DNA of 64,000 nt, from NCBI GenBank assembly GCA_022690815.1, contig JALCZJ010000003.1, positions 1 through 64,000 of the forward strand. The letters run 5' to 3'. Under the pieces are notes generated by a model. The model searched no databases. It saw nothing but the letters and a program-made list of their open reading frames with translations, and had not been told where the DNA came from. The position numbers and the translations under genes are program-made. The stretch is from Ferrimicrobium sp. (GTDB taxonomy: Bacteria; Actinomycetota; Acidimicrobiia; Acidimicrobiales; Acidimicrobiaceae). Below are positions 1 through 64,000 of the stretch, in pieces (positions within the stretch are counted from its first letter, which is position 1; each line of letters begins with the position of its first letter).

Positions 1-639
1 TGGGCGTACCCCCGTTGTGGTGTGCATAGGAGGATCAATACGTCCTTTTGTTTCCCATCGGTGTAGTGTCACTGAGTGGACTCTAAGCTCTTGTGCCACA
101 ACCCAATAGGTACTGACCTTGCTCTAGCGACATGATGGCAAACTAGTTCAAGAGTGATCAACGTAGCCGTATCAGTAGCGTGCCCCAACCTGACCCTCCT
201 GATGCAGTGGAACTGGTGGAGCGAATAGACGGTTACGGTGACACCTCGTGGTGGGTGGCTGTCATTCGAACGCCGAGGGGCGCTTCGTGCCGTTTTATTG
301 GCGTTGACCCCAACGTCTCGGCGCAACGCCCACACTATGCATGTTGGGTCGGGGATTGTTGACGCGCGCGGCACTCTGGTGCGGCCTGTGGGTGGGGACA
401 GAGGGCGAGCCGGGGAGAGCGGCTCGCTGAGAAAGATCTTTGATCATGAACCGGGGCCGCAGTAAGCAGTGCTAGCTGCGGTCAGCCCCTGCGTGATGCA
501 TCTTGGTAACGACAGGGTTCGATGGCGTAGCCCGGCATGGGTGGTAGCTGTGAACCACGTCGTTTGTGTTGCAAGGACCCGAGGAGATGAGGTTCGTCGG
601 AGACGGAGGAGACTTCTTTTTCGCCGCCGCACACAAGAG

Positions 640-665
640 TCCCGAAATTCGTGCTAGTTTCGGGA
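640..665. repeat. Inverted repeat upstream of cox cluster
   Basis: TCCCGAAA at 640-647 pairs perfectly with TTTCGGGA at 658-665 around a 10-base loop. No T-tract follows, so it is not a standard intrinsic terminator. It could be an operator or part of a structured leader. Confidence 0.45.
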
Positions 666-678
666 GTGTGGGCACAGA

Positions 679-704
679 GTGATCATGGTGTGTGATCATG
701 GTGT
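679..704. repeat. Tandem 13-base repeat with TGATCA cores
   Basis: Two perfect head-to-tail copies of GTGATCATGGTGT lie at 679-691 and 692-704. Each contains the palindrome TGATCA, so the palindrome centres are 13 bases apart. Further TGATCA copies occur at 155-160 and 441-446. The pair sits about 60-85 bases upstream of the coxS start, a usual place for activator sites. The protein that would bind is not known. Confidence 0.7.
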
Positions 705-738
705 CGCAGGGGGCGCGTCGCTCCCCTCATTAGGTAAG

Positions 739-744
739 TACGAT
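739..744 (+). promoter_or_regulatory. Possible -10 box for coxS
   Basis: TACGAT matches TANNNT and would give a transcript starting about 14 bases before the GTG start, just in front of the GAGGAGG ribosome-binding site. No recognisable -35 element is present, which would suit an activator bound at the tandem repeats upstream. Confidence 0.3.
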
Positions 745-764
745 CCATTGAAAGAGGAGGACGA

Positions 765-1238
765 GTGCGCGTAGAAGTGACAGTGAATGGCCAAGAGCGA
801 GCGGCTGATGTTGAGCCAAGGACCTTGTTGGTGCATTTCTTACGAGAGCATCTTGGGTTAACAGGTACCAACGTTGGTTGCGATACATCGTCGTGTGGGG
901 CTTGCACCGTCCTCCTGGATGGGGAATCGGTGAAGTCGTGCACGGTACTGGCGGCCCAGGCTGACGGGAGAAGCGTCACCACGATCGAAGGCCTCGCCGA
1001 CCCTGATGGAACACTCCATCCTCTGCAACGAGCGTTCCAGGAGAATCATGCGCTGCAGTGTGGTTACTGCACGCCGGGCATGGTGATGGTGTCGATGTCG
1101 ATTCTGGCCGAGCACGACACGCTCGATGAGGCAACCGTGCGGGAGGGGCTCGAGGGGAACCTCTGTCGCTGCACTGGATATCACAATATCGTCAAGGCCG
1201 TTTTGGCCGCGAAAGAGGAGATGGGGGCAACGCGATGA
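765..1238 (+). CDS. coxS: CoxS-like [2Fe-2S] subunit of a molybdenum hydroxylase
   Basis: This is the iron-sulfur electron-transfer subunit of a three-subunit CO dehydrogenase/xanthine dehydrogenase-family enzyme. The 157 residues carry the plant-type ferredoxin cluster motif in the N-terminal half ([13 protein letters not shown]) and the second cluster motif in the C-terminal half (QCGYCTPGM, then CRCTGYHNI), which matches the family in order and length. The GTG start is preceded by GAGGAGG with good spacing. The stop overlaps the start of the large-subunit gene by four bases (ATGA), so the two are translationally coupled. Electrons would pass from the Mo site of CoxL through these two clusters to FAD in CoxM. 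It is encoded first in the operon, before coxL and coxM. Confidence 0.93.
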
Positions 1239-3610
1239 CGATGACCGAGGCACAAGAGCGTATTATCGGACAACGCCGGGTCCGGCGGGAAGATCCCGGG
1301 CTTCTTTCGGGCGAGAATCGGTTCTCCGACGACCTTGTCGTCCCTGGTGCTTTGCATCTCGTCCTCGTTCGCTCGCCGCATGCGCATGCCCGAATCACCA
1401 GGGTTGACACCAACGCTGCACGATCGATGCCTGGTGTCGTTGCGGTCTTGACGGGAGGGGATTTGCAGTCCGAGTGGGCATCTCCGATGCCTTGTGCCTG
1501 GCCGGTGACGCCAGATATGAAGAGTCCTGCGCATTATCCGCTCGCCATCGATTACGTGCACTACGCCGGTGAAGGAGTAGTAGCGGTCGTGGCTCGTTCA
1601 CAAACCGAGGCGGTCGATGCTGCTGGCGAGGTAATCGTTGAGTACGAGGAGTTGGCCCCGGTCCTTGACCTTGAGGACGCGGTCAAGGACGGTACGCTTG
1701 CCCACGAAGCGTTGGAGAGCAACACCAGCTTTGTGTGGGCGCTCGATCCGAACCCGGATGCGGTCGAGGCGGCCTTTCGTGCGGCCAAAGTGACCGTGAG
1801 CGAGCGCTATGTCCAGCAGCGGCTTATTCCCGCCGCCATGGAGCCACGGGCGATGGTGGTCGTCCCGTCTCCGATGGGTGGCGATTACACCATATACTCA
1901 GCTACGCAGATTCCCCACGTGTTGCGTGTCATGCTCGCCTTGACTACGGGTATCCCGGAGACCAAGCTGCGTGTTGTGGCCCCATCCGTCGGGGGTGGTT
2001 TTGGCTCGAAGCTCGACGTCTATGCGGAGGAGCTCCTGTGCCTCGCGCTGGCGCGTCGGTTGCGTCAACCGGTTCGCTTCACTGAGGAGCGTGGTGAGGG
2101 CACAATGGCGACCATTCACGGACGTGGCCAGGTCCAGTACATGGAGCTCGCGGCCAATGACGATGGCAAGGTGACCGCCATTCGGGTGAAGTTGCTCGCC
2201 GACATGGGTGCCTACCTCCAGCTCGTGACTCCCGGTGTCCCACTGCTTGGGGCATTTCTCTATCACGGCGTCTATGACGTTGGTGCCTATTCGTTCACCT
2301 GCACCGGACTCTTCACGAACAAAACGCCGACTGATGCCTACCGAGGCGCTGGACGGCCAGAGGCGACCTATGCCATTGAGAGAGCGATGGACACGTTGGC
2401 GCGCAAGCTCAACATGGATCCGGCGGAGATCCGGCGGCGTAACTTTATCGCAGCCGATAAGTTCCCCTATGAGTCGGTGGCAGGACTGACGTTTGATTCG
2501 GGTTCTTATCACGAGAACCTCGCAAAGGCGCTCGATAACGCGGGCTACACCGAGCTGCGTGCCGAGCAGGAGCGGCGTCGCGCGGCTGGCGACCCACGGC
2601 GGCTTGGGATCGGCGTTTCGTGTTATGTCGAAATGTGTGGGCTCGCCCCTTCTCGTGTGCTTGCCAGCTTGAACTATGGGGCCGGCGGTTGGGAGGCTGC
2701 GACGGTCCGGATCCTGCCGACCTCGAAGGTGCAGGTTGTGACGGGTACTGCTCCCCATGGGCAGGGTCACGAGACGAGCTGGTCGATGATCGTGGCCGAC
2801 AAGCTTGGCATATCGCCAGACGATGTCGAGGTATTGCATTCCGATACAGCAATCGCGCCTCACGGGATGGACACCTACGGCAGCCGTTCGCTCTCCGTTG
2901 GCGGCACCGCCGTCTACCTGGCAACCGAGCGGGTCATCGAGAAGGCGATGAAGATCGCTGCCCATCAGCTTGAGGTCGCTGAAGAGGATCTCGAATACGT
3001 GAATGCTGCCTTCCGCGTCAAGGGCTCGCCAGACCAGCAGCTACCGCTCGCCGCCATCGCCTTTGAGGCGTTCACCGCGCATAACCTTCCCGATGGGGTG
3101 GAGCCAAATCTTGAGGCGTCGATCAGCTGGGATCCACCGAACTTCACCTTCCCGAATGGTACTCATATCGCGGTGGTGGAGATTGACGAAGAAACTGGAG
3201 AGGTACGCCTTGTTCGCTATATCGCCGTCGACGATTGTGGGAATCAAATCAACCCGCTGATTGTCGAGGGTCAGGTGCATGGCGGGATAACCCAAGGTGT
3301 GGCCCAGGCGCTCTACGAGGAGGCACTCTATGATACCTCCGGACAGCTGCTGAATGCCTCGCTGGCAGATTATCTTGTGCCGTCGGCGTCTGAAATGCCG
3401 AGCTTTGAGCTTGACTCGACGGTGACCCCGTCGCCGACGAATCCACTTGGCGTCAAGGGGGTTGGTGAGGCCGGTACGATTGGATCGGCACCCGCCGTCA
3501 TCAACGCTGTCGTGGATGCACTTGCTGACCTTGGGGTGATGGACTGTCAGATGCCGGCGACGCCCGAGCGGGTATATTCGCTGATCCAACAGGCGAAGAA
3601 GCAGCAATAG
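1235..3610 (+). CDS. coxL: Form II CoxL-like molybdopterin large subunit
   Basis: This 791-residue catalytic subunit of the xanthine oxidase family binds the molybdenum cytosine-dinucleotide cofactor. It has GGGFGSK in the middle and, near residue 372, AYRGAGR. The latter is the form II signature; bona fide aerobic CO dehydrogenases (form I) carry AYRCSFR with the copper-binding cysteine. The C-terminal GVGEAGTIG supplies the conserved catalytic glutamate. The enzyme is therefore a molybdenum hydroxylase whose substrate is uncertain: CO activity has been proposed for some form II enzymes, but other oxidations are just as possible. It lies between coxS and coxM in the same operon. Confidence 0.92.
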
Positions 3611-3655
3611 TTGAGAGTCCGGTAGAGATGACGCAAATCAAAAGAAGGGAAATGT

Positions 3656-4468
3656 ATGTATCCGTCGAGTTTTGACTATGTCCGGGCGAACAATGTCGCA
3701 GAGGCGATCGCCATGCTTTCCAGTGATGAGGACGCGAAGGTTCTTGCAGGGGGCCACTCGTTGATCCCGTTGATGAAGCTTCGGCTCGCATCACCCTCGA
3801 TGCTTGTTGATATCGGACGGATCTCCGACCTGTCCTATGTGCGCAAGGAAGGCAACGCGGTGGCGATTGGGGCACTGACGCGACATCGTGATGTGGAGAC
3901 CTCAGAGCTGGTCGCTCGTGAAGTTCCCGTTCTTTCCATGGTCGCTGGTCAGATTGGGGATCCTTCGGTGCGCCACGTTGGCACGATCGGTGGCTCAACC
4001 GCCCATGGCGATGGTGCCGCCGACTTTCCGGCGGCGTTGTTGGCACTCGGAGCGACCATGGTGGTTGAAGGGCCATCGGGCCGTCGCGAGATTGCGGCGT
4101 CGGAGTTCTTCAAGGGATTCTTGGAGACGGCACTCGCGCCCGATGAGATTCTTATTGAGATCCGCGTCCCAACCGGTTTCACGAAGTATGCGTTCCAAAA
4201 GTTCAATCGACGGGCGCAGGACTGGGCGATTGTTGGCGTGGTGGCGGTTCGCGGCGACCGCACGAATGTCGGCTTTGTCAACATGGGGCCGACTCCCTTG
4301 CGCGCCACAGCGGTTGAAGAACGTTTGGCGGCGGGTGCGAGTGTTGACGAGGCAGCAGCAGTGGCCGACGAGGGTACGAGCCCCTCAGCTGATATCAATG
4401 CCAGTGTCGAGTATCGTCGCCACCTAGCTCGGGTCCTCGTGAAGCGAGCATTGATCGAACTTGGCTGA
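3656..4468 (+). CDS. coxM: CoxM-like FAD-binding subunit
   Basis: This is the flavoprotein subunit of the same enzyme, 270 residues, close to the usual family length. The N-terminal FAD-binding region has AGGHSLIPLMKLRL, and HVGTIGGSTAHGDGAAD provides the second flavin-binding loop of the FAD_binding_5 fold; the C-terminal CO_deh_flav_C domain follows. It should take electrons from CoxS and hand them to an acceptor, which in CODH is the quinone pool. It starts 45 bases after coxL with a purine-rich stretch (AAGAAGGGAA) ahead of the ATG. Its end overlaps the TTG start of the MoxR ATPase by eight bases. Confidence 0.92.
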   Translation: MYPSSFDYVRANNVAEAIAMLSSDEDAKVLAGGHSLIPLMKLRLASPSMLVDIGRISDLSYVRKEGNAVAIGALTRHRDVETSELVAREVPVLSMVAGQIGDPSVRHVGTIGGSTAHGDGAADFPAALLALGATMVVEGPSGRREIAASEFFKGFLETALAPDEILIEIRVPTGFTKYAFQKFNRRAQDWAIVGVVAVRGDRTNVGFVNMGPTPLRATAVEERLAAGASVDEAAAVADEGTSPSADINASVEYRRHLARVLVKRALIELG

Positions 4469-5393
4469 GCAACGAACCGCGAGGCTCGGGCTCAACACGC
4501 CAGAAGACCTGGCGCAAGGTCTACGCCGAGTCGATTACCTGCCTGACCTCAAGATCGCCACCGCGGTCTTCCTTGCCTTGGCACTCGAGAAGCCGTTGCT
4601 GCTCGAGGGGGATGCCGGTGTCGGCAAGACTGAGCTCGCGCTTGCCTTGGCGCGACTCTTTGGGAGTGATCTCATTCGCTTGCAGTGTTATGAAGGAATC
4701 GACTCGACCCAGGCGGTGTACGATTGGGACTATGCCAAGCAGCTTCTCCATCTACGGGCCACCGAGGCCACCGGTGTGGCAACGGACCGGTCATCGCTCG
4801 AGGCGGAGCTGTATCAGGATCGTTACCTGGTGGAGCGACCGTTGCTGCGCTCGCTCGGATATCAGGACCCGGCTCATCCCCCGATCCTGCTCATCGATGA
4901 GCTCGACCGCGCCGATGATGAGTTTGAGGCCTTCCTCTTGGAACTGCTCTCAACCTTCGAGATCACCATTCCAGAGCTAGGGACACGTTCAGCGACGGTG
5001 CGTCCTATTGTGATCCTCACGTCAAACCGAACTCGTGATCTCCATGACGCCCTCAAGCGTCGGTGCTTGTATCTCTGGGTTGATCATCCGAGCTTTGAAC
5101 GCGAGGTGGCGATCATTCGACTCCGCGCTCCTGAGGCGAGCGAACGAGTCGTTACTCAGGTGGGTGCGTTGGTACAGGAATTACGCACCCAGGGCCTCGT
5201 CAAGCCGCCGGGGATCGCTGAGGCAATCGACTGGGCTATGGCACTTGCCCGACTGATGGCGACCGAGGTGACTCCGGAGTGGTTGGAGATGACGCTTGGG
5301 GCGGTTGTCAAGTTTCGCGAGGACGAGGAGCGACTGGCTGGGGTCGGGGTTTCGACGCTCTTTAAGCAGGCCTTCGCTCGGTTCGAGGAGTGA
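4461..5393 (+). CDS. coxD: MoxR-type AAA+ ATPase, CoxD-like
   Basis: This 310-residue AAA+ ATPase of the MoxR family has Walker A GDAGVGKTEL near residue 50, Walker B ILLIDELDRAD and a sensor-1 region at TSNRTRDL. In CO dehydrogenase operons CoxD is thought to work with the VWA protein CoxE as a chaperone that matures the active site after Mo insertion. The TTG start at 4461 overlaps the end of coxM, and the stop overlaps the GTG of coxE, so translation is coupled on both sides. Whether it inserts a metal or sulfur in a form II enzyme is not known. Confidence 0.88.
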   Translation: MAEQRTARLGLNTPEDLAQGLRRVDYLPDLKIATAVFLALALEKPLLLEGDAGVGKTELALALARLFGSDLIRLQCYEGIDSTQAVYDWDYAKQLLHLRATEATGVATDRSSLEAELYQDRYLVERPLLRSLGYQDPAHPPILLIDELDRADDEFEAFLLELLSTFEITIPELGTRSATVRPIVILTSNRTRDLHDALKRRCLYLWVDHPSFEREVAIIRLRAPEASERVVTQVGALVQELRTQGLVKPPGIAEAIDWAMALARLMATEVTPEWLEMTLGAVVKFREDEERLAGVGVSTLFKQAFARFEE

Positions 5394-6493
5394 GCCCTGA
5401 GGAGTTGGTGGCTGGGCTCGTAGAGCTCCTGCGTTCACGTGGACTCGCGGTGTCGCCCACGAGTGCAGGTGACCTCTTGGCCGCGTTGACCGTGCTTGGT
5501 GTTGGCCGTGAGGATCTCGTTCGCGAGGGTGCCAGAGCCATCTTGGTCAAGTCGGGCCACGATAACGAGGCCTTTGAGCGGGGATTTGCAGAGTACTTCT
5601 ACGGGATAGGTGTCGCCAGCGAGGCCCAGCAACCACGCCAGGTCAGTGTGGGTCTCGATGATGACGATGCACCAGAAGGCGACGCTGACGAAGGCGAGGA
5701 GGCGCAACGCATCGTCCGCTATTCGGCTGTGGAGCGACTGCGGTCGGTAGATCTGCGTCAGCTGGATGCCAATGAGCGACAAGAGGCGTTTCGAGTCATC
5801 GATCAGCTTCGGTTCGCACCCCCGCTTCGCCGTAGTTACCGGTACACCAAGAGCCGGCGGATGCAGCGGGTGGATCTTGCGCGCACACTGCGCCTCTCTG
5901 TCGCGACCGATGGGGAGCTGATCCAGCGTCGCTTTCGTGCCAAGGGCATGCAGTATCGCAGGCTGCTGTTCCTGGTCGATATCTCCGGATCGATGCACGC
6001 CTATGCTGAGGGCCTCTTGCATTTTGCGTGGGCTGCACGACGGGCGTTAGGCGACGTCCATGTTTTTACGCTCGGCACGCGTCTCAGTGACGTCAGCCGA
6101 GCACTTGATGCCCGTGATCCAGATCGGGCGATGGCTCAGGTGACACGTATCGTCGATGATTTTGCTGGAGGTACCCGGCTTGGTGCTTCGCTCGGGGAGT
6201 TCAACACCCGCTATGGTTCACGCGGTCTTGCCAGACGTGCGGTCGTCGTCGTGTTCTCCGACGGTTGGGATCGTGGCGATCCCTTGGTGATGGATGTGGC
6301 CATGGGACGACTTTCTCGTCTGGCTCATCGGATTCTTTGGGTGAACCCGCTTGCAGGGGCGGCTGATTACGCTCCGCTGGCACGTGGGATGGCGACCGCG
6401 CTGCCCTATCTCGATGCGCTCGTGCCCGGCGAGAGCATTCGTTCATTCGAACAACTCGCCAAACTAATCTGTACTCAAGGAGCGTTCTCATGA
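5390..6493 (+). CDS. coxE: VWA-domain protein, CoxE-like
   Basis: This 367-residue protein carries a C-terminal von Willebrand factor A domain with a MIDAS motif (FLVDISGSMHAYAEG, near residues 196-210) and a following acidic position in VVFSDGWDRGD. The N-terminal half is helical and acidic, as in other CoxE proteins. It is the expected partner of the adjacent MoxR ATPase in maturing the molybdenum enzyme. The GTG start sits inside the coxD stop (GTGA). Confidence 0.88.
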   Translation: MSPEELVAGLVELLRSRGLAVSPTSAGDLLAALTVLGVGREDLVREGARAILVKSGHDNEAFERGFAEYFYGIGVASEAQQPRQVSVGLDDDDAPEGDADEGEEAQRIVRYSAVERLRSVDLRQLDANERQEAFRVIDQLRFAPPLRRSYRYTKSRRMQRVDLARTLRLSVATDGELIQRRFRAKGMQYRRLLFLVDISGSMHAYAEGLLHFAWAARRALGDVHVFTLGTRLSDVSRALDARDPDRAMAQVTRIVDDFAGGTRLGASLGEFNTRYGSRGLARRAVVVVFSDGWDRGDPLVMDVAMGRLSRLAHRILWVNPLAGAADYAPLARGMATALPYLDALVPGESIRSFEQLAKLICTQGAFS

Positions 6494-7698
6494 TTGAGGT
6501 GATAGATCGAGTGCTCGCTTGGCGGGCGATGGGGAAGCGTTGTGCGATTGCGACGGTGGTCGCAGTCGAGGGCTCCGGTCCTCGAGAGCCGGGTGCCCTG
6601 ATGGCCGTGAACCAAGACGGCGAGGTCGCCGGTTCGGTGTCGGGAGGTTGCGTCGAAGGAGCTGTTGTCGCCGAGGCACTGTTGCGACTTGAAGCGCCGG
6701 AGTCGGTTCTTACGAGTTTTGGGCTCCTTGGTAGCTCCTCTCCTTCGGAGGCGACGACGATGGCCTTCGGGTTCTCCGATGATGAGGCGGTGGCGGTTGG
6801 CCTGACCTGTGGAGGTACGTTCCATATTCTTGTACAGCCTGATCCTCCTGACTATCTCTACCGGCTCGCAGAGGCGCTGCATCACGGGGAACCGTGCGTG
6901 ATCGCAACGGTCTATGCCGTTGATGAAGAGGACGAATCATATTTTGCTGGGGAGAATCGTTCGGTAGCACTTCCGTCGATAGGTGCATCGATGCTGGTGC
7001 TCGCCGACGAAGTGGTGGGTACACTCGGCAACCCAGATCTCGACCGGGTGGTTGCTCGTGATGCGGCCGGTGTGTTGGCGCAGGCACATGGGACGCGGCG
7101 CACCTATGGCAGAAGAGGGCAGTCTCGTTCACTCGAGGTTGCGGTGGTGATGGCGGTTTCAGCACAACCTGCGCAGATGTTCATTTTTGGCGCAGTTGAC
7201 TTCAGTGATGCCCTTGCACAGGCGGCGAAGCTCCTGGGGTATCGCGTGATCGTCGTAGATGCAAGGGCGGTCTTTGTCACCGAAGCTCGCTTTCCGATGG
7301 CCGACGAGGTGCATGTCGCTTGGCCACACGATTATCTTGTGGCGGTCGGTGAAACTATTACCGAGCGCGATGCCATCTGCATCCTCACGCATGATCCTAA
7401 ATTTGACGTGCCTGCGATCAAGGCATCACTCGCGACTCGAGCTGGGTACATCGGCGTCATGGGGTCGCGACGAACACAGCAGGATCGTCTGGATCGATTG
7501 GTGGCCGATGGGATCGCTGCGGATGAGGTGCGCAGCCGCATCGCTGGACCCATCGGTCTCGATATCGGAGCCAGAACCCCCGCCGAGACGGCGGTTTCGA
7601 TTCTGGCAGAGATCATCGCTCGTCGGGAGCATCGCCAGGCTGATCCGCTGTCGCTCACAGAGGGTCCTATCCACGCTGAAGGGGCCATGACCTGGTGA
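6490..7698 (+). CDS. XdhC/CoxI-family maturation protein
   Basis: This 402-residue protein has an N-terminal XdhC_CoxI domain (VEGSGPREPGALMAV, then GSVSGGCVEGAV, and GLTCGGTFHI) and a C-terminal Rossmann-like XdhC_C domain (MFIFGAVDFSDAL, then YIGVMGSRRTQQDRL). XdhC binds the molybdenum cofactor and presents it for sulfuration before insertion into xanthine dehydrogenase; by analogy this protein should load the CoxL subunit encoded upstream. The ATG is preceded by AAGGAGCG and overlaps the coxE stop. The stop overlaps the next gene (GTGA). A second XdhC-like gene begins at the right end of the window. Confidence 0.88.
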   Translation: MIEVIDRVLAWRAMGKRCAIATVVAVEGSGPREPGALMAVNQDGEVAGSVSGGCVEGAVVAEALLRLEAPESVLTSFGLLGSSSPSEATTMAFGFSDDEAVAVGLTCGGTFHILVQPDPPDYLYRLAEALHHGEPCVIATVYAVDEEDESYFAGENRSVALPSIGASMLVLADEVVGTLGNPDLDRVVARDAAGVLAQAHGTRRTYGRRGQSRSLEVAVVMAVSAQPAQMFIFGAVDFSDALAQAAKLLGYRVIVVDARAVFVTEARFPMADEVHVAWPHDYLVAVGETITERDAICILTHDPKFDVPAIKASLATRAGYIGVMGSRRTQQDRLDRLVADGIAADEVRSRIAGPIGLDIGARTPAETAVSILAEIIARREHRQADPLSLTEGPIHAEGAMTW

Positions 7699-8330
7699 GC
7701 TACCATGACCTAGTGAGTCATGACATGGCTGCAGAGCGTGAATTGGCATCGACGGCCTTGGTGGTGCTGGCTGCGGGTTCGGGCACACGCTTTGATGCTC
7801 GAACCTCCAAGCTGCTCGTCGATGTCGGTGGGCGTCCGCTCGTGAGTTGGGCACTCGGCGCCGCGGCGATGGTGCCAGCGGGTGGCCATTTTGTCGTTAC
7901 CCAGGACAGTCGCCTCGATGGCTTGGTGCCGGACGGTTTCATTGAATTGCGAAACCATCGCCCGGGCGATGGGTTGGCATCGTCGCTGGGACTCGCTGTG
8001 GACGCGACCCTTGAGCGTCGCCTCGGTGCGCTCACCGTTGGACTAGGCGATCAACCATTGATTGGCGCCAAGGCGTGGTACGCGGTGGCCAGCGCCACCG
8101 TCACTGGGGTTGCCATCGCTACCTATAGGGGTAAACGAGGGAACCCGGTTAAGATATCGTCGTCGGTCTTCGGGTTGCTTGCGCGCCAAGGAGACGTCGG
8201 TGCGCGAGGAATATTCGATCGCGTCAACGTTGTCGAGGTCCCGTGTCAAGGGAATCCAATGGACGTCGATACTTGGGCTGATCTTGCACGGGTTCGTGCG
8301 ACAGAGAGGAAGTGCTATGGAGATTGTTAA
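7695..8330 (+). CDS. MobA-like molybdenum cofactor cytidylyltransferase
   Basis: This 211-residue nucleotidyltransferase of the MobA-like NTP transferase fold has the N-terminal LAAGSGTRFDA signature followed by a lysine in TSKLLVDVGG, and a GLGDQPL metal-binding segment. In xanthine-oxidase-family clusters such proteins (MocA type) join CTP to molybdopterin to make the MCD cofactor that CoxL uses. I prefer the GTG start that overlaps the xdhC stop, with AAGGGG upstream; an ATG ten codons further on (7725) is possible because the first residues lie before the conserved fold. Confidence 0.82.
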   Translation: MSYHDLVSHDMAAERELASTALVVLAAGSGTRFDARTSKLLVDVGGRPLVSWALGAAAMVPAGGHFVVTQDSRLDGLVPDGFIELRNHRPGDGLASSLGLAVDATLERRLGALTVGLGDQPLIGAKAWYAVASATVTGVAIATYRGKRGNPVKISSSVFGLLARQGDVGARGIFDRVNVVEVPCQGNPMDVDTWADLARVRATERKCYGDC

Positions 8331-8967
8331 CGAGTTTACGGTACCGGTTGGGGTCGATCGGGCGTGGGAGATTCTCACCGATCTCGAGCGTATTGCACCA
8401 TGTCTACCCGGCGCTTCGCTGTCTTCGGTCGAGGGCGACGATCACAAGGGGTCGGTCAAGATCAAGGTTGGCCCGATTACCGCGAACTACGCCGGCGTGG
8501 CGCGTTTCGAGTCTCGGGATGCGGAGCACCACATCGCAGTGCTGCGCGCAGAGGGACGTGAGACCAAAGGTCAGGGGAATGCGAGTGCGGTTATCACGGC
8601 GCGGTTGATCCCTGAGGGTGAGATGACTCGGGTGACGGTTGACGTTGACCTGACCATCGCGGGTCGGGTTGCCCAGTTCGGTCGTGGTGTGCTTGGTGAG
8701 GTCTCTGAGAAGTTGATGGGCGAGTTTGCAACCAGACTCGCTGAGCTGATCGGCCAGGGTGAGACGGCTGCTGAGGATGAGTCGCGGGCGGCTCCAGCCG
8801 ATGACGCGTCTGTGGATACACACGTGGTAGCAGAGTCTGACGAACCTGCAGAGCTCAATGCCGTGCGCATGCTGGCTAAGCCAATTGCTAAGCGACTGGC
8901 TCCGGTGGCCGCAGTGGCAATCGTCATTGCAGTTCTGGTGCGTCGGCGTGGTCGTCGACGAGGATAG
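8317..8967 (+). CDS. coxG: CoxG-like SRPBCC protein with C-terminal membrane anchor
   Basis: This 216-residue protein belongs to the CoxG (carbon monoxide dehydrogenase subunit G) group of the SRPBCC/START fold; the N-terminus (MEIVNEFTVPVGVDRAW) and LPGASLSSVEGD are typical. The last 30 residues form a hydrophobic helix ending in an arginine cluster (VRRRGRRRG), so the protein is probably held at the cytoplasmic face of the membrane. In Oligotropha, CoxG helps attach CODH to the membrane. I chose the ATG at 8317 because it has AGAGAGGA before it and begins exactly at the domain; the frame is open further upstream. Confidence 0.88.
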   Translation: MEIVNEFTVPVGVDRAWEILTDLERIAPCLPGASLSSVEGDDHKGSVKIKVGPITANYAGVARFESRDAEHHIAVLRAEGRETKGQGNASAVITARLIPEGEMTRVTVDVDLTIAGRVAQFGRGVLGEVSEKLMGEFATRLAELIGQGETAAEDESRAAPADDASVDTHVVAESDEPAELNAVRMLAKPIAKRLAPVAAVAIVIAVLVRRRGRRRG

Positions 8968-9442
8968 TCAAGCGTGGTTCGCCAATAGGGAGGATATCGA
9001 TTGGGTAACCGACCAGCTCGGTCGGGTCCCGAAGATTCCGTTCCGCACGGTGACCAGATCGGTCGATGGCTACCCGATCGTGATCGAGTTGGCCCCTTAT
9101 GACCAGGATCAGACGCCACAGTCGAACAGGTTTTGGTTGGTTGAGCGTCGACTGGTGTCCGCCGTCGCACGCCTTGAGTCTCAAGGAGGGGTGCGTCGAG
9201 CAGCGTCGTCAGTTGATCCTGGCGCACTCGATCTCGCCAACCAGAGCTATCGAAGCGGGCGCCATGAACTTCCCCACATGTTTGGCCGAGGCGTAGGCGG
9301 TGCACGCGCTGGTGTAAAGTGTCTGCATGCCCATGTTGCCTTTCACCTCGCGGGAGGCTTCACCCCAGTTGGTGTCTGGACGATGTGGTGGCTGTATCAG
9401 TCGGACCGTCAGCTTCTCACGACGCTCTTCGGCCCGACATAG
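8948..9442 (+). CDS. DUF501 family protein
   Basis: This protein of about 164 residues matches the DUF501 family of actinobacteria: the region around YPIVIELAPY, the FWLVERRLVSAVARLESQGG segment and the C-terminal GVGGARAGVKCLHAHVA block with its Cys and His residues are conserved features. Its biochemical function is unknown. The GTG start at 8948 overlaps the end of coxG by 20 bases and lies near the expected N-terminus; I see no clear ribosome-binding site, so the start is uncertain. In other actinobacteria DUF501 genes often lie near enolase and septum genes, which are absent here. Confidence 0.75.
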   Translation: MVVDEDSQAWFANREDIDWVTDQLGRVPKIPFRTVTRSVDGYPIVIELAPYDQDQTPQSNRFWLVERRLVSAVARLESQGGVRRAASSVDPGALDLANQSYRSGRHELPHMFGRGVGGARAGVKCLHAHVAFHLAGGFTPVGVWTMWWLYQSDRQLLTTLFGPT

Positions 9443-9448
9443 CCGTGC

Positions 9449-9531
9449 GCCCGGATGGCGGAATGGTAGACGCAGGGGGCTTAAACCCCCCGGACCTTTG
9501 GGTCATGCGGGTTCGACTCCCGCTCCGGGTA
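9449..9531 (+). tRNA. tRNA-Leu (anticodon TAA)
   Basis: The 83 bases fold as a class II tRNA. The acceptor stem pairs GCCCGGA with TCCGGGT, the anticodon stem GGGGG/CCCCC encloses loop CTTAAAC (anticodon TAA), a long variable arm follows, and the T-arm is GCGGG-TTCGACT-CCCGC. The discriminator is A, as expected for leucine. CCA is not fully encoded (ACCG follows the acceptor stem). Confidence 0.95.
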
Positions 9532-9605
9532 CCGCTCGTTGATTGAACCTTTCGGAATACCGTTAGGGGTATAGTGGTTGTAACTGGTAACGAGAAAGGG
9601 TGACG

Positions 9606-9983
9606 ATGGCAACGCAGAATTTGACGGCAGCAGACTTTAACGAAACCGTCGAAGAGAACGGTATCGTTCTCGTCGATTTCTGGGCAGCGTGGTGCGGGCC
9701 ATGTAGGGCCTTCGCCCCGGTCTACGAAGAGCTCTCGGAGGAGCATCCCGATATTGTCTTTGGCAAAGTGGATACTGAGGCTGAGCGCGAGTTGGCACAG
9801 GCGTTCCAGATCATGTCGATCCCTACGCTGATGGCCTTCCGTGATCAGGTGCTGCTCTATGCACAGCCTGGGGCGCTACCGCGTCAAGCCTTGGCCGAGA
9901 TTATTGCCCAGGTCGAAGCTCTGGACATGGATGAGGTTCGGCGCCAAATCGCCGAACAGGAGGCTGCCACCAGCCAACAGTAA
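9606..9983 (+). CDS. Thioredoxin
   Basis: This 125-residue thioredoxin-fold protein has the active site WCGPC in VDFWAAWCGPCRAF and the conserved cis-proline loop SIPTLMAF. It is slightly longer than E. coli thioredoxin because of a charged C-terminal tail (DEVRRQIAEQEAATSQQ). It should reduce protein disulfides in the cytoplasm. The ATG at 9606 has AGAAAGGG five bases upstream; a GTG two codons earlier would overlap that site and is less likely. The serine-hydrolase gene follows after 14 bases and is probably co-transcribed. Confidence 0.92.
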   Translation: MATQNLTAADFNETVEENGIVLVDFWAAWCGPCRAFAPVYEELSEEHPDIVFGKVDTEAERELAQAFQIMSIPTLMAFRDQVLLYAQPGALPRQALAEIIAQVEALDMDEVRRQIAEQEAATSQQ

Positions 9984-9997
9984 ATAGGCTGAACTCC

Positions 9998-10861
9998 ATG
10001 ACACTGACGATCGAGGACTATCTTGAGACGGGTGAGTCGCTCGCGTTTGGTCGGCTCACCGATGCCGACGCGGTGGTCGGTGGCTCCTATGGGGAGATTG
10101 TTCCTAGACCTTGGGCGTCGGTCTCGAAACTCGTGGCTGCGGTAGGTGTTCACATTGGGATCGAGGATGGTTCTCTTGCCCTCGGTTCGGGCTTGGGGAA
10201 TTTCGATATCCCTGTGGAGGAGTTGTTATCGCACTCCTCCGGACTTGCCACTGGTGAGGCTAACGATCCCCGGCTGGTTGCGCCAGACAACATCGAGCCA
10301 TCAATCGCACCGCGTACCAGGCGGATCTACTCCAACATTGGTTATGAGCTGCTTGGCAGAGGGTTAGAGAGAGTGTCATCGATGACCTATCGCGACTACA
10401 TCCGTGAGGCTGTTTTCGAGCCAGCGGGGATGGCTGGTGCGAGTGTGGACCCGGAGCTTGCCACCACCGGAGCCGCTTTTGGCCTCTCGGGAACCATCGA
10501 CGACCTTGTCAAGTTGGTACGGGTCTTGAGCGTTCCCTCGATCCTTGCCGATGTGTCGTTGTTGCGGTTACGGACGCCCTTCCTGGGGGAGTTGCCCGGG
10601 GTATTGCCAGGCTTTGGATTGCAGACCCCCAACCCGTGGGGCCTTGGTGCAGAGGTGCGGGGCCACAAGGTGGCGCACTGGATGGGAACTCTCGTCTCGG
10701 AGGCAAGCTATGGCCACTTTGGCCAGAGTGGATCCTATCTGTGGATCGATCCCTCGCAGCAATGCTTCGCGGTGTTTCTCGGTGCAAAGCCCTTTGGTGC
10801 CTGGGCGAAGGAGCGCTGGCCAAGCATCAACGACGCGGTCATACGCGCGATGAATGGATAA
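9998..10861 (+). CDS. Beta-lactamase-fold serine hydrolase (class C type)
   Basis: This 287-residue protein of the class C beta-lactamase/esterase family has the SxxK motif (SVSK, residues 41-44) and the YxN motif (YSN in RIYSNIGYELLG). It lacks an obvious signal peptide, so it is probably a cytoplasmic esterase or peptidase, not a drug-inactivating enzyme. It follows thioredoxin closely. Its substrate cannot be told from sequence. Confidence 0.78.
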   Translation: MTLTIEDYLETGESLAFGRLTDADAVVGGSYGEIVPRPWASVSKLVAAVGVHIGIEDGSLALGSGLGNFDIPVEELLSHSSGLATGEANDPRLVAPDNIEPSIAPRTRRIYSNIGYELLGRGLERVSSMTYRDYIREAVFEPAGMAGASVDPELATTGAAFGLSGTIDDLVKLVRVLSVPSILADVSLLRLRTPFLGELPGVLPGFGLQTPNPWGLGAEVRGHKVAHWMGTLVSEASYGHFGQSGSYLWIDPSQQCFAVFLGAKPFGAWAKERWPSINDAVIRAMNG

Positions 10862-10981
10862 TGGCGCGTGTCGATTACGGTGGTGGACAGCCACCATTTG
10901 CGATAGTATGGTCGAGCTCCGGGCGCCTGTTCAGCGGATAACGAGGTCTCCTTGCTAACCTGGTGCCAAGGAGGATGATGC

Positions 10982-12382
10982 ATGACCCGACTTAGCGGTG
11001 ACCATGAAGCAAAGGAAATGTCAGAGGGAATCAAAGTTAATCCGATCTACGCCGATGGCGACGATCACGAAATTCCAAAATATCAGATACCTGCTGTTGG
11101 CATGAGCGCTCGTACCGCCTATCAGATGATCAGTGATGAGATTGACCTTGATGGCTCTGCGCGTTTAAATCTGGCGACCTTTGTGACCACATGGATGGAG
11201 CCTGAAGCTGATCAACTCTATCTGGAGGCGGTCGACAAGAACATCGTCGACAAGGACGAATACCCGCAAACTGCGGCGATCGAGGATCGGTGCATCGCTA
11301 TGATCGGCGATCTCTGGCATGCCCCTGATCCGTCGAACGTGATTGGAACCTCCACCACCGGATCTTCGGAGGCCTGTATGTTGGCTGGGCTTGCGCTCAA
11401 GCGACGTTGGATGGCAAAACGACGCGCAGAAGGTAAAGATGTGGGACGACCCAATATCGTCTTTAGCTCTTCGGTGCAGGTCGTGTGGGAGAAGTTTGCG
11501 AATTACTTCGAGGTGGAGCCACGCTATGTCCCCATTACTCGAGAGGAGCCATTCCTGACTCCGCGCGGTGTGCTCGACGCGGTCGACGAGAATACCATTG
11601 GTGTGGTACCGATCCTCGGGGTGACCTATACCGGCATCTACGAGCCAATCGCCGCGATCGCCCGAGCGCTTGATGATCTCGCTGCCTCTGGCGGGCTTGA
11701 TATCCCCATCCATGTCGATGCGGCCTCTGGTGGCTTTGTGGCCCCATTTCTCCAACCCGAACTGGTATGGGACTTTGCGTTGGAGCGCGTTCATTCGATC
11801 AACACCTCGGGCCATAAGTATGGATTGGTCTATCCAGGACTCGGTTGGGTGTTGTGGCGAAGCAAGGACCTATTGCCCGAGGAGTTGATCTTCAAGGTCT
11901 CGTACCTTGGTGGAGAGATGCCCACGTTCGGACTCAATTTCTCGCGTCCAGGAGCACAGGTGCTATTGCAGTACTATAACCTGATTCGCCTGGGGTTTGA
12001 GGGTTATCGTCGCGTTCAGCGTGGCTCACAGCAAACGGCGGCGATGATTGCAGACGGCCTTGATGATCTTCCTTCGATGTCGGTGATCGCGCGCGGGGAT
12101 GAATTGCCGGTCGTGGCCTGGATGAAGACCGCTGATTCGAATCCCAACTGGAACCTCCACCACCTCTCCTCGAAGCTGCGTGAGCGCGGCTGGCAGGTGC
12201 CGGTCTATCCGATGCCCGACAACCTCTCAGATGAGTTGATCATGCGCGCGGTTTTGCGCAACGGCTTCCGGAGCGATCTCGCTGCGTTGTTCGTCGATGA
12301 CCTCAAGCGGGCGGTTGAAGAGCTTGATGATCTCGATGCTCCCATGCCGACATCGTCACAGGTGAATGGCTTTCACCATTAG
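10982..12382 (+). CDS. gadB: Glutamate decarboxylase
   Basis: This 466-residue PLP enzyme of the group II decarboxylases converts glutamate to GABA and consumes a proton. The PLP-binding lysine is in NTSGHKYG (around residue 279), with HVDAASGGFVAPF upstream and GTSTTGSSEACMLAGLA near the N-terminus, all typical of GadA/GadB. Length matches the family. The start has AAGGAGG at the right distance. In other bacteria GadB works with an antiporter (GadC) in acid resistance; none is adjacent here, so the role could also be metabolic. It stands apart from its neighbours with about 120 bases upstream. Confidence 0.93.
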   Translation: MTRLSGDHEAKEMSEGIKVNPIYADGDDHEIPKYQIPAVGMSARTAYQMISDEIDLDGSARLNLATFVTTWMEPEADQLYLEAVDKNIVDKDEYPQTAAIEDRCIAMIGDLWHAPDPSNVIGTSTTGSSEACMLAGLALKRRWMAKRRAEGKDVGRPNIVFSSSVQVVWEKFANYFEVEPRYVPITREEPFLTPRGVLDAVDENTIGVVPILGVTYTGIYEPIAAIARALDDLAASGGLDIPIHVDAASGGFVAPFLQPELVWDFALERVHSINTSGHKYGLVYPGLGWVLWRSKDLLPEELIFKVSYLGGEMPTFGLNFSRPGAQVLLQYYNLIRLGFEGYRRVQRGSQQTAAMIADGLDDLPSMSVIARGDELPVVAWMKTADSNPNWNLHHLSSKLRERGWQVPVYPMPDNLSDELIMRAVLRNGFRSDLAALFVDDLKRAVEELDDLDAPMPTSSQVNGFHH

Positions 12383-12527
12383 GGTAACATCGCTGCTGTG
12401 ATGAACCATTATTGGTGGTGCGCGACGAGAGGGTATGGTGGAACCGTCTCGTCGCCTGCCATCTCTTGGGATCTGTCGTGCGTGGGGACAGATCAGTGGA
12501 TACACAGCGAATGGAGGTGACGAAGCG

Positions 12528-13136
12528 ATGCTTGACCGAGCTCATGATCCAAAGGAGAGGGATCTGCCCAGTCGGATGCTTGACGATGTTGGTGGGATCA
12601 AGGCGCTAGCGCATCCACTCCGGCTTGCACTCATTGACCTTCTGGGACAGCACGAGACGCTGACGGCTGCCGAGGCGGCCCGCTTGCTGGACACGACGGC
12701 GGCCAATTGCTCCTTCCATCTACGCCAACTGGCCAAGCACGATTTTGTCGAGCCGGTCGAGGTCCAGAGCCGACGTGAACATCCATGGCGTCTGAAGTAT
12801 CTCGGCATCACGGTAGCCGACGATGCTGGAGAGGTGACCGTGGGTTTCAATGCCCTGGCCGAACAGGTGACAGCCGCGATCATCGAGCGATACCGTGCGC
12901 ATCGACGATTTGCCACCCAGCTCTCTGAGGAGTGGCGCAACGTCTGTGGCCTCTCCGAGGGGACGGGCTGGCTCACCGTAGGGGAACTCGCCGAGCTTGA
13001 CAGCCATTTTAGCGAGCTCGCCGAGCTGGCAACCGCAAGGGCGCACGGTTACAGCGAGATCCCAAGCGACGCCCGACGGGTAGATATTGCCCAGTTTGTC
13101 CTGTTACTCGATCCACCCTCACCTGACACCGAGTAA
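12528..13136 (+). CDS. Winged-helix transcriptional regulator, ArsR-like
   Basis: This protein of about 202 residues has an N-terminal winged helix-turn-helix of the ArsR/HTH_20 type (IKALAHPLRLALIDLL, then TAAEAARLLDTTAANCSFHL as the recognition region). The C-terminal 120 residues have no family I recognise. There is no visible ArsR metal-binding cysteine pair, so metal sensing is unlikely. I chose the ATG at 12528 because GGAGG precedes it; an in-frame ATG at 12435 would add 31 residues that do not resemble the fold. Its target is unknown. Confidence 0.75.
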   Translation: MLDRAHDPKERDLPSRMLDDVGGIKALAHPLRLALIDLLGQHETLTAAEAARLLDTTAANCSFHLRQLAKHDFVEPVEVQSRREHPWRLKYLGITVADDAGEVTVGFNALAEQVTAAIIERYRAHRRFATQLSEEWRNVCGLSEGTGWLTVGELAELDSHFSELAELATARAHGYSEIPSDARRVDIAQFVLLLDPPSPDTE

Positions 13137-13300
13137 TCGCCCGCCTCAAGGGCTGCCATCTCGTTTGGCCACGGTGAGAATTGCTCATTGAGGTGCTGAT
13201 ACCTCGACCCGATCGGGGAGAGTGACTTCGACCAACGGACCAGCAAACAACACTGGCCAGGTGAGACTGGTCGCCTCGCGATGGTGGGTTGCGTCTATGT

Positions 13301-14524
13301 TTAGCTCGTCAGTGCGGGAACCAGCAAACGGTGAATCTCGTGTCCGAATGCGTAGGCACTTGAAGGGATGAGTTGAGTCATAAAGATGACGGTGAGCTGG
13401 TCTCGTGGCGCGATGAAGAAGTTGGTGCTGGCCATGCCGCCCCAGCCAAACTCGGCATCGAGGGTGAAGTTCTTTGCGGCGGTGGGGTTGGTGGCCACGG
13501 AGACGCCAAGGCCAAAACCCTCACCGGGGATGTCGATTGGTTGGGGGCGATAGCGACAAAGATCGAGTGCATCAGCGCCACCAGGTAAATGATTGGTTGT
13601 CATGAGATCGACCGTGCGGGGTCCAAGGATGCGATGTCCCTCAAAGGCGCCCCGGTGCATGAGCATGAGTGCAAAGCGAAGGTAGTCGTCGAGCGTGGAG
13701 TAGAGGCCTCCGCCACCAAGATCAACTGGGGCTACGCGGCGTTCAGGTACCGCTCCACCAAGGCGTTGCATGCCGTCACTCTCGGTTCTCAGGAAGAGGG
13801 CACCGGCTCGTTCAAGTTGTTCAGAGTCGAGCTCAAAAGTCGTATTGGTCATCTGGAGCGGATCAAAGATGGTCTCTTGTAGATACTGGGCCAGCGACGT
13901 GTTGGAGACTACTTCGATGAGCCTGCCGACGACGTCGGTGGCGACCGAGTAATTCCAGGCGGTTCCGGGGTCAAAGAGAAGACCGAGTTGCGCATACCGG
14001 TCCACTAGGGCTTCAAGGGTGATGTCGGCGGGCAGACTGAATTCGGAGACGTGCTGGCGATAGAGAGCGTCCAGAATGGTTTGATTGTGAAATCCATAGG
14101 TCAAGCCCGCGGTGTGGGTCAGTAGGTGCCAGACACGCACCGGCTCGGTCGCTGGTCGATAGAGGGGTTCCAAGAGCGAACCGCCGACGAGGACGTTGAT
14201 GTTTTTGAAGGATGGGATGTAGTCACCCACCTCGTCGTTGAGATCGATGAGTCCGGCTTCGACGAGCGTCAAAAGTGCGGTCGAAGTAATCGGCTTCGTC
14301 ATCGAATAGATGCGATATAGCGTCGAATCCTGGATCGGCGTTTGGTTGAGCGGGTCCGCCATGCCGTAGTGATGGCGAAGGGCTACCGCGTCGTCTCGCG
14401 CGATCAGGAGTGCGAATCCTGGTATCTTGCCAGCGTCGACATAGTGTTCCAGATGGGCGGTGAGCCGCTCGATTTGTGGACGATATAGGCCTGCCTCTTC
14501 GAGTGAGGTGATCTCAATTGGCAT
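13301..14524 (-). CDS. Beta-lactamase-fold serine hydrolase / esterase
   Basis: This 407-residue serine hydrolase of the class C beta-lactamase family resembles bacterial EstB-like esterases. The nucleophile motif is SMTK (residues 74-77) and the tyrosine motif is WNYSVATD; a GWGG segment near the C-terminus takes the place of the KTG box. No signal peptide is visible. It shows only family-level resemblance to the shorter hydrolase at 9998. It lies 20 bases downstream of the nicotinate phosphoribosyltransferase gene on the same strand and may be read from the same promoter. Confidence 0.82.
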   Translation of the reverse strand: MPIEITSLEEAGLYRPQIERLTAHLEHYVDAGKIPGFALLIARDDAVALRHHYGMADPLNQTPIQDSTLYRIYSMTKPITSTALLTLVEAGLIDLNDEVGDYIPSFKNINVLVGGSLLEPLYRPATEPVRVWHLLTHTAGLTYGFHNQTILDALYRQHVSEFSLPADITLEALVDRYAQLGLLFDPGTAWNYSVATDVVGRLIEVVSNTSLAQYLQETIFDPLQMTNTTFELDSEQLERAGALFLRTESDGMQRLGGAVPERRVAPVDLGGGGLYSTLDDYLRFALMLMHRGAFEGHRILGPRTVDLMTTNHLPGGADALDLCRYRPQPIDIPGEGFGLGVSVATNPTAAKNFTLDAEFGWGGMASTNFFIAPRDQLTVIFMTQLIPSSAYAFGHEIHRLLVPALTS

Positions 14525-14544
14525 GGGGCTCCTTTCGACAGTGC

Positions 14545-15855
14545 TCAGGCGTGGAGGGTGCCTGGGCCGATGTAGTGGCAGGTGAACAGGGGTGATGTCG
14601 CAGCTAGGACCTCAGCCGCGGGACCGAGTTCAGCCAGCGAGTCCCGGTGGATGCGACGCCAGCGTTCGATGTCGTCGTCGATGACCGGGTCACCGTGCAC
14701 AATGAGCGGAATCTGCAATTCTTGAAGCTCGTCGGCGGAGGTAGGGCTAAGCGCGGTTGTGGGATCGAGCGAGAACTCGTCGATCACCCGCTTTGCTCTC
14801 GTCCTTCGATACGCTGTCTTCGCTCCGCCATCGGAGGTTTTGGATTCCGATTGTTTTGCTACGGCGATACGTTCACCGCCACGTTCGATCGCAACAAGTT
14901 TGTAGACAAAGCCTGCGGTCGGGACACCTGATCCGGTGACCAGCTTGGTCCCAACCCCAAAGCCATCGATTGGGGCTCCGCTGAGCTGTGCAATCGCGGC
15001 TTCGTCCAGGTCACCCGAGACGATAATCTGGGTCTTGGTTGCAGAGAGCGAGTCCAACAGCTTACGTGCCCCTACCGCGGTCGTCGCTGGATCGCCAGAG
15101 TCGATTCGGATCGCAGCCAACGACGGCCCAAAGGTCTCGATGGCGGTGCGTATCCCGTTCATCGTGTCGTAGGTATCGACCAGTGCCGTCGTTGCATCCC
15201 CCATGACGGCCTTCTGAGCACGAAATGCGCCGGCCTCGCTGTCGTGGGCAAGAATGATGGCATGCCCCATCGTTCCCGCTGTTGGGATCGCATACCGCCG
15301 TCCGGCCGCGAGGTTTGATGTTGCACTAAAGCCAGCGATATAGGCTGCTCTGGCGGCAGTGACGGCGGCGTCCTCGTTGGTCCTTCGTGAGCCCATCTCG
15401 ATGAGTGCTCGACCTTGGGCTGCGAGCGTCATCCTGGAGGCAGCGGTGGCGATGGCCGAATCGAAGTTGAGGACCGAGAGCAGGAGCGTCTCGAGGATGA
15501 GCCCCTCGCCAAAGCTTGCCTCGACGCGCAGCACCGGCGAGAAGGGAAAATAGACCTCACCATCGGGGTAAGCGAAAATCGATCCGGAGAATCGAAAATT
15601 AGTGAGATAATCTATGGTCTCCCTGGAGCAGATCGAGTTGCGTTCAAGGTAGTCGAGTTCCATCGCTTGGAATCTGAAGCGATCCAGGAGGGTCGCGAGT
15701 CTTGCTGAGCCAGCGATCACTCCGTAGCCTCGGTCGCCAAGTCCTCGTCCGAAGATCTCGAAGGTCGCACGTCGCGAGGCGATCCCGCTCTGGAGCGCAG
15801 CCTCAAGCATGGTGAGTTCGTAACGATCGGTGAGGAGGGCCGTTGTGTCAGCCAT
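14545..15855 (-). CDS. pncB: Nicotinate phosphoribosyltransferase
   Basis: This enzyme forms nicotinate mononucleotide from nicotinate and PRPP in the NAD salvage pathway. The start (MADTTALLTDRYELTMLEAA) is the typical N-terminus of actinobacterial NAPRTases; later the phosphate-binding RIDSGD and GVGTKLVTG segments are present. The frame extends 17 codons upstream, but the ATG at 15855 fits the family and overlaps the preceding lgt-like gene by eight bases. The resulting 436 residues are a normal length. Confidence 0.92.
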   Translation of the reverse strand: MADTTALLTDRYELTMLEAALQSGIASRRATFEIFGRGLGDRGYGVIAGSARLATLLDRFRFQAMELDYLERNSICSRETIDYLTNFRFSGSIFAYPDGEVYFPFSPVLRVEASFGEGLILETLLLSVLNFDSAIATAASRMTLAAQGRALIEMGSRRTNEDAAVTAARAAYIAGFSATSNLAAGRRYAIPTAGTMGHAIILAHDSEAGAFRAQKAVMGDATTALVDTYDTMNGIRTAIETFGPSLAAIRIDSGDPATTAVGARKLLDSLSATKTQIIVSGDLDEAAIAQLSGAPIDGFGVGTKLVTGSGVPTAGFVYKLVAIERGGERIAVAKQSESKTSDGGAKTAYRRTRAKRVIDEFSLDPTTALSPTSADELQELQIPLIVHGDPVIDDDIERWRRIHRDSLAELGPAAEVLAATSPLFTCHYIGPGTLHA

Positions 15856-16660
15856 GCGTATCGGCAGCGGCAAGCGGCTCGGGGGCGATGACGATAGCAG
15901 CGTCACGGCCCCGTCTCCTGAAAAGGATGAACATCACGATGATGGAGGCCCCGAGGCTGATGAGGGCGAAGACCTCAACGGCGTCCCAGACACGGGGGAC
16001 CGCCAGCCAGAGATATTCGTCGAAAAAGCGACCGATCGACCAGATCCCGTAGGCGGAAGCGGCAACCGAAAGTGCAGGCATCTTCCACGTTGGGTAGAGC
16101 CGGGCGAGCTGGAGCACGATGAGATAGGTCACGATGGTCTCGAGCGACTGGAAGATCGGTACTGGGATACGGTATCCCACCTCGCCAGCGTACTTCATGC
16201 CGTACCAAGCGGTGGTGGGATGGCCACCACCGGCGTACATGAGTTGTGGACCTAGTAGCCGACCCATCGCCCACGCCGCCAACAGCACGGGTGCGGTGAC
16301 ATCGGCCGCCGTTCGGAAGGAGATCTCTGGATTGTATTTGTGGAGTGCCCACAGCGCTACGATCAGACCGCCAGCAATACCTCCGTAGGACGAGAGGCCC
16401 CCTTGCCAGACTGCGAAAACAAGGATCGGATGTGCGATGTAGTAGCTGATGTTCGCGATGCAGTGAACGGCCCGCGCACCGACGACTGCCATAACGATGA
16501 TCCAAAGAAAAGATTTCTCGAGCCAGGTCGTTGAGAGTCCATAACGGTGAAAGCGTCGGCTGAGATACCAGTAGGCGAACCAGAAGGTGATCCCAAGCCC
16601 AAATCCATAGGTGTGGAGAACGAGTGGCCCGATGTGGAAATCAATTGGTATCGGTCTCAC
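15848..16660 (-). CDS. Prolipoprotein diacylglyceryl transferase-like membrane protein
   Basis: This 270-residue polytopic membrane protein of the Lgt family would transfer diacylglycerol to the lipobox cysteine of prolipoproteins. It begins with the family pattern IGPLVLHTYGFGL, has about seven hydrophobic helices and WQGGLSSYGGIAGG, equivalent to the HGGLAFHGG loop. The usual GRxGNFxNxE region reads GRLLGPQLMYAGGGHPTTAW, and the usual RHPTQLYE reads VPIFQSLETI, so key positions have diverged. It may be a paralogue with another function. The GTG start has CGGAGG nine bases before it. Confidence 0.7.
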   Translation of the reverse strand: MRPIPIDFHIGPLVLHTYGFGLGITFWFAYWYLSRRFHRYGLSTTWLEKSFLWIIVMAVVGARAVHCIANISYYIAHPILVFAVWQGGLSSYGGIAGGLIVALWALHKYNPEISFRTAADVTAPVLLAAWAMGRLLGPQLMYAGGGHPTTAWYGMKYAGEVGYRIPVPIFQSLETIVTYLIVLQLARLYPTWKMPALSVAASAYGIWSIGRFFDEYLWLAVPRVWDAVEVFALISLGASIIVMFILFRRRGRDAAIVIAPEPLAAADTHG

Positions 16661-16764
16661 GTCAAGTTACCTCCGATTGCCTTGCATTAACGTCAAGTCT
16701 AAACCGGCCTGATCGGTATTCGTAGTCACCGTGTGGCCTGGTTGGTTCACAGCCAAGAGCCGGT

Positions 16765-17358
16765 TCACAGCTGAAGATAGGTCAACGGGATATCGCTCGC
16801 CTGCACGAGAACCGAGGAGATCCACCCGGTGAGCTGGTTGATTGCTTCAAGGACCCGATCTTCGTCTTCGATGACCTGCTCGTCAAATGTACAGGTCGTC
16901 TCGTACACGACCTCCGCACTGAGCTCTGATTCCTCAGTGGTAATGTCATAGCTCGTCTCGACCGTCACTCGCTGGAGCTCCATAGGGGCGTTTAAAATCG
17001 TCTGCGCTGAGTGGCGTGGCAGGTGATTGACCAGCTGTTGGGGTGTCATTGGTAGTTCTTGGAGCCCGGTAAACCGAAGCGCCACTTCGATGACGATCTC
17101 GATGGGATCTTCGATCCCGTCACCGATTGACCAGCTGCGATACGATCCCTGACTCCATGTCGGCCACTCGACGGTCAAGTCTGCCCGCACGTGAGGTGGA
17201 GAGGCCTCTCCCGGTAGGCTGTAGGAGGTCTCGAAGGTCAAATCTCCGAGCATCATGTCGTTGTGAAGCTGCTCCTCCAGTCCTGCTCGCTCAAGCATCG
17301 AGGAGCTGAGGGAGGTTTTGAGCGAAGCTATGAAGCGAAGAAAGAGATGATCGAGCAT
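16765..17358 (-). CDS. Hypothetical protein, 197 aa
   Basis: I do not recognise this protein. It is acidic, contains no cysteine, and alternates beta-strand-like stretches with polar residues (EVALRFTGLQ, VTVETSYDITTEE, LSAEVVYETTCTF is the one cysteine-bearing exception near the C-terminus). There is no signal peptide or membrane helix. It is transcribed divergently from the glycerophosphodiesterase gene, with 29 bases between the two starts. Codon use looks like that of its neighbours, which supports a real gene. Confidence 0.6.
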   Translation of the reverse strand: MLDHLFLRFIASLKTSLSSSMLERAGLEEQLHNDMMLGDLTFETSYSLPGEASPPHVRADLTVEWPTWSQGSYRSWSIGDGIEDPIEIVIEVALRFTGLQELPMTPQQLVNHLPRHSAQTILNAPMELQRVTVETSYDITTEESELSAEVVYETTCTFDEQVIEDEDRVLEAINQLTGWISSVLVQASDIPLTYLQL

Positions 17359-17387
17359 TCGCCCACGATTCTAGTCGCTCGAGGAAG

Positions 17388-18150
17388 ATGGACATGACCG
17401 AAGTGATTGACGTTCATGATGTAAGGATTGCAGCACATCGTGGGGGGATGGGTGAGGCGGTTGCCTCGTCGCTGGAGGCGTTTCGACGCGCTGCGGTCGA
17501 TCTCCACGTCGACCTCGAGCTCGATGTCCATCCAACAGCCGATGGTGAGCTCGTCGTATTTCATGATGACCGGCTCGACCCTAGCACCAACGTCAGCGGT
17601 TGGATCCACGACTATTCGATCGACCAGCTCCGCCAGGAGGTCGATCTGAGCGCAGGGGCCGCGCCTGAGCCAGTGGGGATCGCCACGCTTGCCGAGGTGC
17701 TGGCGGTGGCTCAAGAGGTCAACATATCTATCGACATCAAGGAAGACCTGGGTCAAGACTCGTGGGTGGAGGCTCAACTTGGCCGGCTCCTCGAGGACTA
17801 CCATGCCACCCATCGAGCGATCGTCGCCTCGTTCTTGGACCCGCCGCTGCAGCGATTCCGATCCCTGTTCCCTATGGTCGCGACGACGGCCTCATCTCGT
17901 GAGTCGATCAAGTGGTATCAGGACTTTCATAATGACGCAACTTCTGAGCCTGACTATCGCGTCCTTTCACTTCCGATGAAGTTGATGGGAGCGCAATATC
18001 TCACCCCAGAGCTTGTCCAGTGGGCGCACCGACAGCGCCTGAGCGTTTGGGTGTGGACCGTCAACGAGGAGGAGGATCTTCGCCGTATGCAGACCATGGG
18101 TTTTGATACGATCGTGACCGATTACCCGGCGCGCGCTCTGGAGGTGTTGC

Positions 18151-18158
<8 letters not shown>
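17388..18158 (+). CDS. Glycerophosphodiester phosphodiesterase
   Basis: This 256-residue GDPD-family TIM-barrel enzyme would hydrolyse glycerophosphodiesters to glycerol-3-phosphate and an alcohol. The catalytic and metal-binding motifs are visible: AAHRGG near the N-terminus, the Glu and Asp of DLELDVHPT, and VVFHDDRLD. The C-terminal VWTVNEEEDL and TDYPARAL are also typical. Two in-frame ATGs are possible, 17388 and 17394; GAGGAAG is better spaced for the second. No signal peptide is seen, so a cytoplasmic role is likely. The end overlaps mnmA by eight bases. Confidence 0.88.
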
Positions 18159-21229
<3,071 letters not shown>

Positions 21230-21847
21230 CCAGCAAGCGCCGACCTGGCTTGGGTGATGGGGGCACCCTTGGATGGTGGTTAGCTTTGGATATTGTTCGT
21301 AAGACGTCATCGAGGACCAGCGTATGCTACGGCGTCCCAACTGTTAAGACGCCGTTGATGGATCCATGGAGCCAGGATTGTTTGCGTTGACAACCGGGTG
21401 GTTGTTGTCGCGTGTTCGCTCAAGGTCCACCTTCTCTATCGCTGTGACGCTGGCAATCGACCATCAGCGTGTCGGCAATACTGCCCCTGATGTCTTCTGG
21501 GTCGCCCGAGCGCATGGCCATAGAGGGGTAGCGTTGGGGGGTGGGCCACCATGACGTTGGTGCCCTGCTGATTGGGCAGATGCCAGAGCTAGTTGGGCGG
21601 ATGCCATGTGGCTACGTGGGCACAGGCTAGGGTTTTGACAGCTCCTCGGCGGCCTCACCGAGCGTCTCCAACCGTGTCGCCTGCCTGGGTGCTCCTCCCA
21701 GAGAACCCAACGTTATCGCCTTGCTGATAGGAGTCCCCTGGGCAACCGATGAACTGGTGGATGTTTGAGAACCGGTCAGTGTAGGCTGTAGCTGATTCTG
21801 ACAAGCTCACCGCCTGGTCGGGCGGTAATCATAAGGTAGGTAACGAG
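21230..21847. other. Intergenic region between ligA and the PASTA kinase
   Basis: No gene is supported in these 618 bases: the longest open frames are about 60 codons with no family or ribosome-binding site. A near-repeat TGGGCAGATGCCA / TGGGCGGATGCCA lies around 21570-21605. Near the right end TTGAGA followed about 18 bases later by TAGCTG could be a weak promoter for the kinase, and AAGGTAGG at 21834-21840 looks like its ribosome-binding site. Confidence 0.5.
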
Positions 21848-23809
21848 CTGGCTACGGGTGCGGACGAGAATATTGGCCGGGTCCTAAGTAATCGGTATCG
21901 CGTTGTGGCTCGGCGAGGGTCGGGTGGTGCAGGCGTCGTCTATCGCGCTCTCGATGACCGCCTTGGTCGCCCCGTCGCCATCAAACTGTTGCTGCGAGGA
22001 TTGTCCGACGATCCGATGTTCTTGCGAAGGTTTCGCGATGAGGCCCAAGCGGCGGCCCAACTGAATCACCCGAACATCATGAAGGTGTTCGATTGGGGCT
22101 CTGATGAGGGCGAACCGTACCTCGTGATGGAGTATCTCTCCAATGGCTCGCTTCGTGAGCTGTATGCCCGCGGTACCACGCTCTCTACGTCACAGGTGGT
22201 CCAGATTGGTGCGGCGACCGCGTCAGCGCTGGCATACTCGCATAACCGTAACTTCCTCCATCGAGATATCAAACCTGCGAACCTACTCTTTGACGACGGG
22301 GGCCGTGTTCGTATTGCTGACTTCGGCCTCGTGCGAGCCCTTTCGGAGACGACGGTTACCGAGACGGGTGGAGGAATCATTGGAACTCCCCGATACATGG
22401 CGCCTGAACAGGTTGAGGGCAAGCGCTCGGTGCCAGGCAGTGACGTTTACGCTCTCGGGCTTGTACTTTACGAGGCGCTGTTCGGGGCCATTCCATTCCA
22501 GGGCGACACGCAGCTCGCGCTCGCCTTCGCTCGGTTGCGCGACCCTGTGATCAACCCACGGCCGGAGGATCCGGTGGCGTGTTCGGTGGTTGCGATGCTC
22601 AATCGCGATCCCGATGAGCGCCCGAGTGCAGCCGAGGTTGAGCGTACCCTCAATGCCTTCGCGCGCGATCTGACAAATCCAGGACCGCTGTTTGTTGGAC
22701 AGGCGGCGCCTGCTGACGCCACACCAGAGATGGTGATGGATGATAGCCTGCAGTGGCTCGCCGATGGGAGTACCCTCGCGGCCGACGTAACCCAACACTT
22801 TGGAGTAGGCGTTATGGTGCCCGAGACCGCCATGGTACCTGTCGACGATCGAGAACGCGATGATCGCACCTCGGCACTTGCGGTCGCCAAGCCGGCGATT
22901 CCCGCGATTGGCGATTCTGAGGAGGTGGGGAGTCGGCAACCCTGGTGGCTGTTGTTTTTCCTGTTGCCGATTCTGGTGGCGGCGGCACTTGGCGTTGCGG
23001 TTCTGTACCAACATCTACGCGAGGTCAAGATGGATAACGTCGCGAACTTGACTGCGGCGACCGCGTCACAGCGACTTCGTGCTGAGGGGATTACCCACGT
23101 TACCCTCGATCAACGGTACTCGTCGGCGGTGCCAAGCGGTCATGTGATTGGTTCAAACCCCAAGAGTGGGGCCAATGTCCACCCAGACAACACCGTGGTG
23201 CTGTTCGTCTCCAAAGGTCACGCACCGGTCTATGTCGCTTCGTTTCAATCGGCACAGTTCTCCAGGGCAAAACAAGCGCTCACTGCACAGGGTTTTCAGG
23301 TGGACCCAACGTATGAGTATTCGCCGGATGTTCCAGCGGGTGTCGTTATGCAAGAGAGTCCGGTCAACGAGAAGGTGGCCTATCGTTCGGTCGTCAAGTT
23401 CGTTGTCTCAAAAGGGCCGGCGCCTCGCCCGGTACCCAATGTCGTCGGAGCTTCACTCGCAGCAGCTGAGGGTGATCTGACAAATCAAGGTTTTGTCTAC
23501 AGCGTGCAAAAGCAGTACTCGAACTCGGTGGCAAGTGGTGATGTGATCTCGCAATCGGTGAGTTCGGGGACGGTACGTTCCGTTGGGTCTAGTGTCACCA
23601 TCGTCGAGTCGTTGGGTCCCCATTATGTGCAGGTTCCTAACGTTGTTGGCGATGCTCTCAACACAGCGGAGTCGACGCTACAAGGCCAGGGCTTTACAAT
23701 CGGCACGGTGTCGGCACCTTTTGGTGGAGCGATCGTCCAGTACCAGAGTCCTGGGGCCGGTCAGAGTGTGCTGTATGGAGCTACGATTAACCTGCTGGTC
23801 ATCCCCTAA
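21848..23809 (+). CDS. PASTA-type Ser/Thr protein kinase (PknB-like)
   Basis: This is a membrane-bound Hanks-type kinase of the PknB group. The kinase domain has the glycine loop GSGGAGVVY, the lysine in VAIKLL, HRDIKPANLL, DFGL and APE; a proline-rich linker, one transmembrane helix (LLFFLLPILVAAALGVAVLY) and four PASTA repeats follow. PASTA repeats bind peptidoglycan or muropeptides outside the cell. The first usual start codon is GTG at 21905, but this would remove the first strand of the kinase fold, which is encoded upstream in frame (IGRVLSNRYRVV). Between the upstream stop at 21782 and 21905 there is no ATG, GTG or TTG. CTG at 21848, seven bases after AAGGTAGG, is the best candidate; ATT at 21872 is another. 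Confidence 0.85.
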   Translation: MATGADENIGRVLSNRYRVVARRGSGGAGVVYRALDDRLGRPVAIKLLLRGLSDDPMFLRRFRDEAQAAAQLNHPNIMKVFDWGSDEGEPYLVMEYLSNGSLRELYARGTTLSTSQVVQIGAATASALAYSHNRNFLHRDIKPANLLFDDGGRVRIADFGLVRALSETTVTETGGGIIGTPRYMAPEQVEGKRSVPGSDVYALGLVLYEALFGAIPFQGDTQLALAFARLRDPVINPRPEDPVACSVVAMLNRDPDERPSAAEVERTLNAFARDLTNPGPLFVGQAAPADATPEMVMDDSLQWLADGSTLAADVTQHFGVGVMVPETAMVPVDDRERDDRTSALAVAKPAIPAIGDSEEVGSRQPWWLLFFLLPILVAAALGVAVLYQHLREVKMDNVANLTAATASQRLRAEGITHVTLDQRYSSAVPSGHVIGSNPKSGANVHPDNTVVLFVSKGHAPVYVASFQSAQFSRAKQALTAQGFQVDPTYEYSPDVPAGVVMQESPVNEKVAYRSVVKFVVSKGPAPRPVPNVVGASLAAAEGDLTNQGFVYSVQKQYSNSVASGDVISQSVSSGTVRSVGSSVTIVESLGPHYVQVPNVVGDALNTAESTLQGQGFTIGTVSAPFGGAIVQYQSPGAGQSVLYGATINLLVIP

Positions 23810-23872
23810 CAGGTCCCTTGGAATGTTTTTGATAGTTCGTAGCTTCTACAATGAGAATAAAGAAGGGCGGTT

Positions 23873-24322
23873 ATGCCGATGACAGAGTTTGACATGTCGA
23901 TGGTTGAGGGGTTGAGCCGCTACGAGTTTTTGAGCCCGGCTTGGCTTGAAGAGTTCCGCACGATCACCGAACGATTGAACATCGAGCCGTTGCGGGTGGA
24001 TGTCGCGCTGCGGATGAACCAGATTATCTCGGGTTGTCCGTTCCAGGATGAGCCATTGAAGGCCTTTCTTGATACCTCCTCAGGCGTTGTCGCGCTTGAC
24101 TTGGGTGAGCTTGATGACCCGGATCTCACCGTGTCGCTTGATTACGAGACCGCCAAGGCGCTCTTTGTCGAGTTCAACCCGCAGCGAGCCATCGAGTCAT
24201 TCATTGCTGGCAAGATCCTGGTGACTGGGGATATGACCAAGCTGCTTGGACTGACGCAGGTCTTCGCCGGTCGCTCCGAGGACGATCCAATGTCGGCACT
24301 CATGAAGGCGATCACCACGTAG
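23873..24322 (+). CDS. SCP2-like sterol-binding domain protein
   Basis: This 149-residue protein resembles the SCP2 (sterol carrier protein 2) fold: the core runs from VVALDLGELDDPDLTVSLDY to the typical tail FIAGKILVTGDMTKLLGL. Bacterial members are thought to bind lipids or acyl chains in a hydrophobic tunnel; the ligand here is not known. A second ATG two codons downstream (23879) could be the start; GAAGGGCGG precedes the first. It stands alone between the kinase and gatC. Confidence 0.72.
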   Translation: MPMTEFDMSMVEGLSRYEFLSPAWLEEFRTITERLNIEPLRVDVALRMNQIISGCPFQDEPLKAFLDTSSGVVALDLGELDDPDLTVSLDYETAKALFVEFNPQRAIESFIAGKILVTGDMTKLLGLTQVFAGRSEDDPMSALMKAITT

Positions 24323-24376
24323 GACCGCCATCGTGGCTGGATAGCTCCTCGGGGCAGGGATCCTTGACGCGAGGTC

Positions 24377-24382
24377 TAGGCT
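24377..24382 (+). promoter_or_regulatory. Leaderless-type -10 box for gatCAB
   Basis: TAGGCT fits TANNNT and ends exactly seven bases before the gatC ATG, so transcription would start at or next to the A of the start codon. No clear -35 is visible, as is usual for many actinobacterial promoters. The GGAG between box and ATG is too close to be a good ribosome-binding site. Confidence 0.45.
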
Positions 24383-24389
24383 CTGGAGC

Positions 24390-24689
24390 ATGACATATCG
24401 GATCGATCAAGCGGATGTTGCCCACATTGCACACCTCGCTCGTCTCAGGCTCAGCGACAACGAAATCGAAGCATATCAAGGGTCGTTGTCGCGGATTCTT
24501 GAGGTGATTGCGGTTATGAATGCCGAAGACCTCTCGGGTTATCCGCCGATGGATCACCCGTTGGAGACGGTGAACTTGTTGCGCGAAGATCGTGTTGCAC
24601 CTGGTCTTGAGCGGGCCTCGGTTCTCGATACCGCTCCCAGCGCCGAGGATGAGTACTTTCGAGTCCCTCGGATTCTGGAGGCGCCGTGA
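24390..24689 (+). CDS. gatC: Asp/Glu-tRNA amidotransferase subunit C
   Basis: GatC (99 residues) holds GatA and GatB together in the heterotrimer that converts Glu-tRNA(Gln) to Gln-tRNA(Gln), and Asp-tRNA(Asn) to Asn-tRNA(Asn) in organisms lacking AsnRS. The N-terminus (VAHIAHLARLRLSDNEIE) and the C-terminal EDEYFRVPRIL are family signatures. It overlaps gatA by four bases and is the first gene of a gatC-gatA-gatB operon. Confidence 0.94.
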   Translation: MTYRIDQADVAHIAHLARLRLSDNEIEAYQGSLSRILEVIAVMNAEDLSGYPPMDHPLETVNLLREDRVAPGLERASVLDTAPSAEDEYFRVPRILEAP

Positions 24690-26122
24690 ACGATGAGATA
24701 TTGGACTGGGGGATCGCTGAGCTGCAGCGTCGCCTCGATGACCGGCAGGTTTCCACTGTCGAGGTCCTCGGAGCCTATGAGGAGCAGATAGCAATTCAAG
24801 AGCCGGAGGTTGGGGCCTTTCTGGCGTTGGATCTTGAGAGCGCCAAAGAGGTTGCACGTCAACAAGATGGGCGCAGGGCGCGTGGTGAAAAGCTTGGACG
24901 CCTTGCGGGTGTGCCAATTGCGCTCAAAGACAATCTTTGCACCATGGCCCTCCCGACCACGGCGGCCTCCAAGATCCTAGAGGGGTGGGTGCCTCCCTAT
25001 GACGCCACTGTCGTCGAGCGCTTGCGTCGAGATGACGGCATCATGCTTGGTAAAACCAACCTTGATGAGTTTGCAATGGGCTCGTCAACTGAGAACTCTG
25101 CCTACAAGATTACACACAACCCCTATGACCTTGAGCGGGTTCCGGGCGGCTCCTCGGGAGGATCAGCCGCTGCCGTAGCGAGCAGGATGGCCCTCGTTGC
25201 GCTCGGCTCAGACACCGGTGGTTCGATTCGTCAGCCAGCAGCGCTCACTGGCGTTGTGGGTTTCAAACCGACCTATGGACGAGTCTCGCGCTACGGTCTT
25301 TTGGCGTTCGCTTCCTCGCTCGATCAGATCGGCCCCCTCGCTGGAACGGTCGAGGATGCAGCCATCGTGGCTGAATGTATTATGGGCCATGATCCACGGG
25401 ACGCGACTTCGTTGCAGGAGGGGTCGCCACGACTGGTGGATGTGCTCGGCGCAGGTGTCCAGGGTCTGCGCGTTGGTCTTGTCACGAACCTCTTGGCCAC
25501 CGCGAGCCCCCAGGTGAAAACTGGCGTCAATGATGCGATCGCGACACTGGTCAAGGCGGGTGCTACGGTCGATGAGGTCACCCTCGAGGAGCTCGAGTTC
25601 GGGCTTGCAGCCTATTATGTCGTGGCCCCAGCGGAGGCTTCGTCGAATCTAGCGCGTTATGACGGAGTGCGTTATGGGCTGCGCGAGCCCGGAGCGACGG
25701 TGGAGGAGATGATGATTGCGACGCGGACAAAGGGTTTCGGGCCCGAGGTGAAGCGACGTATCATGCTCGGTACCTATGCGCTCTCAGCTGGGTATTACGA
25801 CGCCTTCTACGTCACGGCCCAACGGGTTCGAACCCTGGTGCGCGCGGCGTTTTCTCGTGCATATACCTCCTTTGATTTGCTGATTGCGCCGACGTCGCCG
25901 ACGACGGCTTTTCGCATCGGTGAACGCTCGGATGATCCCGTTGAAATGTATCGTTCGGACGTGTGCACCATACCGTCCAACCTTTCGGGCGATCCTGCGA
26001 TCTCGGTCCCGGCGAGGACCGATGATGATGGGTTGCCCATTGGAGTGCAGCTGCTTGGCCCTGCGCTGTCGGAGCCGTTGTTGTTCCGGGCGGCCTCTGT
26101 GATCGAGGAGGGACTGCGTTGA
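24686..26122 (+). CDS. gatA: Asp/Glu-tRNA amidotransferase subunit A
   Basis: GatA (478 residues) is the amidase subunit that releases ammonia from glutamine. The amidase-signature triad is present: Lys in PIALKDNLC and the two serines in the GGSSGGSAAAVASR and GSDTGGSIRQPA segments. Length and the C-terminal region (GLPIGVQLLGP) are normal. The GTG start overlaps the gatC stop and the stop overlaps the TTG of gatB. Confidence 0.95.
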   Translation: MNDEILDWGIAELQRRLDDRQVSTVEVLGAYEEQIAIQEPEVGAFLALDLESAKEVARQQDGRRARGEKLGRLAGVPIALKDNLCTMALPTTAASKILEGWVPPYDATVVERLRRDDGIMLGKTNLDEFAMGSSTENSAYKITHNPYDLERVPGGSSGGSAAAVASRMALVALGSDTGGSIRQPAALTGVVGFKPTYGRVSRYGLLAFASSLDQIGPLAGTVEDAAIVAECIMGHDPRDATSLQEGSPRLVDVLGAGVQGLRVGLVTNLLATASPQVKTGVNDAIATLVKAGATVDEVTLEELEFGLAAYYVVAPAEASSNLARYDGVRYGLREPGATVEEMMIATRTKGFGPEVKRRIMLGTYALSAGYYDAFYVTAQRVRTLVRAAFSRAYTSFDLLIAPTSPTTAFRIGERSDDPVEMYRSDVCTIPSNLSGDPAISVPARTDDDGLPIGVQLLGPALSEPLLFRAASVIEEGLR

Positions 26123-27582
26123 GTTCACGAACTATCGCCGGACCAGCCAAAGGTTGGGAGTACGTGATTGGTCTTGAGGTCCACACGGAACTCAAGACGG
26201 TGACCAAGCTTTTTTGTGGCTGTCCGAATGCTTTTGGGGAGGAGCCAAACACCTCGATTTGCCCAGTGTGTTTAGGGCTTCCAGGGAGCCTTCCGGTCAT
26301 GAACGCCCAAGCGGTCGACTTTGCGATCCGCGTCGGACTCGCACTCGATGCGACGATCCAGCGGAGTCAGTTCCATCGCAAGAACTACTTCTACCCTGAC
26401 ATGCCCAAGGATTTTCAGATCTCCCAGTATGACGTGCCAATCAACGCTCACGGTCGGCTCGAGCTGCCATCAGGCGCGGTGATCGGTATCGAGCGCGCCC
26501 ATCTCGAGGAGGACACTGGCAAGCTGGTGCATCGAGGGGGACATGGACGGATCGAGTCCGCTGAGTATTCGCTCATCGACTACAACCGTTCGGGCGTTCC
26601 ACTCCTCGAGATCGTCTCCGCCCCTGATATCCGTGACCCTGAGGAGGCGAAGGAGTACGTCGGCGAGCTGAGATCCATTCTTGTCGCCGTCGGCGCCAGC
26701 GACGGACGAATGGAGGAGGGTTCCTTGCGTGTCGATGCCAACGTGTCGGTGCGCCCCATCGGCGAGACCACCTTCAGAACTCGGGTTGAGATCAAGAACC
26801 TCAACTCTCTCCGTTCACTGACGCGTGCGTTGGAGTACGAGGGGCGGCGGCAGGTGCAGCTCTACGAAGATGGCGAGACGATGCTGCAGCAGACGCGGTT
26901 TTGGGACGAGGCTCGCTCGGTGACCGGAGCCTTACGCATCAAGGAGGAGGCGAACGACTATCGTTACTTTCCCGAGCCTGATCTCCCCCCGGTTGCACCG
27001 GATCCATCACTGATCGAGGAGCGCAGGTCACAGCTGCCCGAGCTGTTGAGCGCTCGGCGCGCGCAACTGTACGCGTTGGTTCCCGACCTTCGAAGTGACC
27101 TTCGTGAAACGGTGATCGCCGATGCGTGTTGGCCCTACCTTCGGGCGGCCCTTGATGCTGGCATCACGCCGAGCCGAGCGGTTGCCCGTTGTGCCAACGA
27201 GCTCACCGCGTTGTTGGCCGAGATCGATGCGTTGAGCCCGGAGCGCTTTGTCGAGATTCTTGGCCTTGAAGATCAGGGGACCCTCGGGGCATCGCAGGTC
27301 AAGATCCTGCTCCGGGAGGCCAATGACGACGCAAAGCCGATCGGTGACCTCGTCGTCAAGCTTGGATTCACCGCCAACGATGCCCTGGCTATTCAAGCAA
27401 TGGTTGCTGAGGTCGTCAACTCTTGCCCCGAAGAATGGGCTCGTTATTGTGACGGTGATGAGAAGGTTGCTGGGTTTTTGCTCGGCCAGGTGATGCGTCA
27501 ACACGGACGACAGATTTCGGGGGCAGACGCTCGCAATGCGCTAGTCGCCTTGCGTGAAGAGGCGCACAGCGACGAATCTTGA
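26119..27582 (+). CDS. gatB: Asp/Glu-tRNA amidotransferase subunit B
   Basis: GatB (487 residues) activates the Glu or Asp on the tRNA by phosphorylation and receives ammonia through the channel from GatA. The N-terminal domain has VIGLEVHTEL, the CGCPNAFG zinc-binding cysteines and the CPVCLGLPG motif; the C-terminal GatB/YqeY domain ends the protein. The TTG start overlaps the gatA stop (TTGA), the same kind of tight coupling as between gatC and gatA. Confidence 0.95.
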   Translation: MSSRTIAGPAKGWEYVIGLEVHTELKTVTKLFCGCPNAFGEEPNTSICPVCLGLPGSLPVMNAQAVDFAIRVGLALDATIQRSQFHRKNYFYPDMPKDFQISQYDVPINAHGRLELPSGAVIGIERAHLEEDTGKLVHRGGHGRIESAEYSLIDYNRSGVPLLEIVSAPDIRDPEEAKEYVGELRSILVAVGASDGRMEEGSLRVDANVSVRPIGETTFRTRVEIKNLNSLRSLTRALEYEGRRQVQLYEDGETMLQQTRFWDEARSVTGALRIKEEANDYRYFPEPDLPPVAPDPSLIEERRSQLPELLSARRAQLYALVPDLRSDLRETVIADACWPYLRAALDAGITPSRAVARCANELTALLAEIDALSPERFVEILGLEDQGTLGASQVKILLREANDDAKPIGDLVVKLGFTANDALAIQAMVAEVVNSCPEEWARYCDGDEKVAGFLLGQVMRQHGRQISGADARNALVALREEAHSDES

Positions 27583-27855
27583 GGACGCTCAGGCCTCGCG
27601 TTGCCAGCCAGTGCTCAAACCGATGAGCGCAGCGTCGTATCGATGGGTATGAGCTTGGGTGCAGGGCTGAGTGGCCAGGGAAGCTTGTGAGTAAGGCTAC
27701 AGTGACACTAGTGCGACGGCTGACCAGCGTCAATTCAGAAGAGGATGATCGAGGCGTTGTACTGAGTGTTGACGCGAGGCAACGAGGCCAACAGCGGCAA
27801 TCAAACAGCGGTAATTGGGCAATCAACGAATGCGGTATTGCGGGGAGAGGGTGGC

Positions 27856-29541
27856 ATGAGCGAGACACGATCAATCAGGATTCGAAGTCAAGAGGTTACC
27901 GAGGGGGTGCGCCGCGCTCCGGCGCGAGCGATGTTGCGAGCGGTCGGACTCAACGACGAGGACTTTGCCAAACCACAGATTGGCATCGCATCATCGTGGA
28001 ACGAGGTGACCCCATGCAATCTCGTACTTTCAGATCTGGCACAACGTGCCAAAGCCGGCGTGCGCGCGGCTGGCGGGGTTCCCTTGGAGTTTGGCACCAT
28101 CGCCGTCTCGGATGGCATCTCCATGGGGCATGAAGGTATGCACTCTTCACTGGTGTCTCGCGAGGTCATCGCCGACTCGGTGGAGCTCATGATGCACGCC
28201 GAACGATTCGACGCTATGGTAACCCTCGCCGGCTGTGACAAGTCGCTGCCGGGGATGATGATGGCCGCTGCTCGCCTCAACCTTCCGTCGGTGTTTGTCT
28301 ATGGAGGGACCATCCTCCCGGGGCGCCTACATGGGGAGACGCTCGATCTTGTGAGTGTCTTCGAAGCGGTCGGGGCCCATGGAGCTGGAACCATTGACGA
28401 CCAGCGTCTACTGGATATCGAACGTAATGCCTGCCCGACCAAGGGTTCATGTGCCGGCATGTATACGGCGAATACCATGGCTTCCGTGGCGGAAGCACTC
28501 GGGCTGGCCCAAATCGGCTCAGCCTCGGCGCCGGCGGTCGATCGACGTCGCGAGGATATCGCGTTCGATGCCGGTCGAACAGTGATGAACCTCTTAGCCC
28601 AAGACATTAGGCCACGACAGATCCTGACCAAGGAGGCGTTCGAAAATGCCATCGCCGCCGTCATGGCCCTCGGGGGGTCGACCAATGCTGTTCTCCACCT
28701 GCTCGCGATCGCCTACGAGGCCAAGGTGGAGTTAACCCTCGATGACTTTAACCGTGTCGCTGCGCGGGTGCCTCACCTGGCTGATACGAAGCCACATGGT
28801 AAGTATCACATGACCGATCTCGATCGCATCGGCGGCATTCCAGTCGTTCTCGGCGAGCTACTTGAGGCGGGACTTTTGCACGGTGACTGCCTCACGGTTA
28901 CTGGACGGACTATGGCTGAGGAGCTCGCCATCTACGATCCGCCACGACCCGATGGGGAGGTGGTGCATCACCTCGATCAGCCGCTGCACGCGGTTGGAGG
29001 TATCGCTATTCTGAGGGGGTCGTTGGCGCCGGCGGGCTCGGTCGTGAAGGTTGCCGGTCTCGACCAAGAGCACTTTGATGGCAAGGCTCGCGTCTTCGAT
29101 CGGGAAGAGGCGGCACTCGATGCGATTTTCGCCGGCACCATCGAGGCCGGTGATGTGGTGATTATCCGTTACGAAGGACCCAAGGGCGGTCCAGGGATGC
29201 GTGAGATGCTGGCAGTGACCGGCGCGATGAAGGGTGCTGGACGGGGCCATGACGCGGCGCTCATCACCGATGGACGCTTCTCCGGGGGAACCCATGGGTT
29301 TTGCATTGGGCATGTCGCCCCAGAGGCGGCTGACGGGGGACCGATCGGCCTCGTGCGTGATGGGGATCGTATCGTCATCGATGTGCCGACCCATTCGATC
29401 GAACTCCTTGTCGACGACGAGGAGCTCTCGAAGCGTCGAGAGACCTTTGTGTCTGCCCCACCCCGATACACCGAAGGGGCATTGGGCAAGTATGCGTTGC
29501 TCGTGAAAGGAGCAGAAATCGGTGCCGTAACTGGCGGATAG
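27856..29541 (+). CDS. ilvD: Dihydroxy-acid dehydratase
   Basis: IlvD dehydrates the dihydroxy acids of valine and isoleucine synthesis to the 2-keto acids. The 561 residues contain the cluster cysteines in [21 protein letters not shown] and [16 protein letters not shown], followed by the C-terminal [19 protein letters not shown]. The frame is open further upstream, but the ATG at 27856, after GAGAGGG, matches the usual N-terminus. It precedes the ilvB leader and ilvBNC, but the attenuator between them suggests that those genes have their own promoter. Confidence 0.94.
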
Positions 29542-29555
29542 CGCCGCGTGCTGGC

Positions 29556-29561
29556 TATGCT
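29556..29561 (+). promoter_or_regulatory. Leaderless-type -10 box for the ilvB leader
   Basis: TATGCT fits TANNNT and is followed by exactly seven bases before the ATG of the leader peptide, so the transcript would begin at the start codon. No convincing -35 and no ribosome-binding site are visible in front of that ATG. Confidence 0.5.
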
Positions 29562-29568
29562 GGCACCC

Positions 29569-29607
29569 ATGATCATTCGACGCGCGCTGGTGGTACTCCT
29601 TCGTTAG
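29569..29607 (+). CDS. ilvB leader peptide, 12 aa
   Basis: The 12-codon frame encodes MIIRRALVVLLR and stops with TAG. Seven of its twelve residues are Ile, Val or Leu, the end products of the pathway encoded downstream. It is followed immediately by a hairpin and an intrinsic terminator, then by ilvB. This is the layout of a ribosome-mediated transcription attenuator: scarcity of any branched-chain aminoacyl-tRNA would stall the ribosome in the peptide and favour read-through. It appears to be translated from a leaderless transcript. Confidence 0.8.
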   Translation: MIIRRALVVLLR

Positions 29608-29634
29608 GGCACGGCTCTTCGTTGCGTCGTGCCC
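29607..29634 (+). promoter_or_regulatory. Attenuator hairpin upstream of the ilvB terminator
   Basis: GGGCACG (29607-29613) pairs with CGTGCCC (29628-29634) around a 14-base loop. Its first G is the last base of the leader-peptide stop codon, so a ribosome on the last codons would open it. It abuts the terminator hairpin directly. It probably acts as the pause or alternative structure of the attenuator; the exact antiterminator pairing needs folding. Confidence 0.65.
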
Positions 29635-29661
29635 AAGACCTCCCATACCGGGAGGTCTTTT
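29635..29661 (+). terminator. Intrinsic terminator (attenuator) before ilvB
   Basis: AAGACCTCCC (29635-29644) pairs perfectly with GGGAGGTCTT (29650-29659) around a five-base loop, and the 3' arm runs into TTTTC. It lies between the leader peptide and ilvB, so it acts as the regulated terminator of the ilvBNC operon. It may also end transcripts coming from ilvD. Confidence 0.85.
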
Positions 29662-29736
29662 CGTATCTACGCATATGAGAGATGGTGATCCCTAGAAGAA
29701 GCCACAGGCGCATCGTTGACGATGAAGGAGGCGATG

Positions 29737-31443
29737 ATGAGATTGACGGGAGCGCAAGCGCTGATCAAGTCCCTGGAGATGCAGGGAGTCGAGACGGTTT
29801 TTGGTCTCCCTGGTGGAGCGATTCTACCGGTGTATGACCCGCTGCTCGAATCCCCAATCCGTCATATCCTTGTCCGTCATGAGCAGGGTGCGGGTCACGC
29901 CGCCGAAGGCTTTGCGCAAGCGACCGGACGGCCTGGGGTTGCGATCGTCACGAGCGGACCAGCGGCGACCAACATCGTGACAGCGGTGGCGGACGCGTAT
30001 GTGGACTCCATCCCCATCGTGGTGATCACCGGGCAGGTCGCAACGACGTCGATCGGGACTGACGCCTTTCAAGAGACCGATACGACCGGTATCACCATGT
30101 CGGTGACCAAACACAACTGGTTGATCACCCAGGCTCGAGATATCCCTCGCGTGATCGCGGAGGCGTTCCACGTCGCAACGACGGGACGGCCGGGGCCGGT
30201 CGTGGTCGATTTTCCAAAGGATGTCGCCAACGACACGATGGAGTGGTACTGGCCACGTCGACTCGATCTCCCCGGATATCAGCCGACCGTCAAGGGCCAT
30301 CCCAAGATGATCGAGCAGGCAGCAGCTATGATCGCGAGCGCGTCGCGACCGGTCATCTACGCAGGAGGGGGGCTCATCCGCGCCGGTGCCGCGCCAGAGC
30401 TTGGCGCGCTTGTCGAGCGGACGGGCATTCCCGTGGTCACGACCCTCATGGCTCGCGGGGTGCTGCCCGACTCGAACCCGCTCTGCTTGGGGATGCCAGG
30501 CATGCATGGGAACTTCACTGCCGTGACCGCGCTCCAGCAATCGGATTTGGTGATTGCCCTTGGGGCGAGGTTCGATGATCGGGTGACGGGGAAGGTCGAT
30601 GCCTTCGCTGCCAAGGCGCGGATCATCCATGTCGATATCGACCCCGCCGAGTTAGGCAAGGTCCGTCGACCCGATGTGCCGATCGTGGGTGATGTCAAGT
30701 CCGTGATTCCCGAGATCGTTCGGCATCTACCGGCCCAAGGTCGTGACCTCTCAGGGTGGTTGGCCCAGCTCGACGCTTGGCGCGAGCAGTATCCATACTC
30801 GTATGAGCCGCCGTTGCCTGGAGCCCCGATCAAGCCGCAATACGTGGTAGAGCGTCTTTCGGCGCTTGCACCTCCGGATACGATCGCCGTTTCAGGGGTT
30901 GGTCAACATCAGATGTGGGCATCCCAATACTTTCGCTTCGAGTCCCCAAACACCTGGATCAACTCAGGCGGGCTGGGCACCATGGGTTTCGCGGTCCCGG
31001 CGGCGATCGGCGCCAAGGCTGGTCGTCCACGGAGTACGGTATGGGCTATCGATGGCGATGGTTGCTTCCAGATGACTGCCCAAGAGCTCGTGACTGCCAC
31101 TGCAGAGCGTATCCCGATCAAGGTTGCCATTCTCAACAATGGTTACCTTGGCATGGTCCGCCAGTGGCAAGAGATGTTCTACGAGGAGCGCTATTCGGAG
31201 GTGTTCCTCTCGCCGGACCTGCCCGATTACGTTAAATGGGCAGAGGCGATGGGTGCGGTGGGCTTTCGAGTCGATCAGGTCAGTGATGTCGATCCGGTGA
31301 TTGAAAAGGCCAACCAGATCGATGATCGACCGGTAGTCATTGATTTTCGGGTGGACACCTTCGAGAAGGTGTACCCAATGGTGCCGGCTGGGGCGCCCAA
31401 CGATGACATTGTGTTGCCGCCCCATCAGCTCAAGGGGCGATGA
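29737..31443 (+). CDS. ilvB: Acetolactate synthase, large subunit
   Basis: The thiamine diphosphate enzyme makes acetolactate or acetohydroxybutyrate, the first common step for branched-chain amino acids. The N-terminal domain has [13 protein letters not shown] and the catalytic glutamate in [15 protein letters not shown]; the ThDP-binding motif is in the GDGCFQM ... ILNN segment. I chose the ATG at 29737 because AAGGAGG lies five bases upstream; the frame is open to a TTG at 29716. The resulting 568 residues are normal. It is controlled by the attenuator upstream and overlaps ilvN. Confidence 0.95.
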
Positions 31444-32006
31444 TGGCCGAACGTTCCTCCAATCTCGTGCCGATTGGCTCGATCCGCCCTCACACCGGTG
31501 GGCGTCATCATATCTTGAGCGTCTTGGTGGAGAATCGAGCCGGCGTGTTGGCCCGCGTCTCGCTGCTGTTCTCTCGTCGTGGCTATAACATCTATTCGTT
31601 GGCGGTGGCCCCGACGGACGACGAGCGCTTCTCGCGGTTGACGATCGTCGTGGACGTGGAGACCGTTCCACTCGAGCAGATCACCAAGCAGCTGCATAAG
31701 TTGATCAATGTGATCAAGATCACCGAGATCGATCCAGCGGATGCCTTGGAGTATGAGTGCATGCTCGCAACCATCAACGCCGAGGCCGGTGCACGCGCAA
31801 AGGTGATGGAGCTCGTCGAGATCTTTCATGGTGAGATTATCGACGTTTCGCTTGATCGGCTGACCGTCGTGTTCGCACTCTCGCCAGAGAAGCTCGATGA
31901 TGTTGAAGCCTTCCTGGCCGAATTCGGCCTGATCGAGCTGCAACGAACCGGTAGGATTGCACTGAGCAAGCTGCCAAAACCAACGCGAAGACCGAAGAAG
32001 GGATGA
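31440..32006 (+). CDS. ilvN: Acetolactate synthase, small regulatory subunit
   Basis: This 188-residue regulatory subunit confers valine feedback control on IlvB. The N-terminal ACT domain is clear ([20 protein letters not shown], then [14 protein letters not shown]), with a second ACT-like domain after residue 100. The start overlaps the ilvB stop (ATGA), so the two subunits are made together. Confidence 0.94.
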
Positions 32007-32015
32007 ATTTCATAA

Positions 32016-33038
32016 ATGGCTCACATGTATTACGATAAGGACGCTGACTCATCGATCATTAGCAACACTCGTGTCGCTATCATCGGCTATGGTTCACAGG
32101 GGCATGCCCATGCACTCAACCTCTCCGATTCGGGTGTCCAGGTGCGGGTTGCACTTCGGCCTGGCTCGGCCTCAGGACAGAAGGCCTGGGCGAGCGGACT
32201 CGAGGTTTTGTCGGTGCCTGAGGCGGTGGCCTGGGCGGACCTGATCATGTTTCTCGCTCCTGACACGGTGCAAAAGCAGATCTATGACGACGAGGTTGCT
32301 CCCCATCTTCGCCCGGGTCAGACCTTGGGTTTCGCTCATGGGTTTAACATTCGCTACCAAGAAATCGTCCCACCCGAGGATGTGACGGTGATCATGGTGG
32401 CCCCGAAGGGTCCTGGACATCTCGTTCGCCGAACCTACGAGGAGGGCGGTGGGGTCCCATCCTTGATCGCAGTGGCCAACGACCCCCAAGGTACTGGTCA
32501 TCAGCTTGCGCTCTCGTATGCCTGGGGCATTGGTTCGACCAAGGCCGGTGTCTTGGATACCACTTTTGCTGAGGAGACGGAGACCGATCTCTTCGGAGAA
32601 CAGGTGGTTCTCTGCGGAGGTCTGAGCGAGCTGATCATCGCTGGCTTTACCACATTGGTCGAGGCTGGCTATCAGCCTGAGTCGGCGTATTTTGAGTGCT
32701 TGCATGAGATGAAGTTGATCGTCGACCTCCTCTACGAGAACGGGCTCGCTGGGATGTGGTTTTCGGTCTCGGAGACTGCAGAATATGGCGGACTCACCCG
32801 AGGTCCACGTGTGGTCACCGAAGCCACCCGGGCAGAGATGCGGCAAATTCTTGCCGAGATCCAAGATGGTAGCTTCGCACGCGAACTCATTGACGAGATG
32901 GCGACCGGCCGGCCCCGTTTCAATCAACTTCGGGAACGGGCCAAGGGTCAACCGGTGGAGCAGGTGGGTGCGACGCTGCGAGCGATGATGCCATTTTTGT
33001 CGACGAAGTCGAAGATCACCGAGGTCTCCGGAGGCTAG
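32016..33038 (+). CDS. ilvC: Ketol-acid reductoisomerase
   Basis: IlvC isomerises and reduces acetolactate to the dihydroxy acid. It is a class I enzyme of 340 residues: the Rossmann motif is [17 protein letters not shown] and the cofactor loop reads [11 protein letters not shown], with the phosphate-binding arginine and serines expected for NADPH preference. The C-terminal knotted domain has the metal ligands in DLFGEQ and the [13 protein letters not shown] segment. It follows ilvN after nine bases. Confidence 0.95.
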
Positions 33039-33042
33039 CGTC

Positions 33043-34278
33043 GTGCGCGACTGGCGCAAGCCGGCGTTGTGGGGGGTCGTCGCTCTGGTGGTTTTTGTCG
33101 CCGTCCTCGACCGCGACCTCGACCGGGTCGTCTACTCCCTCCCCATCGCGGCTCTTGGAGGCGGCTTGTGCGCCTTCGTCCTCGCTGGAGTCGCCTTTAG
33201 TGCGGGGTCGCGATGGTCAAAGAGCGTGGCGCTGCTCGTCGGGGGTATCACGGTCGTCTATGCGGCTGTCGCTTGGTATGCCCTGCGTCACCAGGATCTC
33301 ATTCACACGGGCGTTGGTCCGTGGCTCCTGGGCGGCCTCGGAGTTGGGGCGGGCTTGGTTGCCTTCAACCGAATGGGCGCGATCGCGGTTATCGTCGATG
33401 TGGCGCTCGGGGTGGTGACGCTGGCATGGATCGTCCTGATCGCGACGGGTTCGGGGATTGGGCTACAGCGCGATGTCTCCGGACTGGTCGTGGGTGCTCA
33501 TGCCCTGGTGGCCTCCATTATCGTGGCGATCGTTGGCATCGCCTTGTTGCTTGTGACCCGATGGGTCCCGACGAGGGGTAGAGCCAAGCGGCCTGACGGC
33601 CGTTTTCTCGATCGATCGTTCATGCTAACATCGTTGCTCCGGTATCCGGGATTGACGTTGGGGGCGACGAGCGTGCTGCGCGCGGATCGGCGCACTTGGC
33701 TTCGGATCGCACTCGGTGCGGTGACCATCATTCCGTTGGGGATTGGACTCTCGGAGGGCCTGTTGTTCCTCGGACCGTTGGTGGCAGCTTTGGGCAGTTG
33801 GCTGGGTTGGGAGCTGACGTCGATCATAACGCCATTGGTGAGTACCGAAGGGATTCTTGGGGTCTTGCCACGGACGCGTGGATCCTATGGACGCCGCGTT
33901 TCGGTGGTGCCGGTGCTGGCCGCGTTCGTGCTTCTAGGGGTGGCGATCCTGATCGCATGGCGAGTGAGTTTTCTTGCTGGGTTCGCCACGGCAGCGGTGA
34001 TCGCCCTGGGCTGTGGGGTCGGATTCGTCGGAGCTGGCGTGGCGCTTCGGGTGATTGTGAGTGATCGATCGCTGGCAATGTCTCGCTGGATCACGAGTGT
34101 CCTCGTCGTTGGCCTTGCGGGGTGTGCCCTGGCACCGCTAGTGCAACTCAATAACGCCTTTGGCGCCCACGGGCTGTTCTTTGAGTACACCATCACGGGT
34201 ACCAGTTTTTCGATCGTGGTGGGTGTCGTTGGGATCTCATTGATGAGCTGGTGGAGGGGGGAGATTCGTGACTCCTAA
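33043..34278 (+). CDS. Polytopic membrane protein of unknown function
   Basis: I do not recognise this 411-residue protein. It is almost entirely hydrophobic, with about ten or more predicted transmembrane helices separated by short arginine-rich loops (for example TRGRAKRPDGR near residue 185), so the N-terminus is probably cytoplasmic. It starts with GTG only four bases after the ilvC stop and overlaps the next gene by 11 bases, so it is read with ilvBNC. The neighbour looks like a degenerate ABC ATPase, which suggests that this could be its membrane partner, perhaps a permease-like protein. That is inference; no transporter motif is visible. Confidence 0.7.
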   Translation: MRDWRKPALWGVVALVVFVAVLDRDLDRVVYSLPIAALGGGLCAFVLAGVAFSAGSRWSKSVALLVGGITVVYAAVAWYALRHQDLIHTGVGPWLLGGLGVGAGLVAFNRMGAIAVIVDVALGVVTLAWIVLIATGSGIGLQRDVSGLVVGAHALVASIIVAIVGIALLLVTRWVPTRGRAKRPDGRFLDRSFMLTSLLRYPGLTLGATSVLRADRRTWLRIALGAVTIIPLGIGLSEGLLFLGPLVAALGSWLGWELTSIITPLVSTEGILGVLPRTRGSYGRRVSVVPVLAAFVLLGVAILIAWRVSFLAGFATAAVIALGCGVGFVGAGVALRVIVSDRSLAMSRWITSVLVVGLAGCALAPLVQLNNAFGAHGLFFEYTITGTSFSIVVGVVGISLMSWWRGEIRDS

Positions 34279-34879
34279 GACCGTGCTTGAGGTGCAAGGC
34301 TCCATGCCTGTTGCTGGAGAGACCCTTCGTCTTGGAACCTGGAAGCTGGCCGAGGGTAGCGTGACGCGCTTGGTGGGTGCTCCAGCTGAGCTCATCGCCA
34401 AAGCCTTTCTCGGCCTCGAACCGGCAGCGCAGATTCGGATGGTGGGCGCAAAGGCCGGCACTCATGAGGCCCGAACTGTCTCCGCCATTGCATTCGCCGA
34501 CTTTGAACCGATCTCGTCCTTGAAGGTGTTGGAGCATCTGGCGCTCGCTGTGCGTATTGGACCTCCGCGTCTTGGGAAGGTACCGCCGTTTCGAGATGTG
34601 CTTGATGAGGTGGGGCTTGCAGCCTGGGCAAATACACCAGCTCGGGAGTTGACCAGCGAGGGCCGGCTCCAACTCTCGCTCGCGATGCTCCTGGTGCGCT
34701 TGCTGCCGGTTTGGGTTCTCGCACTGCCCCCTGCATTTGATCCTTCACCTCAGGTTGTAGTTCGTATCAAGGAGGCGATTGCCGCCGGTGTGGCGGTCGT
34801 AATGGTGACCGATGCCGAGGCACTGATCGGGCTTGCATCCCAGACGCGTCGACTCGAGTTGCGACCAGCACAAGATTAA
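34268..34879 (+). CDS. Degenerate ABC-ATPase-like protein without Walker A
   Basis: The 203 residues line up with the usual order of an ABC ATPase but the catalytic motifs are gone. The segment that should be Walker A reads LVGAPAELIAKAFLGL, without the GxxGxGK lysine loop. The signature region reads RELTSEGRLQLSLAMLL in place of LSGGQRQRLALARAL, and the Walker B region reads WVLALPPAFDPS in place of LLLDEPxxxLDP. The switch region keeps AVVMVTDAEALI where ABC proteins have THD. It may bind the membrane protein next to it without hydrolysing ATP. The alignment is by eye and should be tested with structure prediction. Confidence 0.6.
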   Translation: MTPKTVLEVQGSMPVAGETLRLGTWKLAEGSVTRLVGAPAELIAKAFLGLEPAAQIRMVGAKAGTHEARTVSAIAFADFEPISSLKVLEHLALAVRIGPPRLGKVPPFRDVLDEVGLAAWANTPARELTSEGRLQLSLAMLLVRLLPVWVLALPPAFDPSPQVVVRIKEAIAAGVAVVMVTDAEALIGLASQTRRLELRPAQD

Positions 34880-34948
34880 GAGACGGTTACGACCAACCCT
34901 GGCGGTCCGGGGGCCAGCTATGCTCGTTGCAAAGCATGAGGAGGTAGC

Positions 34949-36244
34949 ATGATAACCACACGAATCCGACAACGTAAAGCAGTAACCCGTAGCCAGTCAA
35001 CGCCGGATGGCCGCCCTCGTGTGGTGGTCGTGGGTGCCGGTTTTGCCGGGCTCGCAGCAGTCGAGGAGCTGGCGAAGCTCCCGGTAGAAGTGACCCTGGT
35101 GGACCGGCATAACTTCGCGACTTTTCAGCCTCTCTTGTATCAAGTGGCAACCGCTGGGCTGAATCCGGGAGACATCGCCTTCCCGATCCGGACCGTGATT
35201 CGGTCGATGGCCAGGACAAAGTTTGAACAGGGTGAACTCGCGTCGATCGACGCGGAGCGAAAGTTTATCGTCCTCGAGGATGGCAGGACGTTGGATTACG
35301 ACTATCTCGTCCTTGGCGTGGGTGCTACTGCCAACTATTTTGGCATCCAGGGGGCTCGGGAGCACTCGCATGCGATCTACACACTTGATGAGGCACTGGA
35401 CGTCAGGAATCATGTCTTTCACCAGTTCGAGCAGGCGGTTGCGCACGGCGTGCGTGATGGTGCCCTCACCTTCGTCGTGGTTGGGGGAGGGGCCACTGGT
35501 GTCGAGCTAGCCGGTGCGATCGCAGAGCTTGCTCACCGTGCACTCTACACCGACTACGTCAGCCTCAACCCAGATGATGTAAAGGTCATTCTGATCGAGC
35601 AGCAATCACGTCTCCTCGAGGCGTTCGACGAGCGCCTCTCGGAATATGCCCGCAGGGAGTTGCGCACGCGCGGGGTGACGGTGTTGTTAGAGGAGACCGT
35701 GGAGGCGCTCGAGCCGGGTGTTATCTTGTTGCACAGCGGCCGCGAGATCCAGAACGGACTCGTGCTCTGGGCTGCTGGAGTGGCGGTACCGCCCGTAATC
35801 GGGCGCCTGGGTCTCCCTACCGGCCGAGGAGGACGGCTCATGGTTGGTGGGGATTTGAGAGTCATTGGCTCTGAATCGATCTTCGCGGTTGGCGATGTCG
35901 CACTCGCTTCAGATCCAAGTGGCAACGCGCTACCCCAGCTGGCACAGCCGGCGATTCAGGGTGGTCGCCACGCAGCCCGGCAGATTGGGGCGCTCGCACG
36001 CGGCGAGACCACCTATCCATTCCGGTATCGAGACAAGGGAACCATGGCGACGATCGGGCGTCGCGCCGCTGTCGCGGAGATGGGCCACGGGATCTGTCTT
36101 AGTGGTACGCCTGCATGGCTTGCCTGGCTCGGCCTCCACGTCGTCACGTTGCTGGGGTCACGGAACAAGGCGTCGGTGATGATCAACTGGACGTGGCACT
36201 ACATCTCCTGGGGCAAGGGCCCAAGGGTTATTCTTGGAGGGTGA
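34949..36244 (+). CDS. ndh: Type II NADH dehydrogenase
   Basis: This 431-residue single-subunit NADH:quinone oxidoreductase feeds electrons to the quinone pool without pumping protons. It has two dinucleotide-binding motifs: VVVVGAGFAGLAAVEEL for FAD near residue 30 and VVVGGGATGVELAGAIAEL for NADH near residue 175. FAVGDVAL and PQLAQPAIQGGRHAA are typical C-terminal FAD contacts. The N-terminus is basic and carries no signal peptide; membrane contact is through the C-terminal region. The start has GAGGAGGTAGC in front. The end overlaps the convergent gene at 36228 by 17 bases. Confidence 0.92.
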   Translation: MITTRIRQRKAVTRSQSTPDGRPRVVVVGAGFAGLAAVEELAKLPVEVTLVDRHNFATFQPLLYQVATAGLNPGDIAFPIRTVIRSMARTKFEQGELASIDAERKFIVLEDGRTLDYDYLVLGVGATANYFGIQGAREHSHAIYTLDEALDVRNHVFHQFEQAVAHGVRDGALTFVVVGGGATGVELAGAIAELAHRALYTDYVSLNPDDVKVILIEQQSRLLEAFDERLSEYARRELRTRGVTVLLEETVEALEPGVILLHSGREIQNGLVLWAAGVAVPPVIGRLGLPTGRGGRLMVGGDLRVIGSESIFAVGDVALASDPSGNALPQLAQPAIQGGRHAARQIGALARGETTYPFRYRDKGTMATIGRRAAVAEMGHGICLSGTPAWLAWLGLHVVTLLGSRNKASVMINWTWHYISWGKGPRVILGG

Positions 36245-36689
36245 GTTCCATCTCGGTAAATGCGACCATGCGGCGTAGCGCCTGATAGTTGTGACTGACT
36301 CCTCGAAAGCGATCTTGGCGGATGCGTAGCTGTTCTGAGGTTGCGCCGCCGAAGTAGCCAAAGTGTTCGAGAACGAGTTCGAGATCGGCCCGTATCGGCG
36401 CTCGGCCAAGCTTGCTGGCGTGTGCCATCGCACAGGCGACGACGCCAGCCTCGATGTCGGCGGGCTGCTCGTTGCCTAAGGCCTGAATTCGGTCAGCAAG
36501 GCCGGCATAGAGCGATAACGCGTAGCCCTGGTCGGGACCGGGTCGGCCATTGAGCTGGCCCTCGGTGAGCCGACGACCGGTCAACTCCGCCGGACGCTCG
36601 AGCGCAAGCTCGACGGGGTTGACCGGTTCCGCCCAATAACGCGGTGCCTGTTCTGCTTGGTTGAGCTCGACCATATCGGGTTGACTCAT
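36228..36689 (-). CDS. Conserved actinobacterial-type hypothetical protein
   Basis: This 153-residue protein has no function I can name. The segment RPGPDQGYALSLYAGLADRI followed by a helical stretch with GRAPIRADLELVLEHFGYFG looks like a conserved actinobacterial family. There is no signal peptide or membrane helix. The ATG at 36689 has GAAGGGAGAGGG upstream and lies 12 bases after the cimA stop, so it is probably the last gene of the leuB-ilvE-cimA operon. Confidence 0.65.
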   Translation of the reverse strand: MSQPDMVELNQAEQAPRYWAEPVNPVELALERPAELTGRRLTEGQLNGRPGPDQGYALSLYAGLADRIQALGNEQPADIEAGVVACAMAHASKLGRAPIRADLELVLEHFGYFGGATSEQLRIRQDRFRGVSHNYQALRRMVAFTEMELTLQE

Positions 36690-36701
36690 CACCCTCTCCC
36701 T

Positions 36702-38297
36702 TCATGTGTGGTTGGTTTTCAAAAGCGCCAGCACGAAGCCCTCGGTAAGCGCGGAGAACGACGCCTCGATGATGTTGGTTGATACGCCGGTGGTTGTCCA
36801 CTGGGCCTCTGGATCGGAGAAGTCGATGAGTACCCGCACGACGGCATCGGTGCCTCGCGAGGTATCGAGGACCCGTACTTTGTAGTCGTCGAGCCCCATG
36901 GACGTCAGCTGTGGATAGGTTGACTGGAGTGCTTGGCGCAGTGCTTGGTCGAGGGCGTGCACCGGACCGTTGCCCTCAGCGGTCGCGATCACTCGTTCGT
37001 TGGCGATCTGGATCTTGACGGTAGCTTCCGTCAATATTTCGGCGCCGCGGTAGTCATCGGTGGCAACTCGATAGGACTCGACGGCGAAAAATGACTGCTG
37101 CCAGCCGAGCGCTTGACGCATCAAGAGCTCCAGTGATCCATCGGCCACCTCAAAATGGTACCCTTCATGCTCGAGATCCTTGAGCCGTTGCAGTAGCGAT
37201 GTGGTTGCATCGTCGGTGAGCTCGAGTCCAAGCTCTGCGGCCTTGATGATCAGCGTCTGGCGACCTGCCATCTCTGATACGACAAAGCGCGTATGGTTTC
37301 CAACCAAGCTTGGGTTTACATGCTCGTAGGCATCGCTGCGGCGGGCGATGGCGCTGACATGGAGGCCAGCTTTGTGAGTAAAGGCTGACGCCCCAACATA
37401 GGGAGTTTGCGGAGGGACCGGCAGGTTGGTGATCTCGGCGATATGGCGGGCTGTTGAGGTGAGCAGCTCAAGATTTTCGGATGGAATCGTGGTGATGCCT
37501 TGCTTAAGTGAGAGTGCGGCGATGATGGGGACGAGATTGGCGTTGCCGGTTCGCTCGCCGTAACCGTTCAGGCATCCTTGGATCTGCGAAACTCCATGGT
37601 CGACCGCGATCAGCGAGTTGGCGACGGCGCACCCAGAGTCGTTATGAAAGTGAACGCCAAGCTCGATATCGACTTGATCCCTGACCTTGGTGAGGATCGC
37701 CCCCAACTCGGTCGGCAGAGTGCCTCCATTGGTGTCACAAAGCACGACGGTAGTGGCACCGCTCGTGGCACCGGCTTCGAGCACAGCGAGGGCAAAGGCA
37801 GGGTTGTCTTTGAAGCCATCGAAAAAATGCTCGGCATCGAGGAGAACCCTGCGCTCATGTTGGACAAGGAAGCCGACCGACTCGCGCACCATTGCTAGTG
37901 CCTCCTCGAGTGAGGTCCTTAGTGCATGCACCACATGGTAGTCCCAGGCCTTGGCCACGATGCAGACATCGTTGACACCGCTCTCGATCAGGGCTTGCAG
38001 GTTTGGATCGCCTCCAACGTCGGCATTAGCCCGACGAGTCGAGCCAAAGGCAACGAGTCGTGCGGTATGCAAGTTGAGCTCGGTTGCTGCACGCGCGAAG
38101 AAGGCGGCATCTTTGGGGTTGGCACCCGGCCAGCCGCCCTCAATGTAGTGCACCCCGAGGCTGTCGAGTTGACGGGCAACCCGGAGCTTGTCATCAACGG
38201 TAAGGGAGATTCCCTCCTGTTGTGACCCGTCTCGTAGCGTGGTGTCGTAGATGTCAACCGTGCGCAGAGAGGTTAACCTTTCGTATATTCGAGCCAA
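36702..38297 (-). CDS. cimA: Citramalate synthase
   Basis: This 531-residue enzyme of the isopropylmalate/citramalate synthase family matches the CimA branch (TIGR00977 type), which condenses pyruvate with acetyl-CoA to start isoleucine synthesis without threonine. It has DTTLRDGSQQEGIS at the N-terminus, the metal-binding GVHFHNDSG histidines and a C-terminal LeuA-like regulatory domain. A separate leuA lies at 48020, so this copy is unlikely to be the leucine enzyme. The TTG start overlaps ilvE by 25 bases. No threonine deaminase is in the window, which fits but does not prove the citramalate route. Confidence 0.88.
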   Translation of the reverse strand: MARIYERLTSLRTVDIYDTTLRDGSQQEGISLTVDDKLRVARQLDSLGVHYIEGGWPGANPKDAAFFARAATELNLHTARLVAFGSTRRANADVGGDPNLQALIESGVNDVCIVAKAWDYHVVHALRTSLEEALAMVRESVGFLVQHERRVLLDAEHFFDGFKDNPAFALAVLEAGATSGATTVVLCDTNGGTLPTELGAILTKVRDQVDIELGVHFHNDSGCAVANSLIAVDHGVSQIQGCLNGYGERTGNANLVPIIAALSLKQGITTIPSENLELLTSTARHIAEITNLPVPPQTPYVGASAFTHKAGLHVSAIARRSDAYEHVNPSLVGNHTRFVVSEMAGRQTLIIKAAELGLELTDDATTSLLQRLKDLEHEGYHFEVADGSLELLMRQALGWQQSFFAVESYRVATDDYRGAEILTEATVKIQIANERVIATAEGNGPVHALDQALRQALQSTYPQLTSMGLDDYKVRVLDTSRGTDAVVRVLIDFSDPEAQWTTTGVSTNIIEASFSALTEGFVLALLKTNHT

Positions 38298-39199
38298 TGA
38301 TCATACGCCGGATCGTTGCCGGTCACGATCTCGAAGTACCGGCGCTGGAGCTCTTTGGAGATCTTTCCAGGTTCGCCAGTTCCGATCGGTCGGTCATCGA
38401 CCGAGGCAACCGGGACGACCTCTGCAGCGGTGCCGGTGATGAACATCTCGTCGGCGAGATAGAGGTCGGTGCGCAAGAGCTGGGCTTGACGTGTCTCAAT
38501 ACCCATGTCGCTGGCGATCTCAGTAATGGTACGACGCGTGATTCCGGCCAGCGCTCCTGAGGCATCTGATGGTGTGATGAGCACATCATCTTTGACGATG
38601 AAGATGTTCTCCCCGGTGCACTCGCTGACATAGCCCTGGCCCGAGAGCATGATCGCTTCGTCATAACCGGCCTTGATTGCTTCAGCCTTGGCGAGGGCGG
38701 AGTTGATATAGCCACCGGTGGTCTTGGCGGCTGGTGGGATGATGTTGGGATCATGGCGCTTAAAAGAGGAGATCTTGGCTCGGATTCCCTTCGCGAGTCC
38801 CTCTTCACCGAGATAGGCGCCCCATGGCCAGGTGGCGATGGCGACGTCGGTAGTGCCAGTGAGTGGGTTGAGCCCCATCTCCCCGTAGCCCAAGTAGGCG
38901 ATTGGTCGAATGTAACACGACGCATGCTCGTTGTCCGCGACGAGTCGCTTGGTGGCTTCAATGAGCTCTGCAGGAGCATACGGGATCTCCATCATGAGGA
39001 TCTTTGCAGACTCGTAAAAGCGATTGATGTGATCGGTGAGGCGAAACACCGCTGATCCTCGGGGTGTTTCATAGGCTCGGATGCCTTCGAAGACCCCGTA
39101 ACCATAGTGGAGGGCATGCGTCAGGATATGCACTTTGGCGTCCTCAAAGGGTACTTGTGACCCATTCATCCACACGTATTTCATCGGTTGTATTGGCAT
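38273..39199 (-). CDS. ilvE: Branched-chain amino acid aminotransferase
   Basis: This 308-residue class IV (fold type IV) PLP aminotransferase makes the last step to valine, leucine and isoleucine. The N-terminus (YVWMNGSQVPFEDAKVHILT) and LHYGYGVFEGIRAY are family signatures; the PLP lysine lies in PPAAKTTGGYINSALA. The ATG shares bases with the leuB stop (TAATG), so translation is coupled, and its end overlaps cimA. Confidence 0.94.
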   Translation of the reverse strand: MPIQPMKYVWMNGSQVPFEDAKVHILTHALHYGYGVFEGIRAYETPRGSAVFRLTDHINRFYESAKILMMEIPYAPAELIEATKRLVADNEHASCYIRPIAYLGYGEMGLNPLTGTTDVAIATWPWGAYLGEEGLAKGIRAKISSFKRHDPNIIPPAAKTTGGYINSALAKAEAIKAGYDEAIMLSGQGYVSECTGENIFIVKDDVLITPSDASGALAGITRRTITEIASDMGIETRQAQLLRTDLYLADEMFITGTAAEVVPVASVDDRPIGTGEPGKISKELQRRYFEIVTGNDPAYDHWLEYTKG

Positions 39200-40218
39200 T
39201 ATTTACTTACCCTTTCTCCATAGAAATCACCTATCGCTGCTGTCTTCGCCCCTGGCGGCGGCATGACGCTAAGTGCTTGCTCGATTCGCTTGGCTACGTC
39301 AGCCTCGCCTAGGAAATCTAACATCATGGCCGCTGATCGAATCGCTGCGTATGGATTGGCCTCGCCGGTCCCCACGCGGTCGTGAGCGGCTCCATGGACT
39401 GGTTCGAACAGCGATGGGCCATGCCTCTCGGGGTTGATGTTTGCCGAGGCGGCGTAGCCAATCCCTTGCGATACGGCGGCTGCTAAGTCGGTAAGGATGT
39501 CACCGAAGAGATTGTCGGTCACGATGACGTCATATCGCCCCGGATCCTCTACGAAGTAGATGCAGGCGGCATCGACATGGTTGTAGTTTGTGATGACGTT
39601 TGGGTACTCCGCCGATAGCTCTGCAAACGTTCGATACCAAAGGTCACCGGAGTAGGTCAATACATTGGTCTTATGAACCAGCGTGAGCAGCTTGCGGGGC
39701 CTGGACTGGGCAAGTTCGAACGCGAAGCGCACGGCACGTTCAACGCCGTTGCGGGTGTTCACCGACCCCTGGGTGGCGACCTCAAAGGGAGTACCTTGAC
39801 GGAGCAGACCACCTTCGCCAACGTAGGCACCTTCGGTGTTCTCTCGGATCACGATCATGTCGACCGGCTTGTGTGTCGTGGTGATCGATGGGTCGAGCGT
39901 GAGAAACGGACGCTGGTTGATGTAGAGGTCCAGCGCAAAACGAATTTTGAGGAGCAGACCACGCTCGAGGATGCCCGAAGGAACCGTCGTTGAACCGATT
40001 GCCGGACCGATGGCACCGAGCAGGATGGCGTCGAAACTCCTGAGTTCGGCCAAGGTGGCGTCGTCGAGCACCTCCCCCGTGCGCTCGTAGTGGGCGGCCC
40101 CGAGGTCGAAGTCTTTGGTCTCCAACTGAGCCCCAGCGGCGCGCGCAACCTTGAGCGCCTCGTTTGTGACTTCTGGACCGATCCCGTCGCCACCGACGAC
40201 GGCAATACGATGTTTCAT
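39199..40218 (-). CDS. leuB: 3-isopropylmalate dehydrogenase
   Basis: LeuB oxidises and decarboxylates 3-isopropylmalate to 2-ketoisocaproate in leucine synthesis. The protein of 339 residues has the N-terminal GGDGIGPEVTNEAL, IRENTEGAYVGEGG, the metal-binding DNLFGDILTDLAA and the NAD-binding EPVHGAAHD. The ATG at 40218 has GGAGG five bases before it; a GTG two codons earlier is less likely. First gene of the leuB-ilvE-cimA operon. Confidence 0.92.
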   Translation of the reverse strand: MKHRIAVVGGDGIGPEVTNEALKVARAAGAQLETKDFDLGAAHYERTGEVLDDATLAELRSFDAILLGAIGPAIGSTTVPSGILERGLLLKIRFALDLYINQRPFLTLDPSITTTHKPVDMIVIRENTEGAYVGEGGLLRQGTPFEVATQGSVNTRNGVERAVRFAFELAQSRPRKLLTLVHKTNVLTYSGDLWYRTFAELSAEYPNVITNYNHVDAACIYFVEDPGRYDVIVTDNLFGDILTDLAAAVSQGIGYAASANINPERHGPSLFEPVHGAAHDRVGTGEANPYAAIRSAAMMLDFLGEADVAKRIEQALSVMPPPGAKTAAIGDFYGERVSK

Positions 40219-40343
40219 CGACACCTCCGCATCATCGCCACTGCCTTCCTGCCATGTGCACCACTACCGCCCTATCTTCACTGCGATCAATCGAAGTCGC
40301 TCGCCCATTGCCATGAGCTCCATTGCTCGCGGGTTACCCGATC

Positions 40344-40372
40344 ATTGTAGGCTGTCCTGGCCAAAATCTGAA
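40344..40372 (-). promoter_or_regulatory. Possible promoter of the leuB-ilvE-cimA operon
   Basis: On the minus strand TTCAGA (40367-40372) and TACAAT (40344-40349) are separated by 17 bases, a good -35/-10 spacing with a near-consensus -10. Transcription would start about 115 bases before leuB. The stretch between holds a possible 14-codon frame but no terminator-like hairpin, so I do not call an attenuator here. Confidence 0.45.
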
Positions 40373-40474
40373 ATCATCGTGGATCAACTCGTGGGATCGA
40401 CGTACATTTTGGGCGTCTGGCTACCGTGGGGCAAGCAGGTTTGTCGGTAGCCAGCGACTCTCAAGGGAAGGCGC

Positions 40475-40480
40475 TAGAGT
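40475..40480 (+). promoter_or_regulatory. Leaderless-type -10 box for greA
   Basis: TAGAGT fits TANNNT and is followed by exactly seven bases before the greA ATG. No ribosome-binding site lies in those seven bases, so a leaderless transcript is likely. Confidence 0.45.
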
Positions 40481-40487
40481 GTCTTGC

Positions 40488-40961
40488 ATGACCGAAACTA
40501 CGATCTCTCAGGCGACCTACGATGCCCTGGTCGCTGAGCTGCAAGAACTGACCACAACTGGTCGCATTGAGATCGCCAAGGCTATTGAGTCGGCTCGTGC
40601 GTTGGGCGATCTAAGCGAAAACGGAGATTATCACGCCGCTAAAGATGCACAAGGCAAGATGGAGGCCCGTATCCGTCAGCTGGAAGCCCTACTCGAGAGC
40701 GCCGTCGTGGTCTCTGATAATGGCGCGACAACCGACACCGTGCGTCCTGGTCTCGTTGTGGCGCTGCGCTACGAGGACGATGATGAGGTCAGCGAGTATT
40801 TTCTTGGGTCGATTGAGGAGCGACACTCAGGGGTTGACGTCGTCTCACCCACCTCTCCACTCGGGCAGGCACTCGTTGGTGCAGGCGTTGGAGACTGGGT
40901 GCAATACCAAGCGCCGGGCGGACTCTTGAAGGTTGAGGTAGTGGCGATCCGGACTGCGTAG
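40488..40961 (+). CDS. greA: Transcription elongation factor GreA
   Basis: GreA (157 residues) rescues backtracked RNA polymerase by stimulating transcript cleavage. The N-terminal coiled coil carries the acidic tip (LGDLSENGDYHAAKDAQG) and the C-terminal FKBP-like domain ends the protein. I chose the ATG at 40488 because it begins the family's N-terminus and has a -10 box seven bases upstream; the frame is open further upstream. A hairpin follows the stop at 40979-41000. Confidence 0.92.
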   Translation: MTETTISQATYDALVAELQELTTTGRIEIAKAIESARALGDLSENGDYHAAKDAQGKMEARIRQLEALLESAVVVSDNGATTDTVRPGLVVALRYEDDDEVSEYFLGSIEERHSGVDVVSPTSPLGQALVGAGVGDWVQYQAPGGLLKVEVVAIRTA

Positions 40962-40978
40962 ATCGAACGGACATCGAT

Positions 40979-41000
40979 CCAATTGGAGAGATCCAACTGG
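40979..41000. repeat. Hairpin after greA
   Basis: CCAATTGGA and TCCAACTGG pair around loop GAGA with one mismatch. No T-tract follows, so it is at best a weak terminator for greA. Confidence 0.35.
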
Positions 41001-41117
41001 TGAAAGGATGACCGGTGCAAGAGTTCGTGCTCTGGTAGACGGTGTGCATTGAGTGTGTGGTGACATGATGGCTGTGGTCCCATGGTGATGACATCGTGAT
41101 GGTGGGCTCGTTCGACA

Positions 41118-41146
41118 TTGTAACGTTACGGTGATCGGCCTAACAA
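41118..41146 (+). promoter_or_regulatory. Promoter with internal palindrome upstream of leuCD
   Basis: TTGTAA (41118-41123) and TAACAA (41141-41146) are 17 bases apart and make a plausible -35/-10 pair about 55 bases before leuC. The perfect palindrome GTAACGTTAC (41120-41129) overlaps the -35 and spacer, a usual place for a repressor site. Confidence 0.45.
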
Positions 41147-41201
41147 TGGAAGTAAGTACGCAGGCTGTTTCGATCAGACCGAAGAATGGGGGCGATGAAC
41201 G

Positions 41202-42611
41202 ATGGTAGTAGCACAGACGTTGGCTGAGAAGGTGTGGGAGTCACATCTGGTTGACCAGGGAGCACCTGGGGAGTCGGATCTAATCTACATCGACCTCCAT
41301 CTCATCCATGAGGTGACATCGCCTCAGGCATTTGATGGGCTGCGTATGGCCAAACGCCGAGTCCGGCGCCCTGATCTTACCGTGGCGACAGCCGATCATA
41401 ACGTACCTACCGAACACATTGATCGTCCGATTGAGGACCCCATCAGTGCCAAGCAACTCGAGGTTCTGGCAAAAAACTGTGACGAGTTTGGAATCCGATA
41501 CTATCCAATGGGGTCACAGGGCCAGGGGATTGTGCACGTAATCGGCCCAGAGCAGGGGTTGACGCAGCCGGGCATGACGATCGTGTGTGGCGACTCACAC
41601 ACGGCGACCCATGGTGCCTTTGGTGCCCTGGCATTTGGAATCGGGACATCGGAGGTTGAGCATGTCTTGGCGACGCAGACGCTCGCGCAGGTAAGACCGA
41701 AGACCATGGCAGTGACAGTAGAGGGAGACCTTCCAGAAGGTACCTTTGCGAAGGATCTGATTCTCGCCATTATCGGTCAGATCGGCACCGGGGGTGGTAT
41801 TGGGCATGTGATCGAATACCGGGGTGAAGCCATTCGCAAGCTTTCGATGGAAGCCCGTATGACTGTTTGCAACATGAGCATTGAGGCCGGGGCGAGAGCA
41901 GGGATGATCGCGCCGGATGCCACCACCGTCGCCTTCCTTGCCGGTCGTGACTTTGCGCCCGCCGGGGAGCTCTTCGATGAAGCGGCAAAGGCGTGGGCTT
42001 CGCTTGCTACAGATGCCGACGCCGTTTTTGATCGTGAAGTCCATATTCAGGCGTCGGCCCTGCGACCGCAGGTGAGTTGGGGTACCAACCCATCCCAGGT
42101 GATCGAGATCGATGGCGTCATCCCAGACCCTGACCACTACGCGCTCGCTCCCCAGCGAGAGGCAGCGAATCGTGCGCTCCGCTACATGGGCCTCACCCCG
42201 GGCACCGCGGTGCGAGATATCCCAGTGGATGTGGTGTTCATTGGGTCCTGCACAAACTCGAGGATCGAGGATCTCAGGATTGCCGCCAGGGTGCTTGAAG
42301 GTCGTTCGGTCGCCCCTTCAGTACGCACCCTCGTTGTCCCTGGGTCCCGACGGGTCATGGAACAGGCAGAGGTTGAGGGGCTTGACGCTATTTTTCGTGC
42401 AGCGGGGGCCGAATGGCGCGAGCCTGGGTGCTCGATGTGTCTCGGGATGAATCCGGATCAACTCATGCCGGGACAACGGGCGGCCTCGACCTCAAATCGG
42501 AACTTTGAGGGTCGCCAGGGGCGAGGGGGGCGCACCCATCTGGTCTCGCCAGCCATTGCCGCCGCGACCGCTATTCGTGGTACATTCAGTACGCCACATG
42601 ATTTGGCCTAG
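41202..42611 (+). CDS. leuC: 3-isopropylmalate dehydratase, large subunit
   Basis: LeuC with LeuD isomerises 2-isopropylmalate to 3-isopropylmalate using a [4Fe-4S] cluster. The 469 residues show the aconitase-family ligands: one cysteine in [13 protein letters not shown] and two in [14 protein letters not shown], plus the substrate-binding [13 protein letters not shown]. Length is normal. It is followed by leuD after 181 bases, a longer gap than usual, which contains a small frame ending on the leuD start. Confidence 0.94.
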
Positions 42612-42694
42612 GATGACCTGGCCGAGGGGGCTCGTTGGGGGAGGCGTTCGGTTGGTGAACGTGGACCCCCAGCATTCATAGCAGAGGCTTTGAG

Positions 42695-42793
42695 ATGGGT
42701 GCGTTGGTCGAGGTTGATCACACCACCGAGGTGATGACTAACAAGAGGTATACCGCAGAGATGGTGAGTACGAGCAGAAGGGAGGGCGACTGA
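42695..42793 (+). CDS. Possible small protein between leuC and leuD, 32 aa
   Basis: A 32-codon frame starts with ATG, has GCAGAGG about seven bases upstream, and stops in TGATG with the leuD start codon. It encodes a hydrophilic peptide beginning MGALVEVDHTTEV and ending in basic/acidic residues; I recognise no family and it is not enriched in Leu codons. The exact overlap with leuD suggests translational coupling, but a chance frame cannot be excluded. Confidence 0.3.
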   Translation: MGALVEVDHTTEVMTNKRYTAEMVSTSRREGD

Positions 42794-43389
42794 TGGAGCC
42801 GATCACCGAGTTACGTGGGCATGCAATGCCACTGGCAATTTCAGATGTTGATACCGATCAGATTATTCCGAGCGAATGGCTTAAGCGTGTTGAGCGGACC
42901 GGCTTTGGTGAGGGTTTGTTCTCGGAGTGGCGCCAAGATCCGGGGTTTGTGCTTAACGATCAGCAGTTTGCGGGCTCGACCATCCTGATCGCTCGGGAGA
43001 ACTTCGGCGTGGGATCCTCGCGAGAGCATGCGGTATGGGCTCTGATGGATTACGGGTTTCGAGTGGTTATTTCGCCGCGGTTTGGCGACATCTTTCGTAA
43101 CAACTCACTTAAAGTTGGCCTATTGCCTGTGGAGCTAACCTTGGATGAGGTGCAACGGTTGCTCGATCTGGTCGCCGAGCGGCCAGGAACCCAAATTTTG
43201 GTCGACCTTGAGAGTCAGCGGGTAAGCGTTCCTTCCGAAGGGATCGAGTTTCACTTTGCGATCGACCCAACGGCCAAGGCGCGCTTGCTAGCCGGCCTGG
43301 ACGAGATCGGCATGACGCTGACCAAAGAAGACAAGATCACTCGGTTCGAGCAGCACCGTGACCCGTGGGCACCAAGCGTTGTCGGTTGA
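42793..43389 (+). CDS. leuD: 3-isopropylmalate dehydratase, small subunit
   Basis: LeuD (198 residues) is the swivel-domain subunit partner of LeuC. The N-terminal HAMPLAISDVDTDQIIPSEW and the GVGSSREHAVWAL loop are family signatures. GGGAGGGCG is just in front of the ATG. The gene is convergent with serC, with 141 bases between the stops and no obvious terminator. Confidence 0.94.
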   Translation: MEPITELRGHAMPLAISDVDTDQIIPSEWLKRVERTGFGEGLFSEWRQDPGFVLNDQQFAGSTILIARENFGVGSSREHAVWALMDYGFRVVISPRFGDIFRNNSLKVGLLPVELTLDEVQRLLDLVAERPGTQILVDLESQRVSVPSEGIEFHFAIDPTAKARLLAGLDEIGMTLTKEDKITRFEQHRDPWAPSVVG

Positions 43390-43530
43390 CGGGTTTGGCT
43401 TTCACACCCCAACCGTTGTTGGTCTAATCGGCGTTACCCTTGCACCGTGCGCGGGCTCGCCGGAGCGTCGCGGCGCGATGTTGACAGCGCAAGGCTGGCC
43501 GACCGTGAGCCGTCAAGAAGCTCGATAGCG

Positions 43531-44652
43531 TCAGAGTTGACCGACGATAAAGTCGATGCACTGCGTCAGCGCCTCGACGTCGTCGGGGTTGATTGATGGG
43601 AAGAGCGCGATACGCAGTTGGTTGCGGCCGAGCTTGCGGTAGGGCTCGGTGTCGACGATGCCGTTTGCTCGCAAGGTGGCGGCGACTGCCTTGGCGTCGA
43701 CGTTGTCGTCAAAGTCGATGGTCGCGATCACCGGCGAGCGCAGGGCAGGATCGGTGACGAAGGGATGTGCGTAGGTGGCACTCTCTGCCCAGTTGTAGAT
43801 CGTGGTCGCTGACTCGGCCGAGCGCTTAGCAGCCCAGGCCAACCCACCATGTGAAAGCACCCACTCAAGCTGAGCGTTGATGAGGTAGAGCGTGGCAATC
43901 GCGGGGGTGTTGTAGGTTTGATTCTCGCGACTGTTGTCGATGGCGATCGACAAATCCAACATGGTTGGCACGTATCGACCTAATGCGACGGTCTCGACCG
44001 CTCGAGACACTGCTCTCGGGGAGAGTAGGGCGATCCACAATCCTCCTTCTGAGGCAAAGGCCTTCTGTGGTGAGAAGTAGTAGGCATCGAAGACCTCAGG
44101 GTCGACCGGTACAGCGCCAGCGGCTGAGGTGGCGTCCACCAAGACCAACGCATCGCCGCTTGTGGGTCGGGTGAGGGGAGCGAGGACACCGGTTGATGTC
44201 TCGTTATGGGTCAACGCGTACGTGTCGATGCCATCAACCTCCTCGATCGAGGGGCAAGAGCCATAGTCGGCACTTACCTCTTTGACGCTGTCGATGAACG
44301 GAGCCTGGCGCGCGGCCGCCGCAAATTTGGACGAGAACTCGCCGAAAACCAGGTGTTCGCTCGATGACGTAATTAACGAGTGGACGGCCATGTCCCAAAA
44401 CAGTGTCGCACCCCCGTTGCCGAGGACGACTTCATAGCCGTCGGGAAGCCCAAAGAGCTCGGTCATTCGCTCTCGGATGACGCGAACGAGGTCCTTAACG
44501 GCCGGGCGACGATGCGAGGTGCCAAGGAGAGTGGCTTGGGTGTCGGCGAGTCCCTCAAGGAAGAACGTTGGGATCTTCGAGGGGCCTGACCCAAAGCGGC
44601 CGTCGGAGGGCAACAGATCGGGGGGTAGGGTAATGTGGGAATTCGCGCTCAT
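43531..44652 (-). CDS. serC: Phosphoserine aminotransferase
   Basis: SerC converts 3-phosphohydroxypyruvate and glutamate to phosphoserine. The 373-residue protein is of the actinobacterial type (RFGSGPSKIP, then LGTSHRRPAVKDLV), and the PLP lysine lies in FSPQKAFASEGG. It is divergent from the aminotransferase at 44682 with only 29 bases between the starts; GGAGAGACA precedes its ATG. With serA at 46182 it gives the first two steps of serine synthesis; serB is not in the window. Confidence 0.92.
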   Translation of the reverse strand: MSANSHITLPPDLLPSDGRFGSGPSKIPTFFLEGLADTQATLLGTSHRRPAVKDLVRVIRERMTELFGLPDGYEVVLGNGGATLFWDMAVHSLITSSSEHLVFGEFSSKFAAAARQAPFIDSVKEVSADYGSCPSIEEVDGIDTYALTHNETSTGVLAPLTRPTSGDALVLVDATSAAGAVPVDPEVFDAYYFSPQKAFASEGGLWIALLSPRAVSRAVETVALGRYVPTMLDLSIAIDNSRENQTYNTPAIATLYLINAQLEWVLSHGGLAWAAKRSAESATTIYNWAESATYAHPFVTDPALRSPVIATIDFDDNVDAKAVAATLRANGIVDTEPYRKLGRNQLRIALFPSINPDDVEALTQCIDFIVGQL

Positions 44653-44681
44653 TGTCTCTCCAATCTGAAAGGTGAATTACC

Positions 44682-45887
44682 ATGGTTCAAGGCCGGGTCT
44701 CTGCACGAGTCGAGCAGCTCAACGAGTCTGCAACGCTTGCGATCGACGCGAAAGCCAAGTCCATGTTAGCTGCGGGAGTCGACGTGGTGAGCTTCGCTGC
44801 TGGAGAACCGGACTTCGAAACTCCCAGCTTCATCGTCGAGGCTGCGGTCGAGGCTGCGCGTGATCCTCGAAATCATCACTACACGCCTGCGGCCGGACTC
44901 GGTGAGCTTCGGGAAGTAATTGCTGAGCGCAGTGCCCACTTGAGCGGGCTGACGGTGGATCCTCGCCAGGTCGTGGTGACCAACGGTGGCAAACATGCCG
45001 TGTACTCGGCCATGATGACTCTTCTTGACGACGGCGATGAGGTGCTCATCCCGGCCCCGTATTGGGTCACCTATCCTGAGGTTGTTCGCCTTGCAGGAGG
45101 TATCCCGATCGCCGTTCCTACCGATCTGGAGACGGGTTTTAAGGTGACGCCGGCGTTGTTGGCTCAGTACGTGACCCCTCGAACCAAGATGCTCATTCAC
45201 GTCTCTCCCTCGAACCCTACCGGGGCGGTTTACTCCGAAGAAGAGACCGCGGCATTGGCGGATTTTGCCGATCGCAAGGGCCTGTATGTGGTGAGTGATG
45301 AGATCTATCAACAGCTCACCTATGGGTTTGCGAGCGCACCAGCGATCGGAAGTTTTGCTAGTGACGCGTTGGCCGAGCGCTTGGTGCTGGTCAACGGTGT
45401 TGCAAAGACCTTTGCGATGACTGGCTGGCGGGTCGGGTGGGTCGTTGCCCCGACGGATGTTGCTGACGGGGTCATCAAACTACAGTCGCAGCTGTGCTCG
45501 AATGTGGCCAACGTGTCACAACGGGCATCAATCGCTGCGTTGCGCGCCGATCCGAGCGAAACCCAATACATGCGTGATGCGTTTGCTCGTCGACGCGAGA
45601 CGATCGTGACGTTGCTCTCGGCCATCGAAGGTGTTGACATCATGTGGCCACAGGGCGCGTTCTATGCCTTTCCGTCAGTTCAAGGAATTCTCACAAAGGA
45701 GTTTGACCAAGAGCCAATCGGCTCCAGCTATCGCCTCGCAGAGCTCTTGCTCGAACATGCAAAGGTGGCCGTCATTCCAGGTGAAGCCTTTGACGCCCCT
45801 GGATACCTGCGTCTGTCGTACGCCCTCGCCGATGAGGGGATTGTTGAGGGGATCGGTCGGATTTCCGCCTTCGTCGCTAGACTCTAG
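44682..45887 (+). CDS. Aspartate-type class I aminotransferase
   Basis: This 401-residue fold-type I PLP aminotransferase is of the AspB/AspC (Thermus-like, class Ib) group. It has FAAGEPDFETPSFI near the N-terminus, SPSNPTGAVYS, and the PLP lysine in VNGVAKTFAMTGWRVGW. It most likely exchanges amino groups between aspartate and 2-oxoglutarate, but this group also includes prephenate and other specificities. Its promoter must lie inside serC, because the divergent starts are 29 bases apart. Confidence 0.85.
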   Translation: MVQGRVSARVEQLNESATLAIDAKAKSMLAAGVDVVSFAAGEPDFETPSFIVEAAVEAARDPRNHHYTPAAGLGELREVIAERSAHLSGLTVDPRQVVVTNGGKHAVYSAMMTLLDDGDEVLIPAPYWVTYPEVVRLAGGIPIAVPTDLETGFKVTPALLAQYVTPRTKMLIHVSPSNPTGAVYSEEETAALADFADRKGLYVVSDEIYQQLTYGFASAPAIGSFASDALAERLVLVNGVAKTFAMTGWRVGWVVAPTDVADGVIKLQSQLCSNVANVSQRASIAALRADPSETQYMRDAFARRRETIVTLLSAIEGVDIMWPQGAFYAFPSVQGILTKEFDQEPIGSSYRLAELLLEHAKVAVIPGEAFDAPGYLRLSYALADEGIVEGIGRISAFVARL

Positions 45888-46181
45888 CCAACACCTCATA
45901 CTCCATTGTCGAAGCTTGGATTGATGCTCTAGTTGGGAGTTGGGCAGTGCCTGAAAACCACTACCCGCTGATCGGGGCCCGGTCTTCAGTGATTGGATTG
46001 GCTCCCCGGTGGGCATGCCAAAGGCGAGCGGTTTGGACTATGTCGTGTGAGCCACGCTCGAGCAATGTCGCTTGGGCACAGTATCGCGTAGGTGCAGCGT
46101 CGCACGGACGTCGTGTTGATTAACCAACCATAGCATTGATCATCTACTGAGAAGATCTCATAGACTAACAGAGGAGTATGT

Positions 46182-47765
46182 GTGGCTACCATCCTGGTGA
46201 GCGAGGTAATAGCAGACCGCGGGCTTGATATTCTACGCGGGGCAGGGCACGAGGTGCGCGTTGCCCTTGATCTGTCCCCCCAAGAGCTTATCGAAGCCGT
46301 TCATGACGTTAATGCGGTTATCATTCGGTCGGCGACAAAGGTTACAGCTGAAGTGATTGCCAATGCACCACACTTGGTCGTCGTTGGCCGAGCTGGCATT
46401 GGACTTGATAATGTCGACGTTGAAGCCGCCACCCAGGCGGGGGTCATGGTGGTCAACGCTCCGCAATCGAACATCATCTCGGCTGCTGAACACACCATGG
46501 CGCTCTTGCTTTCGCTGTCACGCCAGATCCCCCAGGCACACGCGAGTCTGACGGCGGGGACTTGGGCTCGGTCTTCATTTGAAGGCGTCGAACTCTATGG
46601 CAAGACGCTTGGCATCGTCGGTTTGGGCAGAATCGGAGCGTTGGTGGCGCAGCGGGCACTGGCCTTTGGCATGACACTCATCGCCTACGACCCCTACATC
46701 TCCCAGGAGCGGGCCAAGAAGATGGGCGTTGAGCTCACCTCGCTCGAAGATTTGGTCGTAAGGGCGGACTTTGTGACCATCCATCTTCCTAAGTCCAAGG
46801 AGACCAAGGGTCTTATCGGTAAGGAGATTTTGGCCCAGGCGAAGCCTGGAATCCGTTTTGTCAACGCTGCGCGTGGCGGCATCATCGATGAAGATGCCCT
46901 CTATGCGGCGCTCGTTGAAGGAACAGTTGCCGGAGCCGCGCTCGATGTTTTTGCAAACGAGCCACCGACCGGCTCACCGTTGCTTGAACTGGATTCTGTT
47001 GTCGTTACCCCGCACCTTGGTGCCAGTACCGAGGAGGCCCAGAACAAGGCAGGTATTACGATCGCCGAGCAGGTACAGTTGGCGCTCGCGAATGAGTTCG
47101 TACCGTTCGCGGTCAACGTGAACGCCGCTGAGGCCTCTCCCGAGGTGCGCCCCTATCTAGGTCTCGTGGAGTTCTTGGGTCAGTTCATCTCCTCCCTAAC
47201 GGGCGGACTTCCTGGTGCCCTCGAGATCGAATACCAGGGAGGGCTCGCGCACGAAGATACCAGGCTCTTGACGCTGTCGATCCTAAAGGGGATCTTCTCG
47301 GTGGGACTAAATGAACCGGTTTCCTACGTCAATGCGCCCCAACTGGCATCGGAGCGCGGCCTTGAGATTCGAGAGACCACCGTCGCTAACAGTCTGAACT
47401 TCCGCAACCTGGTCGTCCTGCGCACTCCAGAGCATGTGGTTGGCGGAACGTTGGCAGGAGCGACTGGTTCTGAACCGAGAATCGTGCTGGTGGACGGTCA
47501 CTGGGTGGAGGTTCCTCCAGCGGCTTCGATGCTCGCGGTCCGAAACTTTGACCAGCCCGGCATGATTGGTGTAGTCGGTAAAGTCCTAGGCGACGGAGGC
47601 TACTCAATCGTTTCGATGGCGGTATCGCCGAGGGTGGATGATGGTACTGCCTTGATGCTCCTGAGTGTTTCTCGACCGGTCGAACCGGCGGTAATTCAAC
47701 TCCTTGAGGGGAATGCAGGTATTATCTATGCGAAGTCGGTCGGGTCTGAGCCGAGTATCGATTAG
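46182..47765 (+). CDS. serA: D-3-phosphoglycerate dehydrogenase
   Basis: SerA catalyses the first step of serine synthesis. The 527 residues are the long type with an NAD-binding domain (KTLGIVGLGRIGALVAQRA), catalytic Arg/Glu/His region (FVNAARGGIIDE, VVTPHLGASTEEAQ), an intervening domain and a C-terminal ACT domain (MLAVRNFDQPGMIGVVGKVL), which usually mediates serine inhibition. The GTG start has GAGGAG upstream. The last codons overlap a possible -10 box for the leuA leader. Confidence 0.93.
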   Translation: MATILVSEVIADRGLDILRGAGHEVRVALDLSPQELIEAVHDVNAVIIRSATKVTAEVIANAPHLVVVGRAGIGLDNVDVEAATQAGVMVVNAPQSNIISAAEHTMALLLSLSRQIPQAHASLTAGTWARSSFEGVELYGKTLGIVGLGRIGALVAQRALAFGMTLIAYDPYISQERAKKMGVELTSLEDLVVRADFVTIHLPKSKETKGLIGKEILAQAKPGIRFVNAARGGIIDEDALYAALVEGTVAGAALDVFANEPPTGSPLLELDSVVVTPHLGASTEEAQNKAGITIAEQVQLALANEFVPFAVNVNAAEASPEVRPYLGLVEFLGQFISSLTGGLPGALEIEYQGGLAHEDTRLLTLSILKGIFSVGLNEPVSYVNAPQLASERGLEIRETTVANSLNFRNLVVLRTPEHVVGGTLAGATGSEPRIVLVDGHWVEVPPAASMLAVRNFDQPGMIGVVGKVLGDGGYSIVSMAVSPRVDDGTALMLLSVSRPVEPAVIQLLEGNAGIIYAKSVGSEPSID

Positions 47766-47768
47766 GTT
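47763..47768 (+). promoter_or_regulatory. Possible -10 box for the leuA leader
   Basis: TAGGTT fits TANNNT, overlaps the serA stop codon and lies nine bases before the ATG of the leader peptide. This is close to the leaderless spacing seen at ilvB but not identical, so the assignment is tentative. Confidence 0.35.
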
Positions 47769-47777
47769 CGTGGACAT

Positions 47778-47816
47778 ATGAGGTTTATGGCCAGCACAGG
47801 ACTCCTTCTTAGGTAG
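47778..47816 (+). CDS. leuA leader peptide, 12 aa
   Basis: The 12-codon frame encodes MRFMASTGLLLR and stops with TAG. Three consecutive leucine codons (CTC CTT CTT) stand just before the end. A hairpin and an intrinsic terminator follow at once, then leuA, so this is a leucine attenuator: lack of Leu-tRNA would stall the ribosome at these codons. A second ATG at codon 4 could also start the peptide. The end (LLR-stop) and the following bases resemble the ilvB leader. Confidence 0.78.
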   Translation: MRFMASTGLLLR

Positions 47817-47840
47817 GGCGATCACCACCGGTGATCGCCC
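47816..47840 (+). promoter_or_regulatory. Attenuator hairpin upstream of the leuA terminator
   Basis: GGGCGATCACC (47816-47826) pairs perfectly with GGTGATCGCCC (47830-47840) around a three-base loop. Its first G is the last base of the leader stop codon, as at ilvB, and the terminator stem begins at the next base. Confidence 0.65.
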
Positions 47841-47875
47841 AAGACCCTCTTGATCGTTGATCAGAGGGTCTTTTT
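47841..47875 (+). terminator. Intrinsic terminator (attenuator) before leuA
   Basis: AAGACCCTCT (47841-47850) pairs with AGAGGGTCTT (47863-47872), extended by an inner TGATC/GATCA pairing with one bulged base, and the 3' arm continues as TTTTT. It separates the leader peptide from leuA and would also stop read-through from serA. Confidence 0.85.
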
Positions 47876-48019
47876 GTTTCCTGAAGACGGTTGGGAGCCG
47901 CGAACTAGCGGCATAGCTAAGCAAGGTCGAATAGACAAGCAAGATCGATACGTGACGACACAGAAGCGACGTATCACTGGTCGTGGCTGGTGGTACCTAC
48001 GGAGCAATAAGGAGTGACC

Positions 48020-49555
48020 ATGGACGAACAGGTGATTATTTTTGACACGACCCTTCGTGATGGCGAGCAATCGCCTGGGATCTCGCTCGACGCCCTCGAG
48101 AAGCTTGAGATTGCTGAACAACTTGCGCGGCTTAACGTCGACTACATCGAGGCTGGGTTCCCAGTGGCATCTCAGGGTGATTTTGAGGCGGTCCAAGCCA
48201 TCGCGCGTCGGGTCCAGGGGCCAACGATTGCTGCGCTATCGAGGACCCAGCTCCGTGATGTCGATCGGTGCTGGGAGGCGCTGCGCGACGCTGAGCAGGC
48301 GCGCATCCATATCTTTATCTCAACATCACCGTCGCATCTGACCCACATGTTGAAGATGACGAATGCGACGGTGCTCGAAGAGGTCAAGGCGTCGGTCGCA
48401 CACGCGAGAAGTTGTACCGATGATGTCGAGTTCTCCCCCCAGGACGCGACTCGTACTCCTGTCGAGTTCCTGTACGAAGTCTTGCAGCTGGCCGTCGACA
48501 ATGGAGCTGGCACTCTCAATATCCCCGATACGGTCGGTTACGGGATTCCAGCTGAATTTGGTCATATGATTGAAGAGGTACGTCGCAATGTTCGTGGTGA
48601 CTATGTCATTTCAAGTCATTGCCATAACGATTTGGGCTTGGCGACCGCCAATTCGCTGGCTGCAATCGCTGGCGGGGCACGCCAGGTCGAGTGTTGCATT
48701 AACGGGATTGGTGAACGCGCAGGTAACGCAGCACTTGAGGAGATCGTCATGGCACTGCGGGTACGCGCCGACCTCTTTGAGGGACTCGGAACGCAGATTC
48801 ATACAGAGGAACTCGCCAAGGCATCTCGCCTTGTAGCCAGATTGACTGGTTATCCTGTGCAGTACAACAAGTCGGTCGTCGGTCGAAACGCCTTTGCCCA
48901 TGAGTCTGGTATTCACCAGCATGGCGTGCTCGCCGATCGAAGCACGTACGAAGTCATCGACGCGACGAGTGTTGGCCAACAAGGATCACAGATCGTTCTT
49001 GGCAAGCATTCAGGCCGCCATGCCTTTACCTCGACCTTGCGTGACATGGGCTTTGATCTCGCTGGCGATGCGCTCAACGCGGCATTTGAGCGCTTTAAGG
49101 AGATGGCCGATCGTAAGAGCGAGATCACCGCAGCAGACCTCGAGGCGATTGTCGCCGATGAGCTCGGTATGACGGTCGCCGAGCGTTTCGAGTTGCGATC
49201 GCTTTCAGTGGCAGCAACGTCAGGAGAACCCGCTCACGCAGAGGTCGCCGTCATCAACGACAAGAAGCTAGTGACTGCTAAGGCTGATGGCAATGGCATG
49301 GTTGATGCGATCGGTAAAGCGCTCTTGGAGGCGACAGGCATGACAGCTCAGTTGACTGGGTTTACGGTCGCATCGGTGACAGGGGGGGTTGACGCACTTG
49401 GGGACGTGGTCGTCACGCTGCGCAGCGACGATGTCGAAGTTTCGGGTCGTGGTATCTCGACCGATATTGTGGAGGCGTCTGCACGGGCATACCTCAACGG
49501 GTTAAATCGGCTGCTGCGGGCTGGCGAAAAGGCGTCGAATACCGAGACGCCGTAA
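48020..49555 (+). CDS. leuA: 2-isopropylmalate synthase
   Basis: LeuA condenses 2-ketoisovalerate with acetyl-CoA, the first committed step to leucine. The 511 residues begin with [17 protein letters not shown], have the metal-binding [16 protein letters not shown] and a C-terminal LeuA dimer domain for leucine feedback. I chose the ATG at 48020 because AAGGAG lies five bases upstream; the GTG two codons earlier overlaps that site. The leucine-rich leader and terminator upstream confirm the assignment against the citramalate synthase at 36702. Confidence 0.94.
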
Positions 49556-49569
49556 GCCAGATGAGCGAT

Positions 49570-49589
49570 CGCCAACGATATCGTTGGCG
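49570..49589. repeat. Perfect 20-base palindrome after leuA
   Basis: CGCCAACGATATCGTTGGCG is a perfect dyad without a loop, 14 bases after the leuA stop. No T-tract follows. It could be a protein-binding site or a weak terminator; the flanking 298-base gap up to tRNA-Gln contains no supported gene. Confidence 0.5.
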
Positions 49590-49853
49590 TCTCGCACATG
49601 AGACCGTCACCGGCTGGCAGCGGGGCGCTATCTTGCGAGACGCCGGGAGCCATGAGTTGTGGCTATGGGTGGCCAAGAGATCGTGTGAAACTACGAAATC
49701 ATAGCGTACATGGACGATGCTCCGAAGAACTGGCGGGTGAGAACCTACGGCGACCGACTGCGTGGGAATCTCCGACTTCGTATGAATGCGCCAACCGGAT
49801 GGACGCAACCGAGGCCCAGCCACGATTCAGGGTCATGGACCAGGCCGGTTGAG

Positions 49854-49925
49854 CTCGGGGGGGAGGACTCGAACCCCCAATGACAGAACCAGAATCTGCA
49901 GTGTTGCCAATTACACCACCCCCGA
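49854..49925 (-). tRNA. tRNA-Gln (anticodon CTG)
   Basis: The 72 bases on the minus strand fold as a tRNA. The acceptor stem pairs TCGGGGG with CCCCCGA, the anticodon stem GCAGA/TCTGT encloses TTCTGGT (anticodon CTG), and the T-arm contains GGTTCGAGTCC. The discriminator is G, as in other tRNA-Gln. CCA is not encoded. It lies 72 bases downstream of gltX on the same strand. Confidence 0.93.
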
Positions 49926-49997
49926 AGGTCCTTTCGATCCTAGCAGTCATCTGCTGATCAACTGCCATTAATCGGCGGTTTCGACCGACAGAATCAA

Positions 49998-51404
49998 CTA
50001 CGTCGGCGAGGGCAAATCCTCGAGTGCATCGAGGAGTGCTTGTATCCTTGCAAGACATTCGTCGCGCCCTAAGATTGCCATCGAACTAAAGAGCGGAGGA
50101 CCAACTGGAGACCCCGTGATGGCTAGACGGATCGGTGCTTGGAGCTTGCGGAGGCTAGTGTCTAATCCGTCGACAATCGTTCGTACCTGTGCTTCGATAG
50201 CTTGTGGAGTGAACAGGTCGATGGTCGCGAGCGCGGTGGCTACGGCACGGAGGTAGGTGGCGTCCCCGGCTCGGAGTCGGCTGGCGAGGTCAGAATAGTC
50301 GGGAGAGAAGGTGAAGAGGAACCCGATCATCGCCGGTAACTCCGACAGTGTCCCGATGCGGGTCTGCACCTCCGGCAAGATCTGGGCGAGCCGCTCATCG
50401 GCGTCAGGGGTCGATGCGATGAGTGCGCTGACGAATGGGTGTGCAACATCAGCGAAGTTGGATGGCGAAAGCGACGCCAGGTACGTCTTGTTGAAGTGGA
50501 GCAGACGCTGCTCGTCGAAGAAGGCGGGGGAGTGACCGACTCTCGCAAGCGAGAAGGCTTCGATCAGCTCGGTGAGGGTAAAGAATTCCCGATCATCGCC
50601 AGGGTTCCAGCCTAAAAGCGCGAGATAGTTGATCATTGGTTCGGGAAGAAATCCGAGTTGACGATAGTCCTCGACGGCCACGCGGTCGCGGCGTTTGGAG
50701 AGTTTTCGACGCTGCTCGTTGACAAGGACAGGTAGATGCCCAAATTGAGGCAGTGGGCTGTTAAGCGCCTGGTGGAGGAGGACGGCCTTAGGTGTCGTTG
50801 GTAGGTGTTCTTCGGCACGCAGCACGGTCGTGATAGCGAAGTCGACATCGTCGATGACGTTGGCCAGGACATAGAGGGGTGCAAGGGTGGACTTGAGGAT
50901 GATGAAATCTTCGATGGAGCCATGAGGAAAAATCACTTCACCTCGTATCAGGTCGTTGACAACGACCTCTCCGTCAGGCACCCTGAAGCGAAGTGCCCGG
51001 CCAGGACCCTGGGTGAGCCTGCGCTGTCGACAGTAACCGTCATACCCGGGCGGAGTGCCTGGCGCCTTGCGGGCTTCAACCGCTTCGCGGGTGCAGTCGC
51101 ACCAATAGGCCAAACCGCGTTCGAAGAGATCAAAGGCGATCTCTTGGTAGTGATCGATGCGTGAGGATTGGCGAATTGGCCCCTCATCCCAGTCGAGCCC
51201 GAGCCAACGAATGGCACGGTAGATGCCATCGACCCATTCTTCCCGGTTGCGCTCAGCGTCGGTGTCATCGATCCTGAGCAGCATGCTGCCACCCGATTGG
51301 CGGGCGATCAACCAGTTGTAAAGAATCGTACGCGCGCTTCCGACGTGGAAAAACCCTGTCGGCGACGGCGCGAACCGAACCCTTTCGGGAGTAGACGGAC
51401 TCAA
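49998..51404 (-). CDS. gltX: Glutamyl-tRNA synthetase
   Basis: GltX charges tRNA-Glu and, where GatCAB is used, also tRNA-Gln. The 468 residues have the class I HIGH-like motif in APSPTGFFHVGSAR and the KMSKS-like motif in RRKLSKRRD; length is normal. The whole GatCAB operon is in this window and no glutaminyl-tRNA synthetase is seen, so a non-discriminating enzyme is likely. The tRNA-Gln gene lies immediately downstream. A 14-base direct repeat sits upstream at 51440-51478. Confidence 0.94.
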   Translation of the reverse strand: MSPSTPERVRFAPSPTGFFHVGSARTILYNWLIARQSGGSMLLRIDDTDAERNREEWVDGIYRAIRWLGLDWDEGPIRQSSRIDHYQEIAFDLFERGLAYWCDCTREAVEARKAPGTPPGYDGYCRQRRLTQGPGRALRFRVPDGEVVVNDLIRGEVIFPHGSIEDFIILKSTLAPLYVLANVIDDVDFAITTVLRAEEHLPTTPKAVLLHQALNSPLPQFGHLPVLVNEQRRKLSKRRDRVAVEDYRQLGFLPEPMINYLALLGWNPGDDREFFTLTELIEAFSLARVGHSPAFFDEQRLLHFNKTYLASLSPSNFADVAHPFVSALIASTPDADERLAQILPEVQTRIGTLSELPAMIGFLFTFSPDYSDLASRLRAGDATYLRAVATALATIDLFTPQAIEAQVRTIVDGLDTSLRKLQAPIRLAITGSPVGPPLFSSMAILGRDECLARIQALLDALEDLPSPT

Positions 51405-51439
51405 TGGATGCTCCTTCGCAGGTCAGCTAAGACGATCAT

Positions 51440-51478
51440 CCTAGTCTCGCCACAACGGCAGGGGCCTAGTCTCGCCAC
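51440..51478. repeat. 14-base direct repeat upstream of gltX
   Basis: CCTAGTCTCGCCAC occurs at 51440-51453 and again at 51465-51478, 25 bases apart, in the gap upstream of gltX. On the minus strand a TAGGAT in the first copy could serve as a -10. The role is unknown. Confidence 0.45.
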
Positions 51479-51506
51479 CGTGGCTAGGATCGGTCCGCAG
51501 TGGCTG

Positions 51507-52361
51507 TCAGTTGTACTGGTAGAATCCTCGACCAACCTTGCGTCCCAGGAGGCCTGCCTCGCACATGCGTGACAGCAGGGGAGGGGGTGCATACAGCGGC
51601 TCTTTGAACTCCTCGTAGAGGGATTGGGCGACCGCCATGGTGGTATCCAACCCAATCAAGTCGGTCAGTGCCAATGGCCCCATTGGATGGGCACATCCGT
51701 CAACCATGCCGGTGTCGATGTCCTCGGCGGTGGCGAATCCGGATTCGAACATTCGGATCGCCGAGAGAAGGTATGGGATGAGGAGAGCGTTTACGATGAA
51801 GCCGGCTCGATCCTTAGACTTGATCACATGCTTGCTGAGTTGCCCGCCAGCAAACTCATGCGCCTGCTGCTCCACCTTGGGATTCGTCATGAGCGACGTC
51901 ACGACCTCTACGAGTGGCATGACCGGAACTGGGTTAAAGAAGTGAATTCCCACGACCTGCTCTGGACGCTGCGTAGCCATGGCGAGCTTCATGATCGGAA
52001 TCGACGAGGTGTTGGAGGCAAGCACGGCTGTCGGGTCCTCGACGACGGCGTCGAGGCGTCGAAAGACATCGAGCTTGGTGGCCTCATCCTCGATTACTGC
52101 CTCGACGACCAACTCTCGATTGATGAGCTTATCAAACGATGTCGTGACGTCGATGCGGCCGAGGGCATCTGCCCGAGCCTCCTCGGTGAGTTTTCCTGAA
52201 CGAACTCCCCGATCAAGGGATTTGGTGATTCGAGCAAGCCCGGCTTTGGCTGCAGTGTCATCGGCTTCCACGACGATTACGTCAACGCCGTTGCGTGCCG
52301 CTACCTCAGCGATGCCCGACCCCATGAGTCCAGCGCCGATAATTCCCAAACGATGAATCAC
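51507..52361 (-). CDS. 3-hydroxybutyryl-CoA dehydrogenase
   Basis: This 284-residue 3-hydroxyacyl-CoA dehydrogenase oxidises 3-hydroxyacyl-CoA with NAD, most likely the short-chain (butyryl) type by length and N-terminus (RLGIIGAGLMGSGIAEVAA). The catalytic region GIHFFNPVPVMPLVEVV, with the His/Glu dyad, is present. The GTG start shares a base with the stop of the acyl-CoA dehydrogenase (TAGTG). The two enzymes catalyse non-adjacent steps of the same beta-oxidation or butyrate route. Confidence 0.9.
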   Translation of the reverse strand: MIHRLGIIGAGLMGSGIAEVAARNGVDVIVVEADDTAAKAGLARITKSLDRGVRSGKLTEEARADALGRIDVTTSFDKLINRELVVEAVIEDEATKLDVFRRLDAVVEDPTAVLASNTSSIPIMKLAMATQRPEQVVGIHFFNPVPVMPLVEVVTSLMTNPKVEQQAHEFAGGQLSKHVIKSKDRAGFIVNALLIPYLLSAIRMFESGFATAEDIDTGMVDGCAHPMGPLALTDLIGLDTTMAVAQSLYEEFKEPLYAPPPLLSRMCEAGLLGRKVGRGFYQYN

Positions 52362-53509
52362 TACTTGCCTCCTAAAACTTGCCGAGACACCACAATTCGT
52401 TGTACCTGGTTGGTCCCTTCGTAGATCTGGGTGATTTTGGCATCACGCATCATGCGCTCAAGTGGAAAGTCCTTGGTGTAGCCATAGCCGCCGAGGAGCT
52501 GTAGCGCGTCAATCGTTGTCGACATGGCTACATCAGATGCGAACATCTTGGCCATTGCTCCGTATTTGGTCAGCTGACCATCTGGGTCATCGTCGATGAG
52601 CTGACACGCCTGATACACGAGGCCACGAGCCGCCTCAACCTTGGTGGCCATGTCGGCCAGCATGAACTGGATGCCTTGGTTGTCAGCGATAGGACGACCA
52701 AACTGATGCCGATTCTTGATGTAGCCGGCGGCGTAGTCGATCGCGCCGGTGGCGATTCCAACCGCCTGGGCGCCAATGGTCGGCCTGGATCGATCAAGGG
52801 TGCCCATGGCGATGTAAAACCCTTGGCCCTCTTCGCCGATACGGTTCGCCACTGGGACACGTACCTCGTCAAAGGTGACCTCGCCGGTAGGGGAGCCTCG
52901 CACCCCGAGCTTCTTCTCGAGCTTGGCGACCTTGACGCCCCAGTCGGCCTCGACAAGAAAGGCGGTGATGCCACGGTGACCGGCCTGGGGATCAGTCTTT
53001 GCGAAGACGGTGTAGGTATCGGAGATGCCGGCGTTCGTGATCCAGTATTTGGTTCCGGTGAGCACGTAGGAGTCTCCGTCACGCACTGCTTTGGTCGTCA
53101 TGGCGGCGACGTCGCTGCCTGCATCGGGCTCTGATAGGCAATAGGAGGCCTGTGCCTCGCCTGCAGCAACTCGTGGTAAGTACTTGTTCTTCAAGTCTTC
53201 GGAACCCCAATAAATGACTGGAGTCATGCCAAGTTTCGAGATCAACATCGTCAACGAGGTGGAGGCACAAACTCTGGCAAGCTCCTCAACCATGATGGCA
53301 TTGGTGATCGAATCGGCACCAGCACCACCATAGGCTTCAGGAATTGCGAGTGCCGGTAGCTCCATCTCTTTGCAGGCTTCGAAGCTCTTCCACGGGAAAC
53401 TCGCGGTCTCATCGACCTCTTGTGCATGTGGAGCGATGCGGCTCTCGGCGAAAGAACGGAGAACGGAGCGAAATTGCTTGTGCTCGTCACTGAGTGCAAA
53501 GTTTGTCAT
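52361..53509 (-). CDS. Acyl-CoA dehydrogenase, short-chain type
   Basis: This 382-residue FAD enzyme introduces the double bond into acyl-CoA. It shows YCLSEPDAGSDVAAM in the middle and the catalytic glutamate in ITQIYEGTNQVQRI near the C-terminus, as in butyryl/short-chain dehydrogenases. The ATG at 53509 begins the family N-terminus (MTNFALSDEHKQFR); the frame runs on to a GTG at 53545 without a ribosome-binding site. Electrons would pass to ETF, which is not in the window. Confidence 0.9.
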   Translation of the reverse strand: MTNFALSDEHKQFRSVLRSFAESRIAPHAQEVDETASFPWKSFEACKEMELPALAIPEAYGGAGADSITNAIMVEELARVCASTSLTMLISKLGMTPVIYWGSEDLKNKYLPRVAAGEAQASYCLSEPDAGSDVAAMTTKAVRDGDSYVLTGTKYWITNAGISDTYTVFAKTDPQAGHRGITAFLVEADWGVKVAKLEKKLGVRGSPTGEVTFDEVRVPVANRIGEEGQGFYIAMGTLDRSRPTIGAQAVGIATGAIDYAAGYIKNRHQFGRPIADNQGIQFMLADMATKVEAARGLVYQACQLIDDDPDGQLTKYGAMAKMFASDVAMSTTIDALQLLGGYGYTKDFPLERMMRDAKITQIYEGTNQVQRIVVSRQVLGGK

Positions 53510-53666
53510 GTCTCTATTGTGCACCCTTATTGGAAGTTCTGCCACTTTGTGGCGACCTTAGGTTCTGCCCAGGCGTGCCGATAAGGGTGAAGGAAGTTTC
53601 GTTCGTAGGTCTATCGTTGACGTTGTGTGGTGTCGGTGGTTGTGTGCGCCACCAAGGAGCTGAGGT

Positions 53667-56600
53667 ATGGAGGTTAATCCAGGGGTTGGATCAGGTACTC
53701 ACCGAGGGCGGCCTCGAAGTCCTGAGCCCGTGATGCAACCGCGCCGTGCCCCAGGGCGAGTAATTAAGGCACTTCGCCAGCTTCTACCAAAGCTACGAGA
53801 ACTCATCGAGGCTAACTTCGGTGGCTTTCATGAGACCGACCCCGCCGAGGTGGATCGGATCGCTCAGCTCATCACCGAGGAGTTCATACGATTATTCTCT
53901 GAACATCGTGTCGATTACGGTGTGATCGCGCGGATTAGCGACGTCCACCTTCGAATGAGTATACGACCGATGTGGATCGACCAAATCTACACGCTCTATC
54001 GAACCGAACTCGCCGGGGTACTTGACGCCGATGAGCTTGCACTCCTGCTCTTGCACGAGAAGGAGCTCCTTGCCACCTCTAGCGAGACGAGTATGCGGCT
54101 TTGGGGTGCCAGGGAGGCTCTCCAACAGACGATCGTCGAGGTTGCCAACCTCTTCGATCGCTACGTACAGATGCCAGAGTCGCAGTTGATCGAACAGCTG
54201 GTGGAGATGATCCAGCGGGCGACGCAGGCACCCTTAGTTTACGTTGCAACCGCGCTTGGGACACGAGCGACCGACTTTGGTGATCAGGTGACTATCGCAG
54301 CTGCATCTGGTCCGGCCGCCGACTATGCGGCCGGACTCGATCTTCGCACCAATGCCAACGATCCACGTGGCCAAGGTCCCGTCGGGATCGCTTTGCGCAC
54401 TCATCAGGTGACGTTGGGCACCATGACGATGGAGGCTCGCTTTCGACCGTGGATCGATCAACTCGAGCATCACAAGCTCGGTTCGGTGATTGTGGTGCCC
54501 TTTACGATCTCGCTGAACCGTAGCGGGGCCTTGGCGCTCTATCGACGAATGTCCGACCCGGTGCCGGTCGATATCGAAGACATGATGGGCGCGCTTGGAT
54601 CAGAACTCAGCCGCCTCTTTCGTGCGCGCACTGCCTTTGCTCATACCCGGTTGCTCGAATGCATCGCTGGAGCAAAGGTGGCGTTGCAGTCGGCGATGAC
54701 CACCGAGTGGACGGGCATGATGCGTGATCTCGCCGAAACCTTGGTCGGTGAGACATTTATTCGGCAGGCGTGTTTGTTCCGGCTTGATTCCTGCAAGAAG
54801 ACCCTGGGGTGTGTTGGTGTCTGGGGCGAGCTCAGCCAAGAGGCCCGCGACGAGCTCTTTGCTCTGGAGATTTCGGTGCTCGGAGACCTCGAGAGCCTTG
54901 GGCCCTCAGCAACATGTTTTCGTCTTCAGCGCGAGCTGATCACCAACGGCCTGATACGTAGTTCGGATCGCCACGACCTCACTGAGATGGCTGCCCTCTT
55001 AGCCAACGGCAGCGCTGTGTTGCGTCTTCCCGTCGTCCTCGGGGGACAGAGCCAGGGTGTGTTCATCTTTGCTATCGACGATCAGGCAGATCAGGGGATT
55101 GGCGAGGACGTTGTCATTGCCATGGGCGAACTCATTCGCCAGGCGATTGCGCGTGTCGAACACAACCGGTCTGAGTGGGAAAATCGCTGGTTAAATAACC
55201 TTACGTTGACCGTGCTACAAAGCGCGTCTATCATGGTTTCGGCGCAGTCGGAGGTCGAGCTCCTCCAGTCGTTCTGTGAAGTGCTCGTTACCGAAAGCGT
55301 GTTCACCTCTTCTTGGGTGGCGGCCCCGAATCCCACGATGAATCGGTTGGTTCCGATGGCGAGCGCTGGCCGCGGTGCCGACGAAGTTGGAGCCTTGGTG
55401 GTTCCACTTGACCTTGTCGGCGACGGGCCATTGGCGTTACGGGCTATTCGCACCGATGCTGTGGTGTGGAATCAGGATGAGCTTGCGGACGCCTCGATCA
55501 ACCCCTGGCTGGATTTTTTGCAGACATTTGGTTGGAACTGCGGAGTGTCGCTGCCGATCCATAAGGATGGGCAGGTTGTTGCCGCCCTGACGGTCATGTC
55601 CCAGGTGACTAATACAGTGACGCCAGCGGTCGTCTCCCTTTTGGAGACGGTCGTAAAAATGATCGAGCAAGGCATTGCTGATCTTAACCTCAAGCAGGCG
55701 CTCGAACGAGAGCGTAATATTCAACGCATGGCAGCCCGCACTGATATGCTGACGGGTCTTGATAACCGGCTTGCCTTCGAGGAGAAGGTTCGCCACCTCT
55801 TGATGTCGGGACGAGAGGTGGCGGTGGGCATCTTGGATCTTGACGGATTCAAGGAGCTCAATGACACCGCGGGACATTGGGCGGGTGATAAGTTCCTTGA
55901 GTCGTTGGGGTCAGGCCTACGCACGCTCGTGGTGGGTGACGACTTCGTCTCCCGTCTCGGAGGGGATGAGTTCGGATTCTGTATTGCCGATGGAGACTAT
56001 CGAGGCATCGACGATCTCGTCGAACGAGTAATGCGACTCGTTGCTGACGTGGGCGAGGAGTTCCGCATCACAGGCTCGCTCGGTTGGGCGATGTCGGTGA
56101 CCGATGGGCGAGACTATCCAAGTCTTCTCGCCCACGCCGACGCGGCGCTCTATGCCGCCAAGGATGCGGGCAAGGCGCGATCGTATCTCTTTGGTGGCAT
56201 GGTGGCCCGTTCCATCGAGTTGCGACGTCAGGTCCGAGATCGACTACCTGGGGCAATCGAGAGCCAGGAGCTGCACTTTGCCTTTCAGCCAAAAGTCAGT
56301 GGCACGACCGGTGAGGTAGTCGGAGTGGAGCTTCTTATGCGCTGGGATGGAATGCCACTCGAATCGGTCCTCAAGGAGGTGAAGAGCGATCCGGAGCTGG
56401 CACGATTGCTCGGTAACCACGCGATCCGATCTGCCCTCGAGACACACCACAGGCTCGTCGCCGCAGGTTATCCATCGGTTAACGTTTCGTTGAATGTCAC
56501 CCCCTCACACTTTCTCTCCAGTCATTTCCCGGCAGACATTGCGTTGTTTGCGGCCGAGGAGCCTTGGCACTTCACGATCGAAATCACTGAGGACGTCGCT

Positions 56601-57275
56601 CTCGATGACTTGGCCGCCGCTCGCTCGATGATCAACATGTTGCATTCGGTGGGTGTTGCCGTTTCGGTCGACGATTTCGGAACTGGCTATGCGTCGCTGA
56701 GCAATGTAGCGCTGCTCGATGTCGATGAGCTCAAGATCGATCGTTCCTTCATCTCACGCTTTGGAATGGATGTTAACTCGTTTGCCGTGGTGAGTTCTCT
56801 GAGCTTTCTCGCTCAAATCGCAGGGATTCGGGTCGTTGCTGAGGGTGTCGAGACGGTCGATGAGCTGTCGCGATGGATCCGTCTCGGTGGAGATTTTGTG
56901 CAAGGATATCTCTATTCGCGCCCGGTAGATTTTGACGTATTATTGGGAATTCTCGAGCGAAGTAACCTGCTTCACCTGCCGTCCAAGGTCTTTGCCGTCG
57001 AGGATTTTCTGCTGCTTAACGATGCGCTAGTCGTCGGGCACCTCGATGGGGGCAGCGATACATCGTTACAGGAGTGTCCGTTCTTTGAATGGTTTACTAC
57101 TCGTAGCTCCCGATGGGGTGATCTGTCAAACTTTGCGACGGCCGCGTTGGAACATCGTGAACTCCACCAGGAACACTTTGGTGTTGATGGCTATCACGCC
57201 TTGGCGGCTCATTGGGCTGAGCTCGTGCGAGGGTTGAGAGAAGACATCGCAATACGGCTGGAAACACTGGGATAG
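53667..57275 (+). CDS. Sensor globin-GAF-GGDEF-EAL protein with CZB-like tail
   Basis: This 1202-residue soluble c-di-GMP protein begins with a globin-coupled-sensor-like domain; the likely proximal haem histidine is His94 in RISDVHLRMSIRPMWI. Three GAF-like regions follow (about 170-320, 330-505 and 515-680). The GGDEF domain has an intact RLGGDEF near residue 763. The EAL domain (from about residue 886) reads GVELLMRW but keeps the catalytic residues in NVSLNV, EITED, VDDFGTG, ELKIDRSF, VAEGVE and FVQGYLYSRP. The last 90 residues have His, Cys, His, His spaced as in a CZB zinc-binding domain (ECPFFEWF ... LEHRELHQEHF). The ATG has AAGGAG seven bases upstream. It may sense oxygen, NO or zinc; that is inference. 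Confidence 0.85.
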   Translation: MEVNPGVGSGTHRGRPRSPEPVMQPRRAPGRVIKALRQLLPKLRELIEANFGGFHETDPAEVDRIAQLITEEFIRLFSEHRVDYGVIARISDVHLRMSIRPMWIDQIYTLYRTELAGVLDADELALLLLHEKELLATSSETSMRLWGAREALQQTIVEVANLFDRYVQMPESQLIEQLVEMIQRATQAPLVYVATALGTRATDFGDQVTIAAASGPAADYAAGLDLRTNANDPRGQGPVGIALRTHQVTLGTMTMEARFRPWIDQLEHHKLGSVIVVPFTISLNRSGALALYRRMSDPVPVDIEDMMGALGSELSRLFRARTAFAHTRLLECIAGAKVALQSAMTTEWTGMMRDLAETLVGETFIRQACLFRLDSCKKTLGCVGVWGELSQEARDELFALEISVLGDLESLGPSATCFRLQRELITNGLIRSSDRHDLTEMAALLANGSAVLRLPVVLGGQSQGVFIFAIDDQADQGIGEDVVIAMGELIRQAIARVEHNRSEWENRWLNNLTLTVLQSASIMVSAQSEVELLQSFCEVLVTESVFTSSWVAAPNPTMNRLVPMASAGRGADEVGALVVPLDLVGDGPLALRAIRTDAVVWNQDELADASINPWLDFLQTFGWNCGVSLPIHKDGQVVAALTVMSQVTNTVTPAVVSLLETVVKMIEQGIADLNLKQALERERNIQRMAARTDMLTGLDNRLAFEEKVRHLLMSGREVAVGILDLDGFKELNDTAGHWAGDKFLESLGSGLRTLVVGDDFVSRLGGDEFGFCIADGDYRGIDDLVERVMRLVADVGEEFRITGSLGWAMSVTDGRDYPSLLAHADAALYAAKDAGKARSYLFGGMVARSIELRRQVRDRLPGAIESQELHFAFQPKVSGTTGEVVGVELLMRWDGMPLESVLKEVKSDPELARLLGNHAIRSALETHHRLVAAGYPSVNVSLNVTPSHFLSSHFPADIALFAAEEPWHFTIEITEDVALDDLAAARSMINMLHSVGVAVSVDDFGTGYASLSNVALLDVDELKIDRSFISRFGMDVNSFAVVSSLSFLAQIAGIRVVAEGVETVDELSRWIRLGGDFVQGYLYSRPVDFDVLLGILERSNLLHLPSKVFAVEDFLLLNDALVVGHLDGGSDTSLQECPFFEWFTTRSSRWGDLSNFATAALEHRELHQEHFGVDGYHALAAHWAELVRGLREDIAIRLETLG

Positions 57276-57351
57276 TAAACCAGGGCTCTTGTGTAGAGTG
57301 CCCCACGCGCCCGGTGTTGCTTTGCTAGGCTTAGGCTCGTAAGGAGGGTCG

Positions 57352-58542
57352 ATGACAAGCCAAGAGCAAGAGGTGCGAGCGGCAACGTTGCGCCTTGTCG
57401 AAGAGTTGGATTTTCAAGCCGTTGGCGGCGTAGCTTTTCGTGGTGAGCAATACGATCGCGGACTCGCGTTCGTTCACCACCCAGTTGGGCTCGGAGGTCT
57501 CGGCTTGAGCCCCGGCCTTCAGGGGGTCATCGATGAGACCCTCGCGGAGGCAAAGGTGCCCCCAGCGTTTGCGAGCAACCCGATCGGCGTCGGCATGGGT
57601 GCACCCACGGTCATGACCTATGGCTCCGTGGAGCTAGCCCATCGACTTTTGCGCCCGCTCTTTACTGGTGAGGAGATTTGGTGTCAGTTATTCTCTGAAC
57701 CCGGTGCTGGTTCTGATGTCGCATCACTGGCCACGAGGGCCATTAGGGATGGTGATGAGTGGACGATTACCGGCCAGAAGGTCTGGACGACCTTGGCTCA
57801 TGTGGCTCGTTGGGGTATGTTGGTGGCGCGCAGTGACCCGGATGTGCCAAAACACCGAGGCCTGACCTACTTTGTGCTGGACATGCACGCCCCCGGTGTT
57901 GAGGTTCGGCCACTCCGTCAAATCACTGGTGAGGCTGAATTCAATGAGGTCTACCTGAGTGATGTTCACGTGCCGGATGCGATGAGGCTTGGTGACGTTG
58001 GGAAGGGCTGGTCGGTGGCGATTACCACACTCATGAATGAGCGGGCGTCCATTGGGGGCCTAGTCTTGCCGCGTAGCGGCGGCCCTATCGCAGAGGCGAT
58101 CACGACCTTCCGATCGTTGGGTAGCCCCGTCGAGTCGCTTGATGATCTGATGCAGTTGTGGTGTGGAGCTGAAGCGCTGCGGCTGACGTCGCTTCGAGCG
58201 GCCGCACAGCGACAGCAGGGGAACCCCGGTCCAGAAGGTTCCGTCGTCAAGCTGGCCAATGCCGAGCTCAACCAAAGGATCTACGAATATTGCGTCGATC
58301 TGCAGCAAGGCAACGCACTCTTCTATCCGGACTATACCATGCGGCGTCCGGAGTTTGCCGGTGTCAACGGTGAGGTGCAGCCAAGGACAGCAACCCAAGC
58401 ATTTTTACGCTCACGCGCGAACACGATCGAGGGTGGCACATCAGAGGTCATGCGCAACATTCTAGGTGAGCGTGTCCTCGGGCTTCCGGGTGAGCCACGC
58501 GTGGACAAGGATCTCCCCTGGTCAACGATCCCGAAGGGCTAA
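57352..58542 (+). CDS. Acyl-CoA dehydrogenase (FadE-like)
   Basis: This 396-residue acyl-CoA dehydrogenase differs from the one at 52361. It has WCQLFSEPGAGSDVASL in the middle domain and ends with TIEGGTSEVMRNILGERVLGLP, a pattern common among actinobacterial FadE paralogues. The substrate chain length cannot be told. The ATG follows AAGGAGG at good spacing. It stands alone, with a weak terminator-like hairpin at 58585-58611. Confidence 0.87.
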   Translation: MTSQEQEVRAATLRLVEELDFQAVGGVAFRGEQYDRGLAFVHHPVGLGGLGLSPGLQGVIDETLAEAKVPPAFASNPIGVGMGAPTVMTYGSVELAHRLLRPLFTGEEIWCQLFSEPGAGSDVASLATRAIRDGDEWTITGQKVWTTLAHVARWGMLVARSDPDVPKHRGLTYFVLDMHAPGVEVRPLRQITGEAEFNEVYLSDVHVPDAMRLGDVGKGWSVAITTLMNERASIGGLVLPRSGGPIAEAITTFRSLGSPVESLDDLMQLWCGAEALRLTSLRAAAQRQQGNPGPEGSVVKLANAELNQRIYEYCVDLQQGNALFYPDYTMRRPEFAGVNGEVQPRTATQAFLRSRANTIEGGTSEVMRNILGERVLGLPGEPRVDKDLPWSTIPKG

Positions 58543-58584
58543 CCGACCCTCCTCGATTGCTACGACCTCATCGACTCAGACCCG

Positions 58585-58611
58585 GTCCATCCGTTGGTGG
58601 ACGGCAGTTTT
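58585..58611 (+). terminator. Weak terminator after the acyl-CoA dehydrogenase
   Basis: GTCCATC (58585-58591) pairs with GGTGGAC (58596-58602) including one G-T pair, around a four-base loop; TTTT follows five bases later. The distance to the T-run makes it a weak candidate. Confidence 0.3.
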
Positions 58612-58663
58612 ATGAGGATGTTCTGGGTGTACGCTCAGTGCATAGGGTGAGTTGGCTGACTGT

Positions 58664-58683
58664 TGTGTGACGAAAGTCCCTAA
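58664..58683. promoter_or_regulatory. DosR/DevR-like box upstream of cytochrome b
   Basis: The 20 bases TGTGTGACGAAAGTCCCTAA agree at 15 of 20 positions with the mycobacterial DosR consensus TTSGGGACTWWAGTCCCSAA, with one half-site (AGTCCC) intact. It lies about 104 bases before the cytochrome b start. A hypoxia- or redox-responsive regulator is therefore possible; no such regulator is in the window. Confidence 0.35.
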
Positions 58684-58786
58684 AAGTCGAGACGTTACCT
58701 TCATAGGATGATATCCAGAGCGCGTTGAAAGATCTGGCGCTGTTGTTGGGTAGTCACGACGCGTGAGCGTTAGAAGGGATAACGTG

Positions 58787-59680
58787 ATGAACGATCATCC
58801 GATTGTTGGAGCGATTGTCAATCTCAATCATCCGGACCATTACATTCACTGGGGATTCATCTTGATCTCGATGGCGAACTTCATTGTCATCGTCATCTTG
58901 GTGGTGCTATTTATCCTTGCGATCAGCATTCCCTTTCTCAAGGGTAAGCCAATCAAGCGAAAAGCGTATCAGCCGGTTGCTGCTGGCGATGAAGTTGGGG
59001 CGTCCGAGGGTTGGACTGGCCGTGGTCGGCACCTCGGACTCAAGTACCTTCCGCCAGACAAGCTGTTGCCAGATGGCCAACCGTCGTACGTGTCGTCATG
59101 GGTCTATGTGTTCGGGGTTTTAACCATCGGTGCTCTGATCATGGCGATCTTGAGCGGGATGGTGCTAGCGATTGAAGGCCCGACCTGGTGGCACCTTAGC
59201 GATATCGGTCACTTCGTCAACTCGTTACACCTTTGGTCAGTTGAGCTGTTTATGGGCTTCATGACGGTCCATCTTTGGGCCAAGTTCTGGATGGCGGCCT
59301 GGCGCGGCAAGCGGTGGCTGACCTGGATGACTGGCGTGGTGGCTTTTCTGGTCTCCATTGTCGAGTGTTTCACCGGCTATCTTTCGCAGACGAACTTTGA
59401 TTCGCAGTGGATCGCCTTCGAGTCCAAAGATGCCTTCAACTCAGGTGGTATCGGCGCCTTCTTCAACGCGATGAACTTCGGCCAAGCGCTGATGCTTCAT
59501 ATCGTGTTGGTCCCGATCATTCTGGTTCTCATCATTGGGGTTCATGTGTTGATGGTGCGGATTCGTGGTGTTGTCCCACCGATTGGTGCTGAGCCCGCGC
59601 ACCTTGGTGAGGCCGGTTTTGTTGCAGCTTCGGCGACCACGCAACAGGCGAGTGACGCTTCGATGGAGGTAGAACAATGA
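58787..59680 (+). CDS. Cytochrome b (N-terminal, b6-like) subunit
   Basis: This 297-residue membrane protein has one extra N-terminal helix (FIVIVILVVLFILAISIPFL) followed by the four-helix core of cytochrome b. Two pairs of histidines with the diagnostic spacing of 14 are visible: LHLWSVELFMGFMTVH in helix B and LHIVLVPIILVLIIGVH in helix D, so both b haems can bind. It probably transfers electrons between quinol and a partner. No Rieske or c-type cytochrome gene is nearby. I chose the ATG at 58787 because AGAAGGGA lies seven bases upstream; the GTG at 58763 is less likely. Overlaps the next gene by four bases. Confidence 0.85.
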   Translation: MNDHPIVGAIVNLNHPDHYIHWGFILISMANFIVIVILVVLFILAISIPFLKGKPIKRKAYQPVAAGDEVGASEGWTGRGRHLGLKYLPPDKLLPDGQPSYVSSWVYVFGVLTIGALIMAILSGMVLAIEGPTWWHLSDIGHFVNSLHLWSVELFMGFMTVHLWAKFWMAAWRGKRWLTWMTGVVAFLVSIVECFTGYLSQTNFDSQWIAFESKDAFNSGGIGAFFNAMNFGQALMLHIVLVPIILVLIIGVHVLMVRIRGVVPPIGAEPAHLGEAGFVAASATTQQASDASMEVEQ

Positions 59681-60693
59681 GTAAATGGAGCCAGAGCGAA
59701 CGCAAGTACGGCCGTCCATGGCAGGGACCGCTTCGCCACTATGACATCTTGAAGGAGGCGACCATTGGGTTTGTCGTGGTGCTGGTGCTGGTCTTTATCT
59801 TGGCCATCACGTTCTCATCGCCCGACGTTCCGCCGGTCACAGTCCAGTCATGGGCCAAGGCACAACCGGTGGGGTTCGTCGATATCGCCCTGACCGAGTT
59901 AAACGGAACGAGTGATTCGGCAACTTATGGACCTCCGTACAACACGGCCAGCAACCCTGCGACGGACTCTGTACAGTCGCTTGGACCGATTTCGGTTCAG
60001 AAGTTCTTTGGTGTAAAGTACCCGCTCAACACCGCCAAAGATTTCGTACTCAATCCGCTCGCCACGTTGCCGGACTTCCCGGCACTGACGACCGCGATAG
60101 CCACCTATGAGCATGCATCACGAGCAACCGAGGACCGTTGGGTTAGCAACTATCAGGCCAAGCTCAACAAGCTGCCCCTTAGCAGTTCGGCGGTCATCGG
60201 CAACATGCCCTCGGCTGGCCCTGTGCCCGTGCTGATGACACACCTTTTGGCGATGGCTCAGTCTGGGGCACTCGATGCCCAGCTGCTGACGAAGTCGAGC
60301 TTTTACACCACTAACTACACCAACCCGATTTTGTTCATCGGAGACTCTTGGAAAGCCCAGCATGCCGCGAGCTATTGGGGCAAGATCGTCACGGCGCAAC
60401 ACCTAGCGGGTGACCAATGGGGCGTGATGAATGAGACTGGTTCATGGCCAGGTCAGCCATGGATGTGGCTCTATACCATGTGGTATCAGGTGCCGCCGAT
60501 GTCGACGTCGGGGAATGGCGATGTTGAGGTGCTGGCGATCATGACGGTCCTGAGCCTGGTGTTGCTGTTGGTTCCCGTGATCCCGGGGCTTCGTAAAATC
60601 CCAGAGAAGATACCGCTGTATCGACTTATCTGGCGCAACTACTATCGCGACCCTGAATTCACTAATGTGGAGGTCCCGGTACACAAGGCCTAG
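59677..60693 (+). CDS. Membrane protein paired with cytochrome b
   Basis: This 338-residue protein has one transmembrane helix near residues 30-50, a large domain of about 220 residues on the outer side, and a second helix near 285-310 followed by a short basic tail (IPLYRLIWRNYYRDPEF). It stands where split cytochrome b operons have subunit IV, but has only two helices, no PEWY and no cysteine, so it cannot carry a c-type haem or Fe-S cluster. It is translationally coupled to the cytochrome b gene. I take it as a subunit of the same complex; the role of the outer domain is unknown. Confidence 0.72.
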   Translation: MSKWSQSERKYGRPWQGPLRHYDILKEATIGFVVVLVLVFILAITFSSPDVPPVTVQSWAKAQPVGFVDIALTELNGTSDSATYGPPYNTASNPATDSVQSLGPISVQKFFGVKYPLNTAKDFVLNPLATLPDFPALTTAIATYEHASRATEDRWVSNYQAKLNKLPLSSSAVIGNMPSAGPVPVLMTHLLAMAQSGALDAQLLTKSSFYTTNYTNPILFIGDSWKAQHAASYWGKIVTAQHLAGDQWGVMNETGSWPGQPWMWLYTMWYQVPPMSTSGNGDVEVLAIMTVLSLVLLLVPVIPGLRKIPEKIPLYRLIWRNYYRDPEFTNVEVPVHKA

Positions 60694-60763
60694 CGAGGTT
60701 GTCACATGATGTTGAAGGCGCCCCCAGCGATTCGTTGGAGGCACCTTCGGTGCTGAAAGGTGC

Positions 60764-60793
60764 TTGACACCAAGAAGTGGCGACTTCTGAATA
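60764..60793 (+). promoter_or_regulatory. Promoter of tRNA-Glu
   Basis: A consensus -35 TTGACA (60764-60769) is followed after 18 bases by TGAATA (60788-60793). Transcription would start about 25 bases before the tRNA. Confidence 0.6.
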
Positions 60794-60825
60794 ACGAGCC
60801 ATTAGAGTGGATCGAGTCTCCTTGA

Positions 60826-60898
60826 GGCCCCATCGTCTAGAGGCCCAGGACACCACCCTCTCAAGGTGGAGACACGGGTTCGAATCCCGTTGGGGCTG
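60826..60898 (+). tRNA. tRNA-Glu (anticodon CTC)
   Basis: The 73 bases fold normally: acceptor GGCCCCA/TGGGGCT, anticodon stem CCACC/GGTGG around CTCTCAA (anticodon CTC), and T-arm ACGGG-TTCGAAT-CCCGT. The discriminator is G, and CCA is encoded directly after it (60899-60901). A promoter and a terminator frame the gene as a single transcript. Confidence 0.95.
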
Positions 60899-60938
60899 CC
60901 AAGCGTGACCTGCCTAGTTGCAGGTCATTGGCATTTTT
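60898..60938 (+). terminator. Intrinsic terminator of tRNA-Glu
   Basis: TGACCTGC (60906-60913) pairs with GCAGGTCA (60920-60927) around a six-base loop, extended by an outer GCCAA/TTGGC pairing with a three-base bulge; ATTTTT follows. The outer arm includes the CCA end of the tRNA. Confidence 0.8.
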
Positions 60939-61137
60939 GACCTTCTTGGTGCGTCGGTCATGCGTTGTTGTGACAACGTAGCAAGAGCAACACTGGAAAA
61001 AATGACGATAAGCGCGCCGCTGTGGTGAAACTACGCTTTCCCTGCTGGCTCACCTCAGCCAGGCCAGTCTGCTTGAGGAGGTCTCTGGTGTCTGGCTGTT
61101 CATGTCCAGCCGATGCATGGAGCGGCCGTGCAGCTGA

Positions 61138-62373
61138 TTATTCGTTGCTATCGGAGATGTTCGCAGATTGCAATCGAGTCCCCCAAAGCACAACGAGGGC
61201 AGCCACAACAAAGGTCATTGCCATCAAAAGGAAGGCGGCCCGAAAACCGCCGTCGGTGACGGTAATTCCGATGATGGCGATCCACAGCGCCCCTATCGAT
61301 TGGGAGACGGTAAAGAAGATGCCAAAGGCGGCTCGTGACATGCCAAGCGGTAGGTAGTCGGCGAAGACTGTCTGGCGTAACGAGAGTTCAGAGTAGGAGA
61401 AGATGCCGATCGCGACCCCGACGAGCGCAAGCCCAAACAGACCTCGTCCGATCAGGACAAAGAGCATCAGTGCTGCTGCTCCAAGACCATAGTTGGCGAT
61501 CAACACCACCTTGTGGTTGGTGCGATCGGCAATTGAACCCATGAGGATGGGACCGACCACAGCTCCTGCGTAGAGCAGGGTCAAGATAACAGTGAGGCCT
61601 AAGGCCGACAGATGTAACGAGGTGTGAAGATAACCAGGGGTGTAAACGCCGACGATCCCGATACCCTGGCCCCCTGCGGCGATAGTGCCGGCAAGCAGCA
61701 ATGCGAAGATGGGGCGCTGACGCATCAGGGATCGTAGCCGGTGCCAGAAGCTGTCCTGGGGTCCCTGATTCGTGGTATCGCTAGGCTCTTGCAACCGGTG
61801 CCAGGGAGATGGCAACCAGAGCGCGACGACCACAATGGTGGTGGCCAGAAGGATCGAGAGGGCCCAGAAGGCGGCACGCCAGCCGTAGGCAACGATGATG
61901 GATGGCATGACAAGAGGAGCTAGCAGCGTACCAAGGTTGCCAGCGGTGACATGCCAGCTCAGTGTCGTTCCGCGTTTGGTCGGATAGCGACTGGCCAGAT
62001 AGGCCCCACCAACGGGATGTTGTGGCCAGCCCGCGCCCGATTGTATGAGCCGACCTGCCATGAAGACGTAGATGCCGGGAGCGATCGCTGCGATTACCGC
62101 CCCGATCATCGACCCGATATTTTGGATAGTGAACAGCACGCGGGCCGAGGTCCGTCGTATGACCAGTGAGAGCGCCTGTAGCGCGCTACCGACGATTGCG
62201 GCGATCGAGAGGAGAATACCCACAGTGGCATAGGTCGTGTGGAAGGCGATCAAGACGTACGGGATTGCAATGCCGAGGGACGCAATGTAGGCATGCTGGC
62301 CGGCGTGAGACCATCCGACAACGATAAGGTCTCGAAGACGCCGTCGATCGTCGTGTCGTGTCGAGGAACTCAT
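61138..62373 (-). CDS. MFS transporter
   Basis: This 411-residue major facilitator has about twelve transmembrane helices, with the central cytoplasmic loop near residues 185-205. The N-terminal half (GWSHAGQHAYIASLGIAIPY and TTYATVGILLSIAAIVGSAL) resembles the fosmidomycin-resistance-like branch, but the substrate cannot be told. It lies alone between the tRNA-Glu terminator and the PPOX-fold gene, on the minus strand. Confidence 0.82.
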   Translation of the reverse strand: MSSSTRHDDRRRLRDLIVVGWSHAGQHAYIASLGIAIPYVLIAFHTTYATVGILLSIAAIVGSALQALSLVIRRTSARVLFTIQNIGSMIGAVIAAIAPGIYVFMAGRLIQSGAGWPQHPVGGAYLASRYPTKRGTTLSWHVTAGNLGTLLAPLVMPSIIVAYGWRAAFWALSILLATTIVVVALWLPSPWHRLQEPSDTTNQGPQDSFWHRLRSLMRQRPIFALLLAGTIAAGGQGIGIVGVYTPGYLHTSLHLSALGLTVILTLLYAGAVVGPILMGSIADRTNHKVVLIANYGLGAAALMLFVLIGRGLFGLALVGVAIGIFSYSELSLRQTVFADYLPLGMSRAAFGIFFTVSQSIGALWIAIIGITVTDGGFRAAFLLMAMTFVVAALVVLWGTRLQSANISDSNE

Positions 62374-62458
62374 ATCGTTTCGGGTGTAAAGACGACGTTG
62401 GTTAGGTGCGAGGAGCGATTAGCTGAGGTCAGTTGGCGATCGAAGAGAACCCGTGATC

Positions 62459-62845
62459 TCAATCGACGACCCGGGTCCGCTGGGGCGTGATCTTAAGAAT
62501 GACTCGCTCTGTTTCGATGTCGCCAGCAAAGGCTTGCCCGGTGTATTTTTGTGCGAGCTGTTCAAGCTGTTGGTCTGCGGTGGAGCCAGTGATCGTAGCG
62601 GTCACGACTCCTCTCGCTTCCACATAATGGTATGGGTTGTCGCGGTCCCACAGCAGTACCGTTACATTTGGCTGGCGCGTAATGTTGTGGAATTTGGCTC
62701 TCCCTACCTCAGTGTTGATGAGGAGATGTTCGTGATCGCAATCGACCCACATGACCGAGGATTGGGCCTGGCCCTGTGGAGTTAGGGTGGTGAGTACTGC
62801 GAAGTTTGGTCCGTGGGCGAGCTGTTCAAGGGCTGGATCGAGCAT
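62459..62845 (-). CDS. PPOX-class (split-barrel) flavin/F420-type protein
   Basis: This protein of about 128 residues of the pyridoxamine-phosphate-oxidase-like split barrel resembles the actinobacterial PPOX-class F420-dependent group (NFAVLTTLTPQGQAQSSVMW, then NVTVLLWDRDNPYHYVEARG). It may bind F420 or FMN and reduce an unknown substrate. I chose the ATG at 62845: it begins the family fold and has TATCCT six bases upstream. The frame extends to 62878, which would overlap the divergent aminotransferase start. Confidence 0.8.
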   Translation of the reverse strand: MLDPALEQLAHGPNFAVLTTLTPQGQAQSSVMWVDCDHEHLLINTEVGRAKFHNITRQPNVTVLLWDRDNPYHYVEARGVVTATITGSTADQQLEQLAQKYTGQAFAGDIETERVILKITPQRTRVVD

Positions 62846-62851
62846 ACCACT

Positions 62852-62857
62852 AGGATA
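62852..62857 (-). promoter_or_regulatory. Leaderless-type -10 box for the PPOX gene
   Basis: On the minus strand TATCCT is followed by six bases and then the ATG at 62845. No ribosome-binding site lies between, so a leaderless transcript is likely. Confidence 0.45.
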
Positions 62858-62876
62858 ACCCAAGGAGGTCAAAGCC

Positions 62877-63710
62877 ATGGCAGTTGTATGGATTGACGGA
62901 TATCTTCAGGATGCCGACACCGCGGGGGTTCCCATTGTCGATCATGGTCTGGTGTGTGGCGATGGTGCATTTGAGACCCTGGTGGTTGTCGGCGGTCAGC
63001 CGTTTGCCCTGACGCGTCACCTCGATCGACTCGCTCGCACGGCAGATGGCATGGGCCTCCCCCTCCCCCCGATTGCTAGCCTCCGAGAGGGTGTCGTCGA
63101 GCTCATCGATCGTAATCGTTTGGTGACGGCTAAAATTCGGATCACCTACACCGCCGGCAACGCGGGCCTCGGCTCGGGTCGGCCGCCGTCCATGCAGCCG
63201 CGGTCGGTGATTGCGTCCGAGGAGATCACGCTGGAGCCAGCGACTACGAGGCTTGCCCTCGCTCCTTGGCCACGCAACGAGCGTGGAGTGCTCGCTGGAC
63301 TGAAGACCACCTCGTATGCCGAGAACGTTGTCGCCTTGGCCTGGGCCCTCGAACGCGGGGCTAACGAGGTTCTGTTCGCCAATACCGTTGGCAATCTCTG
63401 TGAGGGCTCCGGTTCGAATCTTTTTGTGGTTCGCGATGGTCGCGTCGTGACACCACCGCTGAGTGCAGGTTGTTTGGCAGGCGTCACCCGTGATCTCGTG
63501 ATCGAGGGAATTGGTGCCATGGAAGAGGATATCCCAGCCGCTGTGCTGGCGGATGCCTCTGTTGCAGAGGTCTTCGTGACCTCCACGTTGCGGATGGTGC
63601 AAGGTGTCGCCGAAATCGACGGTCGCCGTTTTCAAGGGGCTCCGGGACCGGTAACCCAGAAGGCGCAGGGATACTTCGCTGAGCTGATGCGCGATCGCAT
63701 AGACCCATAG
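62877..63710 (+). CDS. Class IV aminotransferase / aminodeoxychorismate lyase-like
   Basis: This 277-residue fold-type IV PLP enzyme has the family start VWIDGYLQDAD, DHGLVCGDGAFETLVV, the PLP lysine in LAGLKTTSYAENV and the cofactor loop EGSGSNLFVV. It resembles 4-amino-4-deoxychorismate lyase (PabC) more than the IlvE at 38273, but branched-chain or D-amino acid activity cannot be excluded. AAGGAGG lies nine bases before the ATG. Confidence 0.82.
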   Translation: MAVVWIDGYLQDADTAGVPIVDHGLVCGDGAFETLVVVGGQPFALTRHLDRLARTADGMGLPLPPIASLREGVVELIDRNRLVTAKIRITYTAGNAGLGSGRPPSMQPRSVIASEEITLEPATTRLALAPWPRNERGVLAGLKTTSYAENVVALAWALERGANEVLFANTVGNLCEGSGSNLFVVRDGRVVTPPLSAGCLAGVTRDLVIEGIGAMEEDIPAAVLADASVAEVFVTSTLRMVQGVAEIDGRRFQGAPGPVTQKAQGYFAELMRDRIDP

Positions 63711-63720
63711 AGGTGAGATT

Positions 63721-64000
63721 ATGACCTTTGAAGAGTTGAGTCCGCTCCAGCAGGCTGGGCCTGCTTCCGATGCCGCGGTGATGCGCCTCTATGAAATAAC
63801 GGGTTTCGGTGGCGGTGATCGCGCGAGTGACTTCATGGTGGCGATAGGTGATCACTACGTCGGTGCCGTGCTGGCTCCACAGCTATCGCAGCGATTGGTC
63901 GCTGGCGATGGATCCTCTCGACCTCGGAGTGTGATTGGCGAGATTGGCGACCCTGAGGCCGTCGCAAGTGGACTCGCTTGTGGCGGGACGGTTCGCGTGA
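63721..64000 (+). CDS. XdhC/CoxI-family protein, start only
   Basis: The frame is open to the window edge (93 codons visible). The segment GEIGDPEAVASGLACGGTVRV matches the end of the XdhC_CoxI domain in the gene at 6490 (SDDEAVAVGLTCGGTFHI), so this is a second XdhC-like maturation protein. The usual SxSGGC loop is not conserved in the visible part. It starts ten bases after the aminotransferase stop with GAGGTGAG upstream. Confidence 0.65.
   Translation, partial: MTFEELSPLQQAGPASDAAVMRLYEITGFGGGDRASDFMVAIGDHYVGAVLAPQLSQRLVAGDGSSRPRSVIGEIGDPEAVASGLACGGTVRV

Follow-up and report, generated by a model that had tools for sequence, protein, structure and literature searches.

The ilvB leader and its surroundings

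The window, by which we mean the whole 64,000-nt stretch of Ferrimicrobium sp. DNA analysed here, carries an ilvBNC operon. Upstream of it on the same strand lies ilvD, which also scores above its NCBIfam cut-off and ends at position 29541, its stop codon ending 14 nt before a -10-like element. From this element onward, the following features were identified:

29556..29561, + strand: -10-like element TATGCT (from the sequence; kept in the genus)
29562-29568, + strand: spacer of seven bases between TATGCT and the leader ATG
29569..29607, + strand: leader ORF of 12 codons, MIIRRALVVLLR (sequence and conservation), with start codon ATG at 29569-29571 and stop codon UAG (TAG in the DNA) at 29605-29607
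29607..29634, + strand: hairpin H1 (RNA folding), arms 29607-29615 and 29626-29634
29635..29661, + strand: terminator-like hairpin T with T-run (folding), core CCTCCC/GGGAGG
29737..31443, + strand: ilvB, acetolactate synthase large subunit, the putative controlled gene (NCBIfam TIGR00118 and NF005860 above cut-off)
31440..32006, + strand: ilvN, small subunit (TIGR00119 above cut-off)
32016..33038, + strand: ilvC, ketol-acid reductoisomerase (TIGR00465 above cut-off)

The initial annotation had described TATGCT, seven bases, a 12-codon peptide, a hairpin on the stop codon, a perfect 10-bp terminator stem with a T-run, and ilvB, and this description proved exact to the base. In the folded RNA, H1 comprises nine pairs plus one inner pair, and the G of the UAG stop codon takes part in its first pair. 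The arms of T (29635-29644 and 29650-29659) form ten perfect pairs around a 5-nt loop, and the T-run ends at 29661. H1 directly abuts T, and according to folding both hairpins coexist at equilibrium. The fold of 29569-29672 consists of H1 and T, reaches -40.8 kcal/mol (z = -3.1) and was equalled by one of 200 dinucleotide shuffles. Based on structure and T-run, an intrinsic terminator is predicted between the leader ORF and ilvB, the ATG of which (29737) is preceded by AAGGAGG. The motif ACCTCCC-N3..6-GGGAGGT occurs a single time in the 2.54-Mb genome, at the ilvB leader.

A generic scan for promoter and terminator consensus sequences called neither at the ilvB leader and returned its sole match inside ilvD. 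By our reading, T was missed because the full T stem has fewer Ts behind it than the scan's rule requires. A second scan of the window, for a leaderless ORF followed by a terminator, returned the ilvB leader only.

Conservation of the leader from genus to phylum

A DNA search for the ilvB leader block in 41 genomes, its own included, gave a match in each of the six congeners. In five of them the match spans almost exactly 29552-29672 at 85-90% identity; in the sixth it is longer, runs from 29568 onward and has 77% identity. Within the seven genomes of the genus, the -10 element (TATGCT in six, TATGAT in one), the ATG, the peptide core, H1 and T show hardly any variation, and the 7-nt spacer is free to vary. 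The peptides follow the pattern M(I/T)(I/D)RR(A/S)LVVLL(R/L), followed by UAG, H1 and T. Directly 3' of the T-run, CGTATCTACGC (29662-29672) is almost unchanged in these seven genomes, and TATC-like bases occur after the T-run in several other genera.

At the family level, 39 of 42 genomes contained IlvB, and 38 upstream regions were read, as the match in G055 starts at a contig edge. The same plan is present in 37 of these 38 regions and in seven of eight genera: TAnnnT 5-9 nt before an ORF whose 10-15 codons include a Val/Leu/Ile run close to the stop, followed by H1 and a CCTCCC/GGGAGG hairpin; the script preferred candidate ORFs having a -10 element. A representative of another genus (G012) reads TAGGTT, 7 nt, MATNSLVLLR, H1 and T. 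The sole exception, G007, retains the CCTCCC/GGGAGG hairpin before ilvB and has no leader peptide. The initial annotation had stated that absence of the peptide and the terminator from closely related genomes would refute its reading. None of the six congeners had lost them, and the peptide was absent from one of the 38 family regions.

The order sample comprised 128 genomes, 116 of which contained IlvB at cut-off, and all 116 upstream regions were read. The hairpin core was present in 101 of them, and in 94 of these it was accompanied by a leader containing three or more Ile, Leu or Val codons in a row; some of the 15 regions lacking the core as written still show a leader peptide (e.g. G060 and G114). 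Genomes within one genus are not independent in these counts. A sample of 80 genomes from the phylum included 12 without an IlvB match at cut-off; 42 of the 64 IlvB-positive genomes outside the order were read. Here, the core was found in four of 42 regions, and other leaders recur, such as MRTRILVLGKRVG in G190.

For the comparisons that follow, we assembled a set of 138 elements, which leaves out G007, and an alignment (A5), both conditioned on the CCTCCC..GGGAGG core; the unconditioned figure is the 101 of 116 given above. A run of at least three Ile, Leu or Val codons was present in 131 of the 138 elements, compared to 2.7% of Markov shuffles and none of the 138 opposite strands. At least four such codons among the last nine before a suitably placed stop were found in 112 of 138, compared to 0.4% of 1380 Markov shuffles and, again, no opposite strand (0/138). 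The leaders end with UAG in 104 of 131 cases, with UGA in 20 and with UAA in seven. The arrangement at the ilvB leader is far beyond chance.

The T core CCTCCC/GGGAGG (29639-29655 and relatives) is nearly fixed throughout the order and the basal pairs of T vary, with ACGA/UCGU, AAGA/UCUU and GG/CC among the rows listed. Its 3' arm, GGAGGU, looks Shine-Dalgarno-like. In several members of the order (e.g. L104, L110 and L149), the T-run is located several bases beyond the hairpin, as in GGGAGGTCGTCGTCGTTTTC, an unusual placement for an intrinsic terminator.

Leader start, control codons and a second leader before leuA

The ATG of the leader in the window has no Shine-Dalgarno sequence, and a -10-like element is positioned within 5-9 nt of it. 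A Shine-Dalgarno-like tetramer preceded nine of 117 leader starts compared to 100 of 117 ilvB starts in the same genomes. Of 125 leader starts, 97 had a YAnnnT motif at a distance of 5-9 nt upstream (14% in shuffles), with a peak at 7 nt, and 51 had the strict form TAnnnT (8% in shuffles); starts in these counts were assigned by a fixed rule as the nearest ATG or GTG giving 9-18 codons. Among S. lividans -10-to-start spacers, 5-7 nt make up 88.7% of cases (PMC8079986). The spacing of 8-9 nt seen in several genera would imply one to three untranslated bases. In the window, the predicted 5' end lies at or next to 29569. The -10-like spacing and the rarity of Shine-Dalgarno sequences thus support, on comparative grounds and with a 5' end that is a prediction, the leaderless ribosome-mediated branched-chain attenuator proposed in the initial annotation. 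Leaderless control as an idea is supported here but is not new, as it is in print for Corynebacterium and Streptomyces.

The same data bear on whether the leader peptide might act on a longer transcript, for example one reading through from ilvD, in which case the attenuator would not be leaderless. The end of ilvD on the same strand and the lack of any recognisable -35 element upstream of the ilvB leader would suit such a transcript. The leader ATG without a Shine-Dalgarno site, the scarcity of such sites among the 117 leader starts and the preferred spacing of the -10-like element speak against it, as does the conserved block, which in five congeners starts at the -10 element and not upstream. 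A longer transcript therefore appears improbable to us.

We then compared codon usage between leaders and ilvB. In the 57 genomes that provided a complete ilvB, GUA accounted for 79% of 133 Val codons in leaders versus 6% of 3157 in ilvB; its share was 4% of 227 Val codons in six genes of the window, whose own leader contains one GUA (29593-29595) and one GUG. The shifts for Leu and Ile codons between leader and ilvB were much smaller (CUU 27% versus 13%, CUG 14% versus 35%, AUU 30% versus 17%). Along the leaders of 126 elements, GUA is most frequent at codon -4 relative to the stop. The GUA bias would fit sensing via a minor valine tRNA; it may also stem from a constraint on RNA structure. 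The influence of regulatory codons on sensitivity is treated in PMC1183508.

The position of H1 relative to the stop codon was determined for the same 126 elements. The first paired base of H1 had a median position of 1, numbered from 0 at the first base of the stop; H1 starts were taken from folding a segment beginning 3 nt before the stop, so that an earlier start was barred and H1's own pairing favoured. If the ribosome is assumed to cover 26 nt, the footprint of PMC13236596, its leading edge does not pass the start of H1 in 119 of 126 elements while it stands on the first codon of the run, which leaves H1 free. For a ribosome at the stop, the footprint extends at least 8 nt past the first H1 base in all 126. 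In this model, the geometry is as would be expected if H1 senses arrival of the ribosome at the stop codon.

Since the core is kept while the basal pairs of T vary, which is more constraint than a terminator seems to need, the leader might alternatively be bound by a metabolite, a tRNA or a protein (in the manner of a T-box, a ppGpp riboswitch or a LEU element), with the CCUCCC/GGGAGG hairpin as the part that is recognised. However, no Rfam family reaches its gathering score at the ilvB leader, a match to T-box or ppGpp riboswitch at that score is absent, the top sub-threshold match (Phe_leader, 21.6 of 55 bits) is not significant, and the codon run and stop geometry indicate a ribosome, which makes a binding leader very unlikely. 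That the two hairpins are a constitutive terminator or RNA-processing hairpins after ilvD, with an incidental peptide, is hardly credible: T could end ilvD read-through transcripts, but genera with differing H1 sequences share the branched-chain run, the GUA bias and the geometry between stop and hairpin, and the plan is kept despite a varying distance between leader and ilvB (278-296 nt in g3, 115-244 nt in the rest of the family).

Another candidate attenuator is found in the window before leuA:

47763..47768, + strand: -10-like TAGGTT, with 9-nt spacing to the leader
47778..47816, + strand: leader ORF MRFMASTGLLLR, stop UAG (sequence and relatives)
47816..47840, + strand: leuA H1 (by eye from the stop codon; the fold by script starts 2 nt before the stop codon)
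47841..47875, + strand: terminator-like hairpin with T-run, directly after leuA H1 (read from the sequence)
48020: leuA (TIGR00973 above cut-off)

All seven genomes of the genus retain the leuA leader block. LeuA was found in 38 of 42 family genomes, and 28 of the 30 upstream regions that were read contain a leader in which three or more Leu codons stand in a row. YAnnnT was present 5-9 nt upstream in 24 of these 28 leaders, such candidates having been preferred, and a Shine-Dalgarno-like tetramer in none. CUU (54) and CUA (25) were frequent among the 105 Leu codons, counts that stand without a matched control. The scan for leaderless ORFs with terminators had missed the leuA attenuator, probably because of its limit on loop length. 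Two putative attenuators of different sequence and the same layout strengthen the case that the layout is what works. The contig that carries both of them also contains a tRNA-Leu(UAA) gene at 9449-9533.

A proposed mechanism and related systems

Based on its parts, their conservation, the geometry, the GUA bias, the leuA twin and experimental precedents in relatives, the region upstream of ilvBNC very probably acts as a ribosome-mediated transcription attenuator on a leaderless transcript. In the proposed sequence of events, whose 5' end, ribosome stalling, termination and opposition of H1 to T we infer, transcription would start within a nucleotide or two of the ATG at 29569 or at the ATG itself, and a ribosome would load directly on the 5'-terminal AUG. 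With charged Val-, Leu- and Ile-tRNAs at hand, the ribosome would proceed to the UAG and cover the 5' arm of H1, upon which T would fold and transcription would stop before ilvB. If charged tRNAs are scarce, the ribosome would wait on the Val-Val-Leu-Leu codons with its leading edge near the base of H1; H1 would then fold, T would be disfavoured and the polymerase would enter ilvBNC.

In the trp and ilv attenuators of enterobacteria, the position of the ribosome on control codons likewise selects between RNA folds, as we propose here. Unlike the leader in the window, enterobacterial trp and ilv leaders have Shine-Dalgarno sites and alternating pairings, and trp-type attenuation relies on an additional pairing that is incompatible with the terminator. 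Closer relatives are known from actinobacteria; the ilvBNC attenuator of C. glutamicum was reportedly described by Morbach et al. in 2000. As proposed for the window, ilvBNC of C. glutamicum and C. diphtheriae is preceded by a leaderless branched-chain leader peptide and then by hairpins, the last of which is a terminator (PMC11857589, PMC5784534). Attenuator mutants are described for the former (PMC11857589), and in the latter transcription of the ilvB leader starts at the leader start codon (PMC5784534). The model for C. glutamicum comprises three hairpins, with a three-nucleotide overlap of antiterminator and terminator at GCC (PMC11857589), whereas here two hairpins abut and no general overlap was found.

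In S. lividans, the leaderless ilvL before ilvBHC encodes the 13-residue MRTRILVLGKRVG (PMC8079986), a peptide identical to that in G190, whose upstream region differs from the window in that the CCTCCC/GGGAGG core was not found there. The M. tuberculosis ilvB1NC operon resembles the present case in having a uORF with LVVI control codons, GUA being marked as regulatory (PMC13236596, 2026). In this system, a ribosome at the stop is said to mask the antiterminator, exchange of LVVI for AAAA abolished induction and disruption of the terminator lessened the linked vulnerability (PMC13236596). Antiterminator and terminator are described there as mutually exclusive (PMC13236596), and no general pairing of this kind was found here. 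A title cited by the same paper concerns leaderless cysteine attenuators in mycobacteria (PMC13236596). Candidate ilvB leaders with terminators have been proposed for Corynebacterium, Mycobacterium and Streptomyces (PMC1262725); mutating the candidate ilvB leader codons of S. coelicolor had no effect according to the same source (PMC1262725), which counts against the attenuator reading.

Our search of the open-access literature returned no report of ilvB attenuation in Acidimicrobium or of leader-peptide attenuation in Acidimicrobi- taxa. A putative leaderless ilvB attenuator turns out, from sequence comparison, to be widespread in Acidimicrobiales, where we found no earlier report, the mechanism itself being known.

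We also searched for a pairing that might serve as antiterminator. Twelve arm pairings were compared with swapped partners in 126 elements. H1 with itself and T with itself alone beat the swaps at p < 0.05, where the H1 arms had been defined by folding, which favours their own partner. Of the other ten, which combined codons, H1 arms and T arms, none exceeded swapped controls at p < 0.05 in the 126 elements. The codons with the 3' arm of H1 (p = 0.056 against swaps) and with the 3' arm of T (p = 0.16) beat shuffles only, uncorrected for multiple testing. An extension of H1 into the base of T was considered as antiterminator and rejected; with a mean of 2.66 expected pairs versus 2.16 for swapped ones, the excess was slight. 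In the window's genome, 12 of 30 swaps equalled or bettered this extension, as did 78 of 100 shuffles. It exceeded nearly all swaps in five g4 genomes (G041, G042, G043, G046 and G047), where 7 to 34 of 100 shuffles were as good. Two pairings noted by eye, of the Val-Val codons with the bases after the T-run and of the Leu codons with the ilvB Shine-Dalgarno sequence, were dropped without formal test. The covariance model R1 was not taken further, as it retained T alone because H1 was misaligned between genera. H1 may thus oppose T through adjacency, through timing, or by a pairing that escapes detection because it is too short or too variable.

These observations led us to a broader, tentative model, which we regard as possible and rather doubtful: an order-wide attenuator of two hairpins without a separate antiterminator, in which the stop-locked H1 would sense the position of the ribosome and oppose T by adjacency or timing. 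Such a device would be used twice within a single genome (for Val/Leu at ilvB and for Leu at leuA), would sense valine mainly via the rare GUA, and would have its T core held by an additional interaction.

The presence of the arrangement in most sampled members of an order belonging to another class suggests an old actinobacterial device. With about a hundred natural variants available, geometry, control codons and hairpins lend themselves to comparison, and the GUA bias together with the hairpin locked to the stop codon yields sharp predictions. A direct test of the antitermination step, a matter of debate in S. coelicolor and C. glutamicum too, comes within reach. In the ribosome-free fold of the congener G005, H1 gives way to a pairing of codons 4-6 into its region, with T unchanged; this modelled alternative could possibly represent a state without translation.
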